DNA of 64,000 nt, from positions 62,001 through 126,000 of the forward strand of contig NZ_CADIJO010000014.1 in assembly GCF_902859705.1 (NCBI RefSeq). The letters are read 5' to 3'. This DNA is from Achromobacter deleyi (GTDB lineage Bacteria; Pseudomonadota; Gammaproteobacteria; Burkholderiales; Burkholderiaceae_B). A model generated the notes under the pieces. It saw nothing but the letters and a program-made list of their open reading frames with translations. It was not told the origin of the DNA and ran no database searches. This document shows, one piece after another, positions 1 to 64,000 of the stretch (positions within the stretch are counted from its first letter, which is position 1; every line of letters begins with the position of its first letter). The position numbers and the translations under genes are program-made.

Positions 1-126
1 CCCCGATCGCGCGCCGTCGATGCGCCCGAGGGAATCTGAAGGAACCGCCGAAGGCGGTGACGAAGATGACGAAGGGGAAGTCCGGAGCGAAGGCTCCGGA
101 CCGCAATCGTTGGCGCGCGATCGGGG
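1..126 (+). repeat. Palindromic repeat element, copy A (possibly truncated by window edge)
   Basis: A core at 16-111 is shared with two further copies at 53848-54021 (inverted) and 54367-54524 (direct). The shared landmarks are a CGATGCGCCCGAGGGAATCT block, a GACGAAGATGACGA block and a hairpin TCCGGAGC-GAAG-GCTCCGGA, followed by CCGCAATCG. The core is enclosed by a perfect 15-bp inverted repeat, 1-15 with 112-126, whose sequence differs from the stems of the other two copies. The stem may continue left of the window. It lies just past the 3' end of livF. Short ORFs across it, with peptides beginning MRPRESEG, are in my view by-products of the repeat and not genes. Confidence 0.85.
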
Positions 127-239
127 TACGCCGGTCACCCAGGGCGACCTACGAAGAAACCAGCAAACAAAAAAAAAGGCGCACTCTCACGAGATACGCC
201 CAATTTCCCTTCGCGGGGAATAAACCAAAAGCAAAAAGA

Positions 240-944
240 TCAGCCGCCCAGATAAGCCTTCCGCACCTGATCGTTCACCAGCAAGTTCGCCCCAGTATCC
301 TGAAGCACCACCCGCCCGTTCTCCAACACGTATCCGCGATCCGCCACCTGCAGCGCCTTATTGGCATTCTGCTCAACCAGGAACACCGTCACCCCCTGCT
401 CCCGAATCTCGCGAATGATGTCGAAAATCTGCGCAATCACCAGCGGCGCCAACCCCAGCGTAGGCTCGTCCAGCAGCAGCAACCGCGGCCGCGTCATCAA
501 CGCCCGCCCGATCGCCAGCATCTGCTGCTCGCCCCCCGACATCAGCCCCGCCCGCTGCGCCGCGCGTTCCTTCAGCCGCGGAAACAGCCCATACACGTGA
601 TCGATCCCTGCCTGGATCTCGTCACGCTTCAGGAAAAAGCCGCCCATCATCAGGTTCTCGGCCACCGTCAGGTCCTTGAACACCCGCCGCCCTTCCGGCG
701 AAATGGCGATGCCATTGCGCATGATGTGGTGGGTATCCCGGTTCGTGATGTCCTCGCCTTCGAACGTGATCTTGCCTTCCTTGGCGCGCGGATTGCCGCA
801 GACCGTCATCAGCAACGTCGTCTTGCCGGCGCCGTTCGCGCCGATCAACGTCACGATCTCGCCCTTGTTCACATCCACCGACACCCCGTTCAGCGCCTGG
901 ATCGCGCCGTAGAACGTGTGTATGTTTTCCAGCTTAAGCATCAT
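240..944 (-). CDS. livF: Branched-chain amino acid ABC transporter ATP-binding protein LivF
   Basis: This is one of the two cytoplasmic ATPases that drive uptake of leucine, isoleucine and valine by the LIV-type importer. The 234-residue protein has Walker A (GANGAGKTT, near residue 35), the signature MSGGEQQMLAIGRAL, Walker B LLLLDEPTLGLAP and an H-loop-type ending FLVEQN. The length is normal for LivF, and lack of a C-terminal extension separates it from LivG. The ATG at 944 overlaps the livG stop in an ATGA arrangement, so the two are translationally coupled. It is the last gene of the leftward livJHMGF operon. Substrate preference within the branched-chain or related amino acid group cannot be read from sequence. 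Confidence 0.93.
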   Translation of the reverse strand: MMLKLENIHTFYGAIQALNGVSVDVNKGEIVTLIGANGAGKTTLLMTVCGNPRAKEGKITFEGEDITNRDTHHIMRNGIAISPEGRRVFKDLTVAENLMMGGFFLKRDEIQAGIDHVYGLFPRLKERAAQRAGLMSGGEQQMLAIGRALMTRPRLLLLDEPTLGLAPLVIAQIFDIIREIREQGVTVFLVEQNANKALQVADRGYVLENGRVVLQDTGANLLVNDQVRKAYLGG

Positions 945-1708
945 TCCTCCCCCAGATACGCCTTGATGACGCGCTCGTCGTTGCGCACCTGCTCGGGGGT
1001 GCCGGTCGTAATCGGCTTGCCGTGCTCCATCACCAGAATGCGGTCCGAAATGCCCATGATCAGGCTCATATCGTGCTCGATCAGCAGCACCGCCACGCCG
1101 AACTCGCGGCGCAGCTGGTCGATCAGCGACTGCAGATCGCGCTTTTCCTGCGGGTTCAGGCCCGCCGCCGGCTCGTCCAGCATCAACAGGCGCGGCTTCG
1201 TGATCATGCAGCGCGCGATCTCAAGCCGGCGCTGGTGGCCGTAAGCCAGATTGCCCGCCTCGCGGTTCGCATACTCGCGCAGCCCCATGAAATCCAGCCA
1301 CTGCGCCGCGCGCGCCAGCGCATCGGCTTCCGACTGGCGGTAGGACTTCAGCTTGAGCAGCCCCGGCAGCAGCCGCGACTCCACCTGCGTATGTTGCGCC
1401 ACCAGCAGGTTTTCCAGCACCGTCAGCTGCTTGAACAGCCGCACGTTCTGGAACGTGCGCACCAGCCCGTGGCGCGCCACCTTGTGGCTGGGCAGGCCCG
1501 TGATGGACTTGCCGTCCATCACGATATCGCCCGCCGTCGGGGCGTAAAAACCGCCCACGCAGTTGAACACCGTGGTCTTGCCGGCCCCGTTCGGGCCGAT
1601 GATGGCGAACACCTCGTCGGATTTGACTTCGAACGCCACGCTATCCACGGCCAACAGGCCGCCGAATCGCATGGTCAGTCCGGATACCTTCAGCAATGCC
1701 TCGCTCAT
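941..1708 (-). CDS. livG: Branched-chain amino acid ABC transporter ATP-binding protein LivG
   Basis: This is the second ATPase of the LIV importer, 255 residues. It has Walker [10 protein letters not shown] near residue 39, a LivG-type signature region ([14 protein letters not shown], in which the usual LSGGQ is replaced by LAYGHQ, as is normal for this family), Walker [14 protein letters not shown], and the H-loop [11 protein letters not shown]. The C-terminal [18 protein letters not shown] tail is the LivG hallmark. The start at 1708 overlaps the livM stop (1705-1707) and the stop overlaps livF, which gives tight translational coupling. It acts with LivF as a heterodimer on the inner face of the membrane. 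Confidence 0.93.
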
Positions 1709-2939
1709 TTAGCCAGCTCCACGTGGGGACGCTTCATGGGCAACAACCCCTGCGGACGCCACATCATCATCAATACCATCACCAGACCGAACATCAGCAT
1801 CCGGTACTCGGCGAACTCGCGCGCCAGCTCGGGCAGCACCGTCAGCAGGATGGCCGCGAGAATCACGCCCACCTGCGACCCCATACCGCCCAGCACCACG
1901 ATCGCCAGGATCAGCGCCGACTCGATGAAGGTGAAGGATTCCGGGTTCACCATGCCCTGGCGGGCCGCGAAGAACGCGCCGCCGAAACCGGCGAAGGTGG
2001 CGCCCAGCGTGAACGCGGACAGCTTGATGCGGGTCGGGTTAAGGCCCAGCGAACGGCAGGCGATCTCGTCCTCGCGCAGCGCTTCCCAGGCGCGGCCGAC
2101 CGGCATGCGGATCAGGCGCGTCGAAACGAACAGCGTCACCAGCGCCAGCAGCAGCGCCATCATGTACAGGTAGATCACCATGTGCTGGTTCTGGAACGTC
2201 AGGCCGAAGAAGTCATGGAACGTCGTGCCCCCTTCCGTGCTGGCGCGACGCGTCATTTCCAGGCCGAACACCGACGGCTTCGGAATGCCCGAGATACCGT
2301 CCGGACCACCCGTCAGCGTGTTCAGGTTGATCAGCAGCAAGCGGATCATTTCGCCGAAACCCAGCGTCACGATCGCCAGGTAGTCGCCGCGCAGGCGCAG
2401 CACCGGAAAGCCCAGCACGAAGCCGAACAGCGCGGCCATCGCGCCCGAGAACGGCAGCGCTTCCCAGAAGCTCCAGCCGCCCCAGTGGTACAGCAAGGCG
2501 TAGGTATAGGCGCCCACGGCATAAAAGCCCACGAAGCCCAGGTCCAGCAGCCCGGCAAAGCCCACCACGATGTTCAGGCCCAGGCCCAGCATCACGTAGA
2601 TCAGCACCAGCGTGGCGATGTCCACCGAACTGCGGCCGGCGAAGAACGGCCAGGTGACCGCCACCGCCAGGATCAGGAACATCAGCAGCTTGTTGCTCTT
2701 GGCCGGCGCCGACGGCAGCGTCGGCAGGCCCGTCTTCAATTTCTGGAACGGCTTGGCGATCCAGGGACGCAACAGCTGGAACACGAACACGACCGCGGCG
2801 GCCAGGGCCACCAGCGACCAGTGCGATTCCATCGACGTGCGGGCGCCCTGGCGGATCAGTTGCAGGCCGAAGACGGGGGTGACGATGACAGCGGTCAGCA
2901 CCGCCGCCATCGTGGCGTTTTTCAGGTTGTTGTTCGACA

Positions 2940-2940
<1 letters not shown>
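1705..2940 (-). CDS. livM: Branched-chain amino acid ABC transporter permease LivM
   Basis: This is an inner membrane permease of the LIV importer, 411 residues with about ten hydrophobic segments. The N-terminal ~110 residues, with two membrane spans and a short linker, form the extension that separates LivM from LivH. The conserved block [22 protein letters not shown] lies near residue 140. The coupling loop containing [20 protein letters not shown] is the EAA-like loop that contacts the ATPases. It starts at 2940, one base into the livH stop, so it is coupled to livH. It pairs with LivH to form the translocation path. Confidence 0.92.
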
Positions 2941-3866
<926 letters not shown>

Positions 3867-3887
3867 TATTTCTCTTGCTCCAAATAG

Positions 3888-3920
3888 TTCCGGCTCCGGT
3901 AGAGAGACCCGGAGCCGGAA
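3888..3920 (-). promoter_or_regulatory. Stem-loop between livJ and livH
   Basis: A perfect 12-bp inverted repeat (TTCCGGCTCCGG at 3888-3899, CCGGAGCCGGAA at 3909-3920) encloses a 9-nt loop, in the livJ-livH gap. No T-run follows on the transcribed strand, so it is not a classic terminator. It more likely stabilises the 3' end of livJ mRNA or partly attenuates readthrough. Comparable structures follow ugpB and fbpA in this window. Confidence 0.6.
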
Positions 3921-4061
3921 ACCTGGGCGTATTTTATAAGGGCCTGTAGTCAGCGTCTGCCGGCCGCACAGCGCTTTTGGCGCATCGCTACGCGGATTAC
4001 GGCACAACGACAACGACAGGCCCTTCACGCCGGCAACCGCGCCGGCGACAATCGCGGGAGT

Positions 4062-5177
4062 TTACAGCTGGGTCTTCTTGCCGTTCTTGTCCCATTTGTA
4101 AACGGCGAACTCGAAGTTCTTCAGATCGCCCTTGGCGTCGTACTCGACCTTGCCGATGCCGGTGTTGAAGGTGGTCTTGTGCATATAGTCGGCCACCTTG
4201 GCGGGGTCTTCGCCCACCGCGGTGATGCTGTCGGCCAGGATCTGGACGGCGGCATAGGCCGGCATCTGGAAGGCGCCGTCCGGATCGCGCTTGGCGTCCT
4301 TGAAGGCCTTGACGATGCTTTCGTTGCCCGGCAGCTTGGTGAAGTCAGCCGGCAGCGTGACCAGGAGGCCTTCGATGGCCGGACCGGCGATGGCCACCAG
4401 GTCCTGGTTGGCCGTGCCTTCCGGACCCATGAACTGGACCTTCAGGCCCTGTTCACGCGACTGGCGCAGCAAGAGGCCCAGTTCGGGGTGGTAGCCGCCG
4501 AAGTAGACCAGGTCGACGCCGGCCGATTTGAGCTTGGTGATGATGGCCGAGTAGTCGCTGTCGCCAACGTTGATGCCTTCGAACAGTGCGACGTTCACGC
4601 CTTCCTTGGTCAGGGTGTCCTTGACCTGGGTGGCCACGCCCGAACCGTAGGTCTGCTTGTCGTGCAGCACGGCGACCTTCTTGGGCTTGAGGGTGTTGGC
4701 GATGTAGCGGGCAGCGTACGGACCTTGCTGGTCGTCGCGGCCGATGGTGCGGAAGAAGTAATGCGGCTTGATCGTGTCGGTGACCAGCGGCGACGTGGCG
4801 CCCGGGGTGATGCCGACGATGCCTTCCTGTTCATAGACGTTCACGGCGGCCACGGTCACGCCCGAGCACGCATGGGCCACGGCGAACTTGGCGCCGGAGT
4901 TGACCACGCGGTTGGCGGCCGGCACGGCCTGCTTGGGTTCGCAGCCGTCGTCGATCAGGATGGGTTCGAGCTTTTTGCCCTTGACGCCGCCCTTGGCATT
5001 GATGGTCTCGATGGCCGTCAGCGCGCCAGCCTGGATCTGGTCGCCGTACTGGGTGTTGGGACCCGTCATGGGTTGCGGGATGCCGATCTTGATCGTATCG
5101 GCGGCGTGCACGGAACCTGCCAGGGCAAGCGCCCCGAATGCCATAGCTACCGGGGTAAGGCGATGCAGAAACTTCAT
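4062..5177 (-). CDS. livJ: Branched-chain amino acid ABC transporter periplasmic binding protein
   Basis: This is a 371-residue periplasmic solute-binding protein of the LIV/peripla_BP_6 family. It has a Sec signal peptide (MKFLHRLTPVAMAFGALALA, cleavage near SVHA-ADTIK). The mature start DTIKIGIPQPMTGPNTQYGD and the blocks IDDGCEPKQAVPAANRVV and GRDDQQGPYAARYI are typical. It is the first gene of livJHMGF, so its product delivers ligand to LivHM. A second, closely similar binding protein lies at 15993-17120 without transport genes and could share this importer. The ligand is probably a branched-chain or related amino acid. Confidence 0.92.
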   Translation of the reverse strand: MKFLHRLTPVAMAFGALALAGSVHAADTIKIGIPQPMTGPNTQYGDQIQAGALTAIETINAKGGVKGKKLEPILIDDGCEPKQAVPAANRVVNSGAKFAVAHACSGVTVAAVNVYEQEGIVGITPGATSPLVTDTIKPHYFFRTIGRDDQQGPYAARYIANTLKPKKVAVLHDKQTYGSGVATQVKDTLTKEGVNVALFEGINVGDSDYSAIITKLKSAGVDLVYFGGYHPELGLLLRQSREQGLKVQFMGPEGTANQDLVAIAGPAIEGLLVTLPADFTKLPGNESIVKAFKDAKRDPDGAFQMPAYAAVQILADSITAVGEDPAKVADYMHKTTFNTGIGKVEYDAKGDLKNFEFAVYKWDKNGKKTQL

Positions 5178-5576
5178 GCGGAGTTCTCCAGCAAGGTTGT
5201 GAGCGGCTCTGTTCGACCCGGCTTATCAGGTGGATACCCCGAAATCCGCATCGCCCGTCGCCGGCTTCTTGGGCAAAAACACAGTGTGGGCGGTATTCTG
5301 GAAGCAAGCAGACATACTGTCACTGCGTGTAATCCCCAATATTTCACGGCAAACTTTTAATCGTGACGCATTAGTGCGACAAGTGCGTGAAATCACAGGA
5401 GAAATCCGCCCGGCGCCTTGGAAAGCCACTGGCGCCGGCGCGAGAATCAGGTTAGATGATTTATATGAATAATCATTAATACGCCGTTTGATTTCGCGTT
5501 TTCATACAGTACTTACGCGAGTCTTACGGATAATGATTATCGCGTTAATAATCCAGCGTGATTTTCGAAAATAAAA
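5178..5576 (-). other. Intergenic region upstream of livJ, no gene seen
   Basis: These 399 bp separate livJ from the leftward transporter gene that ends at 5577. The part from about 5440 to 5576 is visibly AT-richer than the flanks, with several TAATNATTA-like stretches, and it probably carries the livJ promoter. I found no coding region with sensible composition and no clear terminator hairpin. Confidence 0.5.
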
Positions 5577-6131
5577 TCAGGCGTTGGCCGGTTTGGCCAG
5601 GTTCCACATCAGCGCTCGGAACGGCGCCAGCATGCTGATGTTGACCACCAGCTTGACCGCCAGGTCGCCCGCCATCCAGGTGACCCACGGCGCGCCGGTG
5701 GCGGCAAAGGCTACGCTGAAGAACACGGCGGTATCCAGCACTGCGCCCAGCACGCCGGACACCAGCGGTGCACGCCACCAGCGCTGGTCGCGCAGGCGGT
5801 CGAACACCTGGATGTCGACCAGTTGCGCGCAGATGTACGCCAGGCCCGAGGCCAGCGCGATGCGCGGCGAGGCCACCCACACGGACACCGCCAGCGCCGC
5901 GGCAAAGCCGAACCAGGCCACCCGCCGGGCGGCGGCCGGGCCGAAGCGGCGGTTCAGCACGTCGGTCACCAGGAACGCGACAGGGTACGACAGGCCGCCC
6001 CAGGTCAGCCAGTCGTTCAGCGGCACCTGCACCAGGATGTTCGAGCCCACCACCACCAGCAGCATGCACAGCACGGCAATGCCGAACTGCGCCCGGCTCA
6101 TGGGCGCGAAGCGCGAGACCGCCTGGTTCAT
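5577..6131 (-). CDS. yhhQ: VUT family transporter, YhhQ-like (probable queuosine precursor uptake)
   Basis: This is an inner membrane protein of 184 residues with about five hydrophobic spans. The block TWGGLSYPVAFLVTDVLNRR followed by FGPAAARRVAWFGF is the hallmark of the VUT/YhhQ family (PF02592). Its characterised E. coli member imports queuosine precursors used for tRNA wobble modification. The start at 6131 gives MNQAVSRFAPMSRAQF and overlaps the proC stop in ATGA, so it is co-translated with proC. At 184 residues it is shorter than E. coli YhhQ. Family assignment is firm; substrate is inferred from the family. Confidence 0.78.
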   Translation of the reverse strand: MNQAVSRFAPMSRAQFGIAVLCMLLVVVGSNILVQVPLNDWLTWGGLSYPVAFLVTDVLNRRFGPAAARRVAWFGFAAALAVSVWVASPRIALASGLAYICAQLVDIQVFDRLRDQRWWRAPLVSGVLGAVLDTAVFFSVAFAATGAPWVTWMAGDLAVKLVVNISMLAPFRALMWNLAKPANA

Positions 6132-6961
6132 TTGCCGAACTCCTCGGCCAGCTCGCGCGAGCGGCGCGCAGCCGCGGCCATGGCGTCTTCGACGATGCCG
6201 GCAAAGCCCGCGGCATTGAACGCGGCCAGCGCCGCGGCGGTGGTGCCGCCCTTGGACGTGACCCGTTCGCGCAGGACCGAAGGCGGGTCGGACGATTCCG
6301 CCGCCAGTTTCGTGGCGCCGGCAAACGTGCCCAGCGCCAGCTGGCGAGCCTGCTCGGCGGTCAGGCCGACCTTCTGGCCGCCCGCGATCAGGGCTTCGAG
6401 AAACAGGAACACATAGGCCGGGCCGCTGCCGGACAGCGCCGTCACGGCATCCAGCGCGGCGTCGTCGGCCACCCAGACCACCTCGCCCACGCTGCCCAGC
6501 AACGTGGCGGCCAATTCGCGATCTTCCTGCCCCACCCCGTCCAGCGCGGCCAGGCCCGTGATGCCGGCGCCGACCAGCGCGGGCGTGTTGGGCATGCAGC
6601 GCACCAGTCGGCGCCACGGCGCGCCCGGCTCGCCCAGCCAACCGGCCAGCGTATCGGCGCGAATGCCGGCCGCCACGCTTACCACCAACGTGTCGTCGCG
6701 CAACCACTGACGCGTGGAAGCCACAACGTCTTTCATGTTCTGTGGCTTGACCGCGAACACCCAAACGCGGCAGGCCGCCAGGGCCTCGCCGGGGGCCGTC
6801 GCGGTGGTCATGCCGCGGGCCTGCCAGGCAGCGTGGGAATCCTGGTTAATGTCAATGACATGGATGCTGCCGGCGGGGCATACTTTGCCGGCCAGTCCGG
6901 ATGCCAAAGCGGAGGCCATGTTGCCCCCGCCGATGAACGCAATCGAAAGTTCGTTTTTCAT
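6128..6961 (-). CDS. proC: Pyrroline-5-carboxylate reductase
   Basis: This catalyses the last step of proline synthesis, NAD(P)H-dependent reduction of 1-pyrroline-5-carboxylate to proline, in the cytoplasm. The 277-residue protein has the N-terminal Rossmann nucleotide-binding motif IAFIGGGNMASALASGL and the ProC C-terminal signature region ALSGSGPAYVFLFLEALIAGG with SPPSVLRERVTSKGGTTAA. The length is normal. It is followed without a gap by the VUT transporter gene. The upstream 196 bp are shared with the divergent ugp operon. Confidence 0.95.
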   Translation of the reverse strand: MKNELSIAFIGGGNMASALASGLAGKVCPAGSIHVIDINQDSHAAWQARGMTTATAPGEALAACRVWVFAVKPQNMKDVVASTRQWLRDDTLVVSVAAGIRADTLAGWLGEPGAPWRRLVRCMPNTPALVGAGITGLAALDGVGQEDRELAATLLGSVGEVVWVADDAALDAVTALSGSGPAYVFLFLEALIAGGQKVGLTAEQARQLALGTFAGATKLAAESSDPPSVLRERVTSKGGTTAAALAAFNAAGFAGIVEDAMAAAARRSRELAEEFGK

Positions 6962-7049
6962 AGGATGCGATTGTAAACCGAGGGGCTACCCCTGGAAAAA
7001 AAAGAAAATGTTCGTTCGCGCCTAAAACGCGCAATTTGACAGGCGTTTT

Positions 7050-7078
7050 AAGTGATGTGAAAGTCACGGTTTTGTCAC
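7050..7078 (+). promoter_or_regulatory. Candidate Pho box upstream of ugpB
   Basis: Three 7-mers lie at an exact 11-bp period: AAGTGAT (7050-7056), AAGTCAC (7061-7067) and TTGTCAC (7072-7078). This matches the CTGTCAT-N4-CTGTCAT layout of PhoB half-sites, with GTCAC exact in two of them. The position, about 80 bp before the ugpB start, and the known PhoB control of ugp in enterics support the call. The match was made by eye. Confidence 0.55.
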
Positions 7079-7157
7079 AAACAATTCATAAGGTGACGTG
7101 TTTTCCGCGCCCGGACAACCCCGTGCGCGATACACGCCCAACTGGAGGAAACCTCTC

Positions 7158-8471
7158 ATGCGATCCCACCGAATTGCCCTCACCTTTGCCGCCGTCATGG
7201 CGGCGTTTGCCGGCGCTTCCGCGCAGGCTGCTACCGAAATCACGTTCTGGCACTCGATGGAAGGCGCGCTGGGCGACCGCGTGAACGGCCTGGTCGAAGA
7301 GTTCAACAAGAAGAACCCCGACTACCAGGTCAAGGCCGTCTACAAGGGCAACTACGGTGAATCGATGAACGCCGGCATCGCCGCGTTCCGCGCCGGCAAC
7401 GCCCCGGACATCCTCCAGGTTTTCGAAGTCGGCACCGCCACCATGATGTACGCCAAGGGCGCCATCAAGCCGGTGCAGCAGATGTCGGAAGAAGTCGGCA
7501 ACCCGATCGATCCGAAGGAATTCATCGGCGCCGTGGCCGGCTACTACTCGTCGGCCGACGGCAAGCTGGTGTCGATGCCCTTCAACAGCTCGACCGTGGT
7601 GTTCTACTACAACAAGGACGCCTTCAAGAAGGCCGGCCTGGACGCCGACAAGCCGCCCAAGACCTGGGAAGAGCTGGCCGCCGCCGGCCAGAAGCTGAAG
7701 GCCGCGGGCCAGGAATGCGGCTACACCACCTCGTGGCCGTCGTGGGTCCAGCTGGAAACGTTCTCGGCCTGGCATAACGTGCCGTACGCCACCAAGGACA
7801 ACGGTTTCGGCGGCCTGGACGCCCGCATCGCCATCAACACCCCGCTGCACGTGCGCCACCTGGAAAACCTGGCCAAGCTGGGCAAGGAAGGCATCTTCAT
7901 GTACGGCGGGCGCGGCGACGAGCCGAACTCGCTGTTCATCAGCGGCAAGTGCGCCATGATCACCGGTTCGTCCGGCCTGCGCGCCAACATCGCCAAGAAC
8001 GCCAAGTTCGAATTCGGCACCTCGACCGTGCCTTACTACGCCGACGTGCAAGGCGCACCGCAGAACACCATCATCGGCGGCGCTTCGCTGTGGGTCTTCG
8101 CCAACAAGAAGCCGGAAACCTACAAGGGCGTGACCGCGTTCTTCAAGTTCCTGGCCAGCCCCGAAATCGCCGCCCGCTGGCACCAGCAGACCGGTTACGT
8201 GCCGGTCACCAAGGCCGCCTACGAGCTGACCAAGAAAGACGGTTTCTATGACAAGAACCCGGGCACCGAAGTCGGCGTCAAGCAGCTGAACGTCGAAACC
8301 ACCGCGCAATCGCGTGGCCTGCGCCTGGGCTTCCTGCCGCAGATCCGTGAAATCGAAGACGCTGAAATCGAACGCATCGTGTCCGGCAAGGTTGCGGCCA
8401 AGGATGGCGCCGAGAACATCGTCAAGCGCGGCAACGAACTGCTGGAAAAGTTCGAGAAGAGTGTAAAGTAA
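7158..8471 (+). CDS. ugpB: sn-Glycerol-3-phosphate ABC transporter periplasmic binding protein
   Basis: This periplasmic receptor for glycerol-3-phosphate or its diesters is 437 residues long. It has a signal peptide (MRSHRIALTFAAVMAAFAGA, cleavage near SAQA-ATEITFWHSM). The mature start TEITFWHSMEGALGDRVN and the block YKGNYGESMNAGIAAFRAGN are characteristic of UgpB. The start at 7158 was chosen because GGAGG lies just upstream and the signal peptide begins there. It is the first gene of ugpBAEC, is separated from ugpA by 159 bp with a strong stem-loop, and is preceded by a candidate Pho box. Confidence 0.95.
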   Translation: MRSHRIALTFAAVMAAFAGASAQAATEITFWHSMEGALGDRVNGLVEEFNKKNPDYQVKAVYKGNYGESMNAGIAAFRAGNAPDILQVFEVGTATMMYAKGAIKPVQQMSEEVGNPIDPKEFIGAVAGYYSSADGKLVSMPFNSSTVVFYYNKDAFKKAGLDADKPPKTWEELAAAGQKLKAAGQECGYTTSWPSWVQLETFSAWHNVPYATKDNGFGGLDARIAINTPLHVRHLENLAKLGKEGIFMYGGRGDEPNSLFISGKCAMITGSSGLRANIAKNAKFEFGTSTVPYYADVQGAPQNTIIGGASLWVFANKKPETYKGVTAFFKFLASPEIAARWHQQTGYVPVTKAAYELTKKDGFYDKNPGTEVGVKQLNVETTAQSRGLRLGFLPQIREIEDAEIERIVSGKVAAKDGAENIVKRGNELLEKFEKSVK

Positions 8472-8558
8472 CGCCCTTTCCGGGGGTCCGCACGCGCCCT
8501 GCCCGCAATATTTTCCTTGCGCGACAGGGACTTGCATGATCCCCGGCTGCAGCGAACG

Positions 8559-8595
8559 AGGCTTAAAGCCCTGGTCAATTTGGGGCTTTAAGCCT
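8559..8595 (+). promoter_or_regulatory. Stem-loop between ugpB and ugpA
   Basis: A perfect 13-bp inverted repeat (AGGCTTAAAGCCC at 8559-8571, GGGCTTTAAGCCT at 8583-8595) encloses an 11-nt loop. No long T-run follows, so it probably acts as an mRNA 3'-end stabiliser or partial attenuator that raises UgpB over the membrane subunits. Confidence 0.65.
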
Positions 8596-8630
8596 ATCGT
8601 GTTTTCATGAGTACCCATTAGGTCCCCCCT

Positions 8631-9512
8631 ATGGAAAAACGTGTCGTCTTCGGGCATAAGACCTTGCCCTATCTGCTGCTCCTGCCGCAGATCATCATTA
8701 CCGTGGTCTTCTTCTTCCTTCCCGCCGGACAAGCCATGTGGCAGTCCATGCGCCTGGAAGACGCTTTCGGGTTGTCGTCCGAGTTCGTCGGCTTCGACAA
8801 CTTCATGGAACTGTTCTCGCAACAGGCCTACCTCGATTCCTTCCGTGTCACCGCCGTGTTCTCGATCCTCGTGGCGGTGGTCGGCCTGGGCGTGTCCTTG
8901 CTGCTGGCCGTCATGGCAGACCGCGTGATCCGCGGCGCCGGGCTGTACAAGACGCTGCTCATCTGGCCCTACGCCGTGGCGCCTGCCGTCGTCGGCGTGC
9001 TGTGGCTGTTCATGTTCTCGCCTTCCGTGGGCATCCTGGCCGTGGCCCTGCGTAAATCGGGCGTGGACTGGAACCCCCGCCTTGACGGCAACCAGGCCAT
9101 GATGCTGGTGCTGATCGCCGCCGTATGGAAGCAGGTCTCGTACAACTTCCTGTTCTTCCTGGCCGGCCTGCAATCGATTCCGCGCTCGCTCATCGAAGCC
9201 GCCGCGATCGACGGCGCCAGCCCCGCCCGCCGCTTCTGGAGCATCGTGTTCCCGCTGCTGTCGCCCACCACGTTCTTCCTGCTGGTGGTCAACATCATCT
9301 ATGCGTTCTTCGACACCTTCGCGGTGGTGGACACCACCACGCAGGGCGGTCCCGGCACGTCGACGTCCATCCTGGTCTACAAGGTATACAGCGACGGCTT
9401 CCGTGGCCTGGACCTGGGTTCGTCCGCGGCGCAGTCCGTGGTGTTGATGTTCATTGTGGTTGCCTTGACGGTCGTACAGTTCCGCTACGTCGACCGCAAA
9501 GTGCAGTACTGA
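8631..9512 (+). CDS. ugpA: sn-Glycerol-3-phosphate ABC transporter permease UgpA
   Basis: This is an inner membrane permease of the MalF type, 293 residues with six predicted membrane spans starting at [20 protein letters not shown]. The cytoplasmic EAA loop, [20 protein letters not shown], is intact and is the docking point for UgpC. It sits between ugpB and ugpE, 21 bp ahead of ugpE. The whole set is complete, so a working glycerol-3-phosphate importer is expected. Confidence 0.94.
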
Positions 9513-9533
9513 TCTTGTTCGAGGCTGATAACA

Positions 9534-10385
9534 ATGGTTGAACGCCGTCCCTGGCTGGATATTCTGGCCCACGTCATTCTGCTCTGCGGCGTGGCGATGG
9601 TGGCATTTCCGCTTTACGTCACTTTCGTCGCGTCTACCCAGACCGCCCAGGAAGTCGCGCAGGCGCCGATGTCGCTGATCCCCGGTCCGCACTTTGTCGA
9701 TAACTACATGCAGGCGCTGTTCGGCGGCTCGTCGGGCGGTTCGTCCGGCGCGCCGGTGGGCCGCATGATGTACGTCAGCCTGATCATGGCGCTGGCGATT
9801 TCCATCGGCAAGATCTCGATCTCGCTGCTGTCGGCCTTTGCGGTGGTGTATTTCCGCTTCCCCGGCCGCATGTTCTTTTTCTGGATGATCTTCGTCACGC
9901 TGATGCTGCCGGTCGAAGTGCGGATCGCGCCCACCTACAAGGTGGTGGCCGACCTGGGCCTGCTCAACAGCTACGCGGGCCTGACCCTGCCGCTGATTGC
10001 GTCGGCCACGGCCACGTTCCTGTTCCGCCAGTTCTTCCTGACGGTGCCGGACGAGCTCATCGAAGCCGCGCGCATCGACGGCGCCGGCCCCGTGCGCTTT
10101 TTCCGCGACGTGCTGCTGCCGCTGTCCAAGACCAGCATCGCCGCGCTGTTCGTGATCCAGTTCATCTACGGCTGGAACCAATACCTGTGGCCGCTGTTGG
10201 TGACCACGCAGGAAGACATGTACCCCGTCGTCATCGGCATCAAGCGGATGATCAGCGGCGGCGACAGCGTCACCGAATGGAACATCACCATGGCCACGGC
10301 CATGCTGGCCATGATTCCGCCGGCGCTGGTGGTCATCCTGATGCAGAAATGGTTCGTCAAGGGTCTGGTAGATACTGAAAAGTAA
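9534..10385 (+). CDS. ugpE: sn-Glycerol-3-phosphate ABC transporter permease UgpE
   Basis: This is the MalG-type partner permease, 283 residues and six spans. Its EAA loop [20 protein letters not shown] is clear near residue 180. A glycine/serine-rich periplasmic stretch ([14 protein letters not shown]) near residue 64 follows the first span. It is followed after 50 bp by ugpC. With UgpA it forms the channel that accepts substrate from UgpB. Confidence 0.94.
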
Positions 10386-10435
10386 CTATTGCCCGCTAAA
10401 GCCCACCCGACAACGACTCCGAATACGAATAACTC

Positions 10436-11524
10436 ATGGCTACTCTCAGCTTTCGCAACGTAAAGAAAACCTACGCCGGCAACGTGCCGGTCATCCATGG
10501 CATCGACATGGATGTGAAAGACGGCGAATTCATCGTCATCGTCGGCCCGTCCGGCTGCGGCAAGTCCACGCTGATGCGCATGGTCGCCGGCCTGGAAACC
10601 GTGACCAGCGGCGAGATCGTGATCGACGACAAGGTCGTCAACACGCTTGAGCCGGCCGAACGCGACATCGCGATGGTGTTCCAGAACTACGCGCTCTACC
10701 CGCACATGACCGTGTTCGAGAACATGGCCTACGGCTTGAAGATCCGCAAGTTCTCCAAGGACGAAATCAAGAAGCGCGTCGACATCGCCGCGCAGATCCT
10801 CGAACTGGGCCACCTGCTGGACCGCCGTCCGCGCGCCCTGTCGGGTGGCCAGCGCCAGCGCGTGGCCATGGGCCGCGCCATCGTGCGCGAACCCAAGGTC
10901 TTCCTGTTCGACGAACCGCTGTCGAACCTGGACGCCAAGCTGCGCGTGGCGATGCGCCTTGAAATCATGAAGCTGCACCGCCGCCTGGGCACCACCAGCC
11001 TGTACGTCACGCACGACCAGGTCGAAGCCATGACGCTGGCGCACCGCATGATCGTCATGTACCAGGGCGTGCCCGAGCAGATCGGCACCCCCATGGAAGT
11101 GTTCGAGAAGCCTGCCTCCACCTTCGTGGCCGGCTTCATCGGTTCGCCGCCCATGAACCTGATGGAAGTGAACGTGGCCGGCGACGGCACGGTGCAGACC
11201 GCCGATGGCTCGGCGCTGGAAATCTCGCCGCTGCAAGTGCCTTCGCAGGTGCGCGGCCGCAAGGTCATCATGGGCATGCGCCCCGAGCACATGCTGCTGA
11301 ACACGCAAGGCGTGCCGGCTGAAGTCGAAATGGTCGAAACGCTGGGTTCCGAACAGCTGGTGCACTGCCGTTGCGGCAAGACCACCCTGGTCGTGCGCTG
11401 CACCACCCGCCAATTGTCCGAGTCGTCGGCCAAGGTCGGCGACCGCGTCAACGTCGGCCCGGATGGCCGCCACCCGCTGCACTGGTTCGAGGCCGACACC
11501 GGCCGCCGCGTGCAAGGGCTGTAA
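10436..11524 (+). CDS. ugpC: sn-Glycerol-3-phosphate ABC transporter ATP-binding protein UgpC
   Basis: This is the ATPase of the Ugp importer, 362 residues. It has Walker [10 protein letters not shown] near residue 37, the Q-loop [14 protein letters not shown], the signature [15 protein letters not shown], Walker [14 protein letters not shown] and the H-loop [10 protein letters not shown]. The C-terminal third from about residue 240 is the MalK-type OB/TOBE regulatory domain, which in enteric UgpC interacts with the phosphodiesterase UgpQ. No ugpQ lies next to it here. It converges on the mipA-like gene, with a GC-rich hairpin between them. Confidence 0.95.
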
Positions 11525-11541
11525 GTCCTTCTCTGCGGGTG

Positions 11542-11562
11542 CCGGCGGCTTCGCGCCGCCGG
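11542..11562 (+). terminator. GC-rich hairpin between convergent ugpC and mipA-like gene
   Basis: The stem CCGGCGGC (11542-11549) pairs with GCCGCCGG (11555-11562) around a 5-nt loop, in the 80-bp convergent gap. No clean T-run follows on either strand, so termination may be Rho-assisted. Confidence 0.4.
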
Positions 11563-11605
11563 GCCCGCCCTTCCCCTCCCCGCCTCCCGGGGCTGGCGCT
11601 TTCCC

Positions 11606-12502
11606 TTAGTAGGTGTAAGTCACCGCGGTGCCGACCGAATACTGGTTGCGGTCTTTCACGATCGGGCTGTCGGCCGCATCGCCGTACAGGCGGCGCGCTT
11701 CGGCCATGACCGACCACGACCATTCCTTGCTGAGCGGCAGCGCCCAGGTGGCGCCCAGGCCCACGCTTTCCAGCCCGCCCTTGGGGTTGTAGCGGCGATA
11801 GCCCGACTTCTGCGACTGGCGGTCGCTCACGCCATACCAGGTGCGCATGTAGTTGCCGTCGCCGAAGTTGCCGGTCAATGCCAGCGACACCGAGCCGGCC
11901 GAGCCTTCGTACACCGTGGTGCTGGCGCCCAGGTTGAACAGCGTGTAGGCGCTGCCCACATCGCGGTCGTCGCCCTTCTTGAACGCATGCGCCACGGTCG
12001 CCGACAGCGTCACCGGGCCGAGCGTGGTCTCGGCATCCATGCCGATCTGCGCGCGGCTCTTGATGTCGCCCAGGCCGCGCAGTTTGTTCGAGCCCTGGAA
12101 GCCGCTCTTGTGGTCTTTGCGCGAGGCGCTGGGCGCGACATAGAAACGGAAGGTGCTGCTGAGCGCCTGCGTTTCCCAGCCCAGGCCATGCGCCGTGTCA
12201 AGGAAGAAGCCGCCGGGGCTGCGAATGCCCAGGCCGAACACCGGCAGCGCCGAGCTTTCATCGCTGCCGCTGTAGCGCGGCGCATAGCCCACGCCCAGGG
12301 TGCCGTAGAACTTCCATTCGTCCGCCGGCTTGTCGGTGCCGGTGGGCACGTCGATGCCGCGCGAACTGGCGCCGCGCGAACTGTAGACCGAGTTGTCGGC
12401 GACCAGCTCACCGGCGGCAGACGATACCGCGGGCAGACAAGCCAGCAGGCACAAGGCGCCGGCGCGGCGCGACAACGAGGACAGAGGGGGATATCGCTTC
12501 AT
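11606..12502 (-). CDS. MipA/OmpV family outer membrane protein
   Basis: This is a 298-residue protein with a signal peptide ending near SSAAG and a beta-barrel-like mature part rich in alternating aromatic and glycine residues. The opening strand EWKFYGTLGVGYAPRYSGSD and the C-terminal SVGTAVTYTY, ending in an aromatic residue, fit the MipA/OmpV family (PF06629). Members are outer membrane proteins, and E. coli MipA scaffolds the murein hydrolase MltA with PBP1B. It is last in a leftward set behind an RstAB-like two-component system and a beta-lactamase-like lipoprotein, which may regulate it. A cell-wall role is inferred from family and neighbours only. Confidence 0.82.
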   Translation of the reverse strand: MKRYPPLSSLSRRAGALCLLACLPAVSSAAGELVADNSVYSSRGASSRGIDVPTGTDKPADEWKFYGTLGVGYAPRYSGSDESSALPVFGLGIRSPGGFFLDTAHGLGWETQALSSTFRFYVAPSASRKDHKSGFQGSNKLRGLGDIKSRAQIGMDAETTLGPVTLSATVAHAFKKGDDRDVGSAYTLFNLGASTTVYEGSAGSVSLALTGNFGDGNYMRTWYGVSDRQSQKSGYRRYNPKGGLESVGLGATWALPLSKEWSWSVMAEARRLYGDAADSPIVKDRNQYSVGTAVTYTY

Positions 12503-12565
12503 AAATACTTCCAGGAAACGAGGTTGAGGGGAAACTCGGAATGCGCCGCGGATCGCGGCGCAGGG

Positions 12566-13672
12566 CTACTGCTGTGCCGGGCCGTGCTTGGCCTGCCGCA
12601 TCAGGTTCATGGCCAGGCTGGACACCGATGCCACCAGCGGCTCGGAGGTGTCCGCGTTGCTCATCACCAGCACGGCCAGCTTGTCGCGCGGCGCCAGCAG
12701 CCAGCGCGCATGGAAGGCTTCGGTGGCGCCGCTGTGTTCTCGCAGCGAATCGCCGGCGATGTAGTCCTGGTCGCAGGGCGCGGCCAGCCAGGACAGCGCC
12801 AGGCGGCACTCCAGGTCCAGGCCATTGCCCACGGTTTCCAGGTTCAGCACGGCGCTGGCCGATTCATCGTTCAGGACGCGACGGCCCTCGTAGGTGCCGC
12901 CCGCGAACAACATGCTGGAAAAGCGCGCCATCTCGGCCGAACTGGCCCACAGGCCTTCGGCGGCTTCGTTGGACTGCGGCGTTTCGCGCCACGGCACGCC
13001 GCGGCGATACCCGGCCGCGCGCAATTCGCGCGATTCGTCGTTCTCGACGGCCAGGCGAAAGCCGGTGCGGGGAATGTTCAGCGGCTGCAGCAGCGTGCGC
13101 CGCACGTAGGTGTCAAAGGGTTCGTCGGCCACGTGCGCCACCATGTCGCCAAGCAGCGCATAGCCCATGTCTGCACGGGCCCGGCCCATGGTGTCTTCGA
13201 GCGTGTCCGGACGCAGCGCCAACAGGCGCCGGGCGGTGAAGGGATAGGTGCCCATCCAGTGCATGGCGGTGCGGCGCGGTTCGAATTCCCACTGCGGCAG
13301 CGCCTGTCCGGCCGGCGTATCGAGCGACAGGCGGCCGTCGTCGGCGGCGCGCAGCACGCTGGCGGCGGTCACGACCTTGGAGATGGCCCCGACCCGGTAG
13401 AGCGTGTCGCCGGTGGCGTTGCGATGGCGGGCGGTGTCGGCATAGCCGAAGCCGCTGGCCCAGACGATGCGCTGGTCATCGACGATGGCGATCGACAGGC
13501 CCGGCACCCGCTGCGCGCCCATCTCATGGGGGATGCGCTGCTTCAGGTACGCCACCACCGCCGGGTAGTCGCCCTGGGCGATGGCGGGCGGCGCGGCCGG
13601 GGACATGCCCTGGCAACCGCCCGCGGCGATCAGGAGCATGGCGACGGCGGCCAGGCGGGTGAGCGAAAACAT
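12566..13672 (-). CDS. Serine beta-lactamase-like lipoprotein with degenerate active site
   Basis: This is a 368-residue member of the class C beta-lactamase/esterase family. The N terminus is a lipoprotein-type signal with a candidate lipid-modified Cys20. The family opening GLSIAIVDDQRIVWASGFGYAD is clear. The SxxK nucleophile motif reads AISK (Ala96-Lys99, codon GCC at 13385-13387), so the catalytic serine is alanine. The YxN motif position also reads RAD before GYALLGD. Only the third motif, HSG, remains recognisable. The reading frame is open and well composed, so this looks like a retained non-catalytic protein, perhaps a wall-binding or sensing one, rather than a fresh pseudogene. It sits between rstB-like and mipA-like genes. 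Confidence 0.8.
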   Translation of the reverse strand: MFSLTRLAAVAMLLIAAGGCQGMSPAAPPAIAQGDYPAVVAYLKQRIPHEMGAQRVPGLSIAIVDDQRIVWASGFGYADTARHRNATGDTLYRVGAISKVVTAASVLRAADDGRLSLDTPAGQALPQWEFEPRRTAMHWMGTYPFTARRLLALRPDTLEDTMGRARADMGYALLGDMVAHVADEPFDTYVRRTLLQPLNIPRTGFRLAVENDESRELRAAGYRRGVPWRETPQSNEAAEGLWASSAEMARFSSMLFAGGTYEGRRVLNDESASAVLNLETVGNGLDLECRLALSWLAAPCDQDYIAGDSLREHSGATEAFHARWLLAPRDKLAVLVMSNADTSEPLVASVSSLAMNLMRQAKHGPAQQ

Positions 13673-13794
13673 GACGGGCAGCGATTCCTCTTTGGAGAAC
13701 TGCCGTCATGCTAGTCAGGGTCGCCGCGTCGATCTTTCCCGCTTTGTAGGGAGTTTGTGAAGATTGCGGCGGCAGATTGTGAAGTTTGTTTACG

Positions 13795-15087
13795 TTACGC
13801 CGCTTTCCAGCTGACGATGAACCGCGCGCCGCCCAAGGGGCTGTCGGCCGCCTCGGCGGTGCCGTTGTGCCAGCGGGCCACGCGATTGACGATCGCCAGG
13901 CCCAGGCCGGTGCCGCCGGTGACGCGGTCGCGGCTTTCGTCCAGGCGGATGAAGGGCTCGAAAATGCGTTCGCGGTCGGCGGGCGGGATGCCGGGGCCGT
14001 CATCGTCGACCATCAGCACGTATTCGCGCGGCGCGGGCGAGATCAGGCTGACCTGCACCCGGCCGCCCGCGTAGCGGATGGCGTTCTGCAGCAGGTTCAG
14101 CAGCGCCCGCGTCATGTAGCGCGGGTGCAGGTGCACCTCGCCCACCTGGCACAGCACGACCTCCAGGCGCACGCCCGATTGCCCGGCCTCGAAACCGGCG
14201 TGCTGCACCACCGAATCCAGCCAGCTGCGCGCATCCTCTGCCTGCAACGCCACGCCGTCGCTCTTGTGCTCCAGGCGGGCGTACATCAGCAGCTCGGACG
14301 CCATGCTGTCCAGCTCGGCAACGTCGCTTTTCATGTCGTCGATCAGGCGCTTGCGCTCGGTGGCATCCTCGGTGCGGCCGATCATGTCCAGCTCGAACGT
14401 CAGCCGCGCGATGGGCGTGCGCAGCTCGTGCGAGACAGCGTTGGTCAGTTCGCGCTGGTTGCCGATCAGGGCGCCGATGCGCTCGGACATCAGGTTGAAG
14501 GTGTCGCCCAGGTTGCCGATGCTGGAATGGCGCGACAGGCGCGCACGGGCCTGCAGATCGCCCTGCCCCATGCGCAGCGCGGCCGTCTTCAGGGCTTCCA
14601 GGTCGCGCCAGATGGGCAGCGCCCACACCAGCATGAAGGCGCACAGCAGCAGGCCCAGGGCCGAGTACACCGCCGCGATCACCCACGGACCGAACGACGG
14701 CTCGGGCGGCAGCTTCACTTCCAGCCATTGGTTGCCCGGGCCGGGAATGGCCGCCACGAAGGTCTGCATCTTGTCGCGGATGAAAAAATCGCCGCGGGCG
14801 GCGATGCGGCGTTCCTTGTCGCTGGCGTTGTAGTCCGAGGCGTTGAACACCCGCAGACCCAGGCCGTAGTACGGCGCCAGCTGCTGCTCGATGTGGGCCG
14901 CGCGGGCCCCGGGCTCGACCTTGGACAGTTCCAGCACCAGGCTGTGGATCTGGCCGCGCACGGACTCGCGGGTGTAGGCGTCGCTGACCGGCTCGAACAG
15001 GTAGTTGGCCGATCGGTCCACGACTTCGTTGGAAATCACGAACCCCACCGCCAGCACCACGAAGAGCCGCAGGACAAACTTAATCAT
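13795..15087 (-). CDS. rstB: Sensor histidine kinase, RstB-like
   Basis: This is an inner membrane sensor kinase of 430 residues. It has a membrane span near residues 3-20, a periplasmic sensor region of about 130 residues, a second span (WVIAAVYSALGLLLCAFMLV), a HAMP linker, the H-box NAVSHELRTPIARL and a C-terminal ATPase domain. That domain has the N-box LLNLLQNAIRYAG, G1 VDDDGPGIP and G2 GGTGLGLAIV. The start at 15087 overlaps the 3' end of the regulator gene by 8 bp, so the two are coupled. The name rests on the close resemblance of the partner regulator to RstA. The signal sensed is unknown. Confidence 0.85.
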   Translation of the reverse strand: MIKFVLRLFVVLAVGFVISNEVVDRSANYLFEPVSDAYTRESVRGQIHSLVLELSKVEPGARAAHIEQQLAPYYGLGLRVFNASDYNASDKERRIAARGDFFIRDKMQTFVAAIPGPGNQWLEVKLPPEPSFGPWVIAAVYSALGLLLCAFMLVWALPIWRDLEALKTAALRMGQGDLQARARLSRHSSIGNLGDTFNLMSERIGALIGNQRELTNAVSHELRTPIARLTFELDMIGRTEDATERKRLIDDMKSDVAELDSMASELLMYARLEHKSDGVALQAEDARSWLDSVVQHAGFEAGQSGVRLEVVLCQVGEVHLHPRYMTRALLNLLQNAIRYAGGRVQVSLISPAPREYVLMVDDDGPGIPPADRERIFEPFIRLDESRDRVTGGTGLGLAIVNRVARWHNGTAEAADSPLGGARFIVSWKAA

Positions 15088-15781
15088 CGCTGCCCTCGTG
15101 CGCCTTGGGCGAGAACAGATAGCCCTTGCCCCACACGGTCTTGATGCGCGCCGGATCGCGCGGGTCGTCGTCCAGCTTGCGGCGCAGCTTGCTGACGCAG
15201 ACGTCGACGCTGCGGTCCAGGCCGTTGAATTCGATGCCGCGCACGGCATTGAGCAGGTCGTCGCGCGTGAGCACCTGGCCGGCCTGGCTGGCCAGCGCCC
15301 AGAGCATCTCGAATTCCATGGTCGTCAGGTCGACCTCGGCGCCGGCATGCACCACCGCCCGGGTGCGCCGGTCGATGACCAGCGGGCCGAATTCCAGGCG
15401 CTCCGGCGGTTCCTCGAGCTGGCTGTGACGGCGCAGCAGCGCCCGGATGCGGGCCAGCAGCACGCGCGGCTCGACCGGTTTGATGACGTAGTCGTCGGCG
15501 CCGGACTCCAGGCCCAGGATCTGGTCCAGGTCGTCCTCGCGGGCGGTCAGCATCAGGATGGGCGCCGAGGAAAAGGCGCGCAGGTCGCGGCAGACCTGCA
15601 GGCCGTCGCGGCCCGGCAGCATCAGGTCAAGAATGGTGATGGCCGGGTCGTGGCGGCGGAAAGCCTCTACCGCATGGTCGCCGCGGTAGGCCTGGGCGAC
15701 ATTGAACCCGTGTTGCTCCAGGAACTGCGCGATCAGGCGCGAGAGCTTCGGATCGTCTTCGACTAGCAATGCCTTGGTCAT
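15080..15781 (-). CDS. rstA: OmpR-family response regulator, RstA-like
   Basis: This is a 233-residue two-domain DNA-binding regulator. The receiver has the acidic pair EDD near residue 9, the phosphorylation site in ILDLMLPGRDG and the conserved Lys in YVIKP. A winged-helix domain follows, with RGIEFNGLDRSVDVCVSKLR and the ending RIKTVWGKGYLFSP, closely resembling E. coli RstA. The start at 15781 (MTKALLVEDD) was chosen because upstream residues lack family resemblance. It heads the leftward group rstA-rstB-hydrolase-like-mipA, which are its most obvious candidate targets. Confidence 0.87.
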   Translation of the reverse strand: MTKALLVEDDPKLSRLIAQFLEQHGFNVAQAYRGDHAVEAFRRHDPAITILDLMLPGRDGLQVCRDLRAFSSAPILMLTAREDDLDQILGLESGADDYVIKPVEPRVLLARIRALLRRHSQLEEPPERLEFGPLVIDRRTRAVVHAGAEVDLTTMEFEMLWALASQAGQVLTRDDLLNAVRGIEFNGLDRSVDVCVSKLRRKLDDDPRDPARIKTVWGKGYLFSPKAHEGSDD

Positions 15782-15897
15782 GGTGTCCGGACTAGAAAGT
15801 GAGGGGTCGATTTGGCCGCATTCTACGCAAAACCGCGCAAGCGGCGTTCGACCCACGGAATCTGGCATCGGTTCCCGGCGGGCGGCGCGCACGGAAA

Positions 15898-15931
15898 AAC
15901 CGGGCCGGAAGACTGTGCTTCCGGCCCGGTT
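15898..15931 (-). terminator. Rho-independent terminator of the orphan livJ-like gene
   Basis: A perfect 14-bp stem (AACCGGGCCGGAAG at 15898-15911, with 15918-15931) and a 6-nt loop are followed by a run of T on the minus strand. It lies just past the stop at 15993 and ahead of the rstA start, so it isolates the two transcription units. Confidence 0.85.
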
Positions 15932-15992
15932 CGGGGGTCAGGCGCTGGGCGGGCGCCCCAGGGAAAACACCCCGGAACGCGCCGTCAGGTCC

Positions 15993-17120
15993 TTACTTGT
16001 AGACCGACTTGGAGCCGTCCTTGTGCCAGACGAAGACGTCGAACTGGAAGTTGGTCAGGTCGCCCTGCTTGTTCCAGGACACCTTGCCGATCGGGGTCTC
16101 GAACGAATTGGCGTGCAGGTACTTGGCGACCTTGGACGGGTCTTCGCTGCCGGCGCCCTTGATGCCGTCGGCGATGACCTGGGTGGCCGTGTAGGCGGTC
16201 AGCTGGAACGCGCCGCTGGCGTTGCGCTTCTTGGCGGTGAAGGCCTTGACGATCTCGGCGTTGGCGGCGTTCTGGGTGAAGTCGGCCGGCAGCGTCAGCA
16301 GCATGCCTTCGGCGGCGTCACCGGCGATGGCGTTGATGTCGGGGTTGCCGACGCCTTCGGGGCCCATCCACTTGGCCTTCACGCCCTGCTCGGCCGCCTG
16401 GCGCAGCAGCAGGCCCATTTCAGGGTGGTAGCCGCCGTAGTAGACGAAGTCCACGCCCTGGCTCTTGAGCTTGGTGATGACGGCGGAGTAGTCGCTGTCG
16501 CCCGCGTTGATGCCTTCGAAGATCGCAACCGGCACGCCGCCCTTTTCCAGGTCGTTCTTGACCGAGGTGGCGATGCCCTGGCCGTACGACTGCTTGTCGT
16601 GCAGCACGGCGGCCTTCTTGGGCTTGAGCTTTTCCAGCACGAACTTGGCGGCGGCGGGGCCTTGCTGGTCGTCGCGGCCGATGGTGCGGAAGATGAACTC
16701 GTAGTTCTTGCCGTCGGTCAGGGCCGGCGAGGTGGCCGAGGGCGTGACCATGACCACGCCTTCGTTGTTGTAGATGTCGGCGGCGGCGATGGTGGCGCCC
16801 GAGCACACGTGGCCCACGACGAAACCGATCTTGCTGTTGACCACGCGGTTGGCGGCCACCGGGCCCTGCTTGGGTTCGCAGCCGTCGTCGATGACCACGG
16901 TTTCGAGCTTCTTGCCGTTGACGCCGCCAGCGGCGTTGATGCGTTCCACCGCGGTGTCCACGCCTTCGCGGACCATGTCGCCATATTGGGTGACCGCGCC
17001 GGTGGTGGGGCCTACCACGCCGATCTTGATGGTCTGCGCCTGCGCTGCCGCGCCGAACGTCAGACCGGCGGCGACGCCGAGCGCCGCGATGACCGGGGTC
17101 AGACGAAATACTTGCTTCAT
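15993..17120 (-). CDS. Orphan branched-chain amino acid-type ABC binding protein
   Basis: This is a 375-residue periplasmic binding protein with a signal peptide (starting MKQVFRLTPVIAALGVAAGL, cleavage near AQAQ). The mature sequence, QTIKIGVVGPTTGAVTQYGD with IDDGCEPKQGPVAANRVV and GRDDQQGPAAAKFV, closely parallels the LivJ encoded at 4062-5177. No permease or ATPase genes accompany it, and a strong terminator follows. It may therefore feed the livHMGF importer, as E. coli LivJ and LivK share one transporter, but with its own ligand range and regulation. Ligand unknown. Confidence 0.88.
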   Translation of the reverse strand: MKQVFRLTPVIAALGVAAGLTFGAAAQAQTIKIGVVGPTTGAVTQYGDMVREGVDTAVERINAAGGVNGKKLETVVIDDGCEPKQGPVAANRVVNSKIGFVVGHVCSGATIAAADIYNNEGVVMVTPSATSPALTDGKNYEFIFRTIGRDDQQGPAAAKFVLEKLKPKKAAVLHDKQSYGQGIATSVKNDLEKGGVPVAIFEGINAGDSDYSAVITKLKSQGVDFVYYGGYHPEMGLLLRQAAEQGVKAKWMGPEGVGNPDINAIAGDAAEGMLLTLPADFTQNAANAEIVKAFTAKKRNASGAFQLTAYTATQVIADGIKGAGSEDPSKVAKYLHANSFETPIGKVSWNKQGDLTNFQFDVFVWHKDGSKSVYK

Positions 17121-17391
17121 GAGTGGACTCCTCGAATGGCTTGTAGTCGTTGGTTTGTAAGCCGGGCGGACAGCCGGAAAAGTGTTGGTCACGCCCCGTT
17201 ACTTTGCATAAGCACGGCAAGCATACACTGAAAAATAGCCCCTTTTGGAGGGGTTCCGACCCGATTTGGGCGACGTTTCGTTATTGCAGTGCCGCATACA
17301 AAGGCGGCTCGGCGGGCAGCCGGCCTTATGCCCCCTACCGTATATGCAAAAGACGATTTATTCGTTTGCGTTACTAAGGCCGCGCGGCATC

Positions 17392-18006
17392 ATGGCCGCC
17401 ATGAGACTCCAACCGATCATCGTCCCCGGATGGAAAAACTCCGGACCCGAACACTGGCAATCGCGCTGGGCCGCCCTGCTGCCGCACGCGGCGCGCGTGC
17501 AGCAGCGTGACTGGGAAAACCCTGTCAGCGCGGAATGGATTTCCACCCTGGCCGCCCAAGTGGACAGCGCCCGCAGCCCGGTGCTGCTGATCGCCCACAG
17601 CCTGGGCTGCCTGATCAGCGCGGCGCTGCCGGTGCCGCTGCGCGCCAAGGTCGCCGGCGCCCTGCTGGTGGCGCCCGCCGACGTCGAGCGGCCCGATGCC
17701 CCCGACTGCCTGCGCGGCTTTGCGCCAGTGCCCCGGCAATCGCTGCCCTTTCAGAGCGTGGTGGTGGCCAGCGACAACGACCCCTACTGTCGACTCGAAC
17801 GCGCCCGTCGTTTCGCCGAAGACTGGGGCAGCCGGGTCGTCGTGGTGCCCGGCGCCGGCCATCTGAATGCGGACAGCGGCCTGGGCGACTGGCCGCAAGG
17901 GCTCAAGCTCTTTGGCGCGCTGCGCCGCCGCGCCTCGTGGCGGGTATCCCCGCCACCCGAACGCATCGCCCCGATCCTGGACCGCCCCTTGTCGCAGCAG
18001 GCCTGA
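17392..18006 (+). CDS. RBBP9/YdeN family serine alpha/beta hydrolase
   Basis: This is a small cytoplasmic alpha/beta hydrolase of about 204 residues (PF06821 type). The opening QPIIVPGWKNSGPEHWQSRW is the family hallmark. The catalytic triad is visible as Ser in AHSLGC, Asp in ASDNDPYC and His in GAGHLNADSG. The C-terminal ~30 residues are a basic, proline-rich tail. Start choice is uncertain between 17392 (MAAMRLQP) and 17401 (MRLQP). Substrate unknown. It converges on vexL with only 13 bp between them. Confidence 0.8.
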   Translation: MAAMRLQPIIVPGWKNSGPEHWQSRWAALLPHAARVQQRDWENPVSAEWISTLAAQVDSARSPVLLIAHSLGCLISAALPVPLRAKVAGALLVAPADVERPDAPDCLRGFAPVPRQSLPFQSVVVASDNDPYCRLERARRFAEDWGSRVVVVPGAGHLNADSGLGDWPQGLKLFGALRRRASWRVSPPPERIAPILDRPLSQQA

Positions 18007-18019
18007 CCCCGCCGCCGGC

Positions 18020-19261
18020 TCAGCCCCCGCAGCCGGCGCCCGTCCGCGAGGCGGGCAGCGGCGTATCGCCGCTGGTGTTCCCGGCGTGCTTGCGGATCCG
18101 GTCGGCCAGTTCGGCCGAGGGTTTCTCGTACCCATAGCAGTAAGGCGGCGTCGGCGCCGCCTCGGGGCGGTAATCCTGCAGCACCGGCTTCGCATCCCCC
18201 AGGTACAGGTTGTCTTTCAGGCGCAGGAACGCCTTGAAGTCGCGCGTGTAGCCGTGCTGCGCCTTGCGTTCCTGGTAGGCGCCCTCGTCCGATGCACCGT
18301 TGTCCAGCGCGCTGCGCTTGGCGGCCGTCGGAATGTAGCGGCAGTAGTTCACCTTCACGCCTTCCACCGTGGGGAAGAATTCCGGCTCCACGCACTGGCG
18401 CTTGGCGTCATTGTTGAAGATGTTGCCTTCCACCAGCGCCTTGGCCTCCAGGCTGAAGCTCATGCCGTAGAAGTCCCAGTTCTCGAGCAGGTTGTTGAAC
18501 AGGTGGAACGTGCCGAACTGGCCGCGCGGGTTGCGCTGCACGGTGTTGAAGAAATAGTTGTGGTGCAGCGTCACGCGGGCGATGGAATCACGTTCGTAAT
18601 TGGCGAACAGGTCCTTGGACGTGATGTTGTTGAGCAGCATGACCTTGTTCGAATTGTGGAACTTGGTCCAGGAAATCGTGACGTCGGTGGACCCGTTCTT
18701 CACGTTGAGCAGGCGGTCCGACATGCGCGACAGATCCATGTGATCCACCCACACGTCGCGGCTGTCATTTGCAATGTTCACGGCCTGGGTCAGGCGGTTC
18801 AGGCGGCCATCGATGGTCAGGTGCGTCAGGATGACGTTCTTGCTGCCATACACGCCCAGCCCGTCGTCGATCAGCGCCACATGCTTGCCACGGCCGTCGA
18901 TCGTGGTGTTGGACGGCACGCGCAGTTGCGAGTCCAGCACGATCGTCATGTCGGACGCGAAGCGGATCCAGGTGGGCCCCTTCTTGGCCTGCGCCAGCGC
19001 GGCGCGCAGCGTGCCCGGCCCGGAATCCTGGTCGGACGTGACCTCGATGAAGCGCCCGCCCAGGCCGCCCGTGGCCTTGGCGCCGTAGCCTTCGCGCTGC
19101 TGCAGCAGCGCCGAGACGAAGGCGCAGCGCTCATCCGGGCTGGCGCAGGACTCGCTGGCGGCCGCCGCGCCGCCGTACAGCACGCCCAGAACAGGCACCC
19201 AGGACAACATACGCAAGAGCCTGCGATAGCCCGCCCGGTTCGTTGTTGATTTCATGGACAT
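18020..19261 (-). CDS. vexL: Pectate-lyase-like Vi polysaccharide lyase VexL
   Basis: This is a 413-residue secreted beta-helix lyase (polysaccharide lyase family 1 type) with an N-terminal signal. It has WIRFASDMTIVLDSQLRVPS, the substrate/Ca block DVWVDHMDLS, VTISWTKFHNSNKVMLLNN, and the catalytic-arginine region VQRNPRGQFGTFHLFNN. It is the last gene of the capsule operon, with its RBS (AGGAG) in the vexE stop region. Vi loci of Achromobacter are reported to encode a periplasmic pectate-lyase-family Vi depolymerase, so cleavage of the poly-uronic acid during export or quality control is the likely role. ATG at 19261 is preferred, with 19255 the alternative. Confidence 0.85.
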   Translation of the reverse strand: MSMKSTTNRAGYRRLLRMLSWVPVLGVLYGGAAAASESCASPDERCAFVSALLQQREGYGAKATGGLGGRFIEVTSDQDSGPGTLRAALAQAKKGPTWIRFASDMTIVLDSQLRVPSNTTIDGRGKHVALIDDGLGVYGSKNVILTHLTIDGRLNRLTQAVNIANDSRDVWVDHMDLSRMSDRLLNVKNGSTDVTISWTKFHNSNKVMLLNNITSKDLFANYERDSIARVTLHHNYFFNTVQRNPRGQFGTFHLFNNLLENWDFYGMSFSLEAKALVEGNIFNNDAKRQCVEPEFFPTVEGVKVNYCRYIPTAAKRSALDNGASDEGAYQERKAQHGYTRDFKAFLRLKDNLYLGDAKPVLQDYRPEAAPTPPYCYGYEKPSAELADRIRKHAGNTSGDTPLPASRTGAGCGG

Positions 19262-19270
19262 TCTCACTCC

Positions 19271-21196
19271 TTAACGCTGCGCGGACCGGTCCGCGGACTG
19301 TACGTGGCGCCAGATGCCGCCGCTCAGGCGCAGGTTCTCCGGCGGACCGGCCACATGCGCCCTGAGATGTTTGAAATAGGCCTCTTGCCAGCGGCGCGCA
19401 TAGGTATCGGCGTCTTCGCCCGGCTCGACCGCAGGCAGCATTTCCAGCGTGTAGGCCACATGGCCGTCTTCCCAGCGCGGCACGTAGAACACCGACGGCA
19501 CGCCCTGGCGATGCGCCAGGTGGGCCGCGAAGCTGGAATAGGTCACCGACTGCCCGGCGAAGTCGGTGCGCGGCGCGGCGGGGTTGGCGGCGCCATCCAC
19601 GGCCAGGCACAGCACATTGCCCGATCCCAGCGCGCGCATGCAGGCCTTGGCGACCTGCGCTTCGGTCTGGTCGGCAGTGGAAATCAGGGCGGCGGCATAG
19701 CTGCTCTGGGCAATGCTGGGCGCGGTGGCCAGCCAGCGCGACGGGATGCCCAGCAGTTCCAGCGCCATCAGGCCGGCATACATGGGGCCCACGTGCGCCG
19801 TGGCCACTACCACGCCCCGGCCGGCCGCCAACAGCGGCGCGAAGAAGCGTTCGCCCGTGTCCAGTTCGCCCAGCACCTGCATGGCTTCCTCGACACTGTC
19901 TTCGCGGCATTCGAGCCAATCGAACAGCAGGTGATCCACCAGGTGGCCCCAGCGCGCGCGCCGCTCCCATTGCACGCGGTCGGCCGTGGCGTCGCCACGC
20001 AGCGACCAGGCCCAATCCAGCCGGGCCTGCGGAATCGGCGCCGAATCCAGCTTCTGGTCCAGTTCATCCAGGGCCTGCTGGAACGTCGGCGGCAGCTTCT
20101 GCCCGCGTTGCGCCACATAGCGTTCGAACAAGGCCTCGGCTTCCGGCTTGCGGCCAGCTTGCGACAGCGCGCCGATGGCGGCGCGTTGCCAGAGCGTCTT
20201 GTCGGGGGACTTCTCGACCAGGCGCAGCAACTGGTCGGCGGCTTCCTGGTATTGCAGCGTGTAGCGCAGCGCCCGGGCGTACAGGCCCTGGGTCTGCTCC
20301 AGGTCCGGCGCCAGGTCGATGGCCTGGCGCAGCGGCGCCACGGCTTCCTTGTAGCGGCCGGCGCGCAGCAAGGTCTCGCCGTACAGCGTCAAGAGCCGCA
20401 CGTCGGCGGGCGCCGCCTGCAAACCCGCCTCGAAATGGGCCAACGCGTGGATCTTGCGGTCGTCTTCCGTGGCCCGGCGCAGGTGCGCCAGGCCCAGCGA
20501 GGCGCGCAGCGCCGGGACATCGTGGCTGGCGGCCAGCGCTGCATTGCCCAGCAGGATCGCCGCCTCGGCCCGATCGTCGTCCAGCAGCGCACGTACGGCC
20601 ACGGTCGCCACGCGCGCGTTCGGCAAGTCCCCGGCCTGCAAGGCCGCGGCAATGTCCGCCGCCGCCGTGGAGTCACCGCTGCGCGAATAGGCCAGCATCC
20701 ACCAATGCGCATCACCGGGGTCGGCCAGCGCCAGCGCGTGGGTCTGGCGTGCGACCTCGGCGGCCTGCGGGATCTGCGCGGCCTGCACGCGCAGTTGTAT
20801 CCGTACCGCCTGCAGCGCCCCGGTGTCGGGCGCGATGGCGGCGGCGGCATCCGCCTGGGCAATGGCGCGGTCCCATTGTTGTGTGCGGCCCAGCAGGCTG
20901 GCCAGCATGCGGCGGTCGTCTGTGCGCGCGGGATAGACCTCTACCAGCGCTTCCAGCACGGCGATCGCCCGATCCAGGCGACCGGCCCGAACCAGCGGCG
21001 ACACCAGCAGGCGCCGCGCGTCGCGCCAACCGTCCTCCACGCGCGCCAGCGCGGGGCCTAGCTCGGCCAGGACCGGCGCTGTGTCATCCGCCTGCAGGAC
21101 CTGCTCGATGACCTCCCGCAGGTGGCCGGTGGCCTCGTCCGCGGCGGGGCGGGCTTTGGCAGCTGGCGCGGGGCGTTCTATCGTCGTATCAACCAT
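19271..21196 (-). CDS. vexE: VexE-like TPR plus acyltransferase protein of capsule locus
   Basis: This is a 641-residue protein. Residues ~25-370 are helical TPR-like repeats. Residues ~380-640 resemble the LpxL/HtrB lysophospholipid acyltransferase fold (VVVATAHVGPMYAGLMALEL, then AVDGAANP and late NLRLSGGIW). In Salmonella Typhi, VexE is linked to the acylated terminus that retains Vi on the cell. The HX4(D/E) motif of LpxL-type enzymes is not intact: His468 is followed at +5 by Tyr473. The gene starts within the vexD stop (8-bp overlap). Function as the capsule lipid-anchor acyltransferase is inferred from position and family. Confidence 0.78.
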   Translation of the reverse strand: MVDTTIERPAPAAKARPAADEATGHLREVIEQVLQADDTAPVLAELGPALARVEDGWRDARRLLVSPLVRAGRLDRAIAVLEALVEVYPARTDDRRMLASLLGRTQQWDRAIAQADAAAAIAPDTGALQAVRIQLRVQAAQIPQAAEVARQTHALALADPGDAHWWMLAYSRSGDSTAAADIAAALQAGDLPNARVATVAVRALLDDDRAEAAILLGNAALAASHDVPALRASLGLAHLRRATEDDRKIHALAHFEAGLQAAPADVRLLTLYGETLLRAGRYKEAVAPLRQAIDLAPDLEQTQGLYARALRYTLQYQEAADQLLRLVEKSPDKTLWQRAAIGALSQAGRKPEAEALFERYVAQRGQKLPPTFQQALDELDQKLDSAPIPQARLDWAWSLRGDATADRVQWERRARWGHLVDHLLFDWLECREDSVEEAMQVLGELDTGERFFAPLLAAGRGVVVATAHVGPMYAGLMALELLGIPSRWLATAPSIAQSSYAAALISTADQTEAQVAKACMRALGSGNVLCLAVDGAANPAAPRTDFAGQSVTYSSFAAHLAHRQGVPSVFYVPRWEDGHVAYTLEMLPAVEPGEDADTYARRWQEAYFKHLRAHVAGPPENLRLSGGIWRHVQSADRSAQR

Positions 21197-22478
21197 GGCG
21201 CAATCCTCGTAGCAGGGCCATCGCCGCGCGCAGGACGAACATGAGCACGAAGCCCAGCGCCAGCGCCTGCAGCAGCAGCACGGACGTGCGCGGGCTGCTG
21301 GGCCGGTCGGTGGACACCGGCTGGGCGATGATGGACAGATAACGCTGCAAGCGCAGGGCGTCGGTCACGGCCTGCTGGTACGACTGCTGCGCCAGCGTCA
21401 GGTTCGAATCGGCGAAAGCCTGCGTATTGCGCAGCGCCTCGTACGACTTCAGCTGCTTGGCCTCTGTGTTGCCGTCGCCGCTCAAGCGCTGGCGCACGCT
21501 GGCAAGCCGCTTCTTCAAGGCTACGACCTGCATTTCGGCAGGCTTGAGCATGAAGTGGTCTTTGTTGTCGAGCGCACGGATCTTGTCCAGGTTGATCTGC
21601 GCGCTGCTCAGTTCCCCTTCCAGCTGGCTGGACAGGTTGAGCAACATGGCCACCGTGGCCGTGGGGTCGATATTGCCGTGGGTGGTCCGCCACGACGTCA
21701 AGGCTTCGCGGGCGCCCAGCGCCTTCTGTTCGGCCTGCCTGACCGATTCCTCGCTGACCTTCAGCTTGTCGGCCACGCCCTTCTCGTTCATGGTGCTGAC
21801 AAACTCTTCCGCCAAGCCGATCAGGGCCTTGGACAGCGTTTCGGCGTCTTCGGGCGAATAGGCCCGCACGCGCAGCACGTCGATCTGTTCCAGCGCGTTG
21901 AACGACACCTGCACCGAGGCGCGGTAAGCGCGGTAGAGATCGTCCTCGCTCGAATCCTCGGACAGATGGTTGGCCGGGTCCATGCCCGCATTCAACAGGT
22001 AATGGCGCAGGCCGACCTTCTTGTCCAGCTGCCGCATGCAGTCGCGCGACTTCAGGAAATCGCTGACCGCCCAGCCGTCGACAAAGCCGCCGAGCATGCC
22101 GCCCGAATTGCCGGTGGTGAGCAGGCTGGCCGCCATGGCGCCGCCGCCCTGCTGGCCGGACCCGGACTGCACGAAGAAGCGCGATTCGGCCTCGTAGCGC
22201 GGCGTGGCGATCCACAGCACGTACGCCAGGGCCAGGGCCACCGGGGCGATGACGATGAAGACATTGACCCAGCGACGGCGACGGCGCTCGATCAGCGCCG
22301 CCTGCCGTTCGCGCCGCCGGCGTTCGATCTCGGACCCGCTCTCAGAACCCGAGCTGTCCCTCATCGAATCCGCCGAGGACGTCGTCGCCTGTTCCTGAAT
22401 CGCTTCTTGATCGTCGCGGAGGGAACTTCTGGATGCACTGGTCGAGGTCGTCTTCGATGCGGAGTGCGCTTCGTTCAT
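21189..22478 (-). CDS. vexD: Capsule export inner membrane/periplasmic protein VexD (KpsE/PCP type)
   Basis: This is a polysaccharide co-polymerase-type protein of 429 residues. It has a Ser/Thr-rich cytoplasmic tail, a basic RRRRRW stretch, a first membrane span (VFIVIAPVALALAYVLWIAT), a long periplasmic region with coiled-coil-like stretches around residues 180-350, and a C-terminal span (VLLLQALALGFVLMFVLRAA). It bridges the inner membrane VexBC complex to VexA. If the ATG at 22478 is used, it overlaps vexC by 137 bp. An internal ATG at 22364 would cut the overlap to 23 bp and leave a 391-residue protein. Both starts have weak ribosome-binding sites. Confidence 0.82.
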   Translation of the reverse strand: MNEAHSASKTTSTSASRSSLRDDQEAIQEQATTSSADSMRDSSGSESGSEIERRRRERQAALIERRRRRWVNVFIVIAPVALALAYVLWIATPRYEAESRFFVQSGSGQQGGGAMAASLLTTGNSGGMLGGFVDGWAVSDFLKSRDCMRQLDKKVGLRHYLLNAGMDPANHLSEDSSEDDLYRAYRASVQVSFNALEQIDVLRVRAYSPEDAETLSKALIGLAEEFVSTMNEKGVADKLKVSEESVRQAEQKALGAREALTSWRTTHGNIDPTATVAMLLNLSSQLEGELSSAQINLDKIRALDNKDHFMLKPAEMQVVALKKRLASVRQRLSGDGNTEAKQLKSYEALRNTQAFADSNLTLAQQSYQQAVTDALRLQRYLSIIAQPVSTDRPSSPRTSVLLLQALALGFVLMFVLRAAMALLRGLRHG

Positions 22479-23055
22479 AAATCAGGCCCTTGAGGCAATA
22501 GTCCGCCAACTGATTCTGGCGGTAACTGGAAAGAATGAGCGTCCTGCCGATCAGCCGTTCTTCGAACAGCGCCAGCCAGAGACGGGTGAAGCGGCAGGGC
22601 TCGAAGGGAATGGCCCCCTCGATCACGTAGACGTCGAACGCTGGCGCCAAGGCCAGCGCGAACGAAAACTCCTGCCGCGCAAACAGCGGCCAATGTTCCA
22701 TCGGCCGGGAAAGGACCTTCGGCTCGCTGATCAGGTCCGCCACCAGTTCGTAGGTGGCATCGGCATCGAGCTCGTACATCTGGCTGACCAGTTCGATCAT
22801 GCTGACGCCGCTGGCCTTGCCGCGGATGAAGCCCTGCCGCCCGATCGCCCAGGACACGTTGCCGTCGTGATGGACAAAGCCCTGGCGCGGCGGCCGCAGG
22901 CCGCACAGCAGATCGATGATCTGCCGATGCAGCTCCGGCGCGGGCGACAGCAAGGCATAGCGGCCGACGGGAATGTCCAGATGCGCCTGGGCCAGCAGCG
23001 CCTGCCGGCTGCCGAAGGCCTTGGGATCGTCCGTCACGCCATTGAGATGAATCAT
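22342..23055 (-). CDS. vexC: VexC/KpsT-like capsule export ABC subunit lacking ATPase motifs
   Basis: This is a 237-residue protein that aligns end to end, by eye, with KpsT-type capsule ABC ATPases, including the KpsT-like segment NVSWAIG at residues 66-72. All catalytic motifs are changed. Walker A (GxNGAGKS) reads SPAPELHR at 37-44, so the lysine is His43. The signature region reads WPLFARQEF at 122-130. The Walker B acidic pair reads EG (146-147), and the H-loop His is Tyr178. The other two frames do not restore a P-loop, so a frameshift is unlikely. It sits between vexB and vexD and has a ~25-residue C-terminal extension overlapping vexD. It looks like a non-hydrolysing subunit, and what powers export is unclear. 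Confidence 0.75.
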   Translation of the reverse strand: MIHLNGVTDDPKAFGSRQALLAQAHLDIPVGRYALLSPAPELHRQIIDLLCGLRPPRQGFVHHDGNVSWAIGRQGFIRGKASGVSMIELVSQMYELDADATYELVADLISEPKVLSRPMEHWPLFARQEFSFALALAPAFDVYVIEGAIPFEPCRFTRLWLALFEERLIGRTLILSSYRQNQLADYCLKGLIYERSALRIEDDLDQCIQKFPPRRSRSDSGTGDDVLGGFDEGQLGF

Positions 23056-23064
23056 CGTCGTTCC

Positions 23065-24405
23065 TCACATGGGCTGGATGTTGGGACGGGCCAGCCGTTC
23101 CGCTGCCAGCGCAACCGCCATCAGGAACACCAGGCTGGTCAGGAAGTAACCCAGGCTGGCGTCCGTCGACGTGTAGGCGTCGAAATAGGCCGAGCGCAGC
23201 AACTGCATGCCATGCGCGAACGGCAGCCACAGCATCCAGGGCCGCAGGTTCTCGGGCAGCTGTTCCGACACGAAGAACACGCCCGAGAAAATCTGCAGGA
23301 AGCGCTCGATCACCGGCGCCAGCCGCAGGAAGAAGTGCCAGTACGTCGCGATCGCGCCGAACAACAGGCCCATCGCCGCCGCGCAGCACGCCATCAGCAC
23401 CACGAACAGCATGAAGCCCGGCCAGCTCTTGGGCAGCGTGATGAGCTCCAGCGCATGCCCCGCCGTGATCAGCACCCCGAACACCACCAGGTACACCGAC
23501 ACGTACAGCAGCGCCTGCACCAGCGCGCACATCAAGGGCGAAACGCCCTGGAAGTTCAAGAGGCCGCGCGCCGAGACGTAGGCCGTGCTGCTGCGAAAGA
23601 TGATCTGCCGGAACATGATCCAGGTCGTGGCGCCCAGCAGCGAGAAGGTCTGCACGTCCATCCCCAGGATGTAGTGCGTGCCCATCAGGATGTACAGCGA
23701 CGAAATCAACGTCAGCAGCACCACCGGCCCCACCAGCGCCCACAGCAGCGCGATCCGGCTTTCGCCGTGCATCACGTTCAGCTGGTAGACGAACAGCGCC
23801 AGCAGCGTGCGCCCGCCCGGCCAGCCGCGGCCGATGATGCGCGGATGATGGCCGGCATGCAGTCCGCGCAGGCGGTCCTGCAGAATTGCCAGGTCGCCGG
23901 CCTCGCCCGCGGGCAGCTCCATTTCCAGCGCGATGTCGTTGCGCGAGGCATGACGCCGCGCGTCGCGCGCCTCGTCCTGCTTGCGCCGCTGCTCGCGCCG
24001 CGCCTGGGCGTCGGCCAGGCGCTGGTCTTCGGCCACCAGCCGGGCAGGCATATAGCCCGGCGCGAACACCTCGATGCCCGCGCGAATGTCCTGTTCCAGC
24101 AGCCGCACGATGATGCGCAGGCGCCGCCGGGAAAAGTCCGCCAGCGCCTCGTCGACCTTGCCGCGCTCGATCTCGGCGTCCAGCTCGGCCTGCACGGCCT
24201 CGTAGACCGCCCGCCGGGCGGCCACGGAGTCGTGCGGCTCGCCCTGCAAGCGCGCCAGCAAGGGTTTGAGCAGGACAGCCGGCTCAGCCTTGGCCTCGAA
24301 CAGCTTGGCGGGGTCCAGGCGCCAGGCATCGACGCCTGAACCCACCGCGTAGCTGCTGTCTTTCTTGCGCGCGCGCCATCCTTTGATCCGATCCTCGTTA
24401 CTCAT
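23065..24405 (-). CDS. vexB: Capsule export ABC permease VexB with long N-terminal extension
   Basis: This is a KpsM/ABC-2-type permease. The membrane domain occupies residues ~198-446, with six hydrophobic spans including LLALFVYQLNVMHGESRIAL and IRSS/ARGLLNFQGVSP-type KpsM features. The first ~195 residues are soluble, highly charged and helix-prone (for example EIERGKVDEALADFSRRRLR). Typical KpsM/VexB permeases are about 260 residues, so this extension is unusual. It contains no P-loop and no domain I recognise. It starts 7 bp after the vexA stop and ends 9 bp before vexC. It should form the inner membrane channel for the capsule polymer. Confidence 0.83.
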   Translation of the reverse strand: MSNEDRIKGWRARKKDSSYAVGSGVDAWRLDPAKLFEAKAEPAVLLKPLLARLQGEPHDSVAARRAVYEAVQAELDAEIERGKVDEALADFSRRRLRIIVRLLEQDIRAGIEVFAPGYMPARLVAEDQRLADAQARREQRRKQDEARDARRHASRNDIALEMELPAGEAGDLAILQDRLRGLHAGHHPRIIGRGWPGGRTLLALFVYQLNVMHGESRIALLWALVGPVVLLTLISSLYILMGTHYILGMDVQTFSLLGATTWIMFRQIIFRSSTAYVSARGLLNFQGVSPLMCALVQALLYVSVYLVVFGVLITAGHALELITLPKSWPGFMLFVVLMACCAAAMGLLFGAIATYWHFFLRLAPVIERFLQIFSGVFFVSEQLPENLRPWMLWLPFAHGMQLLRSAYFDAYTSTDASLGYFLTSLVFLMAVALAAERLARPNIQPM

Positions 24406-24412
24406 CGACGCA

Positions 24413-25570
24413 CTACTGGCTGACGCCGGTCGAAGAGCCGCCGGAATTCGAATCGATGGCCCGGGTGGCGCTGAAGCCGGCGCTCATGGTCACGCGGAAC
24501 GCGGACAGCACCTTCTGCACCTGGGTGAACGGCGCATCGGAAATATAGATGGCCTGCCCTTCCCGCACCGTGAATTCGCGGGCCAGCGCCACCTGTTCCG
24601 GACGCGTCAGGTCAAACTGGTACACCACGGGCAGCAGGTCCGGCTTGCCCTCCGCACCCGCTTGCGCGGGCGTGAACAGGAACACCGAACGCGGGTCCGC
24701 CGTCTGGTCGTCCAGGCCCTTGGAATCGGCCAGGGCGTCCAGCACGCTGTAATTGCGCTTGCTGATGGCCACACGGCCCTGGTTGCCCGCCGCGCCCAGC
24801 ACCGTCAGGAATTCGCGCGATTCGTACGCGGTGATGACGTCGCCCGAACGCAGCAGGATGTCGTTGTTCTGGTTGCGGTAGATGTCCGACAGGCGCACCG
24901 AGGCCACCTGGTTGTCGCGCCGCAGGCTGACGACAAGCTGCTCGGGATTGGTCTGCACCGGCGCAGCCTGCGCCAGCGCGCTGCTCAGCCGCTGGGACGT
25001 CTGCGTGATGGGATACATGCCCGGCTTGGTCAGGTTGCCCTGCACCGTCACCATCTGCCCGCGCGCGTCGGCCGCGCGCGTCACGCTGACGTCGGCGCCG
25101 GCCACCAGGCGGCTCAGGCGCGCCACGATGGCGTCATGCAACTGCCCCAGCGTCTTGCCGCCGGCCTGGAACTTGCCCAGGATGGGAAAGGACACATTGC
25201 CGTTGCGGTCCAGTTCCTGGTTGCCCAGGTCGCTCACGCCGGACGGGTCCGCCGCGAACACGCCCAGTCCGCCGCGTTCCCAGACCTTGACGTTGATGCC
25301 GTCGCCCGGCACCAGGCTGTCGAAACCGGCCTCGGTCAGGTCGCGGTAGCGCACGGGAAAATCGGACACGTCCGGCACCCGGCTCTCGCGCGCAAGTTCG
25401 CGCGAGGCGGGCATCACGATGACGTCCTTGGCGTCATGCGCGCCCGTCATCTCGGCCAGCATGGGCCCGGAACGCGGCAATTGGCAGCCGCTCAGTGTCA
25501 GGATGGTAATCAGCAGCAAGGCCGGCGCCGCAAAGCGGCGCGGGCCCGCGGCCGGGACGTTCATTTGCAT
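24413..25570 (-). CDS. vexA: Polysaccharide export outer membrane lipoprotein VexA (Wza family)
   Basis: This is a 385-residue outer membrane polysaccharide export protein. The lipobox LSGC gives a lipidated Cys near residue 29. The PES domain begins around LVPGDGINVKVWERGG, and SLBB-type repeats follow (GQMVTVQGNLTKPGMYPIT, REFLTVLGAAGNQGRVAIS). It forms the outer membrane exit channel together with VexD. The start at 25570 has AAGGAAG just upstream; the ATG at 25564 is possible. It lies 48 bp after tviE in the operon. Close neighbours are the expected exporter subunits. Confidence 0.9.
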   Translation of the reverse strand: MQMNVPAAGPRRFAAPALLLITILTLSGCQLPRSGPMLAEMTGAHDAKDVIVMPASRELARESRVPDVSDFPVRYRDLTEAGFDSLVPGDGINVKVWERGGLGVFAADPSGVSDLGNQELDRNGNVSFPILGKFQAGGKTLGQLHDAIVARLSRLVAGADVSVTRAADARGQMVTVQGNLTKPGMYPITQTSQRLSSALAQAAPVQTNPEQLVVSLRRDNQVASVRLSDIYRNQNNDILLRSGDVITAYESREFLTVLGAAGNQGRVAISKRNYSVLDALADSKGLDDQTADPRSVFLFTPAQAGAEGKPDLLPVVYQFDLTRPEQVALAREFTVREGQAIYISDAPFTQVQKVLSAFRVTMSAGFSATRAIDSNSGGSSTGVSQ

Positions 25571-25618
25571 AACTTCCTTTTTTTCAGAACGAGGGTCAGC
25601 CGGGCGGCCGATCAGGGA

Positions 25619-27679
25619 TCAGGCCTGCATCAGACGCATCGGCGGCAGTTCCATGCACTCGTCGTTGTCCGACACCGCCATGACCGGCATGCACAGGCTC
25701 AGGAACTTGGCCAGCATGGCCTCCAGCGAAAACAGGGTCTGCGCCCGGTGGCGGCTTTGCGCTTTCAGGCTTTCATCGGCGCGCACGCGGTCCACGATGG
25801 ATACAACCTTGTCGCAGGCTTCGTGCAGGTCCGGATGCTCGACGTCGCCCAGCAGGTGCCCCGTCTGGTCTTCCTCGAAGCATTCCCCTGCCCCGCCGGC
25901 CGGCGTCGAGACGACGGGCACGCCCAGCAACTGCGCCTCGATCAGCACATTGGGCAGGCCCTCGTAGCGCGACAGCAGAACCTTGGCATCCATTTGCGAA
26001 TACCAGTAGCCCACGTGGTTCGACAGACCGACGAGCAGCAGCCGGTCCATCACGCACAGCTCTTCGGCCAGCGCCACGATGTTGTCGTGCAGCCGGCCAT
26101 CGCCGACGATGACAAAGCGCGCCTGTGGCCGCTGTTTCAGGTACAGCGCGGCCAGCTTGATCCACAGCTGCGGCCGTTTGTCCGGTTCCAGGCGGAACAC
26201 GCCGCCGATGGTTTCCGTGGCGTCGGCCGTGCTGGCCTGGAACGCCTCCCACTTTTCCTGGTCCGTAATCGCGGCATCCGTGGCCAGGTCCGGCACGCCG
26301 TTGTACAGCACGTGAAAGCGCACGATGGGAATGCCGAGCCATTCGGCGTAGGCTTCGGCGGCCTTGCGGCTGTTGCTGACGAAATGCACGCCGGGCACCT
26401 GGGCCAGCGCCTGGTACAGCTCGGGATACTCTTCGCGGAAGCGGTCCTTGCGGATGTTCGGCGGCAGGCCGCGGAACACCAGGTGGATGGTCGGTGCACC
26501 CGCCAGCAGGGCCGCCAGGGCGCCGAACAGGCACGTGCCGTCCTGCCACAGGCTCACCACGTCGAAGGTGCTGGCGCGCAACACCGGCGCCAACCGCGTC
26601 ACGCCGTAGTGCACCGGCGGGGGCAATTGCTCCAGCAGGCGGGTCAGGCTGCCGTCCGGCACCGACTGGTGGGCCACCGAGATCGCGGGCAGCTTGTTGA
26701 TTTCCGTGACCGGAATCTGCGCCTTGACCAACACGGACAGGAAGAAATCCAGGCCCTGCTTCTTGGTCGAGCCGGCCGGCTCGGTGTGCTGCTTGACCAG
26801 CACTTCGACCTTCTCCGGCTTCATCGGCACATCGACGGGACGCGGGTTGGGCGCGTCCGCCATGCGGGCCAGCTCGCCGGCCAGCCGCGTCAGCTGCCGC
26901 TCGGCGCCGCCCGGGCCCAGGCTGCCCGTCACCAGGGCCACCGACACCGGCTTGTCGGGCGAGTATTCCGGAATCTGCCGGTTGCGGAAATGCAGGATGG
27001 CGTGCTTCATCGACACGATCCGGATGTCCTTGCCGGCCAGAGCCGCCTCGGGCTCCAGGCGCTGGTAGAAGGCGTAGTCGCTGGCCAGGCCGTTGGCCAG
27101 TTCCGCGGCCTTGCTGCCCGGCGCCAGGTGCTTGGCCACAGGCGAGATGACATCAAAGGCGTCTGCCAGCAGGCCCCGCTTGCGCAGGCGCTTGGCGAAC
27201 TCGACCCGAATGTTGCGGTCCGTGTGCTGCAGGATCAGCCGGCGAAACAGTTCGTCCGACTGCTCGTACGCGCGGATGTCGTTCAGCAGCTTGGCGCGGG
27301 CGAACAGCCGGGCCGGGCTTTCGGCGGACGCGGGCAGGTGCCGGTCCACCAGGGCCAGCGCATCCTCGACGTGGCGCTCCTTGACCAGGCGGGTCGCGCG
27401 GTAGCGCACGATTTCCAGGTCATCGGGGCATTCACGCAGCAGCGTGGCCCACTGTTCGGACATGCCCTCGTTCAGGCCCCCCGCCTCTTTCAACCGGAGC
27501 AGCAGGAAACGGACCTTGGGATCGGCCATGTGGCCGCGCGCCAGCGCCTGGGCGGCGGCCAGGTTGTCCTGCGCGACCTGGACCCGACCCGATGCCGCGA
27601 CGATCTCTTCCAGCCGGGCCTGCACCTGCTGCAATTCGGAATCGGCGTTCTCGCGCTCGGTGATCAGTGGCGGATTCAT
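25619..27679 (-). CDS. tviE: Vi polysaccharide glycosyltransferase TviE-like (GT4 with helical repeat N terminus)
   Basis: This is a 686-residue protein. The N-terminal ~220 residues are helical repeats (TPR-like, for example LVKERHVEDALALVDRHLPA). From about residue 235 it is a GT-B/GT4 glycosyltransferase with VALVTGSLGPGGAERQLTRL, the nucleotide-site block IVGDGRLHDNI and the E-x7-E type motif EGLPNVLIEAQLLGVPVV. It is longer than the 578 residues I recall for S. Typhi TviE. The product is thought to polymerise N-acetyl-hexosaminuronic acid into the Vi backbone in the cytoplasm. Its ATG overlaps the tviD stop (ATGA), matching a TviD-TviE partnership. Confidence 0.85.
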   Translation of the reverse strand: MNPPLITERENADSELQQVQARLEEIVAASGRVQVAQDNLAAAQALARGHMADPKVRFLLLRLKEAGGLNEGMSEQWATLLRECPDDLEIVRYRATRLVKERHVEDALALVDRHLPASAESPARLFARAKLLNDIRAYEQSDELFRRLILQHTDRNIRVEFAKRLRKRGLLADAFDVISPVAKHLAPGSKAAELANGLASDYAFYQRLEPEAALAGKDIRIVSMKHAILHFRNRQIPEYSPDKPVSVALVTGSLGPGGAERQLTRLAGELARMADAPNPRPVDVPMKPEKVEVLVKQHTEPAGSTKKQGLDFFLSVLVKAQIPVTEINKLPAISVAHQSVPDGSLTRLLEQLPPPVHYGVTRLAPVLRASTFDVVSLWQDGTCLFGALAALLAGAPTIHLVFRGLPPNIRKDRFREEYPELYQALAQVPGVHFVSNSRKAAEAYAEWLGIPIVRFHVLYNGVPDLATDAAITDQEKWEAFQASTADATETIGGVFRLEPDKRPQLWIKLAALYLKQRPQARFVIVGDGRLHDNIVALAEELCVMDRLLLVGLSNHVGYWYSQMDAKVLLSRYEGLPNVLIEAQLLGVPVVSTPAGGAGECFEEDQTGHLLGDVEHPDLHEACDKVVSIVDRVRADESLKAQSRHRAQTLFSLEAMLAKFLSLCMPVMAVSDNDECMELPPMRLMQA

Positions 27680-30156
27680 GCGGCCTTCCTGCGGTTGGCC
27701 TTGTCGATCCACACCTGGCAGCGCTGGATGTAGTGATCGTACTGGGCCGGGTTGTCGGAACGTTCCTGCAGGGCGCGCCAGTACGGCAGGGCCTGTTCGA
27801 AGCGGTGCAGACGCATGGCGCCGACGGCGGCCAGGCGCAGGCCGATGGGATCATCGGCCACCAGCTGCAGAATCCGCTCGCCCAGCGCCAGGCGCTCGGT
27901 GGTGCTGGACGACTCCAGCCCGCGCGCTTCGGCGTACATGACGGCCAGGATGCGGCGCTTTTCGTGGTCGACTTCCGTCATGCCCGGCCAGGATTGCGCA
28001 ACGCGCTCGAGCAGCGTCCAGGCGGCCTTGGGATCGCCGGCCGACAGGATTTCCCGGGCGCCGCGGATGGCGCGGGGGCCGAGCCTGCCCAGTTGGCGTT
28101 CGGCTTCTTCCTTGGCGCTCTGGTCGGCCGAGGCATGGGCCAGCACCATCTTGTAGGCGTCGATGGCCTCGCCGAACCAGCCGCCGTTGAACGCCACGCG
28201 GGCAAAGTGCAACTGCGTGCTGAACGGCGCGGACTCGTTGGCGGCCGCCTGTTCCAGGTGGCGCATGGCGGTCTTCTTGTCGCCCAGCGCGTCGGCCGCG
28301 CGGCCCCGCATGGCGTGCAGTTCGGGAAAGTCGACCTGGGTATCGAGCGCGATGTCGGTCAGGTCGATCACTTCCTTGTGGTTGCCCGCCACCAGCGCGG
28401 CCCGCACGCCCAGGCGCATCGCACGCTCGAAGGCGCGCTGCGCCCGCACGCCGGACAAGGCATCGGGATTGAGCAGGCGATGCGCGCAGATGCGCTCGGC
28501 GGCATCGCGCAGGCGGCCTTCTTCCAGCGCCTGTGCGCCCTCTTCGGCCCAGGCTGCGGACTGCGTGGCCAGCCATGCCGAAATGTCTTCCTGCTGGGCA
28601 TCGGCCAGCTTGCACGACACGGCCAGTGCGGCGGCGGCCATGATGCAACCGCGCCACGTGGCTTCCTTGACCAGCTCCAGCGCCTCGACTTCCTTGAGCG
28701 TGGGCGATTCGAACGCCAAGGCGCGCAGGCCCGCGCGGTCGCCGGCGATCAGGCGGTCGCGCCACAGCGTGGCGAAACTGCGGCCGTGCGCGGGAATGGC
28801 CTCGCGCACTTCATGGACCCAGCGCAAGGTGGCATCCATGTCGCTGCCGGCCTGCAGCAGCGACAGCACGGTGTCGGCCGCTTCCGTGGCGGTGGCGTCT
28901 TGCGGCGAGGAAATGCGGAACAGCTGCTTCCAGTTGCCCAGGGCCTCGTCCACGAAACCCAGGTGGCCGGCGGAAATGGCCGCGATGCGCACGATTTCCG
29001 GGGTCTCGATTTCGTCGCCCAGCAGGCCGGCGGCCAGCGAGTGCGCCACGTCGTGGCGACCCATCTTGAAGTGGTTGCGCATCAGGATCTGTTCGGCCTT
29101 GCTGCCGGTGGCCAGCGTGCCGTCCGCGCTGCCCAGCAGCGCCAGCGAACCTTCGTAGTCGCCCAGTTCTTCCTGGATGCGTGCGAACAGCAGCGTGTGG
29201 TCGGGCAGGCCCGGGTGGCGGCGCAGCACGTCGCGCAGGCGGCGCGAGGCTTCGCGCAGGTCGCCCGAATCCCAGATCTTCTCGATGCGTTCGGCGCTTT
29301 CGTCGGCGCTCAGCTTGGGCACTGACGGCTGCGGCGTCGAAGCGCTCATGCGCGGACGCACGAAGGTCTTGTACCACTCGGTGTACAGGCGCTCGGCGAA
29401 CAGCGGCGTGTAGTGCGTCAGGTCCAGGCCGCCGTCTTCCATGGCGTCGGCCTGGCCGATCTTGTTCATCAGCGGCGTCGGGTCATAGCACGGCACGCCG
29501 ATGCGCTGCGCGCTGGCCGTCACCGCGGATATCAGCTGCGCGCGCTGTTCGATCGGCACATTGTCCGGCGTCATCGCATTGACGTGCGTGACGAACACGA
29601 CCTTGTCGCGCCCCAGCAGGTCGACCAGCTCGTGCATCTGCTGTTCGATCTCTTCGTCCGTCTGCTCGCGCTTGACGATGCGGGCCAGCAGTTCGCGGTT
29701 GTCCGGCGACAGGCTCTTGAAGACGGGGTCCCGCTCCAGCCATTCGCGCCGCTCGGCCAGCCGTTCTTCGGTGGCCTGGGACCAGAACGCGCGGGTCCGC
29801 GTGCGGTCGGCGAAGAATTCGCTGAAAAAGCGCACCAGGTAGTTGGACTGGATGGGGTGGGCGCCAATGGTCAGCAGCTTGCGCGAGGACAGCTCGACCA
29901 TGTACAGGTCGGCCGGCTTGTGCACGCCGCGGCGGGCCTGCTCACCATTGGACGGGCGGAAGATCAGGCGCTGCACGTCGGCGGGAATCTCGGTCTGGCC
30001 GAACATGAAGCGGGCTTGCTGCAGCGCCTCGGCGCTGGTGTGCACGAAACCGTAATTGCGCCCGAGCTGTTGCTTGATCGGGTAGCGTCCCACGGCATCG
30101 CGTAGCGGCGTGTGGATGCGGCAGGTGCCAATCGGAGCGATGGTAAAGGCGGTCAT
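27676..30156 (-). CDS. tviD: Vi polysaccharide biosynthesis protein TviD-like (SGNH-like plus TPR)
   Basis: This is an 826-residue protein, close to the ~831 of S. Typhi TviD. The start at 30156 (MTAFTIAPIGTCRI) follows AGGAGAGG; a TTG at 30189 would add 11 residues. The first ~270 residues carry IGTCR near the N terminus (Cys12) and a later DLTHYTPLFAERLY block. This arrangement recalls SGNH/WcbI-like acetyltransferase domains and fits a role in O-acetylation of Vi. Residues ~290-820 are helical TPR-like repeats. It lies 42 bp after tviB and overlaps tviE. Assignment rests on length, order and domain plan. Catalytic detail is inference. Confidence 0.78.
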   Translation of the reverse strand: MTAFTIAPIGTCRIHTPLRDAVGRYPIKQQLGRNYGFVHTSAEALQQARFMFGQTEIPADVQRLIFRPSNGEQARRGVHKPADLYMVELSSRKLLTIGAHPIQSNYLVRFFSEFFADRTRTRAFWSQATEERLAERREWLERDPVFKSLSPDNRELLARIVKREQTDEEIEQQMHELVDLLGRDKVVFVTHVNAMTPDNVPIEQRAQLISAVTASAQRIGVPCYDPTPLMNKIGQADAMEDGGLDLTHYTPLFAERLYTEWYKTFVRPRMSASTPQPSVPKLSADESAERIEKIWDSGDLREASRRLRDVLRRHPGLPDHTLLFARIQEELGDYEGSLALLGSADGTLATGSKAEQILMRNHFKMGRHDVAHSLAAGLLGDEIETPEIVRIAAISAGHLGFVDEALGNWKQLFRISSPQDATATEAADTVLSLLQAGSDMDATLRWVHEVREAIPAHGRSFATLWRDRLIAGDRAGLRALAFESPTLKEVEALELVKEATWRGCIMAAAALAVSCKLADAQQEDISAWLATQSAAWAEEGAQALEEGRLRDAAERICAHRLLNPDALSGVRAQRAFERAMRLGVRAALVAGNHKEVIDLTDIALDTQVDFPELHAMRGRAADALGDKKTAMRHLEQAAANESAPFSTQLHFARVAFNGGWFGEAIDAYKMVLAHASADQSAKEEAERQLGRLGPRAIRGAREILSAGDPKAAWTLLERVAQSWPGMTEVDHEKRRILAVMYAEARGLESSSTTERLALGERILQLVADDPIGLRLAAVGAMRLHRFEQALPYWRALQERSDNPAQYDHYIQRCQVWIDKANRRKAA

Positions 30157-30198
30157 TCCGGGCCTCTCCTGTGTTGATGGGTTACGCAAAAGCTGGAC

Positions 30199-31476
30199 TC
30201 AGAGCGTCCAGTACACGAGGCCGGGCTGAAGCCGGCGGCTGTCCAGCACAGATTTCAAGTCGCACACCATGCCGTCGGCCTTGACCAGTTGCGGCAGGTC
30301 TTCCCAGATGGTGTCCATGGTTTCGCGGTGCGGCACGGCCAGGATCAGCACGTCCATGTCGCGGAACTGGTCGCGATCGACCAGACTGATGCCGTATTCA
30401 TGCTGCATCTGCTCGGCATCGACCATCGGGTCGCAGGCCACCGGCGTGATGCCGTAGTTGCCCAGCGCCTGATACAGGTCGACGACCTTGGAGTTGCGGA
30501 TGTCCGGCACGTTTTCCTTGAACGTCATGCCCAGGATGCCGACGCGGGTCGAGGCGTTCAGGCGGCCGTTGCGGGCCAGCGTCTGCACCACGCGCGAGGC
30601 CACGTGGCTGGCCATGCCGTCGTTGATACGGCGGCCCGACAGGATGACTTCGGGGTGGTAGCCCAGTTCCTGGGCCTTGGACGTCAGGTAGTACGGGTCC
30701 ACGCCGATGCAGTGGCCACCGACCAGGCCGGGCGTGAACTTCAGGAAATTCCACTTGGTGCCGGCGGCGGCCAGCACTTCCGAGGTACGGATGCCGACCA
30801 GATCGCAGATCTTCGACATCTCGTTCATCAGCGCGATGTTGATGTCGCGCTGGGTGTTCTCGAGCACCTTGGCCGCTTCGGCCACCTTGATCGACGAGGC
30901 GCGATGCACGCCCGCGTCGATGATCTGCTCGTAGACGCCGGCAATGGTTTCCAGCGATTCCTCGTCCTGGCCGGACACGATCTTGACGATCTTCTCCAGC
31001 GGATGCTCGCGGTCGCCCGGATTGATGCGTTCGGGGCTGTAACCCAGCTTGAAATCGACGCCGCAGCGCAGGCCCGAGACTTTTTCGAGTTCCGGTCCGC
31101 AGATTTCCTCGGTGGCGCCGGGGTGCACGGTGGATTCGAAGACCACGATGCAGCCCGGCCGCAGCACGGGGCCGATCGAACGGCAGGCGCGCACCAGCAG
31201 GGAAAAATCGGGATTGTTCTTCTCGTCGACGGGCGTCGGCACGGCAACGACGAAAAAGTCGCAGCCTTCCAGCTCGGAGACCTGATCAGTGAACTGCATG
31301 GGGGAAGCCAGCAATGCATCGCGTTCGATTTCGCCTGTCCAGTCCTCTCCCTGCTTCAGGCTGGTGATCCGCCGCTTGTCCACATCAAAGCCGACGACAT
31401 CAAAACGCCTGGAAAATGCCACGGCCACGGGCAGGCCGACATATCCAAGACCGCACACTGCGATTCTCTTTACCAC
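30199..31476 (-). CDS. tviB: UDP-N-acetylglucosamine 6-dehydrogenase TviB
   Basis: This cytoplasmic NAD-dependent enzyme makes UDP-N-acetylglucosaminuronic acid, the first committed step of Vi synthesis. It has the Rossmann motif AVCGLGYVGLPVAVAF, the active-site Cys in GLVGGHCIGVDPYYL and the C-terminal block GMTFKENVPDIRNSKVVDL. The GTG at 31476 has GAGG six bases upstream and gives 425 residues, as in S. Typhi TviB; a GTG at 31488 is possible. It is the first gene of the capsule operon. The expected next gene, the epimerase tviC, is absent: only 42 bp separate tviB from tviD. Confidence 0.92.
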   Translation of the reverse strand: MVKRIAVCGLGYVGLPVAVAFSRRFDVVGFDVDKRRITSLKQGEDWTGEIERDALLASPMQFTDQVSELEGCDFFVVAVPTPVDEKNNPDFSLLVRACRSIGPVLRPGCIVVFESTVHPGATEEICGPELEKVSGLRCGVDFKLGYSPERINPGDREHPLEKIVKIVSGQDEESLETIAGVYEQIIDAGVHRASSIKVAEAAKVLENTQRDINIALMNEMSKICDLVGIRTSEVLAAAGTKWNFLKFTPGLVGGHCIGVDPYYLTSKAQELGYHPEVILSGRRINDGMASHVASRVVQTLARNGRLNASTRVGILGMTFKENVPDIRNSKVVDLYQALGNYGITPVACDPMVDAEQMQHEYGISLVDRDQFRDMDVLILAVPHRETMDTIWEDLPQLVKADGMVCDLKSVLDSRRLQPGLVYWTL

Positions 31477-32041
31477 GGGGGACCTCACTGTTTTCGTCGT
31501 GTCGAGTACATAAAAAGACCGACCCCCAGGAACCGATTAATCGATATGGAATCGAATGACTATTCCCTGCCTGGGGAGGACGCGTTGCTCAGAATTAATT
31601 ACATCTCGATACCCCGTTATACGTGTGGGGAACGAGCCAACGAATGGTAGGCCGGTCAGACAGCGAATTTCTTTCTAAAGGTTTTCATCGCTGTGGAAAT
31701 AAATCGGAAATATTGCAATAAACCGGGGGAAATCCCTCAGACAATGGCTTTATCCGTACAAATTGAAATAGATTAGATCGTTTGTTTTGTTAGCAAATAT
31801 ATAAAGTCGTTTTCTTATCTTGATTTAATAAAACCGCAAGGAATGAGTATGGAATCAGGGGTTATCTGTAAATGCCCCGGGAGACCGCGCGGTATTGCAA
31901 CTTCAAGTCACTGATCGCGTCGGAATTACCGAAAAATATCGTCCCAGGCGTGTATCAGGAAAAATCAAAACCTATTGACCATTTATCCCCGGCGCGGCAG
32001 TGTGAATGGCGCGCGCGAGGAATCATCACGGCGCGCATATG
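31477..32041 (-). promoter_or_regulatory. AT-rich leader region upstream of the capsule operon
   Basis: About 565 bp without a credible gene lie between tviB and the dps terminator. The stretch from roughly 31660 to 31860 is strongly AT-rich (runs such as TAGCAAATATATAAAG and CTTGATTTAATAAAAC) against a GC-rich background. It is the only place for the capsule promoter. Long AT-rich leaders of this sort commonly bind H-NS-like silencers and activators. No specific operator could be assigned by eye. Confidence 0.6.
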
Positions 32042-32079
32042 AAAAAGCCCCCGGCGCCTTGCGGCGCCGGGGGCTTTTT
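32042..32079 (-). terminator. Strong bidirectional-type terminator after dps
   Basis: The 12-bp stem GCCCCCGGCGCC (32047-32058) pairs with 32063-32074 around a TTGC loop. It is flanked by AAAAA on the left and a T8 run on the right. It lies just after the dps stop and also insulates the capsule leader region. Confidence 0.9.
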
Positions 32080-32113
32080 TTCGTCATTGGCGCCGGTCAG
32101 GGCGCCGTGGGGA

Positions 32114-32617
32114 TCACTGCAGCAGGCTGCGCAGCATCCAGGCGTTCTTTTCGTGCACGTCCAGGCGCTGCGTGAGCAGGTCGGCGGTGGGCTGGTCGTT
32201 GGCGGCATCGGCCTTCTCGAACGCCGAACGGGCGGTCTTGGCGACCGACTCGTTGGCGCTGACCAGGAGGCGCACCATTTCCAGGGCTTCCGGCACGGAC
32301 TCCGGTTCGGCGATGGACGACAGCTTGGAATATTCGCGGTACGTGCCCGGCGCGTAGTGGCCCAGGGCGCGGATACGTTCGGCGATGCTGTCCAGGGCGT
32401 TCCACTCTTCGGTGTACTGCGTCATGAACATCAGGTGCAGCGTGTTGAACATGGGGCCCGTGACGTTCCAGTGGAAGTTGTGCGTCATCAGGTACAGCGT
32501 GTACGAATCGGCCAGCAGCTTGGACAATTCGCCGGCCACCGCGGCCCGGTCCTTGTCCGAGATACCGATGTTGATGCGCGGTGCGCTGATGGAGGTCTTC
32601 TTGGAGGTCTTTGCCAT
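32114..32617 (-). CDS. dps: Dps family DNA-binding ferritin-like protein
   Basis: This is a 167-residue mini-ferritin that sequesters and oxidises iron with peroxide and protects DNA as a dodecamer. The ferroxidase residues are visible in LMTHNFHWNVTGPMFNTLHL followed by MTQYTEEW. The N terminus (MAKTSKKTSIS) is short and basic, as in DNA-binding members. The start at 32617 follows AGCTCCCTGAGGGG-complement sequence with a purine-rich site. It lies 126 bp downstream of oxyR on the same strand, and OxyR is the classic activator of dps, so peroxide induction is likely. Confidence 0.93.
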   Translation of the reverse strand: MAKTSKKTSISAPRINIGISDKDRAAVAGELSKLLADSYTLYLMTHNFHWNVTGPMFNTLHLMFMTQYTEEWNALDSIAERIRALGHYAPGTYREYSKLSSIAEPESVPEALEMVRLLVSANESVAKTARSAFEKADAANDQPTADLLTQRLDVHEKNAWMLRSLLQ

Positions 32618-32743
32618 TGCTAGCTCCCTGAGGGGTGGGTGGACAAAACTAGGATAACACCGCGAAACCTGCGATTTCGCGGCAAAAACGCATGCCAATC
32701 AACGACTTGGCGATCGCTTGACCGAACGCAAACAACGCCCGGA

Positions 32744-33694
32744 TCAATCCTGCACCGCCGCCGTTTCGTCGGACAGCATCCGCACGCCCGGCAGCTCGCA
32801 TTCGTACACTGCCTGCGCCAGCGCCTCGATCGCCGCCAGGCGCGGAAAGCTGCGACGCCAGGCCAGCACCACGCGGCGCTCGGGCACGTGGCCTTCGAAC
32901 GGCAGATAGCGCAGCAGGCTGTTCGACGGCGGCGGCTGCGGTACGGCGGTCACGGGCAGCACGGTCACGCCGATGCCGGCGGCCACCATGTGGCGGATGG
33001 TTTCGAGGGACGAGCCTTCGAAAGTGCGCTGGATGCCGTCGCTGGCCGCCGAAAAGCGCGACAGCTCGGGGCACACTTCCAGCACCTGGTCGCGAAAGCA
33101 ATGGCCGCTGCCCAGCAGCAGCATGGTCTGCTGCTTCAGGTCCTGCGCGTCGATGGCCTTGCGCTGCGCCAGTTCATGGTCTTGCGGCACGGCCACCACG
33201 AAGGGCTCGTCGTACAGCGGCTGCATCACCAGCCCGGCTTCCGGCAGCGGCAAGGCCATGATGGCGCAATCGATCTCGCCCTGGCGCAACAGTTCGACCA
33301 GCCGCACGGTGAAGTTTTCCTGCAGCAGCAGCGGCATCTGCGGCGTGCGGCCGATCTGCACCGGCACCAGGCGCGGCAGCAGGTAGGGTCCGATGGTGTG
33401 GATCACGCCCACCCGCAACGGCCCGGCCAGCGGGTCATGCCCCTGGCGCGCGATTTCCTTGATGCTGGCGCTTTCTTCCAGCACTTTCTGGGCCTGGGCC
33501 ACGATGCGCTGGCCGATGGGCGTGACGCCCACTTCCGCGCCGCCGCGTTCGAACAGCGTCACGCCCAGTTCGTCCTCGAGCTTGCGGATCGCCACCGACA
33601 GCGTGGGCTGGCTGACGAAACAGGCCTCGGCCGCCCGGCCGAAATGCCGCTCGCGGGCCACCGCTACGATGTATTTGAGTTCGGTCAGAGTCAT
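32744..33694 (-). CDS. oxyR: Hydrogen peroxide-sensing LysR regulator OxyR
   Basis: This is a 316-residue LysR-type regulator. The helix-turn-helix lies in RAAEACFVSQPTLSVAIRKLE. The two redox cysteines are both present in the diagnostic segment GSGHCFRDQVLEVCPEL (around residues 200-209), which forms the peroxide-induced disulfide. This separates it from other LysR proteins in the window. It should activate peroxide-defence genes, with dps immediately downstream as a probable target. It lies 80 bp downstream of recG on the same strand. Confidence 0.95.
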   Translation of the reverse strand: MTLTELKYIVAVARERHFGRAAEACFVSQPTLSVAIRKLEDELGVTLFERGGAEVGVTPIGQRIVAQAQKVLEESASIKEIARQGHDPLAGPLRVGVIHTIGPYLLPRLVPVQIGRTPQMPLLLQENFTVRLVELLRQGEIDCAIMALPLPEAGLVMQPLYDEPFVVAVPQDHELAQRKAIDAQDLKQQTMLLLGSGHCFRDQVLEVCPELSRFSAASDGIQRTFEGSSLETIRHMVAAGIGVTVLPVTAVPQPPPSNSLLRYLPFEGHVPERRVVLAWRRSFPRLAAIEALAQAVYECELPGVRMLSDETAAVQD

Positions 33695-33774
33695 GGTGGA
33701 CTACGCCCCCAGGGGTTGGGCGCCGGCCCGGCGGGCGGCGCTGGAAAATGGGAAGGTCATGGTGGCTGCGTGCG

Positions 33775-35865
33775 TCATGTGCGCAGGAAGTCTTCCCTGC
33801 CCCGCATCCAGCGGGCCAGGTGCGTCTCGACAGCAGCGGGGTGTTCGGCGCGCAGCCACACCGCGGCATCGCGCGCGTCTTCGGCAATAGCGGCGTCGGT
33901 TTCCAGATCGGCAAAGCGCAACAGCGCCATGCCCGACTGGCGCGTGCCCAGGAATTCGCCGGGGCCGCGCTGTTCCAGGTCGCGGCGCGCGATTTCAAAG
34001 CCGTCGGACGTCTCGAACATCGCGCGCAGGCGTTCGCGCGCCACCTGCGACAGCGGCGTCTGGTAGAGCAGCACGCAGACCGATTCGGCCGTGCCGCGCC
34101 CCACCCGCCCGCGCAGCTGATGCAACTGCGCCAGGCCGAAGCGTTCGGCGTGTTCGATGACCATCAGCGAGGCGTTGGGCACGTCGACCCCGACCTCGAT
34201 CACGGTGGTGGCCACCAGCAGGTCGACCTCGCCTTCGCGAAAGGCCTGCATCACCGCCGCCTTTTCGGCCTGCGGCAGCCGGCCGTGCACCAGGCCGATG
34301 CGCAGGTCCGGCAGGTCGACCCGCATGCCCTCGTAGGTGTCCACGGCGGTCTGCAGTTCAAGGGCCTCGCTTTCCTCGACCAGCGGACAGACCCAATAGG
34401 CCTGCTGCCCGCCGCGCGCCGCCTGGGCGATGTGCGCGATGACTTCCTCGCGCCGCGCCTCGGACACCAGCTTGGTCAGCACCGGCGTGCGGCCCGGCGG
34501 CAGTTCATCGATGACCGACACGTCCAGGTCGGCGAAAAAGGTCATGGCCAGCGTGCGCGGAATGGGCGTGGCGCTCATGTTGAGCTGATGCGGCACGATG
34601 CGGCCGCGCACCGTTTCGCCCTTGCGGGTCAGCGCCAGGCGCTGGCCCACGCCGAAGCGGTGCTGCTCATCGACGATGGACAGCCCCAGGCGATGGAATT
34701 CGACATGGTCCTGGATCAGGGCCTGGGTGCCCACCACCAGTTGCACGCTGCCATCGGCCGCGGCAGCCGCGGCCTCGCGGCGCGCCTTGGCGGTCAGGCT
34801 GCCGCTCAACCAGGCCACGTTCACGCCCAGCGGCTGCAGCCACGACACCAGCTTGCGGAAATGCTGTTCGGCCAGGATTTCGGTGGGCGCCATCAACGCC
34901 ACCTGCGCGCCCCCGGCAATGGCCTGGGCCGCCGCAATGGCCGCCACCACCGTCTTGCCGCTGCCGACGTCGCCCTGCAACAGGCGGTGCATGGGGTAGG
35001 ACTTGGCCAGGTCGGCGGAAATCTCGGCCACCACCCGCTGCTGCGCGCCGGTCAGCTTGAACGGCAGCGCCTGATATAGCCGGTCGACCAGGCCGCCAGC
35101 CTCGTTGCGCACGGGCAGCGCCTCGGCCTCTTTGATGCGGCGCGCGGCGCGGGCCGCCGCCAGCGACAGCTGCTGGGCCAGCAATTCGTCGAACTTGATG
35201 CGGCGCCAGGCCGGATGCACGCGTTCGAGCAGCGCCGATTCGGATTCGCCCTGCGCGGGCGTGTGCAACGCGCGGATCGCCGGCTCGAACGGCGGCAGGT
35301 CGTAACGCGCCAGCGCTTCGGGCGGCAGCGTGTCGGACAGGTCGGCGCGATCCAGCGCCTGGGCGATGGCGCGCCGCAGCGTCAGTTGCGGCAGGCCTTC
35401 GGTGGTGGGATAGACGGGGGTCAGCGCCGTGGGCAGGGGCGCGTCGGCGTTGGTCATGCGCGGGTGCACCATCTGGCGCCCGAACAGGCCGCCGCGGACC
35501 TCGCCGCGCGCGCGCAGCCGCTTGCCCACGCTGACTTGCTTTTGCTGGCTGGGGTAGAAATTCAGCCAGCGCAATTGGAGTTCGCCGCTGTCGTCCACCA
35601 AGGTGGCGGTGAGCTGGCGCCGGGGCCGGTACAGGACCTCGGATTTGGTGATCTCGCCTTCGACCTGGCCGGGAAAGCCCGGCCGCAGGTCGCTGATCGG
35701 CACGATGCGGGTTTCGTCCTCGTAGCGCAGCGGCAGGTGCAGCACGAAGTCCTCGGGCAGCACCAGACCCAGGTTACGCAGCTTGCGCTCCGTATCCGTC
35801 ATGGCTTTGCCGGCGCCTTTGGGTTCGGCGCCGGATCGCTTGGATGCCACGGCCGCGGCCGGCAT
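33775..35865 (-). CDS. recG: ATP-dependent DNA helicase RecG
   Basis: This is a branched-DNA helicase that remodels stalled replication forks and recombination intermediates, about 696 residues. The N-terminal wedge/OB region includes HLPLRYEDETRIVPISDLRPG. The helicase core has Walker A LLQGDVGSGKTVVA, the DEQH box SIVDEQHRFGVGQR, motif III MSATPIPRTLAMTFF and the C-terminal QLRGRVGRG. The start was set at 35865 (ATG, MPAAAVASK), because the family segment GAGKAMTDTERKLRNLGL needs residues upstream of a later ATG at 35802. It follows ridA by 39 bp. Confidence 0.95.
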   Translation of the reverse strand: MPAAAVASKRSGAEPKGAGKAMTDTERKLRNLGLVLPEDFVLHLPLRYEDETRIVPISDLRPGFPGQVEGEITKSEVLYRPRRQLTATLVDDSGELQLRWLNFYPSQQKQVSVGKRLRARGEVRGGLFGRQMVHPRMTNADAPLPTALTPVYPTTEGLPQLTLRRAIAQALDRADLSDTLPPEALARYDLPPFEPAIRALHTPAQGESESALLERVHPAWRRIKFDELLAQQLSLAAARAARRIKEAEALPVRNEAGGLVDRLYQALPFKLTGAQQRVVAEISADLAKSYPMHRLLQGDVGSGKTVVAAIAAAQAIAGGAQVALMAPTEILAEQHFRKLVSWLQPLGVNVAWLSGSLTAKARREAAAAAADGSVQLVVGTQALIQDHVEFHRLGLSIVDEQHRFGVGQRLALTRKGETVRGRIVPHQLNMSATPIPRTLAMTFFADLDVSVIDELPPGRTPVLTKLVSEARREEVIAHIAQAARGGQQAYWVCPLVEESEALELQTAVDTYEGMRVDLPDLRIGLVHGRLPQAEKAAVMQAFREGEVDLLVATTVIEVGVDVPNASLMVIEHAERFGLAQLHQLRGRVGRGTAESVCVLLYQTPLSQVARERLRAMFETSDGFEIARRDLEQRGPGEFLGTRQSGMALLRFADLETDAAIAEDARDAAVWLRAEHPAAVETHLARWMRGREDFLRT

Positions 35866-35904
35866 ATGGGATGAAACCCCTGGCAAATCGCGCGTGGTCT
35901 GGCC

Positions 35905-36291
35905 TTACAGGACCAGGATCGCTTCGACCTCGAACTGCGCGCCCTTGGGCAGGCTGGCCACGCCAACGGTCGAGCGCGCCGGGAACGGCTGCGGAATCAG
36001 TTCGGCCATGATGGCGTTGGCGGCGGTGAACTTGCCCAGGTCGGTCAAGAACAGGGTCAGCTTGACCACGTCGTTCAGCGTGCCGCCGGCGGCTGCCACC
36101 ACGGCTTCCATATTGGCGAACGCCTGACGCACCTGGGCGTCGAAGTTCTCGGAAACCAGGTCGCCCGTGCCGGGCTCCAGACCAATCTGGCCGGACAGGT
36201 AAACCGTCTTGGTGCCGGTCGCGGCAACCGCTTGCGAGTAAGGGCCGACGGCGGCGGGCGCGGCGTCGGTATGGATGATTTGCTTGCTCAT
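35905..36291 (-). CDS. ridA: RidA family reactive enamine/imine deaminase
   Basis: This is a 128-residue RidA (YjgF/UK114) protein that hydrolyses reactive 2-aminoacrylate and other enamines made by PLP enzymes. The signature is full: VGPYSQAV near residue 15, YLSGQIGLEPGTGDLV, and the substrate-binding arginine in FPARSTVGVASLP. The length is typical and it should form trimers. It lies upstream of recG on the same strand and may be co-transcribed. A second, more divergent RidA-like protein is at 41241-41636. Confidence 0.94.
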   Translation of the reverse strand: MSKQIIHTDAAPAAVGPYSQAVAATGTKTVYLSGQIGLEPGTGDLVSENFDAQVRQAFANMEAVVAAAGGTLNDVVKLTLFLTDLGKFTAANAIMAELIPQPFPARSTVGVASLPKGAQFEVEAILVL

Positions 36292-36379
36292 GGGCGGAAT
36301 CCTTGGGTGACGGATAGAAGCTACAACTATCGGATTTTAATCGGCAATAGGGTTTTGCGAAACCCCGGAACCTTCCATC

Positions 36380-37288
36380 TTACCCAACCTTCGGTGCGCC
36401 GCCGATGTCCGCGCGACTGGCCCACAGCAAGTCATAGAGCGCCTGCGCGGCCAGCGGCAGGCTGCGCCCCTGGCGCCACACCAGATAAAGCGGCCGCAGC
36501 AGCGCCTTGCCCGCCAGCGGCACGATAGAGAGGTCTGCGCCGCCGAAATGGAACAGGGTCATCGCCGGCACCACCGCCACGCCCAGGCCGGCGCGCACCA
36601 GCCCCGTGACGGTGGCCAGGTGTTCCACCTCGAACACCGGCGGCGGTGCGTCCGCGCCAAAGGCGGCATCCAGGTGCTTGCGCACGCTGCTGCCGCGCGC
36701 CAGCTGGATCACCGGATATTTGGCAATATCGCGCAGCCGCACCCGGGCCGCCCCGGCCAGCGGGTGGTCGGCGCGGCACACCAGGAAATAGCGGTCGGCG
36801 TGCAGGAATTCGCTGTCCAGGTCGCTCATGTCCGGGCGCCGCGAGGCCACCGCGAAATCCACCTGGCCGTCGCGCACCATGTCCAGGCACGGGTCCAGCA
36901 AGGCATCGCGCAGGTCGACCGCGATACCGGGATGCTGCGCCCGAAACTGCGCCAGCAACTGCGGCAGCCAGCCCGCCGCCAGCGACGGCAAGGCGGCCAG
37001 CGCCACGCGGCCGCGGCGCCGGGCCGCATGGTCGCGCAGGTCTTCCATGACCAGATCCATGTCGGCCAGCAGGCGCCGGGCCGAGGCGTCCAGCACCCGC
37101 CCTTCGGCGGTCAGTTCCACGTTGCGGGTGTTGCGGTCGAACAGGCGCAGCCCGGCGCTGTCTTCCAGTTGCCGGATCAGGGCGCTGAAGGCCGGCTGGG
37201 TCAGGTGGCAGCGCTGGGCGGCGCGGGTGAAGTGCTTTTCGTCGGCCAGGGCCACGAACGCGCGCAATTGGCGGGCAGACAGATTCAT
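36380..37288 (-). CDS. LysR-type transcriptional regulator
   Basis: This is a 302-residue LysR regulator with the N-terminal HTH (HFTRAAQRCHLTQPAFSALIRQLE) and a substrate-binding effector domain of periplasmic-binding fold. It is divergent from the AtuA-like gene at 37412, with 123 bp between them, so it most likely controls that gene, its AtuA-related partner and the Bug protein gene. The effector is unknown. The 3' end lies 88 bp from ridA. Confidence 0.9.
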   Translation of the reverse strand: MNLSARQLRAFVALADEKHFTRAAQRCHLTQPAFSALIRQLEDSAGLRLFDRNTRNVELTAEGRVLDASARRLLADMDLVMEDLRDHAARRRGRVALAALPSLAAGWLPQLLAQFRAQHPGIAVDLRDALLDPCLDMVRDGQVDFAVASRRPDMSDLDSEFLHADRYFLVCRADHPLAGAARVRLRDIAKYPVIQLARGSSVRKHLDAAFGADAPPPVFEVEHLATVTGLVRAGLGVAVVPAMTLFHFGGADLSIVPLAGKALLRPLYLVWRQGRSLPLAAQALYDLLWASRADIGGAPKVG

Positions 37289-37411
37289 GGCTTTTCTTTA
37301 TGAATTGATCCGATATTTCTATTTTACTGATGATCAAGCGCTGCCTATAGTGGGGTCCGGTTTTCCCTGCGCGCCGAGCTTGCTGCCCGCCGCGCCTTGC
37401 CTGGACCCTTT

Positions 37412-38770
37412 ATGCCTTCCAATCCCCTGCTCATCGGCTGCGCTTCGGGTTTTTCCGGCGACCGCAGCGACGGCGCCGCCGCCGTGGTGCGCACGCTGGC
37501 CGCCCGGGGCGGCGGCACGCTGATCTTCGAAACGCTGGCCGAGCGCACGCTGGCGCTGGCCCAACTGGCGCGCAACCAGGACCCGCAGCGCGGCTACGAG
37601 CCGCTGCTGGACGACCTGGTCGCCCCCGTGCTGGCCGACTGCCTGCGCCATGGCATCAACATCGTCAGCAACTTCGGCGCCGCCAATCCCGTCGCCGCGG
37701 CCCGCCGCATTGCCGAACTGGCCGCCCGCCAGGGCCTGCCCGCCCCGCGTATCGCCGTGATCCATGGCGACGCGCTGGAATCGCCGGCGCAGCGCGACCT
37801 GCTGCGCCAGCGGCTGGGTGCGGCGCTGGACGGCGTCGACGTGGTCAGCGCCACCGCCTATCTGGGCGCCACCGAGATCGCCCAGGCCCTGGCCGCGGGC
37901 GCGCAGATTGTCGTGGCCGGCCGCGTGGCCGACCCGTCCTTGACGCTGGGCCCGGCGTTGGCGCATTTCGGTTGGGACCTGGCCGACTGGCCGCGGCTGG
38001 GCCGCGCCACCATGGCCGGCCACATGCTGGAATGCGGCCTGCAGGTCACCGGCGGCTACTTCTGCGTGCCGGGCCTGAAAGAAGTGCCCGATGTGCACGC
38101 GGCGGGCTTTCCCATCGCCGAGATCCAGGCCGACGGCGAATTCATCATCGGCAAGGCGGACGCCACCGGCGGCGCGGTGGATGCGCGCACGGTCAAGGAA
38201 CAGCTGCTGTACGAAGTGCATGACCCGGCCCGCTACCTGACGCCCGACGTCGTGGCCGACCTGTCCCAGGCCCAGGTGCAGGACCTGGGCGGCAACCGAG
38301 TGGCCGTGCGCGGCATCACCGGCCATGCGCGGCCCGATGAATTGAAGGTCAACGTCTGCTATCACGGCGGCTGGCTGGCCGAGGCCGAGATTTCCTATGC
38401 CGGCGTGCAGGCCGAAGCGCGCGCCCGGCTGGCCGCCGACATCGTGCAAAAGCGCCTGGGATCGGCCCTGCGCCTGCGCGCCGACCTGATCGGCGCCATC
38501 AGCATCCTGGACGATGACGCCGGCGCTTTGCGCGGCGCGCAAGCCGATGGCCACGGCCGCGACGTGCGCCTGCGCATGGCCGGCGAACATGCCGACCGCG
38601 CGGTGGCCGAACGCGTGCTGCGCGAAGTGACCGCGCTGTACACCTGCGGCCCGGCCGGCGGCGGCGGCGTGCGCACCGCGCTGCGCCCGCGCCTGAACAT
38701 GGTGTCCTGCACCATCCCCCGCGACGCCGTGCACAGCGGCTGGCGCTTCCTGGAAGAGATCGCACAATGA
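37412..38770 (+). CDS. AtuA-like acyclic terpene utilisation/DUF1446 family protein
   Basis: This is a 452-residue cytoplasmic protein of the AtuA/DUF1446 family (PF07287). The start MPSNPLLIGCASGFSGDRSD, the block IVSNFGAANPVAAARRIAEL and the ending GVRTALRPRLNMVSCTIPRD are typical. AtuA of Pseudomonas is needed for citronellol/geraniol degradation but its reaction is not established, so no activity is claimed. The ATG at 37412 is preferred over an in-frame TTG at 37397. It overlaps the following AtuA-related gene by 4 bp and stands next to a Bug uptake protein and a divergent LysR regulator. Confidence 0.82.
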   Translation: MPSNPLLIGCASGFSGDRSDGAAAVVRTLAARGGGTLIFETLAERTLALAQLARNQDPQRGYEPLLDDLVAPVLADCLRHGINIVSNFGAANPVAAARRIAELAARQGLPAPRIAVIHGDALESPAQRDLLRQRLGAALDGVDVVSATAYLGATEIAQALAAGAQIVVAGRVADPSLTLGPALAHFGWDLADWPRLGRATMAGHMLECGLQVTGGYFCVPGLKEVPDVHAAGFPIAEIQADGEFIIGKADATGGAVDARTVKEQLLYEVHDPARYLTPDVVADLSQAQVQDLGGNRVAVRGITGHARPDELKVNVCYHGGWLAEAEISYAGVQAEARARLAADIVQKRLGSALRLRADLIGAISILDDDAGALRGAQADGHGRDVRLRMAGEHADRAVAERVLREVTALYTCGPAGGGGVRTALRPRLNMVSCTIPRDAVHSGWRFLEEIAQ

Positions 38771-39201
38771 ACCCTGCCACCGCATCCGGGGCGGCCGCGC
38801 CCCACACCGAGTCCCGCGTGGCCGTGCCCCGGGTGGCCGTGCCCTTGTACCGCCTGGGCCACAGCCGGTCCGGCGACAAAGGCGACATCTCGAACCTGAG
38901 CCTCATCGCCTGGGACCCCGAGTGCCACGCCGTGCTGGCCGAGCAGGTGACCGAGGCCCGCGTGGCCGCCTGGTTCGCCTATCGCCACCCGGTGCGCGTC
39001 ACCCGTTACCTCTTGCCCACCCTGCACGCGATGAACTTCGTGCTGGAAGGCGTGCTGGACGGCGGCGTCAACGACGCCCTGAACCTGGACGCCCACGGCA
39101 AGAGCCTGTCTTTCCGCTTGCTGGACATGACGGTCCTGGTCAGCCCCGCGCTGGCCGACCGGCTGCCCGACATCCCGGGCGACCGCCCCGCCCCCGCCTG
39201 A
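38767..39201 (+). CDS. AtuA-associated small domain protein
   Basis: This is a 144-residue protein matching the small C-terminal domain that accompanies AtuA/DUF1446 proteins, here as a separate gene. The core VPLYRLGHSRSGDKGDISNL and the stretch RYLLPTLHAMNFVLEGVLDG with GGVNDALNLDAHGKSLS are the conserved parts. It starts inside the stop of the preceding gene (ATGA), so the two are almost certainly subunits of one activity. The first ~25 residues are a low-complexity lead-in with a repeated VAVPRVAVP segment. Reaction unknown. Confidence 0.78.
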   Translation: MNPATASGAAAPHTESRVAVPRVAVPLYRLGHSRSGDKGDISNLSLIAWDPECHAVLAEQVTEARVAAWFAYRHPVRVTRYLLPTLHAMNFVLEGVLDGGVNDALNLDAHGKSLSFRLLDMTVLVSPALADRLPDIPGDRPAPA

Positions 39202-39247
39202 CCTTTACGCCCCACCCCATAAAAAAACACACCCAGGAGACAACCCC

Positions 39248-40210
39248 ATGCGCATTCCCCTCAAGAGCCGACTGGCCCTGCTGATGGCAGCCCTGCCGCT
39301 GACCGCCCTGGCCCAGAATTTTCCGGCCAAGCCCATCACCTTCATCGTGCCGTTTGCCGCCGGCAGCGCCACCGACCAGATCGGCCGCGCCATCGGCCAG
39401 GGCGTCACCGAGCAGACCGGCCAGGCGGTGGTCATCGAGAACAAGCCCGGCGCCAGCGCCATGATCGGCGCCGCCACCGCGGCCCGCGCCGCGCCCGACG
39501 GCTACACGGTACTGATCACCACCAACACCACACACGCCGCCAACGAGCACCTGTACAAGACGCTGACCTATCACCCCGTCAAGGACTACGCCCCGATCTC
39601 GCTATTGGGCAAGGGCGGCCAGATCATGGTGGTCAACCCCGGCTCGCCCGCCAAGACGGTGGGCGACTTCCTGGCGCAGGCGCGCCAGTCGCCGGGCAAG
39701 CTGAGTTTCGGCAGCGGCAGTTCCAGCAGCCGCATCGCGGGCGAACTGCTGCAACAGATGGCGGGCGTGCAACTGCTGCACGTGCCCTACAAGAGCAACC
39801 CGCTGGCCGTGACCGACCTGCTGGGCGGGCAGATCGACATGATGATCACCGACACCGCCACCGGCCTGCCGCAGGTCAAGTCGGGCAAACTGCGCGCGCT
39901 GGGCGTCACCGGCCTGACGCGTTCGCCGCTGGCCCCCGATGTGCCCACCATCGCCGAATCCGGCGTGCCGGGCTACGAAATGGGCTACTGGTTCGCCGCC
40001 TACGCGCCGGCCGGCACGCCGCCCGACGTGGTCAAGCGCCTGAACGAACTGCTGGTCAAGGCCACCCAGAGCGCGCCGGCCAAGCAGTTCTATGCCCAGA
40101 CCGGCACCGATCCGGCCTCATCCACGCCGGACGAACTGGCGCAGTTCCAGCTGGCCGAATCGAAGAAGTGGGGCGACATCATCAAGAAGGCCGGCATCCA
40201 GCCGGAATAA
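39248..40210 (+). CDS. Bug family (TctC-like) periplasmic binding protein
   Basis: This is a 320-residue periplasmic receptor of the Bordetella uptake gene family (PF03401), with a signal peptide cleaved near TALA-QNFPAKP. Family landmarks are FPAKPITFIVPFAAGSATDQ, GASAMIGAATAARAAPDGYT and HVPYKSNPLAVTDLLGGQID. Bug proteins bind carboxylates and related small anions. No TctA/TctB membrane genes are nearby, which is usual for this large family. It closes the unit begun by the AtuA-like genes, so its ligand may be the substrate of that pathway. Confidence 0.9.
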   Translation: MRIPLKSRLALLMAALPLTALAQNFPAKPITFIVPFAAGSATDQIGRAIGQGVTEQTGQAVVIENKPGASAMIGAATAARAAPDGYTVLITTNTTHAANEHLYKTLTYHPVKDYAPISLLGKGGQIMVVNPGSPAKTVGDFLAQARQSPGKLSFGSGSSSSRIAGELLQQMAGVQLLHVPYKSNPLAVTDLLGGQIDMMITDTATGLPQVKSGKLRALGVTGLTRSPLAPDVPTIAESGVPGYEMGYWFAAYAPAGTPPDVVKRLNELLVKATQSAPAKQFYAQTGTDPASSTPDELAQFQLAESKKWGDIIKKAGIQPE

Positions 40211-40215
40211 GCGCG

Positions 40216-41100
40216 TCACCCCGCCGCCTGCGCCTTCAGCCATTCCAGCACGGCGCGCGCGCCGTGCGACAGCGCTCGCTCGGCGCTGACAGCGACGTGG
40301 TACGTGTGCCCGTCGATGCTCGGCCCGAAAGGCTGATGGAGCTGGCCCGCCGCCAGTTCCTGGGCGACCAGCGCCTGGCTGACCAAGGCGATGCCTTCCC
40401 CCGCGACGGCCGCTTGAATGGCGTGCCCTTCATCCGAAAACCGCAGCTCGCCCGCGGGCGATGCCTCGGGCCGCCCGGCTTGGGCAAACCAGCGCTCCCA
40501 GGTGGGATTGTGCGGATGCTGCCGCCGCCATTCGAAGTAGATCAGCGGCCAACGCGCCAGGTCTTCGATTGTGCGCACACCCAGCCGCGGGTTGGCAACG
40601 GGGGCAAAGCGGTCTGTGAATAGCGGTTCGACGGTCAGGCCGGGATACGGCCCCCGGCCGTAGCGGATGGCAATGTCGACCGCCGTCGAACGCAGGTCGA
40701 CGATCTCGTCCGAGGCCTGGACTTGCAGGTCGATACCCGCCAGGTCGCGGCGAAACGCCCCCATCCTTGGCAAGAGCCATTTCGCCGTGAACGCGTTGGT
40801 CGCCGAGATGACCACCTGGGGCCGCTGCCGGGCTTCGGTCAGCCGTTCCAGCGCCGCCTGGAAGGCGTCGAAGCCATCGCGCAGCACCGGGTACAGGCGC
40901 GTGCCCGCATCGGTAAGCGCGACGCGCCGGACCTGCCGGGTAAAGAGGGCCGCGCCGACCTGTTGTTCAAGCCCTCGAATCTGGTGGCTGACGGCCGTGG
41001 GCGTGACCGCGAGTTCTTCGGCGGCCGCCTTGAAGCTGCCCAGGCGGGCCGCGGCCTCGAAGGCGCGTAGCGCTGACAGGGGCAGGAATCGTCGATGCAT
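40216..41100 (-). CDS. LysR-type regulator, GcvA-like
   Basis: This is a 294-residue LysR regulator. The N terminus RRFLPLSALRAFEAAARLGS followed by FKAAAEELAVTPTAVSHQIR is of the GcvA/AmpR-like subgroup. It is divergent from the RidA-like and old yellow enzyme genes across 140 bp that contain a repeated 12-mer, so it probably controls them. Its 3' end is 5 bp from the convergent Bug protein gene. Effector unknown. Confidence 0.9.
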   Translation of the reverse strand: MHRRFLPLSALRAFEAAARLGSFKAAAEELAVTPTAVSHQIRGLEQQVGAALFTRQVRRVALTDAGTRLYPVLRDGFDAFQAALERLTEARQRPQVVISATNAFTAKWLLPRMGAFRRDLAGIDLQVQASDEIVDLRSTAVDIAIRYGRGPYPGLTVEPLFTDRFAPVANPRLGVRTIEDLARWPLIYFEWRRQHPHNPTWERWFAQAGRPEASPAGELRFSDEGHAIQAAVAGEGIALVSQALVAQELAAGQLHQPFGPSIDGHTYHVAVSAERALSHGARAVLEWLKAQAAG

Positions 41101-41146
41101 GAGGCTGGGACCGGTGTTGATATGAATGAAATTATCTCACCTGATG

Positions 41147-41228
41147 CTTGATAAATGAACCTTTGTCGGGCGGATTCCACTCCCTTATCTTCTCTCTACC
41201 CGCCATCGTCGGCGGACTTGATAAATGA
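41147..41228. promoter_or_regulatory. Repeated 12-mer in divergent regulatory region
   Basis: CTTGATAAATGA occurs twice in direct orientation, at 41147-41158 and 41217-41228, exactly 70 bp apart. Both lie between the divergent LysR gene and the RidA-like gene. The second copy is just before the RidA-like start. The spacing suits two binding sites on the same face of the helix for a LysR tetramer, but this is inference. Confidence 0.45.
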
Positions 41229-41240
41229 GAGAAACTAATC

Positions 41241-41636
41241 ATGATCGAACGCGTCACCACCCAGCCTGACCCCTACGAACCCTTCCTGCTGTCGCAAGGC
41301 ATCAAGGCCAATGGCTGGCTGTTCATCTCGGGCCAGGCCGGCGCGGGCGAGAACGGCAAGATCGTCCAGGGCGGCTTCCTGGCACAGGGGCGGCAGGCTT
41401 TTGCGAACCTGCGCCGGGCGCTCGAAGCCGGCGGCGCCAGCCTGAAGGATGTGGTCAAGGTCACCATTTTCGTGACCGACATGGGCCACTTCGATGACGT
41501 CGTGACGCTGCGCCGCGAATTCTTCGCGGCGCCCTACCCGGCCGACACCATCGCCGAGATTCGCGCCCTTTACACACCCGATGCGATGATCGAAATCGAA
41601 GCGATCGCGGTCGTCCCCCACGCAGAGGGTCGTTGA
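41241..41636 (+). CDS. RidA-like (YjgF/UK114 superfamily) protein
   Basis: This is a 131-residue RidA superfamily protein: YEPFLLSQGIKANGWLFISG, LRRALEAGGASLKDVVKVTI and FFAAPYPADTIAEIRALYTP. The C-terminal arginine that binds the substrate carboxylate in true RidA (PARST) is not present in the usual place; the segment reads PYPADTIAEI. It may belong to a subfamily with a different substrate. The next gene, an old yellow enzyme reductase, starts 1 bp after the stop, so they form an operon. Confidence 0.85.
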   Translation: MIERVTTQPDPYEPFLLSQGIKANGWLFISGQAGAGENGKIVQGGFLAQGRQAFANLRRALEAGGASLKDVVKVTIFVTDMGHFDDVVTLRREFFAAPYPADTIAEIRALYTPDAMIEIEAIAVVPHAEGR

Positions 41637-41637
41637 G

Positions 41638-42750
41638 ATGGCCACGTCGACGCTTTACGACCCGGTTGCGATCGGCGCGCTGCGGCTGGCGAACCGCCTG
41701 GCCGTCGCACCGATGACGCGGGTCAGTGCCTTGGCCGATGGCCGGGCCACCGCGCAGATGGCGGATTACTACGGCGATTTCGCTGCCGGCGGGTTCGGCC
41801 TGGTCATCACCGAGGGCGTCTACACCGACCAGGCCTACGCCCAGGGCTATCTCTTGCAGCCCGGCCTGGCCGACAACGCGCAGCGCGACGCATGGCGCCC
41901 CGTGGTAGATCGTGTGCATGCGAGCGGCGGCCGCATCATTGCCCAACTCATGCATGCCGGCGCCATTTCGCAAGGCAATCCCCATCGACCGAACGCCAAA
42001 GGCCCGTCAGCGGTGCAGCCCAAAGGCATGCAGATGAGCTTCTATCGTGGGGAAGGCGCCTACCGGCTGCCTGAAGCGCTGTCGCTGGCGGAAGTGAACG
42101 ATGCGGTGGCGGCTTTCGCCCAGGCGGCGCTCAGGGCAAAGGCGGCCGGCTTCGATGGCGTGGAACTGCACGGCGCGAACGGCTACCTGCTCGACCAGTT
42201 CCTGACGGACTACACCAACCAACGCACCGACGGCTACGGCGGCGGGCTGGCGCACCGCCTGCGCCTGGGCGTCGAGACGATCCAGGCCGTGCGCCGCGCC
42301 GTCGGCGCCGATTTCACGGTGGGTTATCGCGTGTCGCAAGGCAAGGTCAACGACTTCACCCACAAGTGGGCAGGCGGCGAGCCAGAGGCGGCGCTCATCT
42401 TCAAGACGCTGTCGGCCGCCGGCATCGATTACCTGCATACGACGGAATTCGAAGCCTGGCAGCCGGCCTTTGGCGCCGGCCCCAGCCTTGCCGCGCTGGC
42501 CCGGCAACACGGCACCGTGCCGGTGATCGCCAACGGCGCCTTGCACACCCCCAGCGAAGCCGTGGGGATGGTCGATCGCGGCGAGGCGGACCTGGTGTCG
42601 CTGGGCCGCGGGGCACTGACCCATGCCGACTGGCCGCATCGCCTTCGCAACGGCCTGGTCCTGCAAGCGTTCGATCGCGCCCTGCTCTCGCCCATTGCCG
42701 ACCTGGCCAACGCAGAAAGACTGCGTGGCGGCCCGCGCACCCCGGCGTGA
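41638..42750 (+). CDS. Old yellow enzyme family alkene reductase
   Basis: This is a 370-residue FMN-dependent oxidoreductase of the OYE/NemA family that reduces activated C=C bonds (enones, nitroalkenes, nitrate esters) with NAD(P)H. The TIM-barrel landmarks are LANRLAVAPMTRVSALADGR, GRIIAQLMHAG, the His/Asn substrate anchors in VELHGANGYLLDQFLTDYTN, RTDGYGG and the C-terminal flavin phosphate site VSLGRGALTHADWP. It is coupled to the RidA-like gene. The pairing suggests detoxification or catabolism of an unsaturated amine-derived compound, which is inference. Confidence 0.88.
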   Translation: MATSTLYDPVAIGALRLANRLAVAPMTRVSALADGRATAQMADYYGDFAAGGFGLVITEGVYTDQAYAQGYLLQPGLADNAQRDAWRPVVDRVHASGGRIIAQLMHAGAISQGNPHRPNAKGPSAVQPKGMQMSFYRGEGAYRLPEALSLAEVNDAVAAFAQAALRAKAAGFDGVELHGANGYLLDQFLTDYTNQRTDGYGGGLAHRLRLGVETIQAVRRAVGADFTVGYRVSQGKVNDFTHKWAGGEPEAALIFKTLSAAGIDYLHTTEFEAWQPAFGAGPSLAALARQHGTVPVIANGALHTPSEAVGMVDRGEADLVSLGRGALTHADWPHRLRNGLVLQAFDRALLSPIADLANAERLRGGPRTPA

Positions 42751-42782
42751 CGCCAGCGGCGTTGGAGATGTGGCTCAAATGC

Positions 42783-42810
42783 AAAAGGCGCAGCCTGGGC
42801 TGCGCCTTTT
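42783..42810. terminator. Bidirectional terminator between OYE gene and fpr
   Basis: AAAAGGCGCAGCC (42783-42795) is complementary to GGCTGCGCCTTTT (42798-42810). The effective stem has about 11 bp and a small loop, with A-tract and T-tract ends. It serves the convergent OYE and fpr genes. Confidence 0.85.
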
Positions 42811-42837
42811 CATTGCCACGGCAAACGCCGCCGCGGC

Positions 42838-43614
42838 TTACTTTTCGACGAAAGCGCGTTCGACCACGTAGTCGCCCGGCTGGCCCACGCCCGGGGACAC
42901 CACGAAACCGCGCTTGTCCAGCATGGCGCTGATGTCGGCCAGCATATGCGGGCTACCGCAGATCATGGCGCGATCGGTTTCGGGGTTGATCTGGGGAATG
43001 CCGATGTCGGCGCACAGCTTGCCGTTTTCCATCAGCTCGGTAATGCGGCCCTGGTTGCGGAACGGCTCGCGCGTGACGGTCGGGTAGTAGACCAGCTTGT
43101 CGCGCACCACGTCGCCGAAGAACTCGTTGTTGGGCAGTTCTTTTTCGATGAAGTCGGCGTAGGCCAGCTCGCTGGCCCAGCGCACCCCGTGCACCAGGAT
43201 GACCTTGTCGAAGCGTTCGTAGACGTCGGGGTCTTTGATGATGCTCATGAAGGGCGCCAGGCCCGTGCCCGTGCCGAACAGGAACAGGTGCTTGCCCGGC
43301 TTGAGGTCGTCGACCACCAGGGTGCCCACCGGCTTGCGGCTGACCAGGATGGTGTCGCCTTCCTTCAGATGCTGCAGGCGCGAGGTCAGCGGACCGTTCT
43401 GCACCTTGATGCTGAGGAATTCGAGGTTTTCTTCGTAGTTGGCGCTGGCGATGCTGTAGGCCCGCAGCAGGGGCTTGCCTTCGACTTCCAGGCCGATCAT
43501 GACGAAGTGGCCGTTGTGGAACCGCAAGGCCGCGTCACGCGTGGTGGTAAAGGAAAACAGGGTGTCGTTCCAGTGGTGCACGCTAAGCACGCGCTCGGTG
43601 TTGAAAGCAGCCAT
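42838..43614 (-). CDS. fpr: Ferredoxin/flavodoxin-NADP+ reductase
   Basis: This is a 258-residue flavoprotein exchanging electrons between NADPH and ferredoxin or flavodoxin. The FAD-binding motif RAYSIASANYEENLEF and the NADP-site block LFLFGTGTGLAPFMSIIKDP are clear, and the C-terminal ending ...VVERAFVEK is typical of the bacterial subclass. It is divergent from the iron importer fbpABC. A Fur-like site at 43664-43682 lies about 50 bp upstream of its start, so iron or redox control is possible. Confidence 0.94.
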   Translation of the reverse strand: MAAFNTERVLSVHHWNDTLFSFTTTRDAALRFHNGHFVMIGLEVEGKPLLRAYSIASANYEENLEFLSIKVQNGPLTSRLQHLKEGDTILVSRKPVGTLVVDDLKPGKHLFLFGTGTGLAPFMSIIKDPDVYERFDKVILVHGVRWASELAYADFIEKELPNNEFFGDVVRDKLVYYPTVTREPFRNQGRITELMENGKLCADIGIPQINPETDRAMICGSPHMLADISAMLDKRGFVVSPGVGQPGDYVVERAFVEK

Positions 43615-43663
43615 GTCGTATCTAGAGACTATTAGGGTTGACCCTATTCTACAGGGTCCCGAT

Positions 43664-43682
43664 GATAATTGCTCTCATTATT
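43664..43682. promoter_or_regulatory. Fur-box-like site, fpr side
   Basis: GATAATTGCTCTCATTATT matches the 19-bp Fur consensus at about 13 of 19 positions by hand. Both outer hexamers are well kept, and the centre is poor. It lies between fpr and fbpA. Confidence 0.4.
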
Positions 43683-43780
43683 CCGTAATACCCTTATGCC
43701 GTATTGATGGGGATCAAGGGTCTGATCGCAAGCCTTACGAACAGTTGAACGCCTTAAAACTTCCTGTTATTGTGCGGTTC

Positions 43781-43799
43781 TCATTTGATAATCATTTTC
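43781..43799 (+). promoter_or_regulatory. Fur-box-like site upstream of fbpA
   Basis: TCATTTGATAATCATTTTC matches the Fur consensus at about 13 of 19 positions. The right-hand 13 bases match at 12. It lies about 80 bp before the fbpA start, in a low-GC promoter-like stretch, as expected for an iron-repressed importer. Confidence 0.6.
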
Positions 43800-43879
43800 G
43801 TTAGCAGACCGTTTTGAGCAGCGGACTAGCCCGGCCCGCCCTGGCTTTGACCGCTGCAGACCTTGCCGGAGTTCCTTTC

Positions 43880-44923
43880 ATGTCTATGCGTCCCCAATTG
43901 AAAACGCTGCTGCGCACCCTGGCCCTGGCCGGCGCCGCCGCGTTTGCCGTCCCGGCCCACGCCGCCGAGGAAGTCAGCCTGTACACCACGCGTGAACCCA
44001 AGCTGATCCAACCGCTGCTGGACGCCTTCACCAAGGAAAGCGGCATCAAGGTCAACACCGTCTTCGTCAAAGACGGCCTGCTCGAGCGCGTGAAGGCCGA
44101 AGGCGCCAAGTCGCCCGCCGACGTGCTGATGACCGTGGACATCGGCAACCTGCTCGACCTGGTGGACGGCGGCGTGACCCAATCGGTCAAGTCGCAGACG
44201 CTGGAATCGGTCATTCCCGCCAACCTGCGCGGCGCCGACGGCAAGTGGTTCGCCCTGTCGCTGCGCGACCGCGTGCTGTATGTCGAAAAAGACCTGAAGC
44301 TGGAAAGCTTCCGCTACGAAGACCTGGCCGATCCCAAATGGAAGGGCAAGGTCTGCATCCGCTCGGGCCAGCACCCCTACAACACCGCCATGGTCGCCTC
44401 GATGATCGCCCATGACGGCGCCGAAGCCACCGAAAAATGGCTGCGCGGCGTGAAGGCCAACCTGGCCCGCAAGGCCGCTGGCGGCGACCGCGACGTGGCC
44501 CGCGACATCCTGGGCGGCATCTGCGACATCGGCCTGGCCAACGCCTACTACGTCGGTCACATGAAGAACGCCGAAGCCGGCACCGACGCCCGCAAGTGGG
44601 GCGACGCCATCAAGGTGATCCGTCCGACCTTCGCCAACAGCAAGAGCGGCGGCACCCACGTGAACGTCAGCGGCGCCGCCGTGGCGGTCAACGCGCCCAA
44701 CAAGGCCAACGCGGTCAAGCTGCTGGACTTCCTGGTGTCCGAACCCGCCCAGGCGCTGTACGCCCAGGCCAACTACGAATACCCGGTGCGCAAGGGCGTC
44801 AAGCTCGACCCCGTGGTCGCCAGCTTCGGCGAACTGAAGGTCGATCCCCTGCCCCTGACCGAAATCGCCAAGTACCGCAAGCAAGCCAGCGAACTGGTGG
44901 ACAAGGTCGGTTTCGACAACTAA
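43880..44923 (+). CDS. fbpA: Ferric iron ABC transporter periplasmic binding protein
   Basis: This is a 347-residue periplasmic Fe3+-binding protein (FbpA/FutA/AfuA type) with a signal peptide ending near PAHA-AEEVSLYTTRE. The paired tyrosines that coordinate iron are visible in GLANAYYVGHMKN, and the mature start EVSLYTTREPKLIQPLLDAF is characteristic. The start at 43880 (MSMRPQLK) has GGAG upstream; ATG at 43886 is possible. It heads fbpABC and is preceded by a Fur-like site. A nested hairpin separates it from fbpB. Confidence 0.93.
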   Translation: MSMRPQLKTLLRTLALAGAAAFAVPAHAAEEVSLYTTREPKLIQPLLDAFTKESGIKVNTVFVKDGLLERVKAEGAKSPADVLMTVDIGNLLDLVDGGVTQSVKSQTLESVIPANLRGADGKWFALSLRDRVLYVEKDLKLESFRYEDLADPKWKGKVCIRSGQHPYNTAMVASMIAHDGAEATEKWLRGVKANLARKAAGGDRDVARDILGGICDIGLANAYYVGHMKNAEAGTDARKWGDAIKVIRPTFANSKSGGTHVNVSGAAVAVNAPNKANAVKLLDFLVSEPAQALYAQANYEYPVRKGVKLDPVVASFGELKVDPLPLTEIAKYRKQASELVDKVGFDN

Positions 44924-44964
44924 AACACGGCACGGCGGCGCCTCGGCGCCGCCCTTCTGCCTTC

Positions 44965-45018
44965 AGGCCTGCCCTCGCCCAAACCCGGATTCGCGCCGGA
45001 TTGGGCGGCGGCAGGCCT
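44965..45018 (+). promoter_or_regulatory. Long interrupted stem-loop between fbpA and fbpB
   Basis: AGGCCTGCC (44965-44973) pairs with GGCAGGCCT (45010-45018). Inside it, GCCCAA pairs with TTGGGC and CCGG with CCGG, giving a nested hairpin in the 165-bp gap. No T-run follows. It is comparable in position to the structures after livJ and ugpB. Confidence 0.5.
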
Positions 45019-45088
45019 TGACGCTACAGGCGCTGCCCCGCGCGGCGCCCGATCCGCAGCATTATTGAAGCAGCACCCTTTCTGAAGC

Positions 45089-46759
45089 ATGCATACCGAT
45101 TCCCTGCCCCGGCCGCTGCGGTTGCGCTGGGCTGAACGCGGCGCCGGCTGGTTGGCCGGCGCGGTCCTGATCGCCCTGGCCGTGCTGGCGCCTGTGCTGA
45201 CGCTGGTGTGGTGGGCGCTGGGCGGCGACCTGTCGCACTGGCAGCACCTGGCCAACTATGTGCTGCCGCAGGCCCTGGCCAACACCGCCATGCTGCTGGC
45301 CGGCGTGGGCGTGCTGGTGACCCTGCTGGGCACCGGATCCGCCTGGCTGGTGACCGCCTACGAATTCCCGACGCGGCGCGCGCTGACCTGGGCGCTGTTG
45401 CTGCCGCTGGCGGTGCCGACCTACATCATCGCCTTCGCCTACCTGGACCTGCTGCACCCGATCGGCCCGATCCAGACCGCCATCCGCGCCCTGCTGGGCT
45501 ACGACAGCCCGCGCCAGTTCCGGCTGCCGGACCTGCGCTCGATCTACGGCGCGATCTTCGTGCTGGGCTTCGTGCTGTATCCCTATGTGTATCTCAGCAC
45601 CCGCGTCATGTTCATGACGCAGGCGGCCAGCCTGCTGGAAGCGGCCCGTACGCTCGGCGCCGGCCGCTACGGCGTGTTCTTCCGGGTGGCGCTGCCGCTG
45701 GCCCGGCCGGCCATCGTGGTGGGCGTCAGCCTGGCGCTGCTGGAAACGCTGAACGACATCGGCGCCTCGGAATTCCTGGGCGTGCAGACCCTGACTGTGT
45801 CGGTCTACACCACCTGGGTCACGCGGTCCGACCTGGCGGGCGCCGCGCAGATCGCGCTGACCATGCTGGCCATCGTGATCGGCCTGATCCTGCTGGAACG
45901 CCATGGCCGCAAGCGCCAGCGCTACGCCAATACGCAACGCATGCGGCCCATGCAGCCGCGCCGGCTGCGCGGACCGGCCGCGGCCCTGGCCGCCGTGCTG
46001 GGGTGGATTCCGGTGCTGATCGGCTTTGTCGCGCCGGCCCTGTACCTGGTGGTGGAAACCTACAAGCGCCTGCACCTGGTGGGCGGCGTCTCGAACCAGT
46101 TGCTCAACGGCTTGAGCAACACCCTCATCGTCGCCTTCAGCGCCACGATCGTCACGCTGGTCTGCGGTCTGATCGTGGCCTGGGCCGGCCGCACACTGCG
46201 CGAAAGCGCCGGCTTCAACCCGGGCCGCGCCTGCGCCCGCATTGCCAGCCTGGGTTACGCGGTGCCCGGCACCGTGCTGGCCATCGGCCTGCTCACGCCC
46301 TTCGTCTGGATCGACACAGCGGTGGCCAAGGTGTTCGGCGGCACGGGCCTGTTCCTGATGGGGTCGATGGCCGCGCTGGTATGCGCCTACGCCATCCGCT
46401 TCCTGGCCATTTCCACCGGTGCGCTGGAAGCGGGCCTGGCCCGCGTGCCGCCGTCGCTGGAACAGGCCTCGCGGCTGCTGGGCGAGACGTCGGCCGGCAC
46501 GCTGCGCCGCGTTCACCTGCCGCTGCTGCGCCCGGCCCTGGCCGCCAGCGCGCTGCTGGTGTTCGTGGACGCCATGAAAGAACTGCCGGCCACGCTGCTC
46601 TTGCGGCCGATGAATTTCGACACGCTCGCCACCTGGCTCTATGCCGAAGCGGCCCGCGGCACTTACGAAGAAGGCGCCGTCGCGGCGCTGGCCATCGTGC
46701 TGGCCGGCCTGTTGCCCGTGATCCTGCTGGCGCGCACCAATCTGAAAATGGGACATTGA
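45089..46759 (+). CDS. fbpB: Ferric iron ABC transporter permease
   Basis: This is a 556-residue double permease with two homologous halves of about six membrane spans each. Each half has an EAA-type loop: SLLEAARTLGAGRYGVFFRV in the first and SLEQASRLLGETSAGTLRRV in the second. This fused arrangement is normal for FbpB/FutB iron importers. It is followed by fbpC 5 bp after its stop. It should carry Fe3+ across the inner membrane after delivery by FbpA. Confidence 0.93.
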   Translation: MHTDSLPRPLRLRWAERGAGWLAGAVLIALAVLAPVLTLVWWALGGDLSHWQHLANYVLPQALANTAMLLAGVGVLVTLLGTGSAWLVTAYEFPTRRALTWALLLPLAVPTYIIAFAYLDLLHPIGPIQTAIRALLGYDSPRQFRLPDLRSIYGAIFVLGFVLYPYVYLSTRVMFMTQAASLLEAARTLGAGRYGVFFRVALPLARPAIVVGVSLALLETLNDIGASEFLGVQTLTVSVYTTWVTRSDLAGAAQIALTMLAIVIGLILLERHGRKRQRYANTQRMRPMQPRRLRGPAAALAAVLGWIPVLIGFVAPALYLVVETYKRLHLVGGVSNQLLNGLSNTLIVAFSATIVTLVCGLIVAWAGRTLRESAGFNPGRACARIASLGYAVPGTVLAIGLLTPFVWIDTAVAKVFGGTGLFLMGSMAALVCAYAIRFLAISTGALEAGLARVPPSLEQASRLLGETSAGTLRRVHLPLLRPALAASALLVFVDAMKELPATLLLRPMNFDTLATWLYAEAARGTYEEGAVAALAIVLAGLLPVILLARTNLKMGH

Positions 46760-46764
46760 CCACC

Positions 46765-47541
46765 GTGCCCGATTTGCTTGAACTCGACCATCTCTCGCTG
46801 GCCTACGACACCCCCAAGGGCCTGCGCCCCGTGGTGCAGGACCTGACCCTGGGCCTGCCCGCCGGCCACATCGGCTGCCTGCTCGGGGAATCCGGCTGCG
46901 GCAAGACCACGGTGCTGCGCGCCATCGCCGGCTTCGAGCCGGTGCGCGCCGGCCGCATCCTGCTGGACGGCACCGTCATCTCGTCACCCACCGAACAGGT
47001 CGCCCCGGAAAAGCGCCGCGTCGGCATGATGTTCCAGGACTACGCGCTGTTTCCGCATCTGTCGGTGGCCGAGAACGTGGCCTTCGGCCTGCGCCGCCTG
47101 GAACGCACCGAACGCACCCGCCGCGTCGAGGAAATGCTGACGCTGGTCGGCCTGGCGCACGCGGCCAACAGCTATCCGCATGAGATATCCGGCGGCCAAC
47201 AGCAGCGCGTGGCGCTGGCGCGGGCCCTGGCGCCCTCGCCCGACCTGCTGCTGCTGGACGAACCGTTTTCCAACCTGGACGTGGACACGCGCGAACGCCT
47301 GGCGTTCGAAGTGCGCGAAATCCTGAAGACCACGGGCCACACGGCCATCCTGGTGACACACAACCAGGCCGAGGCCTTCGCCATCGCCGACCGCATCGGC
47401 GTGATGGCGTCCGGGCGCATCGCGCAGTGGGATACGCCCTACAACCTGCACCACCACCCGGCCGACGACTTCGTACGCGATTTCATCCGCCGCGAAACGC
47501 TGGCCGAACAGCGCGAACAGGTGTTCGCGCGCGGCCGCTAG
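46765..47541 (+). CDS. fbpC: Ferric iron ABC transporter ATP-binding protein (short form)
   Basis: This is the ATPase of the iron importer. It has Walker A GESGCGKTT, MMFQDYALFPHLSVAENVAF, signature ISGGQQQRVALARAL, Walker B LLLLDEPFSNLD and the H-loop LVTHNQAEAFA. The GTG at 46765 is taken as start, and a TTG at 46756 overlapping the fbpB stop is the alternative. At 258 residues it is about 90 residues shorter than usual FbpC proteins and ends right after the ATPase core, without the C-terminal regulatory OB domain. The stop codon is clean, so this may be a natural short form. Confidence 0.9.
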   Translation: MPDLLELDHLSLAYDTPKGLRPVVQDLTLGLPAGHIGCLLGESGCGKTTVLRAIAGFEPVRAGRILLDGTVISSPTEQVAPEKRRVGMMFQDYALFPHLSVAENVAFGLRRLERTERTRRVEEMLTLVGLAHAANSYPHEISGGQQQRVALARALAPSPDLLLLDEPFSNLDVDTRERLAFEVREILKTTGHTAILVTHNQAEAFAIADRIGVMASGRIAQWDTPYNLHHHPADDFVRDFIRRETLAEQREQVFARGR

Positions 47542-47564
47542 CCGGCCCGCACGTGACCGACCAT

Positions 47565-47589
47565 GTGGGCGGCGGCGCGCGCCGCCCAC
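47565..47589. terminator. Hairpin between convergent fbpC and Bug gene
   Basis: A perfect 9-bp stem, GTGGGCGGC (47565-47573) with GCCGCCCAC (47581-47589), encloses a 7-nt GC loop in a 63-bp convergent gap. No T-run is seen, so it may block exonucleases or act with Rho. Confidence 0.45.
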
Positions 47590-47604
47590 CGCCCTGCCGC
47601 TGCC

Positions 47605-48582
47605 TCAATCGGCCGACAGCTTCACCTTTTGCGACAAGGCCTTGAAGGCCTCGTACTGGCTGCGCGTCAGGCGCTCCACTTCCTCGGGCGTCGAACCGTA
47701 CGGCATGAAGCCGGCCTGTTCCAGCTTGTCCTTCACATCCGGCATCGCCAGCGCTTCGCGGAACGCGTCGCTGAGCGCGGCCGTCACGTCCGCCGGCATC
47801 TTGGCCGGGCCATACACCGCGAACCACGGGTCCACCACGGCCGCCCCGTAGCCCAGTTCGGCCAGCGTCGGCACATCAGGCAGCGCGGGCGCGCGCTTGC
47901 TGCCAGTCACTGCCAAGGCGTGGACCTTGCCCGCCTTGATGTGCGGCAAGGACGCCGGCAGGTTGTCGAACATCACCGGCAGATGGCCGCCCAACAGGTC
48001 GTTCAGGCCCTGCGCGCTGCCCTTGTACGGAATGTGCTGCATGCCGGCGCCCGTCAGCTGATCGAACATCACGCCCGCCAGGTGCATGGACGTGCCGGTG
48101 CCCGGCGTACCGAAGGCGGTGCCCGGATGCTGCTTGGCGTAGGCCACCAGGTCCTTGACGCTGTCGACCTTCAAGGCTGGGCCGGTTTCCAGCACGACCG
48201 TGGACGCGCCCAGCATGCTGACGCCGGTGAAGTCCTTGGTGGGGTCGAACGGCATCGACGGATAGACGAACGGGTTGAGCGCGTTGGTCGAAATGGCGCC
48301 GAAGCCGATCGTGTAGCCATCGGGCGCGGCCTTGGCCACGGCGTCCATGCCGATGTTGCCGCCCGCGCCGGGGCGGTTTTCGACGATGACGGGCTGGCCG
48401 AGTTTCTCGGCCACCTTCTGGCCCGCGGTGCGCGCCACCAGATCGGTGGTGCCGCCCGCCGTGTAGGGCACGATGAAGGTGATGGGCTTGGCCGGATAGC
48501 CGGCCGCCTGCGCGGCGGCGGCGCCATGGACCACCGCCAGCGCGGCCACGGTGCGCAGGACGTTCAGGGTAATGCGTTGCAT
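47605..48582 (-). CDS. Bug family (TctC-like) periplasmic binding protein
   Basis: This is a 325-residue periplasmic receptor of the Bug family with a signal peptide cleaved near AAQA-AGYPAKP. The landmarks YPAKPITFIVPYTAGGTTDL, GAGGNIGMDAVAKAAPDGYT and HIPYKGSAQGLNDLLGGHLP are standard. It stands alone, convergent with fbpC, and no permease or enzyme gene points to a ligand. Bug ligands are usually carboxylates, amino acids or nicotinate-like compounds. Confidence 0.9.
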   Translation of the reverse strand: MQRITLNVLRTVAALAVVHGAAAAQAAGYPAKPITFIVPYTAGGTTDLVARTAGQKVAEKLGQPVIVENRPGAGGNIGMDAVAKAAPDGYTIGFGAISTNALNPFVYPSMPFDPTKDFTGVSMLGASTVVLETGPALKVDSVKDLVAYAKQHPGTAFGTPGTGTSMHLAGVMFDQLTGAGMQHIPYKGSAQGLNDLLGGHLPVMFDNLPASLPHIKAGKVHALAVTGSKRAPALPDVPTLAELGYGAAVVDPWFAVYGPAKMPADVTAALSDAFREALAMPDVKDKLEQAGFMPYGSTPEEVERLTRSQYEAFKALSQKVKLSAD

Positions 48583-48802
48583 GATGTCTCCATCCCTATT
48601 GTTATCAAGTCAGGGATGCGCATCATACTGCTGCGCGCTTGGCACGAAACTGACACGACTGTGGCGCAATTCATACGCCTGCAGCCAGATTGACGGCGCT
48701 TTGCCCATGCTGATGCGTCACCTCGCGGCAATCGATGATAGAGTGGCGCTCTGTTGGGCCCCGCGCCCTCACACTACCGAACTGCACAGGAGGAAAAAAA
48801 TC

Positions 48803-48853
48803 ATGCAAAACACGATGCAACAACAAACTTCCCACGCTGCAGGCCGCGTCTAG
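48803..48853 (+). CDS. Candidate 16-residue leader peptide upstream of rtcB-prfH
   Basis: A short ORF starts at the ATG at 48803 with an excellent Shine-Dalgarno (AGGAGG at 48788-48793, 9-nt spacing). It encodes MQNTMQQQTSHAAGRV and ends in TAG. This is the best ribosome-binding site in the region, much better than that of rtcB (49100). It sits about 250 nt upstream in what is probably the rtcB leader. A 7-bp inverted repeat CTGCATG/CATGCAG (48882-48888, 48898-48904) follows 29 bp after the stop. Whether it is translated is unknown. The peptide resembles nothing I recognise. Confidence 0.4.
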   Translation: MQNTMQQQTSHAAGRV

Positions 48854-49099
48854 TCCGTTCGAATTCTTCTTGCTGTCGCCACTGCATGCCACCCGCGCAT
48901 GCAGCCCCGCCCGTCCACGCGACGGGCAACGTTCGCATAGCAATCCATTCGCATTGCCTTGGCCCGGACCTGCCACACAGGGTCTCCCATACGCCTCGCC
49001 CCCGCACGGCCATCGCCTGCCCGAGCGCGGTATCCGCACGCCTGCGCTTGGCAGGACGCGCGGCCCAGGGAGCCCCGGATGATCTGATCTGGAAATACC
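48854..49099 (+). other. Probable structured leader of rtcB-prfH
   Basis: This is a noncoding stretch between the short leader ORF and rtcB. The composition is mixed and GC-rich, with the inverted repeat at 48882-48904. Open frames here end without family resemblance. No RtcR-type regulator gene or sigma-54 promoter motif was seen, unlike the enterobacterial rtc operon. Confidence 0.4.
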
Positions 49100-50236
49100 A
49101 TGGGCAATTGCATTCAAACCTTGTCCGAGCGCGTCACGTTGATCGCCTCGGACGAGACCTGGATCGAAGGCAACGCGATCCAACAACTACACACCACCGC
49201 TGAACTTGCCGGCATGCGCCGCGTGGCCGGCATGCCTGACCTGCATCCCGGCCGGGGCTACCCGGTGGGCGCAGCATTCTTTTCCACTGGCCGCCTGTAC
49301 CCCGCCCTGATCGGCGGCGACATCGGCTGCGGCATGGCGCTGTGGTCGACCGACGTCGACGCTCGGAAAGCGGCGCCCGACAAGCTGGAAAGAAAGCTGG
49401 GCAACCTGGATGCCCAGCTGGACGACCGCTGGCAAGCGCTCGCGTCCGAACTGGCGCCCGCTGACGTGGGCTATCGGCAGGCGCTGGGCACCATCGGCGG
49501 CGGCAATCATTTTGCCGAGCTGCAACGCATCGACGAGATCCACGACCCCGAGGCCGTCGCGGCCTTGCAGCTGGACGTCAAACGGCTGGTGCTGCTGGTG
49601 CACAGCGGCTCGCGCGGATTGGGCGGCGCGATTCTGCAAGACCACATCCATCGGCATGGGCATGCCGGCCTGGCGCAAGGCAGCGCAGACTGCACGGCCT
49701 ACCTGGCCCAGCACGACGGCGCATTGCGTTACGCCGAAGCCAACCGGCAACTGATCGCGCGCCGCATGCTGGACCGCCTGGGAGCCAAGGGCGAACAGGT
49801 GCTGGACGTGCACCACAACCTGGTGACGCCGTCGGTGATCCAGGGCGAAGCCGGCTGGCTGCATCGCAAAGGCGCCACGCCGTCGGATGCCGGGCCGGTC
49901 GTCATTCCGGGATCTCGCGGTGACTTCAGCTACCTGGTGGCGCCGATTCCCGGCGAAGCCAGCCTGTATTCGCTGGCGCATGGCGCCGGCCGCAAATGGA
50001 TGCGCAGCGAGTGCAAGGACCGCCTGTTCAAGCGCTACACCCCGGCGCAACTGGGCCGCACCAAGCTGGGCAGCCACGTCATCTGCCAGGACAAGCAGCT
50101 GATCTACGAAGAAGCGCCCGAGGCCTACAAGCCCGTGGACAGCATCATCGACAGCCTCCAACAAGCGGGGCTGGTCACAGTGCTGGCCAGGCTGCGCCCG
50201 GTGCTGACCTACAAGACGCGCGGAGGATGCTGCTGA
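49100..50236 (+). CDS. rtcB: RtcB-type RNA ligase (RtcB2, prfH-associated)
   Basis: This is a 378-residue GTP/Mn-dependent RNA ligase that joins 2',3'-cyclic-phosphate or 3'-phosphate ends to 5'-OH ends. The metal and guanylate residues are visible: [10 protein letters not shown] (Asp and Cys), [26 protein letters not shown] and the guanylated His in LAHGAGRKW. It ends with KTRGGCC. It is shorter than the canonical ~408-residue RtcB and is fused in operon with prfH (stop/start overlap ATGA), the pairing reported to repair rRNA damage at the decoding centre. The RBS is weak. Confidence 0.93.
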
Positions 50237-50871
50237 TGGAACTGCTGCAACTTTCCGCGGCCCACGGGCCTGACGAGTGCTGCCTGGCGGTCGCCAAGGC
50301 GCTGGCCTGCCTGCTGCGCGAAGCGCGTGGCCTGGGCATCGATGTCGACATGCTGGAATCCGAAGCCGGCGCCAGGGCGGGCACGTACCGGTCGGTGCTG
50401 CTGAGCCTGGACGGCGCGGGCGCTGAAGGCCTGGCGGCCGATTGGGAAGGTTCGATCCAATGGATCTGCGCCAGCCCCTACCGCCCCGGCCACGCCCGCA
50501 AGAACTGGTTCATCGGCGCCTTGCGATGCGAGATGCCGACGAGCCAGCTATCCAGCGAAATCCGCTTCGAAACCACGCGTTCGTCCGGGCCGGGCGGCCA
50601 GCACGTCAACAAGACCGAGTCGGCCGTGCGCGCCACTCATGTGGCCACGGGCATCACCGTCAAGGTGCAGACCGAACGCAGCCAGCATGCCAATAAACGC
50701 ATCGCCACGCTGCTGATCGCCCACCGGCTGGCGAACCTCGCCCAGGCCCTGCAAGCGGCCCAGCGGGCCGAACGCCGCCAGTTTCACCACCAGGTGGAAC
50801 GCGGCGGTCCCCGGCGTGTCTTCAAAGGAGAAAACTTCGTGTTGATGAAAATGCGCCCGACACAGGCGTAG
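50236..50871 (+). CDS. prfH: Peptide chain release factor-like ribosome rescue protein PrfH
   Basis: This is a 211-residue release-factor homologue. The catalytic GGQ loop reads [20 protein letters not shown] (around residues 118-137), with the basic C-terminal [12 protein letters not shown]. It lacks the codon-recognition domain of RF1/RF2, as PrfH proteins do. PrfH is reported to release peptides from ribosomes whose 16S decoding centre has been cut, after which the partner RtcB reseals the rRNA. The start at 50236 has GGAGG at 9-nt spacing. It is followed by a strong hairpin. Confidence 0.92.
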
Positions 50872-50875
50872 AACG

Positions 50876-50920
50876 AAACGGGCCTGCATCCCTGGTAACG
50901 CTGGGAATGCAGGCCCGTTT
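50876..50920. terminator. Terminator between convergent prfH and pirin gene
   Basis: The arms at 50876-50892 and 50103+800 (that is 50903-50920) pair over 17 bp with one bulged base around a 10-nt loop. The stem is flanked by AAACG on the left and CGTTT on the right. It serves both convergent genes. Confidence 0.7.
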
Positions 50921-50982
50921 GCCGTCCGCGCCAACCGGCGGCGACATCACCGCCGTGAACGCACCGTCGGCAAACGTTGGCA

Positions 50983-51888
50983 TCACGCGCGCGGCGCGGG
51001 CAGCGGAATGAACTCGGTCTCGTCGCCCGGCACCGTCTGGCCAAAGCGGTTGCGCTGCCATTCCTCTTTGGCCTGTTCGATGCGGTCCTTGCTGCTGGAC
51101 ACGAAGTTCCACCAGATGAAACGCGGCCCTTCGAGGGGCTCGCCGCCCAGGACGGCAAAGCGCGCATCGGTGCGGGCGCGGATCTGCACCGGACGGCCCG
51201 GCGCAAAGACGATCAGGCGGCCGCTTTCGAACACCTGCCCGTCGACTTCCACGGAACCCGTGGCCAGGTAGGCCGCGCGTTCTTCATGTTCGGCCGGCAG
51301 CACGGTCACCGCGCCGGCCTGCAACTGCATGTCGCCATAGAACAGCGGCGAATGCGTCTTGACCGACGAGGTCTTGCCGAACAACGAGCCCGCCACGACC
51401 TGGGCGCGCACGCCCTCGCCTTCGATCACGGGCTGGGCATCCAGGCCGTAATGGGTAAAGCCGGGATCGGTCTCTTCGTGTTCTTTGGGCAGGCCGACCC
51501 AGATCTGCAGGCCACAGAGGCGCTGCGAGGCCTGGCGGCTTTCGGGCGAGGAACGTTCAGAATGCACGATGCCCCGGCCGGCCGTCATCCAGTTCACTTC
51601 GCCAGGCAAAATAGTCTGCGTGTTGCCGGTGCCGTCGCGGTGCACCATGGACCCTTCGTACAGATAGGTGACGGTGGACAGGCCGATGTGCGGATGCGGC
51701 CGCACGTCGATGCCGGACCCGGCGTTGAATTCCACGGGCCCCATATGGTCCAGGAAGACAAAGGGGCCGACGGTGCGGCGCTGCGCCGAGGGCAGCGCGC
51801 GGCGGACTTCGAAGCCGCCCAGGTCGCTGGTGCGCGGCACCACCACGGTTTCGATCTGGCTTTCGCCGGGTTGGGACAAGGTGGACAT
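50983..51888 (-). CDS. Pirin family protein
   Basis: This is a 301-residue bicupin of the pirin family. The N-terminal metal site is visible in DVRPHPHIGLSTVTYLYEGS followed by HSERSSPES, and the pirin block GPFVFLDHMGPVEFNAGSG is present. The C-terminal ending WWNFVSSSKDRIEQAKEEW is typical of this subfamily. Some bacterial pirins oxidise quercetin or modulate pyruvate dehydrogenase, so the role here is open. The start at 51888 (MSTLSQPGE) was chosen over upstream residues without similarity. It follows a second pirin gene on the same strand. Confidence 0.9.
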   Translation of the reverse strand: MSTLSQPGESQIETVVVPRTSDLGGFEVRRALPSAQRRTVGPFVFLDHMGPVEFNAGSGIDVRPHPHIGLSTVTYLYEGSMVHRDGTGNTQTILPGEVNWMTAGRGIVHSERSSPESRQASQRLCGLQIWVGLPKEHEETDPGFTHYGLDAQPVIEGEGVRAQVVAGSLFGKTSSVKTHSPLFYGDMQLQAGAVTVLPAEHEERAAYLATGSVEVDGQVFESGRLIVFAPGRPVQIRARTDARFAVLGGEPLEGPRFIWWNFVSSSKDRIEQAKEEWQRNRFGQTVPGDETEFIPLPAPRA

Positions 51889-52014
51889 GGAATACGCTCC
51901 TGTAGGGTGGCCCTGGGGCCATCTTAAGCCCGGCCGGTTCTTTGCTGAACCGCCGGCGCGGCATTGCGAAAAACAAGGCCGGGCGGATCTCGGCAATCCG
52001 CCCGGCCGCCGGCT

Positions 52015-52713
52015 TTACGCCAGGTCGAACACAAGCACTTCGGCATCCTTGCCGCCGGACAGCGCGACACGGGTTTCATCGGTGATGGCGACGGCATCGC
52101 CAGCCGCCAGCTCGATGCCGTTGACAACGACACTGCCGCGAGCCACATGGACCCAGGCACGGCGGCCGGGAGCCAGGTCGAGCGTGGCGGACTCATCGCC
52201 GTCGAACAGACCGGCATACAGCCGCACGTTCTGATGGATCTTCATCGAACCATCGATGCCATCGCCCGACACCAGGGCTTGCAGGCGACCGCGCTTTTGC
52301 TCGTCGGAAAAGGCCTTTTCTTCATACTCCGGCGCAATGCCGGTGACGTCAGGCTCGATCCAGATCTGCAGCAGGTGGGTTTCCTGGTCGGCACGCGGGT
52401 TGAATTCCGAGTGCATGACCCCCCGGCCGGCGCTCATGCGCTGGACGTTGCCGGGCTGGATGGTGGAGCCGCTGCCCATGCTGTCTTTGTGGGCGATGGC
52501 GCCATCCAGCACGTAGGTGATGATTTCCATGTCGCGATGGCCATGCGTCCCGAAACCGCGGCCGGCGGCGATGCGATCGTCGTTGATGACACGCAGCGCG
52601 CCAAAGCCCATGTGGCCGGGGTCGTAGTAGTTGGCGAAGGAAAAAGTATGGAACGAGTCGAGCCACCCGTGGTTGGCATGGCCCCGCTCGGCGCTGCGGC
52701 GAATGGTAAGCAT
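52015..52713 (-). CDS. Pirin family protein, YhhW/quercetinase-like
   Basis: This is a 232-residue pirin with the YhhW-type opening MLTIRRSAERGHANHGWLDS followed by FHTFSFANYYDPGHMGFGAL. The metal ligands lie in GFGTHGHRDMEIITYVLDGA and RGVMHSEFNP. E. coli YhhW opens the flavonol ring of quercetin in vitro. The LysR gene that starts at 52896 is divergent across 182 bp and probably controls both pirins. The downstream pirin starts 126 bp further on. Confidence 0.9.
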   Translation of the reverse strand: MLTIRRSAERGHANHGWLDSFHTFSFANYYDPGHMGFGALRVINDDRIAAGRGFGTHGHRDMEIITYVLDGAIAHKDSMGSGSTIQPGNVQRMSAGRGVMHSEFNPRADQETHLLQIWIEPDVTGIAPEYEEKAFSDEQKRGRLQALVSGDGIDGSMKIHQNVRLYAGLFDGDESATLDLAPGRRAWVHVARGSVVVNGIELAAGDAVAITDETRVALSGGKDAEVLVFDLA

Positions 52714-52859
52714 AGTGGTCTCCCTGTTGCAATTAAGTGAATGGTCTTGCAGCCGCTGGCATCGATCTATCGCTGCATCTGGCTTGGCTGCTAAACCGGC
52801 ATGAATAGAATTGTGCCTGGTCCGCCCCAGGTAATTGACGCTATGATTTGACGGAACCA

Positions 52860-52874
52860 TTCAATTTATTTGAA
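52860..52874. promoter_or_regulatory. LysR-type dyad before the LysR gene
   Basis: TTCAATTTATTTGAA is a perfect 5-5 dyad around a 5-nt AT spacer. It fits the T-N11-A operator pattern of LysR regulators and lies 21 bp before the LysR start at 52896, in the divergent pirin/LysR region. Autoregulation is the simplest reading. Confidence 0.45.
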
Positions 52875-52895
52875 CGATCAACCGGAGCCTCCCCG

Positions 52896-53810
52896 ATGCA
52901 AGCGATTACCCCCGAACTCCTGGTGCTGGTGGACGCAATCGCCCGCCACGGCAGTTTCGCGAAGGCGGCGCGCGAGCTGGGCAAGGTGCCGTCGGCAGTG
53001 ACCTATTCGATCCGCAAACTGGAAGACGGGCTGGACGTCCTGCTGTTCGACCGCTCGGGCCACCGGGCGCTGCTGACGCCGGCCGGCGAAACGCTGCTGA
53101 AGGACGGCCGCCACGTGCTCCAATCGCTGGACGATCTGGCCTGCCGGGTCAAACGTATCGCAACCGGTTGGGAAGTGGAACTGCGCATCGCAGTCAGCGC
53201 GGTGCTGCCCTGGCGCCCGCTGTACGACCTGATCGAGGAATTCCAGGCGCTGGAAACGGCGACGACGCTGCGCTTTTCAACAGAAGTGCTGAGCGGCAAC
53301 TGGGACGCACTGACGTCAGGCCGCGCAGACCTGGTGATCGGGGCCGGCGCGGCGGGCGAACCGACCGGCCCGTACCGATCCCAAGCAATGGGCCAGGCCC
53401 AGTTCGCGTTCTGCGTGGCGGCGCACCACCCGCTGGCATCCGCCCCACAACCGCTGAGCCGCGCGGACATCACACGCTATTGCGCGGTAGTCGTAGCCGA
53501 CACGTCACGCAATCTCCCGCCGCAGTCGCGCGGCATCCTGGCGGAACAACCGACGCTGGTGATGCCGACGATGCAGGCAAAGATCGAAGCGCAGATCCGC
53601 GGGCTGGGATGCGGGTATCTGCCCCTGACGCTGGCGGCGCCTTACCTGTCGCAAGGGGTGCTGGTGGTGTGCGAAACGGACGAAGGCATGTCGCTGACGG
53701 AACACGTGGCGTATGCATGGCGGGCCGAGGCGCCTGGGGAGGCGTTGAAGTGGTGGCTGCAGAAGATGAAGTCGCCGCGGTTGTGTGAGGGGTTGTTGGG
53801 GCTTGCTTGA
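52896..53810 (+). CDS. LysR-type transcriptional regulator
   Basis: This is a 304-residue LysR regulator with the HTH in SFAKAARELGKVPSAVTYSIRKL. The effector domain follows, with LRIAVSAVLPWRPLYDLIEE. The start at 52896 (MQAITPELLV) follows CGGAG; an upstream in-frame ATG at 52848 would add 16 residues that overlap the operator-like dyad. It is divergent from two pirin genes, its likely targets. Past its stop lies repeat copy B. Confidence 0.9.
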   Translation: MQAITPELLVLVDAIARHGSFAKAARELGKVPSAVTYSIRKLEDGLDVLLFDRSGHRALLTPAGETLLKDGRHVLQSLDDLACRVKRIATGWEVELRIAVSAVLPWRPLYDLIEEFQALETATTLRFSTEVLSGNWDALTSGRADLVIGAGAAGEPTGPYRSQAMGQAQFAFCVAAHHPLASAPQPLSRADITRYCAVVVADTSRNLPPQSRGILAEQPTLVMPTMQAKIEAQIRGLGCGYLPLTLAAPYLSQGVLVVCETDEGMSLTEHVAYAWRAEAPGEALKWWLQKMKSPRLCEGLLGLA

Positions 53811-53847
53811 GATTTGTTTGCCTGCGTGAGGGTGTGCTTCTTGGGCC

Positions 53848-54021
53848 GCTCGGGGCGCAGGGCATGTGTGGGGCGGGCGCCCACGATTGCGGTCCGGAGC
53901 CTTCGCTCCGGACTTACCTAGGCGGCCCCCCCCTTCGTCATCTTCGTCCGCCTTCGGCTCCCTTCAGATTCCCTCGGGCGCATCGAGGTTGCCCGCCCCA
54001 CACATGCCCTGCGCCCCGAGC
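53848..54021 (-). repeat. Palindromic repeat element, copy B (inverted orientation)
   Basis: This is the same core as copies A and C, read on the minus strand at 53879-53990 (112 bp). It carries a local insertion of about 14 bp (including a G-run and GGCCGCCTAGG) before the TCCGGAGC hairpin. The core is closed by a perfect inverted repeat of 31 bp, 53848-53878 with 53991-54021, whose sequence is unrelated to the stems of A and C. Copy B lies after the stop of a rightward gene. It could fold into a long cruciform or, as RNA, a long stem with a structured loop. Confidence 0.9.
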
Positions 54022-54366
54022 TACATATCGGCGGTTTGAGGCGCTGCTGCGGTGGCCTAATGCGGCGAGACTTGCGGGGCCCGTCAGTTGGGGCCGCGCG
54101 GGCGGCCCCGCCTAACTTACGCGGTGGTTGGGCGTCGTCACGATGACGCTGCGCGCTGGCCAAGAAAAGCGCTCTTGCCAGTGGTGGTGGCGAGCAAACG
54201 CCGCGACTCGTCTTTCTCTCTTCTCCACAAGCGCGCAGCGTCCCTGCCACACTTTCCAACGCCGCAATGCCAAACGTGGCCGCCCGCGCGGCCGCGGCTT
54301 GGCGGCCCTGCAGATTTCATGCCCTGACCACGGGTCGAGCGGCGCGACAAACCAAGACGCACGTAG
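54022..54366. other. Noncoding spacer between repeat copies B and C
   Basis: These 345 bp have no ORF of family resemblance. They contain a small GC palindrome (GGGGCCGC/GCGGCCCC) near 54087-54108. The two flanking repeats are in opposite orientation, so the segment is bracketed by inverted repeats. I see no transposase remnant, tRNA or promoter. Confidence 0.5.
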
Positions 54367-54524
54367 CCCCTGGCGGTGGTGGCTTGCTGAGTGGGCAACC
54401 TCGATGCGCCCGAGGGAATCTGAAGGGAGCCGAAGGCGGACGAAGATGACGACGGGGCAGTCCGGAGCGAAGGCTCCGGACCGCAATCGTGGGCGCCCAC
54501 TCAGCAAGCCACCACCGCCAGGGG
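54367..54524 (+). repeat. Palindromic repeat element, copy C
   Basis: The core at 54397-54494 (98 bp) is nearly identical to copy B's core without its insertion and shares the same landmarks as copy A. It is closed by a perfect 30-bp inverted repeat, 54367-54396 with 54495-54524, whose sequence differs from those of A and B. Just outside the right arm, CGACCTACGAAGA also follows copy A (about 152-164). Just outside the left arm, GTAGC also flanks copy B in the same relative orientation. The element lies past the 3' end of the leftward YeeE-type gene. Confidence 0.9.
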
Positions 54525-54574
54525 CGACCTACGAAGAGATAACGCCACGATTCACGATGACCCGCGACAAACCA

Positions 54575-55876
54575 TCACCGACTAGGCCGCAACTTCAACG
54601 CCACCCAGATGCCCGCCAAGCACGCCACACCGAAGATCCAACCTGACAACGCACCCGCCATCACCCCCGACAGCAATGTCCCGACCGTGCACCCCAATGC
54701 TGTCATCCCGCCCCACCCCATCAAGACGCCACCAGTAAAGTTACGCGCCACCTCCCGCCAGCCTGGCAGTTTTGGCCGGAATGCGCCTGCTGCCAAAGCC
54801 GCTGCCCAGGCGCCGATCACCAATCCTAGAACGAATGTGCCGTTGTTCGAGAGTAGTGCTTGCTTGACCGCGGTCGCGCAGCCCGCGAACGTGTCCAGGC
54901 CTTCCAGGCGGGATGGCAGCCAGCCCGCGCTGGAGGCCGCCGTGCGGGCCATGCTGCCCAGCTCGGCCGTCACGCCCAACGGGGCGATGCGCAGGTAGGC
55001 GATCACGCCGATGAAGGCCACCAGCACGCCGCCGATGGCAGGCGACCAGCGGTCTTCCAGCACGGTGCGCCAGAGTGGCACGGTGCCGCTTTGGGGCAAG
55101 GCCACATTGCCGGATTGGGCGTTCCCCGACAGCGACACGGAGTCGTTAGACGTCGGTGGAATCCGTGCCGTCGTCCCCAGCCCTGCGCGGCCGAGCCTGC
55201 TCAGCGTCAACGCCAACAGTGCCAGCGCCGCGCATTGCAACAGCGCCGTGCCGCCGTATCCCAGATGGCGGGGCAGCCAGATGACCGGCGCTTCCTGGAT
55301 CATCGCCAGGTACAGCGTGTTCCAGGTGGCGAAACCCAGCATGAAGCCCACGGCTGCGCCCAGCAGCGCGAATGGTGATGCCAGTGCGCCCTCGCCCAGG
55401 CGATAGAAATGGGCGCTGATGCATGAGCCCGAGATTCGCATGCCGATGCCAAATGTGAAGGCGCCGGCGACCAGCGCCAGGCTGATCGGACCGATGTGAG
55501 CGCCGGGCGGTAGACGCTCGGGGCCAGGCACCGGCAGGAACGCGCCGAATACGGCGTGGTAGCCCAGCGTGCCGACCGCCAGCGCGATCAGTACCGCGTA
55601 GGCGCCGCGCGGGTCGCGGCGTTCGATGGCGTCGCGGGCGATGCAGTAAAAGCAGAAGCGCGAGCGTTGCAGGACGATGCCGAACGCTGCGCCCAGCAGC
55701 AGCGACAACGACAGGTTGCGGCCGCCATCGGGCAGCGGTGCGAGCTGCCAGGCGGCGAGAAACACCGCCGCCAACAGCGTGGCGGCGGCCGTGTAGCGCA
55801 GGGCCGCATGGGCCGACGGCACGGCATCATGCTGCGCCGCCGTCCCCGGCGGCGCGGAGTATCCCGGAACGCTCAC
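54575..55876 (-). CDS. YeeE/YedE family sulfur-compound transporter
   Basis: This is a 433-residue inner membrane protein with two repeats of the YeeE/YedE fold (PF04143). The conserved cysteines lie in LQRSRFCFYCIARDAI, RISGSCIS, FAGCATAVKQALLSNNGTF and MTALGCTVGTLLSGV. Characterised relatives import thiosulfate. A polar linker (around residues 245-280) separates the halves. A GTG at 55876, 2 bp before the sulfurtransferase stop, is taken as start; no ATG precedes the first membrane span. Coupling to a periplasmic rhodanese suggests uptake of a sulfane-sulfur compound. Confidence 0.85.
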   Translation of the reverse strand: MSVPGYSAPPGTAAQHDAVPSAHAALRYTAAATLLAAVFLAAWQLAPLPDGGRNLSLSLLLGAAFGIVLQRSRFCFYCIARDAIERRDPRGAYAVLIALAVGTLGYHAVFGAFLPVPGPERLPPGAHIGPISLALVAGAFTFGIGMRISGSCISAHFYRLGEGALASPFALLGAAVGFMLGFATWNTLYLAMIQEAPVIWLPRHLGYGGTALLQCAALALLALTLSRLGRAGLGTTARIPPTSNDSVSLSGNAQSGNVALPQSGTVPLWRTVLEDRWSPAIGGVLVAFIGVIAYLRIAPLGVTAELGSMARTAASSAGWLPSRLEGLDTFAGCATAVKQALLSNNGTFVLGLVIGAWAAALAAGAFRPKLPGWREVARNFTGGVLMGWGGMTALGCTVGTLLSGVMAGALSGWIFGVACLAGIWVALKLRPSR

Positions 55877-55877
55877 C

Positions 55878-56807
55878 TTACGTCTTGCCCCATACCGTGC
55901 CGGACGGATTGCTGATCGGCGAGCCGACGCTGTTGCCGTATTCCGTCCACGAGCCGTCGTAGTTGCGTACGTCGTAGCCCAGCAGCTTGCGCAGCGCGAA
56001 CCAGGAATGGCTGGAGCGTTCGCCGATGCGGCAGTAGGTGATGATGGGCTTCGTGCCATCCACGCCCACGGCCTGGTAGATGGCGCGCAGCTCGTCGGCG
56101 GACTTGAAGGTGCCGTCTTCGGCGACCAGCTTGCTCCAGGTCACGTTGACCGCGCCAGGTACGTGGCCGGCGCGTACCGCCAGTTCGGGCACGCCGTTGG
56201 GCGCGAAGATCTTGCCGTTGTATTCGTCGGCCGAGCGGATGTCCACCAGCACGCCCTGCTTGTCCTTGCGGGCCACGGCCAGCACGTCCTGCAGATGGGC
56301 GCGCAGCGCGGGGTTGGCGTCCTTGATGCGGACGTTGCCGGCGGCGTGGGTCTTCGCGCTGGTCGAGAGCGGGCGGCCTTCGGCTTCCCACTTCTTGCGG
56401 CCGCCGTCCAGGATCTTCACGTTGTCGATGCCGTAGATGTCGAAGATCCAGGCGCCCCAGGCGGCGAACCAGTTGTTGTTGTCGCCGTACAGCACGGTGG
56501 TGGTGTCGGTGTTGATGCCGGTGCGTTCCAGCAGCCCCTGGAACTGCTTGGGCGGGGCGATGTCGCGGTTGACGGTGTCGACCAGGTCGGTGTGCCAGTT
56601 CACGTTGCTGGCGCCGGGGATGTGGCCGCGTTCGAACAGGCCGGGGTTGACGCTGACTTCGACCACGCGCACCTTGGGGTCGTTCAGGTTCTTTTCCAGC
56701 CACTCGGTGGTGACCAGGAACTTGGCGTGCTGCGCCGTGGCGGGAAACGCCAGCAGGCTGGCCAGCGCGGCGAAGGCGCCCGCCAGCAGTTTGGATAGGG
56801 ACATCAT
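55878..56807 (-). CDS. Periplasmic thiosulfate/3-mercaptopyruvate-type sulfurtransferase
   Basis: This is a 309-residue two-domain rhodanese. A signal peptide (MMSLSKLLAGAFAALASLLA, cleavage near ATAQ) directs it to the periplasm, unlike cytoplasmic SseA. The N-terminal inactive domain includes LERGHIPGASNVNW-type motifs, and the C-terminal domain has the catalytic cysteine loop ITYCRIGERSSHSW. It immediately precedes the YeeE/YedE gene (the two stops and starts nearly touch), so it may process sulfur before import. It lies 90 bp after the dioxygenase-rhodanese fusion gene. Confidence 0.9.
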   Translation of the reverse strand: MMSLSKLLAGAFAALASLLAFPATAQHAKFLVTTEWLEKNLNDPKVRVVEVSVNPGLFERGHIPGASNVNWHTDLVDTVNRDIAPPKQFQGLLERTGINTDTTTVLYGDNNNWFAAWGAWIFDIYGIDNVKILDGGRKKWEAEGRPLSTSAKTHAAGNVRIKDANPALRAHLQDVLAVARKDKQGVLVDIRSADEYNGKIFAPNGVPELAVRAGHVPGAVNVTWSKLVAEDGTFKSADELRAIYQAVGVDGTKPIITYCRIGERSSHSWFALRKLLGYDVRNYDGSWTEYGNSVGSPISNPSGTVWGKT

Positions 56808-56897
56808 GTTCTCCGGAAGCAGGCGCGAACAGGCCTGGGAATCCGGAGAATATGTGTTCAGCTTACAGTCAGGAACAACTTTGTAGGCATAACCTGA

Positions 56898-59111
56898 TTA
56901 CTGGGATGCGATCAGCCGGATGTCTGCGCTGCCGTCGCGTTCCAGTTGCGCCACCAGGCCCAGTTCCCAGTCCAGGTAGTCGCGAAAGCCCTGGTCGCGG
57001 GCCGACAGGTCGTCGAACAGGTACGGGCTGATGCTTTGGTCGTCGTCGCCAGTCAGCACGCCGTCGGCGCCCTTGCCCAGCGCCAGGCCCTGGGCCTGCC
57101 AGGCGCGGGTGCCGCCCAGCAGGTAACGCACCGGCCGTCCGGTGCGCCAGGCCAGGTCGGCCGCGACCACGCTGGCCAGCACGCCATCGGGCGACGTCAG
57201 CACGATGGCGCGCTGCGTGTCGGTCGGCAGGAATTCCTGCAGGCGGTCGGGCGCGGCGTAGCGGGCGCCGGACACGTGGCCCCGTTCGTAGGCCAGGCGC
57301 GATTCGACGTCGAACACGTCCACCTCGCCCGCATCGAGCGCGGCTTGCAGCGCCTGGGCGCGCAGGGCCGGCGCGTCGGGCCGGTGGCGCAGTACGCGGC
57401 GCGGTTCCGCACCGCGTTCCAATGCCGCCAGGGCCGGCGGCTGGTACAGGTAGACCTCGACCGCGCCCAGTTGCGCCAGCCAGGCGCCGGTGGTCTGCGC
57501 CCGCACGCCGTCCCAGTCCACCAGCACCACGCGCGCACGGCGCGTGGCCAGGTATTCGTCGGTGGCCTGCACCAGCTGGCCGCCGGGCGCCCAGCGCCAG
57601 CCTGGCAGGTGGCCCGTTTCATATTCTTCGCGCGTGCGCACGTCGAACTTGTACAGCGTGCGCGACGCCTGCTCGGCCTCGAAGGCTTGCAGCGTGGCCG
57701 CGTCGATGTAGCCGATGCCGGCGCGCTGCGCCACGTCGCGGGCCTGCTCGCGGGCGGCGGCGATGCTGTCGGCCGACGGTTCCGGCAACGCCGCCTGGCG
57801 GCCATAGGCCAGCTCGCGGCCGGACAGCAGCCATTCCATGGTGCCGTTGCGCAGCGAGGCCACACGGTTGGGAATGCCGGCGTCGATCAGCGTCTGGGCG
57901 CCGACGATGCTGCGCGTGCGGCCGGCACAGTTCACCACCACGAAGGTCTTGGGGTCCGGCGCCAGTTCGCGGATGCGATAGACCAGCTCGGCGCCCGGCA
58001 GGCTGTGCGAGAACGGCAGCGTGAAGTTGTGGAATTCCTCGGGCGTGCGGCTGTCGACCACCACGATGTCGTCGCCGCGGGCCACGCGCTCATGCAGTTC
58101 ATCGACGTCGATCCACGGGGTGTGCTTCTCGTGTTCGATGACTTCGCCGAACGCCTTGCTGGGCACGTTGGTGCCCGAGAACAGTTCGCGCCCTTCTTGT
58201 TCCCAGGCGTCGGTGCCGCCGGCCAGCACCGAGATATCGGTCCAGCCCAGCCGCGTCAGCTTGGCGGCGGCCTGGTGCGCCAGCGTTTCGTCGTCGTCGA
58301 CCAGCACGATGCGGGTGTCGCGGCGCGGCACCAGGCGGTCGGCCAGCACTTCCAGGCGCCACAACGGCGCGGGCACGGCGTACAGCAGGTGGCGGCGGGC
58401 GTAGCGGCCGGCCTCGCGCACGTCCAGCACCGCGATTTCGGCTTCGCCGCGCAGTTCGGCCTGCAGGCCCGCGGCCGACAGGCGTGCATGGTAGATGGCG
58501 GCCGGCGGCGAAAACGTGCGGTACGCACCGCCTGCGGTGCTTTCGAACACCACGCGGCCGTGCAGGCGATCCAGCGCCAGGCCATAGAAGTGCAGGTGCG
58601 CGCCGGGCGCGTCGTCGACCAGTTCGATGGTGTGCACGTCGTTCGGGCCCAGCACGATGGAATTTCCCGGGCCCACGTCAACGCGGCGCACGTGGGTCAG
58701 CACGTCGCGGCCCGGTTCGGTGCCGGCGCTGCGGGCATAGACCTCGTTGCGCTCGTTGCCGGATACGCCGGCAATGATGGCCCAGGTGGTGTGGTCGTGC
58801 GGCGGCTGGGCCTTGCCCGCTTCGCCCAGCGACAGGTACAGCGCATAGCCGCCGTCCACGTCTTCGGCCAGCCGGTAGATCGACGTGGGGCGGCCCGGCA
58901 CCACGGCAAAGGCGTCGGCGGGAAACAGTTCGCGGCGGCGGCCCAGGGCTTCGAGCAACGTGGCCACGCGGGCCAATTGGTCGGGCGTGGCCTGGCGCGG
59001 GTCCGGCGCCACGGCCTTGACCTGGGCGATGAAGTCGCGCACGGCCTGGGCGCGCGCGCTGTCTTGGGAAGTCGAGGTGGCGGCAGCGGCCGCGTGCAAA
59101 GAAGTGCTCAT
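56898..59111 (-). CDS. Thiol dioxygenase-like domain fused to four rhodanese domains
   Basis: This is a 737-residue cytoplasmic protein. Residues ~20-200 form a cysteine-dioxygenase-like cupin with metal ligands in PPHDHTTWAI (His105, His107) and HLHFYG (His172/174). Four rhodanese-like domains follow at about 220-315, 335-435, 465-555 and 585-690. Only the second has a catalytic cysteine (Cys395 in VVNCAGRTRS). The equivalent loops of the others read VDDDETL, VDWDGVR and TSPDGVL. The start at 59111 gives MSTSLHAAAA. It lies between a CysB-like regulator and the periplasmic rhodanese. Oxidation of a thiol or persulfide with handling of sulfane sulfur is the likely theme. Confidence 0.85.
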   Translation of the reverse strand: MSTSLHAAAAATSTSQDSARAQAVRDFIAQVKAVAPDPRQATPDQLARVATLLEALGRRRELFPADAFAVVPGRPTSIYRLAEDVDGGYALYLSLGEAGKAQPPHDHTTWAIIAGVSGNERNEVYARSAGTEPGRDVLTHVRRVDVGPGNSIVLGPNDVHTIELVDDAPGAHLHFYGLALDRLHGRVVFESTAGGAYRTFSPPAAIYHARLSAAGLQAELRGEAEIAVLDVREAGRYARRHLLYAVPAPLWRLEVLADRLVPRRDTRIVLVDDDETLAHQAAAKLTRLGWTDISVLAGGTDAWEQEGRELFSGTNVPSKAFGEVIEHEKHTPWIDVDELHERVARGDDIVVVDSRTPEEFHNFTLPFSHSLPGAELVYRIRELAPDPKTFVVVNCAGRTRSIVGAQTLIDAGIPNRVASLRNGTMEWLLSGRELAYGRQAALPEPSADSIAAAREQARDVAQRAGIGYIDAATLQAFEAEQASRTLYKFDVRTREEYETGHLPGWRWAPGGQLVQATDEYLATRRARVVLVDWDGVRAQTTGAWLAQLGAVEVYLYQPPALAALERGAEPRRVLRHRPDAPALRAQALQAALDAGEVDVFDVESRLAYERGHVSGARYAAPDRLQEFLPTDTQRAIVLTSPDGVLASVVAADLAWRTGRPVRYLLGGTRAWQAQGLALGKGADGVLTGDDDQSISPYLFDDLSARDQGFRDYLDWELGLVAQLERDGSADIRLIASQ

Positions 59112-59224
59112 GGGATGGCCCGGAATTCCTAGGTTGAAGAACCGGACCAGCCTACGTCCGCGCCCCGGCGCGGACAACGTAGAAATGCGTCTATGGATAT
59201 GCGGCCGATGCACGGCCTTGCCGT

Positions 59225-60154
59225 TCAGTCCTCGCCCTTGAGCGCCTGGTCCACCACCGCGCGCGTCAGCGTCGGCACGAACATCTCGATGAAATGGAAC
59301 GCGTAGCCGCGCAGCCAGGCGCCACGGCGGATCGCCAGCCGGGTCAGGTTGATCTCGAACAGGTGGCGCGCGTCGATGGCGCACAGGCGCGTATCGCGCT
59401 CGGCATCCCAGGCCACGGCGGCCACGATGCCCACGCCCAGTTCCAGTTCGACGTAGGTCTTGATCACGTCCGCATCCATCGCGGTCATGACGATGTCCGG
59501 GGTGATGCCGGCGCGCGCAAAGGCTTCGTCGATGTGCGCCCGCCCCGTGTAGCCGCGCCCATAGGTGATGATGGGGTAACGCGACAGCTGCGACAGGCTG
59601 ATGCCGCCCTCGTGCGCGCTGAGCGGATGGCCCTTTGGCACGATGATGCTGTGGCTCCAGCGGTAGCACGGCAGGTTCAGCAGGCCCGGATAATCGGCCA
59701 CCGCCTCGGTCGCCACGCCGATGTCGGCCTCGCCTTCCAGCAGCATTTCCGAGACCTGCTTGGGCGAGCCCTGGTGCAGGTGCAGCACCACCTCGGGGTA
59801 GCGCTGGCGAAATTCCTTGATGACCGGCGGCAAGGCGTAGCGGGCCTGCGAATGGGTCGCGGCAATCGACAGCACGCCCGTGCGGCTGTCGGCGTATTCG
59901 GCGCCCGCATGGCGGATGTTGTCGGCGCATTGCAGGATCTGCTCGACCAGCGGCAGGATCAGTTCGCCAGGCGGGGTCAGGCCGATCAGGCGTTTGCCCG
60001 AGCGCACGAAGATGTCCACGCCCACCTCTTCTTCCAGTTCGCGGATCTGGCGGCTGACGCCGGGCTGCGAGGTATGCAGGCTTTCCGACACGTCGGTCAG
60101 GTTGAAATCACGGCGCACCGTTTCGCGCACGGAACGCAATTGCTGGAAGTTCAT
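59225..60154 (-). CDS. cysB: CysB-like LysR regulator of sulfur metabolism
   Basis: This is a 309-residue LysR regulator of the CysB/Cbl subgroup. The N terminus MNFQQLRSVRETVRRDFNLT followed by DVSESLHTSQPGVSRQIRELE and IFVRSGKRLIGLTPPG is diagnostic. The effector domain has TTHSQARYALP-type features (AATHSQARYALPPVIKEF). CysB proteins activate sulfate and cysteine assimilation under sulfur limitation. It sits in the middle of a sulfur gene block and probably controls it. It could be a Cbl-type paralogue rather than the genome's main CysB. Confidence 0.88.
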   Translation of the reverse strand: MNFQQLRSVRETVRRDFNLTDVSESLHTSQPGVSRQIRELEEEVGVDIFVRSGKRLIGLTPPGELILPLVEQILQCADNIRHAGAEYADSRTGVLSIAATHSQARYALPPVIKEFRQRYPEVVLHLHQGSPKQVSEMLLEGEADIGVATEAVADYPGLLNLPCYRWSHSIIVPKGHPLSAHEGGISLSQLSRYPIITYGRGYTGRAHIDEAFARAGITPDIVMTAMDADVIKTYVELELGVGIVAAVAWDAERDTRLCAIDARHLFEINLTRLAIRRGAWLRGYAFHFIEMFVPTLTRAVVDQALKGED

Positions 60155-60209
60155 GGATTCGCTGGGGCCTGAAGGTACCGGATTGAACCGGAAAACGCCT
60201 TGCCCGGCC

Positions 60210-60557
60210 CTAGCCGAGAAAGGCCAGTTGGTTGCCGGAGGGGTCTTTGACGTACATGACGCGCTGGCCGGCGTCAGGCAGCGAACAGACGGGGTGATAG
60301 CCCGCATTGCGCAGGCGCAGCAGGATGTCGTCGTAGGCGCGGGTCTTGATGGCCAGGTAGTCGGGCTTGACCTCGCGGCTGACCTCGGCCACCGGCGACA
60401 GCGACAGGGTCGCATCGCCCAGGGCGAACAGCAGCTGGCCGCCCGGGGCGGGCACTTCGTCCAGCCCGATGGCGCCGCGGTAGAACTCGCGTACCGCGTC
60501 CAGCCGCCGCGCCACAAAGGAAAGCTGTACCGAACCGATGGATGAAATAGTAGACAT
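60210..60557 (-). CDS. VOC superfamily (glyoxalase-like) protein
   Basis: This is a 115-residue single-domain vicinal-oxygen-chelate protein. The fold pattern is visible in VQLSFVARRLDAVREFYRGA and the C-terminal VMYVKDPSGNQLAFLG, with the end Asp-Pro-x-Gly-Asn typical of the family. The usual metal ligands are not complete, so a binding rather than catalytic role is possible. It lies 55 bp upstream of the cysB-like gene on the same strand, after the PLP enzyme. Substrate unknown. Confidence 0.8.
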   Translation of the reverse strand: MSTISSIGSVQLSFVARRLDAVREFYRGAIGLDEVPAPGGQLLFALGDATLSLSPVAEVSREVKPDYLAIKTRAYDDILLRLRNAGYHPVCSLPDAGQRVMYVKDPSGNQLAFLG

Positions 60558-60679
60558 GCCCTGCCGCCGACCGTGGAACAAGGCAAATTCTAGTACCCGG
60601 GGGTACAACCGGACAAAGAGGTTGTAATTGCTTCTACATAATCAGAAACCCTTAAGACACGGAGTCATTTGCATATGCG

Positions 60680-61888
60680 TCAGGCGCTGCGGCGCAGGCT
60701 CTCGCGCACCACGCCAAAGGCCCGGTCCAGGTCGCCCACCAGGTCCAGCGGATGCTCCAGGCCGATGTGCAGGCGCACCACTTCGCCCGCCCCTTCCCAG
60801 AAGCTGTGCTCGGCCAGGCGCTCGGGCGCGGCTTGCAGCGCCAGGCTTTCATAGCCGCCCCACGAGGCGCCGATCGAAAAGTAGCGCAGCGCATCGATGA
60901 AGCGCGCCGCCGCGCCCGGCTGCCCTGCCGGAAACGCAAACGACACCAGGCCGCTTGCGCCGCTGAAATCGCGTTGCCACAATGCGTGGCCGGGGTCGCC
61001 CGGCAGCGCCGGGTAGAACACCCGCGCCACGTCGGCATGGCGCGACAGGTATTCGGCCACGCTCAGCGCGTTCTGGTGATGGCGTGCCAGGCGCACGTCC
61101 AGCGTGCGGATGCCGCGCAGCGTCAGGTAGGCATCGTCCGCGCCTACCGCCAGGCCCAGCGCGTCGTAGGTGGCGCCGATGCGCTGCGCCAGTTCGGCGC
61201 TGTCGACCGTGACCACGCCCATCATCACGTCCGAATGGCCCGCCAGGTACTTGGTGGCGGCCTGGATGGAGATGTTCGCGCCCAGCGCCAGCGGCTGGTA
61301 GTACAGGCCGCCGCTCCAGGTGTTGTCGGTGGCCACCAGCACGCCATGGCGGCGCGCGGTGGCGGCCAGGGCCGGCAGGTCCAGCACCTCGTACAGCAGC
61401 GAACTGGGCGATTCCAGGTACAGCAGGCGCGTGGTGGGACGAATCAGCGCTTCAAGATCGTCGCGGCCCGGCGAGAAGTACTGCACCTCGATGCCATAGC
61501 GCTGCAGCAGCGCCTTGTCGACCCGCCGCAGCGGCGAATAGACGCTGTCCGACACCAGCGCGTGTTCGCCCGGCGCCAGCGTCGCCAGCAGCACCAGCAC
61601 GATGGCCGACAGGCCCGACGGCGCCAGGATGCTGCGATAGCCGCCTTCCAGCGACGCCACCGCGGCTTCCAGGGCCTGATGTGTATCCAGGCCATGGCGG
61701 CCATAGGTGGCGACACGCTCGCCGGCCGCGCGCTGGCCGTTCAACGCCGCATGCGTGGCGGTGTCGGCAAAACGCACGGTGCTGGTGCGCACCACCGGCA
61801 CGTTCACCGGCCCGGCGCCGCCGCTCAGGTCGGGGCTGCCGGCGTGCACCAGGCGGGTCTGCACGTGGGCTTGGTCCAGGCCGCTCAT
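60680..61888 (-). CDS. Cys/Met-metabolism PLP-dependent enzyme (MetC-like C-S lyase)
   Basis: This is a 402-residue fold-type I PLP enzyme of the trans-sulfuration family. It has YGRHGLDTHQALEAAVASLE, SGLSAIVLVLLATLAPGE, VATDNTWSGGLYYQPLALGA and the PLP-lysine in IQAATKYLAGHSDVMMG. The features SDSVYSPLRR and the late RYFSIGASWGGYESLALQ fit cystathionine beta-lyase (MetC) best. Its start overlaps the stop of the thiol dioxygenase gene (ATGA). Release of thiol, pyruvate and ammonia from cystine- or cystathionine-type substrates would feed the dioxygenases. Confidence 0.88.
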   Translation of the reverse strand: MSGLDQAHVQTRLVHAGSPDLSGGAGPVNVPVVRTSTVRFADTATHAALNGQRAAGERVATYGRHGLDTHQALEAAVASLEGGYRSILAPSGLSAIVLVLLATLAPGEHALVSDSVYSPLRRVDKALLQRYGIEVQYFSPGRDDLEALIRPTTRLLYLESPSSLLYEVLDLPALAATARRHGVLVATDNTWSGGLYYQPLALGANISIQAATKYLAGHSDVMMGVVTVDSAELAQRIGATYDALGLAVGADDAYLTLRGIRTLDVRLARHHQNALSVAEYLSRHADVARVFYPALPGDPGHALWQRDFSGASGLVSFAFPAGQPGAAARFIDALRYFSIGASWGGYESLALQAAPERLAEHSFWEGAGEVVRLHIGLEHPLDLVGDLDRAFGVVRESLRRSA

Positions 61889-62511
61889 GCGCGCTGCTCC
61901 TGGCCGGGCTTCATCTGGGTAGCGTTGTAGTTCACGATCTCGCCGGTGGCCAGGTCGATGCCGATGCGGCCCGACAGGGTTTCCAGCGGCTGGCCATACA
62001 GGTGAAAGTGCAGCGTCGGTTCGTCGCCGGTCACGTGGATGCTGTGGATGTCGTCCGGCAGGAACGACACCGGCTGGCCCGGCTGCACCACCACTTCACG
62101 CACCTGCTCCAACGTGGCGCGGCCGGCCTGCGAGCCATCGTCGCTGCGGCGATAGACGCGGTTCAGTTCCTGCCCCGACAGCGCCACGATGGCCGCCCAG
62201 GTGGTGTGGTTGTGCGGCAAGGTGGTCTTGCCGGGGTTGATCGAATTCAGGTAAAGCGCCGGTTCGCCCGCGCCGTCGTCCGGGTTCAGGCGATAGCGGG
62301 TGGACGCGCCCACGCCCTGCCCCGGCGCGGGCGGCGGGAAGTCGGTCGCGGGAAACAGCGCCCGCTGCTCGGCCAGCTGTTCCAGGCGTTCGGTCACGCG
62401 GGCCAGCAGGTCACGGGTCAGCGGCGCGGCGGCCAGCAGGCCGCGGATGTCGGCCAGGGCGTCCTGCACCTGGCGGCGGCGTTCTTGGGAAACGGAAGTC
62501 TCGGTGGTCAT
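61885..62511 (-). CDS. Cysteine dioxygenase-like cupin protein
   Basis: This is a 208-residue stand-alone thiol dioxygenase-like protein, resembling the N-terminal domain of the fusion encoded at 56898-59111. The metal-binding motifs are LPHNHTTWAAIVALSG and LHFHLYGQPLETLSGR, with DDIHSIHVTG between. Related iron enzymes oxidise cysteine or 3-mercaptopropionate to sulfinates. The start at 62511 (MTTETSVSQ) was preferred to a start 11 residues upstream. It is coupled to the MetC-like gene and follows the ABC ATPase gene by 29 bp. Substrate is inferred only. Confidence 0.87.
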   Translation of the reverse strand: MTTETSVSQERRRQVQDALADIRGLLAAAPLTRDLLARVTERLEQLAEQRALFPATDFPPPAPGQGVGASTRYRLNPDDGAGEPALYLNSINPGKTTLPHNHTTWAAIVALSGQELNRVYRRSDDGSQAGRATLEQVREVVVQPGQPVSFLPDDIHSIHVTGDEPTLHFHLYGQPLETLSGRIGIDLATGEIVNYNATQMKPGQEQRA

Positions 62512-62540
62512 GGCGGTTCTCCGGAAGGTCGGAAAAAAGG

Positions 62541-63392
62541 TCACACTGCAAGACGCAGCGGATCAAAGGTCAGGTAGGCGTCGATCGGGTCGGGCTGCCC
62601 GCGCCGCGCGGGCGGCTCGGCCGACGTGCGTTGCAGGAACGCGCGGGTGCGTTCGCTGTCGGGATGGCTGAAGATGCGGGCCGGCGGGCCGTATTCCACG
62701 ATGCGGCCGGCCTCGGTGAAGTACACGGTGTCGCTGACTTCCTGCGCAAAGCGCATTTCGTGCGTCACCAGCACGCAGGTCAGGCCGTCGTTGACCAGGT
62801 CGCGGATCACGGTCAGCACCTCGCCGACCATTTCCGGGTCCAGCGCCGAGGTCACCTCGTCGAACAGGATCAGCTCGGGGCGCAGCGCCAGCGCCCGGGC
62901 GATCGCCACGCGCTGCTGCTGGCCGCCCGACAGTTCGCCCGGATAGGCGTTTTCCTTGTGGTCCATGCGCACCTTGGCCAGCAGTTCACGCGCCAGCGCC
63001 TGCGCCTGGGCGCGCGGCTGGCCATTGACCTTGATGGGCGAGATCACCAGGTTTTCCAGCACGCTCAGGTGCGGGAACAGGTTGTATTGCTGAAACACGA
63101 AGCCGACCCGCTTGCGCAGCGCGATCAGTTCGCTTTCGGATTTCAGGGCGTCGACCCGCACGCCGCCCACCTCGATTTCACCGCGTTGCGGGCGCAGCAG
63201 GCCGGTGATGCAGCGCAGGATGGTGGACTTGCCCGAGCCCGACGGGCCGATGATGGAAACGGCGTTGCCGGCCCGCACCTCGACGTCGATGCCCTTCAGG
63301 ACCTCGGTCTGGCCAAAGGCCAGGTGCACGTCCCGCAGGCGGACCAGCGGGGTGTCGGCGGCGGCGCGCGCGCCGGTGTCAGTGGTGCGCAT
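62541..63392 (-). CDS. Polar amino acid ABC transporter ATP-binding protein
   Basis: This is a 283-residue ATPase of the HisP/GlnQ/TcyC group. It has Walker A GPSGSGKST, VGFVFQQYNLFPHLSVLENL, signature LSGGQQQRVAIARAL, Walker B LILFDEVTSALDPEMVGE and H-loop LVTHEMRFAQEV. An N-terminal ~18-residue lead and a C-terminal extension after RTRAFLQR are present. It overlaps the permease gene by 14 bp. Given the downstream thiol dioxygenase and C-S lyase, the cargo is likely cystine or another sulfur amino acid, which is inference. Confidence 0.92.
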   Translation of the reverse strand: MRTTDTGARAAADTPLVRLRDVHLAFGQTEVLKGIDVEVRAGNAVSIIGPSGSGKSTILRCITGLLRPQRGEIEVGGVRVDALKSESELIALRKRVGFVFQQYNLFPHLSVLENLVISPIKVNGQPRAQAQALARELLAKVRMDHKENAYPGELSGGQQQRVAIARALALRPELILFDEVTSALDPEMVGEVLTVIRDLVNDGLTCVLVTHEMRFAQEVSDTVYFTEAGRIVEYGPPARIFSHPDSERTRAFLQRTSAEPPARRGQPDPIDAYLTFDPLRLAV

Positions 63393-64000
63393 AGCGTCGC
63401 TCCAGGTAGCGCGTCCAGCGCGAGATGGGATAGCAATAGGCGAAAAACAGCGCCAGTAGCGTGAAATAGACCAGCACGGTGAAATCGCTGCGCGCCACCG
63501 TGTTGCTGGCCACCGTGGCCGTGTCGACCAGGTCGTGCACCCCCACCAGCGAGGCCAGCGAGGTGCTCATGGTGATGCTGGCGTACAGGTTCATCCACGA
63601 CGGCAGCATGCGCCGCACGCACTGGGGCAGCACGATCATGCGCAGCACCTGGGTGCGGCGAAACGCCAGCGACTGCGCCGCCTCCCATTGCGCCTCGGGA
63701 ATCGACTGGATCGCGCCGCGAAAGATCTCGGCCACATTGGCGCTGGCCGGCAGGCCCAGCCCGATCACCACCTTGATCCAATCGGGAAACGGCAGGTTCC
63801 AGCGCCCCAGGTTCAGCTCGAACGGAAACACGTAGGTCGTGAAATACACCAGCACCAGGATCGGCGCGTTGCGAAACGCCAGCACATAGACGCGCGTCAG
63901 GCGCCGCAGCAGCACCGACGGCGACAAGGACAGCGCGCCGATCACCAGGCCCAGCGCGGTACCCAGCGCCATCGCCAGCACGCTGATCTGCACGTTCATG
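63379..64000 (-). CDS. Polar amino acid ABC transporter permease, cut by window edge
   Basis: This is an inner membrane permease of the HisM/GlnP family, of which 206 residues are visible up to the right edge. The segment NVQISVLAMALGTALGLVIG at the visible start usually lies some residues inside such proteins, so the true start is probably beyond the window. The EAA loop reads SIPEAQWEAAQSLAFRRTQV, and a late hydrophobic span and basic tail follow. It pairs with the ATPase gene it overlaps. The binding-protein gene is expected further right. Confidence 0.88.
   Translation of the reverse strand, partial: MNVQISVLAMALGTALGLVIGALSLSPSVLLRRLTRVYVLAFRNAPILVLVYFTTYVFPFELNLGRWNLPFPDWIKVVIGLGLPASANVAEIFRGAIQSIPEAQWEAAQSLAFRRTQVLRMIVLPQCVRRMLPSWMNLYASITMSTSLASLVGVHDLVDTATVASNTVARSDFTVLVYFTLLALFFAYCYPISRWTRYLERRYAHH

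Follow-up and report, generated by a model that had tools for sequence, protein, structure and literature searches.

Within the window, the 64,000-nucleotide stretch of Achromobacter deleyi DNA that was analyzed, two hairpin-forming repeats (units B and C) form an inverted dimer flanked by a LysR-type gene (52896-53810) and a sulphur-transporter gene, and a third copy, unit A, is truncated by the window edge (Table 1). The first-pass annotation had described B and C as sharing a common core, closed in each copy by matched arms, and both units are indeed perfect 31-bp inverted repeats around that core. Unit A has its foot and outer left arm upstream of the window; once this DNA is added (from L197), A has 33-bp arms with one G·T pair. 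The core of unit C folds as a three-way junction, and the predicted folding energy of the unit is -125.7 kcal/mol, compared with -71.0 kcal/mol for shuffled sequences (z -12.2). The core of unit B, like some other cores, contains an extra insertion of the GGGGGCCGCCTAGG type (approximately 53914-53933) before the P5 hairpin, a variant module present in several species. Each of the three units is followed on its 3' side by a C-rich, G-poor tract. The tract of unit C enters the 3' end of the sulphur-transporter gene on the opposite strand, that of unit B enters the 3' end of the LysR-type gene, and that of unit A enters a minus-strand gene for an ABC-transporter ATPase. A search of the window against Rfam 15 gave no match at the gathering threshold; at E values up to 10, only miRNA models appeared, far under their gathering scores.

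Table 1. Coordinates of units A, B, and C and of the tracts 3' of them (position 1 is the first nucleotide of the window).
Feature	Position	Strand	Remarks
Unit A, truncated by the window edge	1-156	plus	Contains the core, the right arm (ends at 145), and the tail (146-156)
C-rich tract 3' of unit A	161-410	plus	C 94, G 44 per 250; rut-like window
Mirror tract 3' of unit B	53591-53840	minus	C 106, G 53 per 250 (minus strand); rut-like window
Unit B, outer tail GCCCAAGAAG (minus-strand reading)	53837-53846	minus	
Unit B, main hairpin H2	53848-54021	minus	Perfect 31-bp arms 53848-53878 and 53991-54021, core between
Unit B, foot GTAG	54021-54024	minus	
Unit B, accessory hairpin H1, short form	54090-54109	minus	Read by eye
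Unit C, accessory hairpin H1, loop region GGCCGCCCGCGCGGCC	54269-54303	plus	From the sequence
Unit C, foot GTAG	54363-54366	plus	Final base is the first base of the arm
Unit C, main hairpin H2	54366-54525	plus	Perfect 31-bp arms 54366-54396 and 54495-54525 around the core
Unit C, outer tail GACCTACGAAG	54526-54536	plus	3' boundary
C-rich, G-poor tract 3' of unit C	54537-54786	plus	C 107, G 48 per 250; rut-like window

These units belong to a family of hairpins (H2) of about 170 nt, and the genome that contains the window has at least 40 of them (the best 40 of 95 first-look candidates in a core search). A typical unit consists, in order, of the accessory hairpin H1, a linker, and H2, which is composed of a foot (often GTAG), an arm, the core, the complementary arm', and a tail. 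H1, with its GGCCGCCCGCGCGGCC loop region, is represented by 192 distinct sequences upstream of 280 units; its position, given for 14 units, is 108 to 142 nt before the core. The 280 distinct complete units were taken from 345 sequences in a census that left out units interrupted by contig ends, insertions, or adapters; 17 matches had no right-hand anchor, some of them being chance matches in coding DNA, and the search patterns would overlook strongly diverged copies. A stem is present in 274 of the 280, with a median length of 30 columns after trimming, and is perfect in 85 of the 274. In 157 of 187 units, the best partner of the left arm is the unit's own right arm. Together with the z value of unit C, these counts indicate that the matched arms are not the work of chance, and the outcome that was to have overturned the annotation, a majority of copies without matched arms, did not occur. 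The short marks outside the arms, proposed to define an outer boundary, are real, but they are not universal. The foot is GTAG in 107 of the 280 units, GAGC in 91, GCAG in 47, and GAGT in 13, with none in 22, while the tail is CCTACGAAG in 110; most of the remaining tails end in AGAA or AGAAC, and none was found in 25 units. Just 3' of the units at L012 and L003, the tail GACCTACGAAG is present in tandem, slightly altered, as if tails accumulate. Units of genus g29 (L357 and L358, in genome G111) have a longer apical hairpin and give 159-nt matches.

An alignment of 34 diverse units yields a three-way junction of 35 pairs. Changes on both sides are seen at 15 of these pairs, 96.8% of the cells are paired versus 85.2% after shuffling, and the covariation score is 0.257 versus 0.069; on each of five measures, none of 500 shuffles matched the observed value, although the test used related sequences and the very alignment from which the structure had been obtained. 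Of the 136 cores that could be parsed (of 168 distinct cores), 132 have GAA, GCA, GTA, or GGA as their apical loop. A GNA apical loop is a motif that is stable in DNA hairpins, and the fold data may be compatible with RNA and with single-strand DNA alike.

The non-Watson-Crick pairs reveal which strand folds. The 193 clean, non-redundant Achromobacter stems (of 219), clean meaning no gap and no more than 4 non-Watson-Crick columns, contain 121 G·T versus 19 A·C columns; G·A columns number 65, versus 7 for C·T. Divided by junction type, the ratios of G·T to A·C are 39:12, 33:4, and 49:3. For Bordetella-type units, the cleaned count is 14 G·T versus 2 A·C (23 of 32 non-redundant units); it becomes 16 versus 9 when more-mismatched stems are admitted (25 units), and it was 21 versus 21 in a looser first count of all 32 units that included badly registered stems. 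The H1 stems have no strand bias (42 G·T, 52 A·C). Because G·T so greatly exceeds A·C in the H2 stems, one defined strand folds, and computation supports the strand that reads 5'-foot-arm-core-arm'-tail-3'. This inequality also eliminates symmetric double-strand repair as the source of pairing, and the earlier suggestion that the stem is under pairing selection is supported, with the strand now specified. The 146 linkers, which are unpaired in H2, differ on the unit strand from a self-made, unpolarised consensus by 67 G>A and 7 C>T; thus, a C>T bias of the unit strand is not seen. Watson-Crick pairs in the stems, read 5' to 3', are also asymmetric, with 3024 G-C, 1460 C-G, 630 T-A, and 228 A-T, and an asymmetry in the same direction is reported for RNA stems in the accessible part of one study (PMC8794818).

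How the arms remain matched is answered by comparing copies. Arms had been held to be locus-specific and to vary freely, a view that does not survive: the 42 distinct units of the window's own genome fall into 22 arm clusters, the largest of 9 units, and arm types are common to several loci within one species, forming subfamilies. The comparison was made for 14 loci against three relatives and then for 154 units of four genomes, in which 123 pairs of orthologous hairpins were found through the 3' flank. In 89 of these pairs, the two orthologues are less alike than either is with its best same-genome paralogue, and in 17 they are more alike than both, where the paralogue value leans upward since it is the best of many and pairs share genomes. 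Identity is often 95-100% between paralogues where it is 80-90% between orthologues, and at one insertion site relatives often carry a different hairpin or core. For the two closest species compared (G018 and G023), 20 orthologous pairs have flanks that are 92-99% identical. Six of these were set aside for a difference in register, five of them being 75-89% identical over the hairpin and the sixth (L308/L310) 97% identical, so merely a register problem. Among the 14 pairs comparable in one register, all 9 changed arm pairs are one-sided, and in-place two-sided arm changes number 0 of 9. Six of these 14 pairs have cores that differ at 8 to 14 places but arms that differ at no more than one pair, indicating that cores are exchanged without the arms as well. 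Between more distant genomes, two-sided changes are grouped in blocks, usually accompanied by changes in the core. We read this as an exchange of hairpins between copies, in which the matched arms travel along.

The first-pass annotation had instead proposed copying of one flank to the other. Such copying, whether by template switching at an imperfect palindrome or by hairpin-primed synthesis, would match the arms locus by locus. Over the whole set (123 nearest-neighbor comparisons), 323 of 429 changed arm pairs are two-sided; 219 of these are of the transversion type, which is impossible via G·T, and they are mildly clustered (55 adjacent doubles versus 34.9 expected), all as flank copying would have it, and such a mechanism is described for RNA genes in the available text of PMC8794818. 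However, the closest species have only one-sided changes, arm types are common to several loci, the tolerance of G·T far above A·C is not predicted by copying alone, and exchange between copies explains the two-sided blocks. We therefore regard flank copying as an improbable main process, and the two-sided changes, taken with the one-sided short-term ones, would fit the exchange of segments between old subfamilies. Template-switch correction may contribute over long times.

Units are also lost and interrupted. In G002 at locus A, and at L008, only H1, linker, and tail are left, and the gap at the lost hairpins lies between 5-base direct repeats (by eye). Among 30 orthologues of locus A, 7 have the core, 2 have remnants, and 21 have nothing. 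At L072 (~1441), L076 (~1675), and L149 (~767), the core is left at the same point, after ...ACGAG, into a common foreign sequence, and at L160, L135, and L148 it is left a few bases from that point into other foreign sequences; these look like insertion sequences that target the core. Cores or arms at six other loci (L050, L142, L164, L284, L260, and L234) continue directly into CTGTCTCTTATACACATCT or into its complement; we take this sequence to be the Nextera adapter, indicating that assemblies break inside these hairpins. At L018/L024 (G000:C7), copies in the same orientation are 1449 and 1487 nt apart, perhaps as a tandem array of a larger segment.

Placement of the units relative to genes was assessed with a codon-based gene caller, by which 89% of the window is coding; one match inside a called frame was left out. 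The 73 single sites comprise 43 between convergent genes, 15 between (-,-) genes, 11 between (+,+) genes, and 4 between divergent genes, and for the 45 dimers, the corresponding numbers are 28, 12, 5, and 0. Thus, 71 of all 118 sites are between convergent genes and 4 between divergent genes. The 3' end of a convergent single unit, computed with a fixed offset, lies a median of 47 nt from the facing gene. Units are positioned downstream of genes, either singly or as dimers with their 3' ends outward. In G002, 39 of the 41 matches listed (the best 40 of 53 candidates having been scored) make up 31 sites, all within the arc from 5.99 to 3.03 Mb; none of the matches listed falls in 3.03-5.99 Mb, and two partial matches near 0.40 Mb were dropped. 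A noisy third-codon skew suggests that this arc is the origin half of the chromosome, and with the origin placed by eye, the folded strand of single units appears to be in the lagging-strand sense in 17 of 23.

Dimers and an extragenic position 3' of genes are also features expected of a true REP family, one moved by a RAYT (single-strand tyrosine transposase) that acts on the GTAG foot. The foot is GTAG or GCAG in 154 of the 280 units, and the G·T pairs of the stems are like those described for REPs in the accessible part of PMC3733652. However, a Y1 transposase was found in 10 of the 43 genomes of the genus; G002, whose one contig of 7.0 Mb carries at least 39 units, has none, not even a first-look candidate. 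Moreover, the two Y1 copies of the window's own genome bear other terminal repeats, and the stem and core together are much larger than a REP. The linkage to RAYT was therefore rejected, and mobilization of this kind seems quite improbable. The two near-identical RAYT-like genes of L031/L032 (G000:C48) have GTCAGACTACGTTTT terminal repeats of their own, unrelated to the units. An autonomous element was likewise sought in G111, where three inverted pairs are separated by 2.5-3.6 kb. The two with listed frames hold a transposase that we take to be IS256-like and that looks like a later insertion, and the candidate was dropped; in the G111 dimers at L357 and L358, an IS256-like element splits the spacer. 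The transposase scan covered the Y1 family only, and the dimer spacers of seven loci were read by eye.

The DNA next to the units has a composition of its own. Over the first 50 nt past the tail, the unit strand contains A 0.34, C 0.39, G 0.16, and T 0.11, and by ~300 nt the composition returns to background. Within 300 nt, 101 of 104 units have more C than G, compared with 31 of 65 at 3 kb; for Bordetella-type units, this is the case in 38 of 43 within 200 nt and also in 11 of 15 at 700-900 nt. The tract is alike whether the next gene lies on the opposite strand (140 units) or on the same strand (33 units), and transcription of the next gene was thus rejected as the sole cause of the skew. 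The effect extends into coding sequence. In 94 genes that end within 450 nt of a core, G+T at third codon positions falls from 0.73 over the final 20 codons to 0.47 at codons 101-120 (0.50 at codons 121-140), while in 260 control genes it is flat (0.45-0.47). For convergent gene pairs, the third-codon value is 0.46-0.53 without a unit (16 pairs) and goes from 0.71 to 0.47 with a unit (38 pairs). Around 64 single units, the skew is present on both sides with one polarity and reaches 2-3 kb, 52 of the 64 still being C-leaning beyond 1 kb. The two sides of 20 dimers have opposite polarity. The far skew may reflect the orientation of insertion relative to replication.

The skew is usually higher in alleles with a unit than in orthologues that lack the hairpin. 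In 33 of 36 comparisons, and at 11 of 13 loci, a given 500-nt stretch of gene is more skewed where the hairpin is present, the comparisons being not independent and one pair being counted twice. The exceptions are L003 and L011, where on average the filled allele is not more skewed; the "empty" relative at L011 retains the partner unit. At L007, changes found only in the filled genome include 73 G>C versus 11 C>G and 32 G>A versus 16 C>T, while the empty sister lineage has 42 C>G and 10 G>C. At L013, the filled genome has 31 G>C and 8 C>G, and the sister has 12 G>C and 15 C>G. At L008 there is no bias (13 G>C, 11 C>G; sister, 26 G>C and 56 C>G).

A tract of this composition resembles the loading site of Rho, the rut window, which is described in the accessible parts of two accounts as C-rich, G-poor, and unstructured, about 78 nt long, with regularly spaced C (PMC9160355, PMC6407284). 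We scored a window as rut-like when C/G was >2 within 250 nt and a C recurred every 11-13 nt, a spacing rule that is our own rendering of the definition in the available text of PMC6407284, with the pause-site step omitted. By this measure, a rut-like window is present on the unit strand in 100 of 105 units and on the opposite strand in 2 of 105, compared to 8 of 67 controls at 3 kb and 0 of 34 stretches at unit-free convergent pairs; if the C/G cut-off is lowered to 1, controls also pass (61 of 67 and 29 of 34). The folding energy of 120 nt is -18.4 kcal/mol in the tract versus -46.5 kcal/mol at 3 kb. At 14 loci compared by allele, a rut-like window (C/G >2) is found in 27 of 28 filled alleles, 7 of 13 empty alleles, and 4 of 10 alleles that retain only the tail, with medians for the best C/G of 3.69, 2.19, and 2.00, respectively. 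Because 7 of the 13 "empty" alleles already have the window, part of the association may represent target choice or relics of lost copies. An intrinsic terminator, in which a T run follows the hairpin, was rejected from composition: the fraction of T beyond the tail is 0.07 over 20 nt (126 units) and 0.10-0.11 over 50 nt. The tract has the attributes of a candidate rut window, and the strand that carries it is presumed to be transcribed.

These observations lead us to a reading to which we give an even chance: the family would be a REP/BIME-like, non-coding extragenic repeat that acts as a hairpin-capped, Rho-type terminator. RNA that reads through a unit would enter the C-rich tract, where Rho would load and end transcription before antisense RNA could run far into the facing gene. 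Trimming back would then leave an mRNA capped by H2, and in a dimer each unit would stop the RNA that comes from the gene on the far side. The hairpins, whole or as the core alone, swap between copies in the genome, so that subfamilies spread and arms stay matched. This pattern of exchange is backed by computation, as are the fold, the strand, the placement, and the tract on the same strand. Trimming from the 3' end halts at stable hairpins, and BIMEs can attenuate transcription through Rho. Transcripts ended by Rho are trimmed from their 3' ends, according to the portion of the literature available. Against the Rho reading, the 5'-side skew of single units takes 2-3 kb to fade, a longer distance than a Rho site requires, and the tract is equally strong beside a gene on the same strand (33 units), where there is no facing gene to protect. 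More tentatively, and with less than even confidence, we propose that mobile or mobile-derived terminators remodel several hundred bp of their neighbors, third codon positions included, into C-rich, G-poor Rho-loading sequence on the unit strand while the hairpins swap between copies.

The main rival of the Rho-terminator reading is a strand-specific mutation halo, which we judge unlikely yet serious. Nicking, stalling, or recombination would be frequent at the hairpin and would expose the neighboring complementary strand again and again; deamination and repair errors would then enrich the unit strand in C and A, and the same process would exchange the hairpins, so that one cause would cover both exchange and halo. 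It would account for a skew that tracks the orientation of the unit regardless of the strand of the next gene, that is present on both sides of single units to 2-3 kb, and that has opposite signs across dimers, as well as for the changes found only in the filled genome at L007. However, the dominant change is G>C, whereas plain deamination predicts G>A, and L008 is unbiased. In addition, the units have no known linked nuclease or transposase, and the effect near the unit is concentrated on the 3' side, in the shape of a rut site.

Within the genus, the distribution of the family is broad. Of 61 genomes searched, 36 have the core, and every one of these belongs to the window's own genus, which is represented by 37 genomes; G003 is the genus member without it. 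At the nucleotide level, no core was found in 24 genomes from other families of the order. In an 18-mer scan of named genomes, with at least 105 matching stretches, 71 of 80 titled matches are from Achromobacter, and among the matches listed, the 9 other titled ones (for example, from Komagataeibacter and Planctomycetota) include no complete unit. A covariance model of H2 reaches further, with matches in 24 of 151 genomes of the bacterial family and in 11 of 43 genera, including its own. Genera g39 and g29 give strong matches (best E 2.8e-17 and 3.7e-13), and several other genera give weak ones (best E 3e-4 to 6e-4 in g30, g44, and g59); the sequences inspected were those from g39, g29, and g34 only. 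The genus of G201 has matches in 7 of 9 genomes, with 68 in G165, and outward dimers about 460-730 bp apart recur there. We infer that the structural matches include Bordetella petrii.

A purine-rich, conserved core with helices that covary across genera would also suit a conserved small RNA, or a ligand- or protein-binding RNA, that acts in trans, its placement at gene ends being secondary. A copy number that ranges from none to dozens, the loss of units and the hairpin-less remnants, and an orientation that is tied to neighboring genes are, however, what a cis element would present. The window also lacks an Rfam match at the gathering threshold, and a trans-acting RNA strikes us as very improbable.

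Whether the tract arises by selection for termination or by hairpin-started, strand-specific mutation, either would be new as a genome-wide force on neighboring coding sequence, with the orientation of a repeat family predicting the strand composition of its neighbors, even at third codon positions. Under selection, the tracts would mark portable Rho terminators that could be found from sequence alone; if the tract is mutational, the units would be natural markers of recurrent strand-specific DNA processing. The puzzle of the arms is answered by hairpin exchange plus pairing selection rather than by arm copying. In either case, a single RNA-seq experiment could address the reason for the accumulation of REP-like elements 3' of genes.

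Within the accessible part of the literature on Achromobacter repeats and on strand skew around repeats, many subscription papers lying outside the search, no description of the element or of its halo was found. The closest relatives in arrangement are the GTAG REPs and BIMEs (PMC3733652, PMC2817692). As far as the available text describes them, these are likewise extragenic, of high copy number, and located downstream of genes or between convergent genes, and they also form dimers of opposite orientation, with compensatory and G·T pairs in the stem and a GTAG foot, as in many of our units. However, a REP is a palindrome of 20-40 nt with a GT(A/G)G head, while H2 is about 170 nt, has a three-way-junction core, and is accompanied by an accessory hairpin, which places it outside that definition. 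The foot, moreover, is GTAG in only 107 of the 280 units, and unlike REPs and REPINs, the family has no linked RAYT that was found and has a C-rich tract tied to its orientation.

The Bor/Bor-1 repeats of Bordetella, recorded in surveys from 2006 and 2008, are intergenic stem-loop repeats whose size and place fit the family (PMC1590033, PMC2267715). In the accessible portions of these accounts, Bor-1 has a length of 117 bp in B. bronchiseptica, with 196(92) copies, and of 93 bp in B. pertussis, with 128(78) copies; the same portions mention no three-way fold, arm exchange, or flank skew. By this description, Bor/Bor-1 may be the same element.

With the template-switch hairpins of RNA genes, as the available text presents them (PMC8794818), our stems share two-sided, often clustered changes and an excess of G-C and T-A over C-G and A-T pairs. 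Unlike those hairpins, the short-term changes here are one-sided, and hairpins are exchanged between loci. Finally, the tracts are like the Rho-dependent terminators, as these are characterized in the accessible parts of PMC9160355 and PMC6407284, in being a C-rich, G-poor, unstructured window with spaced C. Unlike those terminators, the rut-like window predicted here follows a repeated hairpin and extends into the third codon positions of the neighboring gene.
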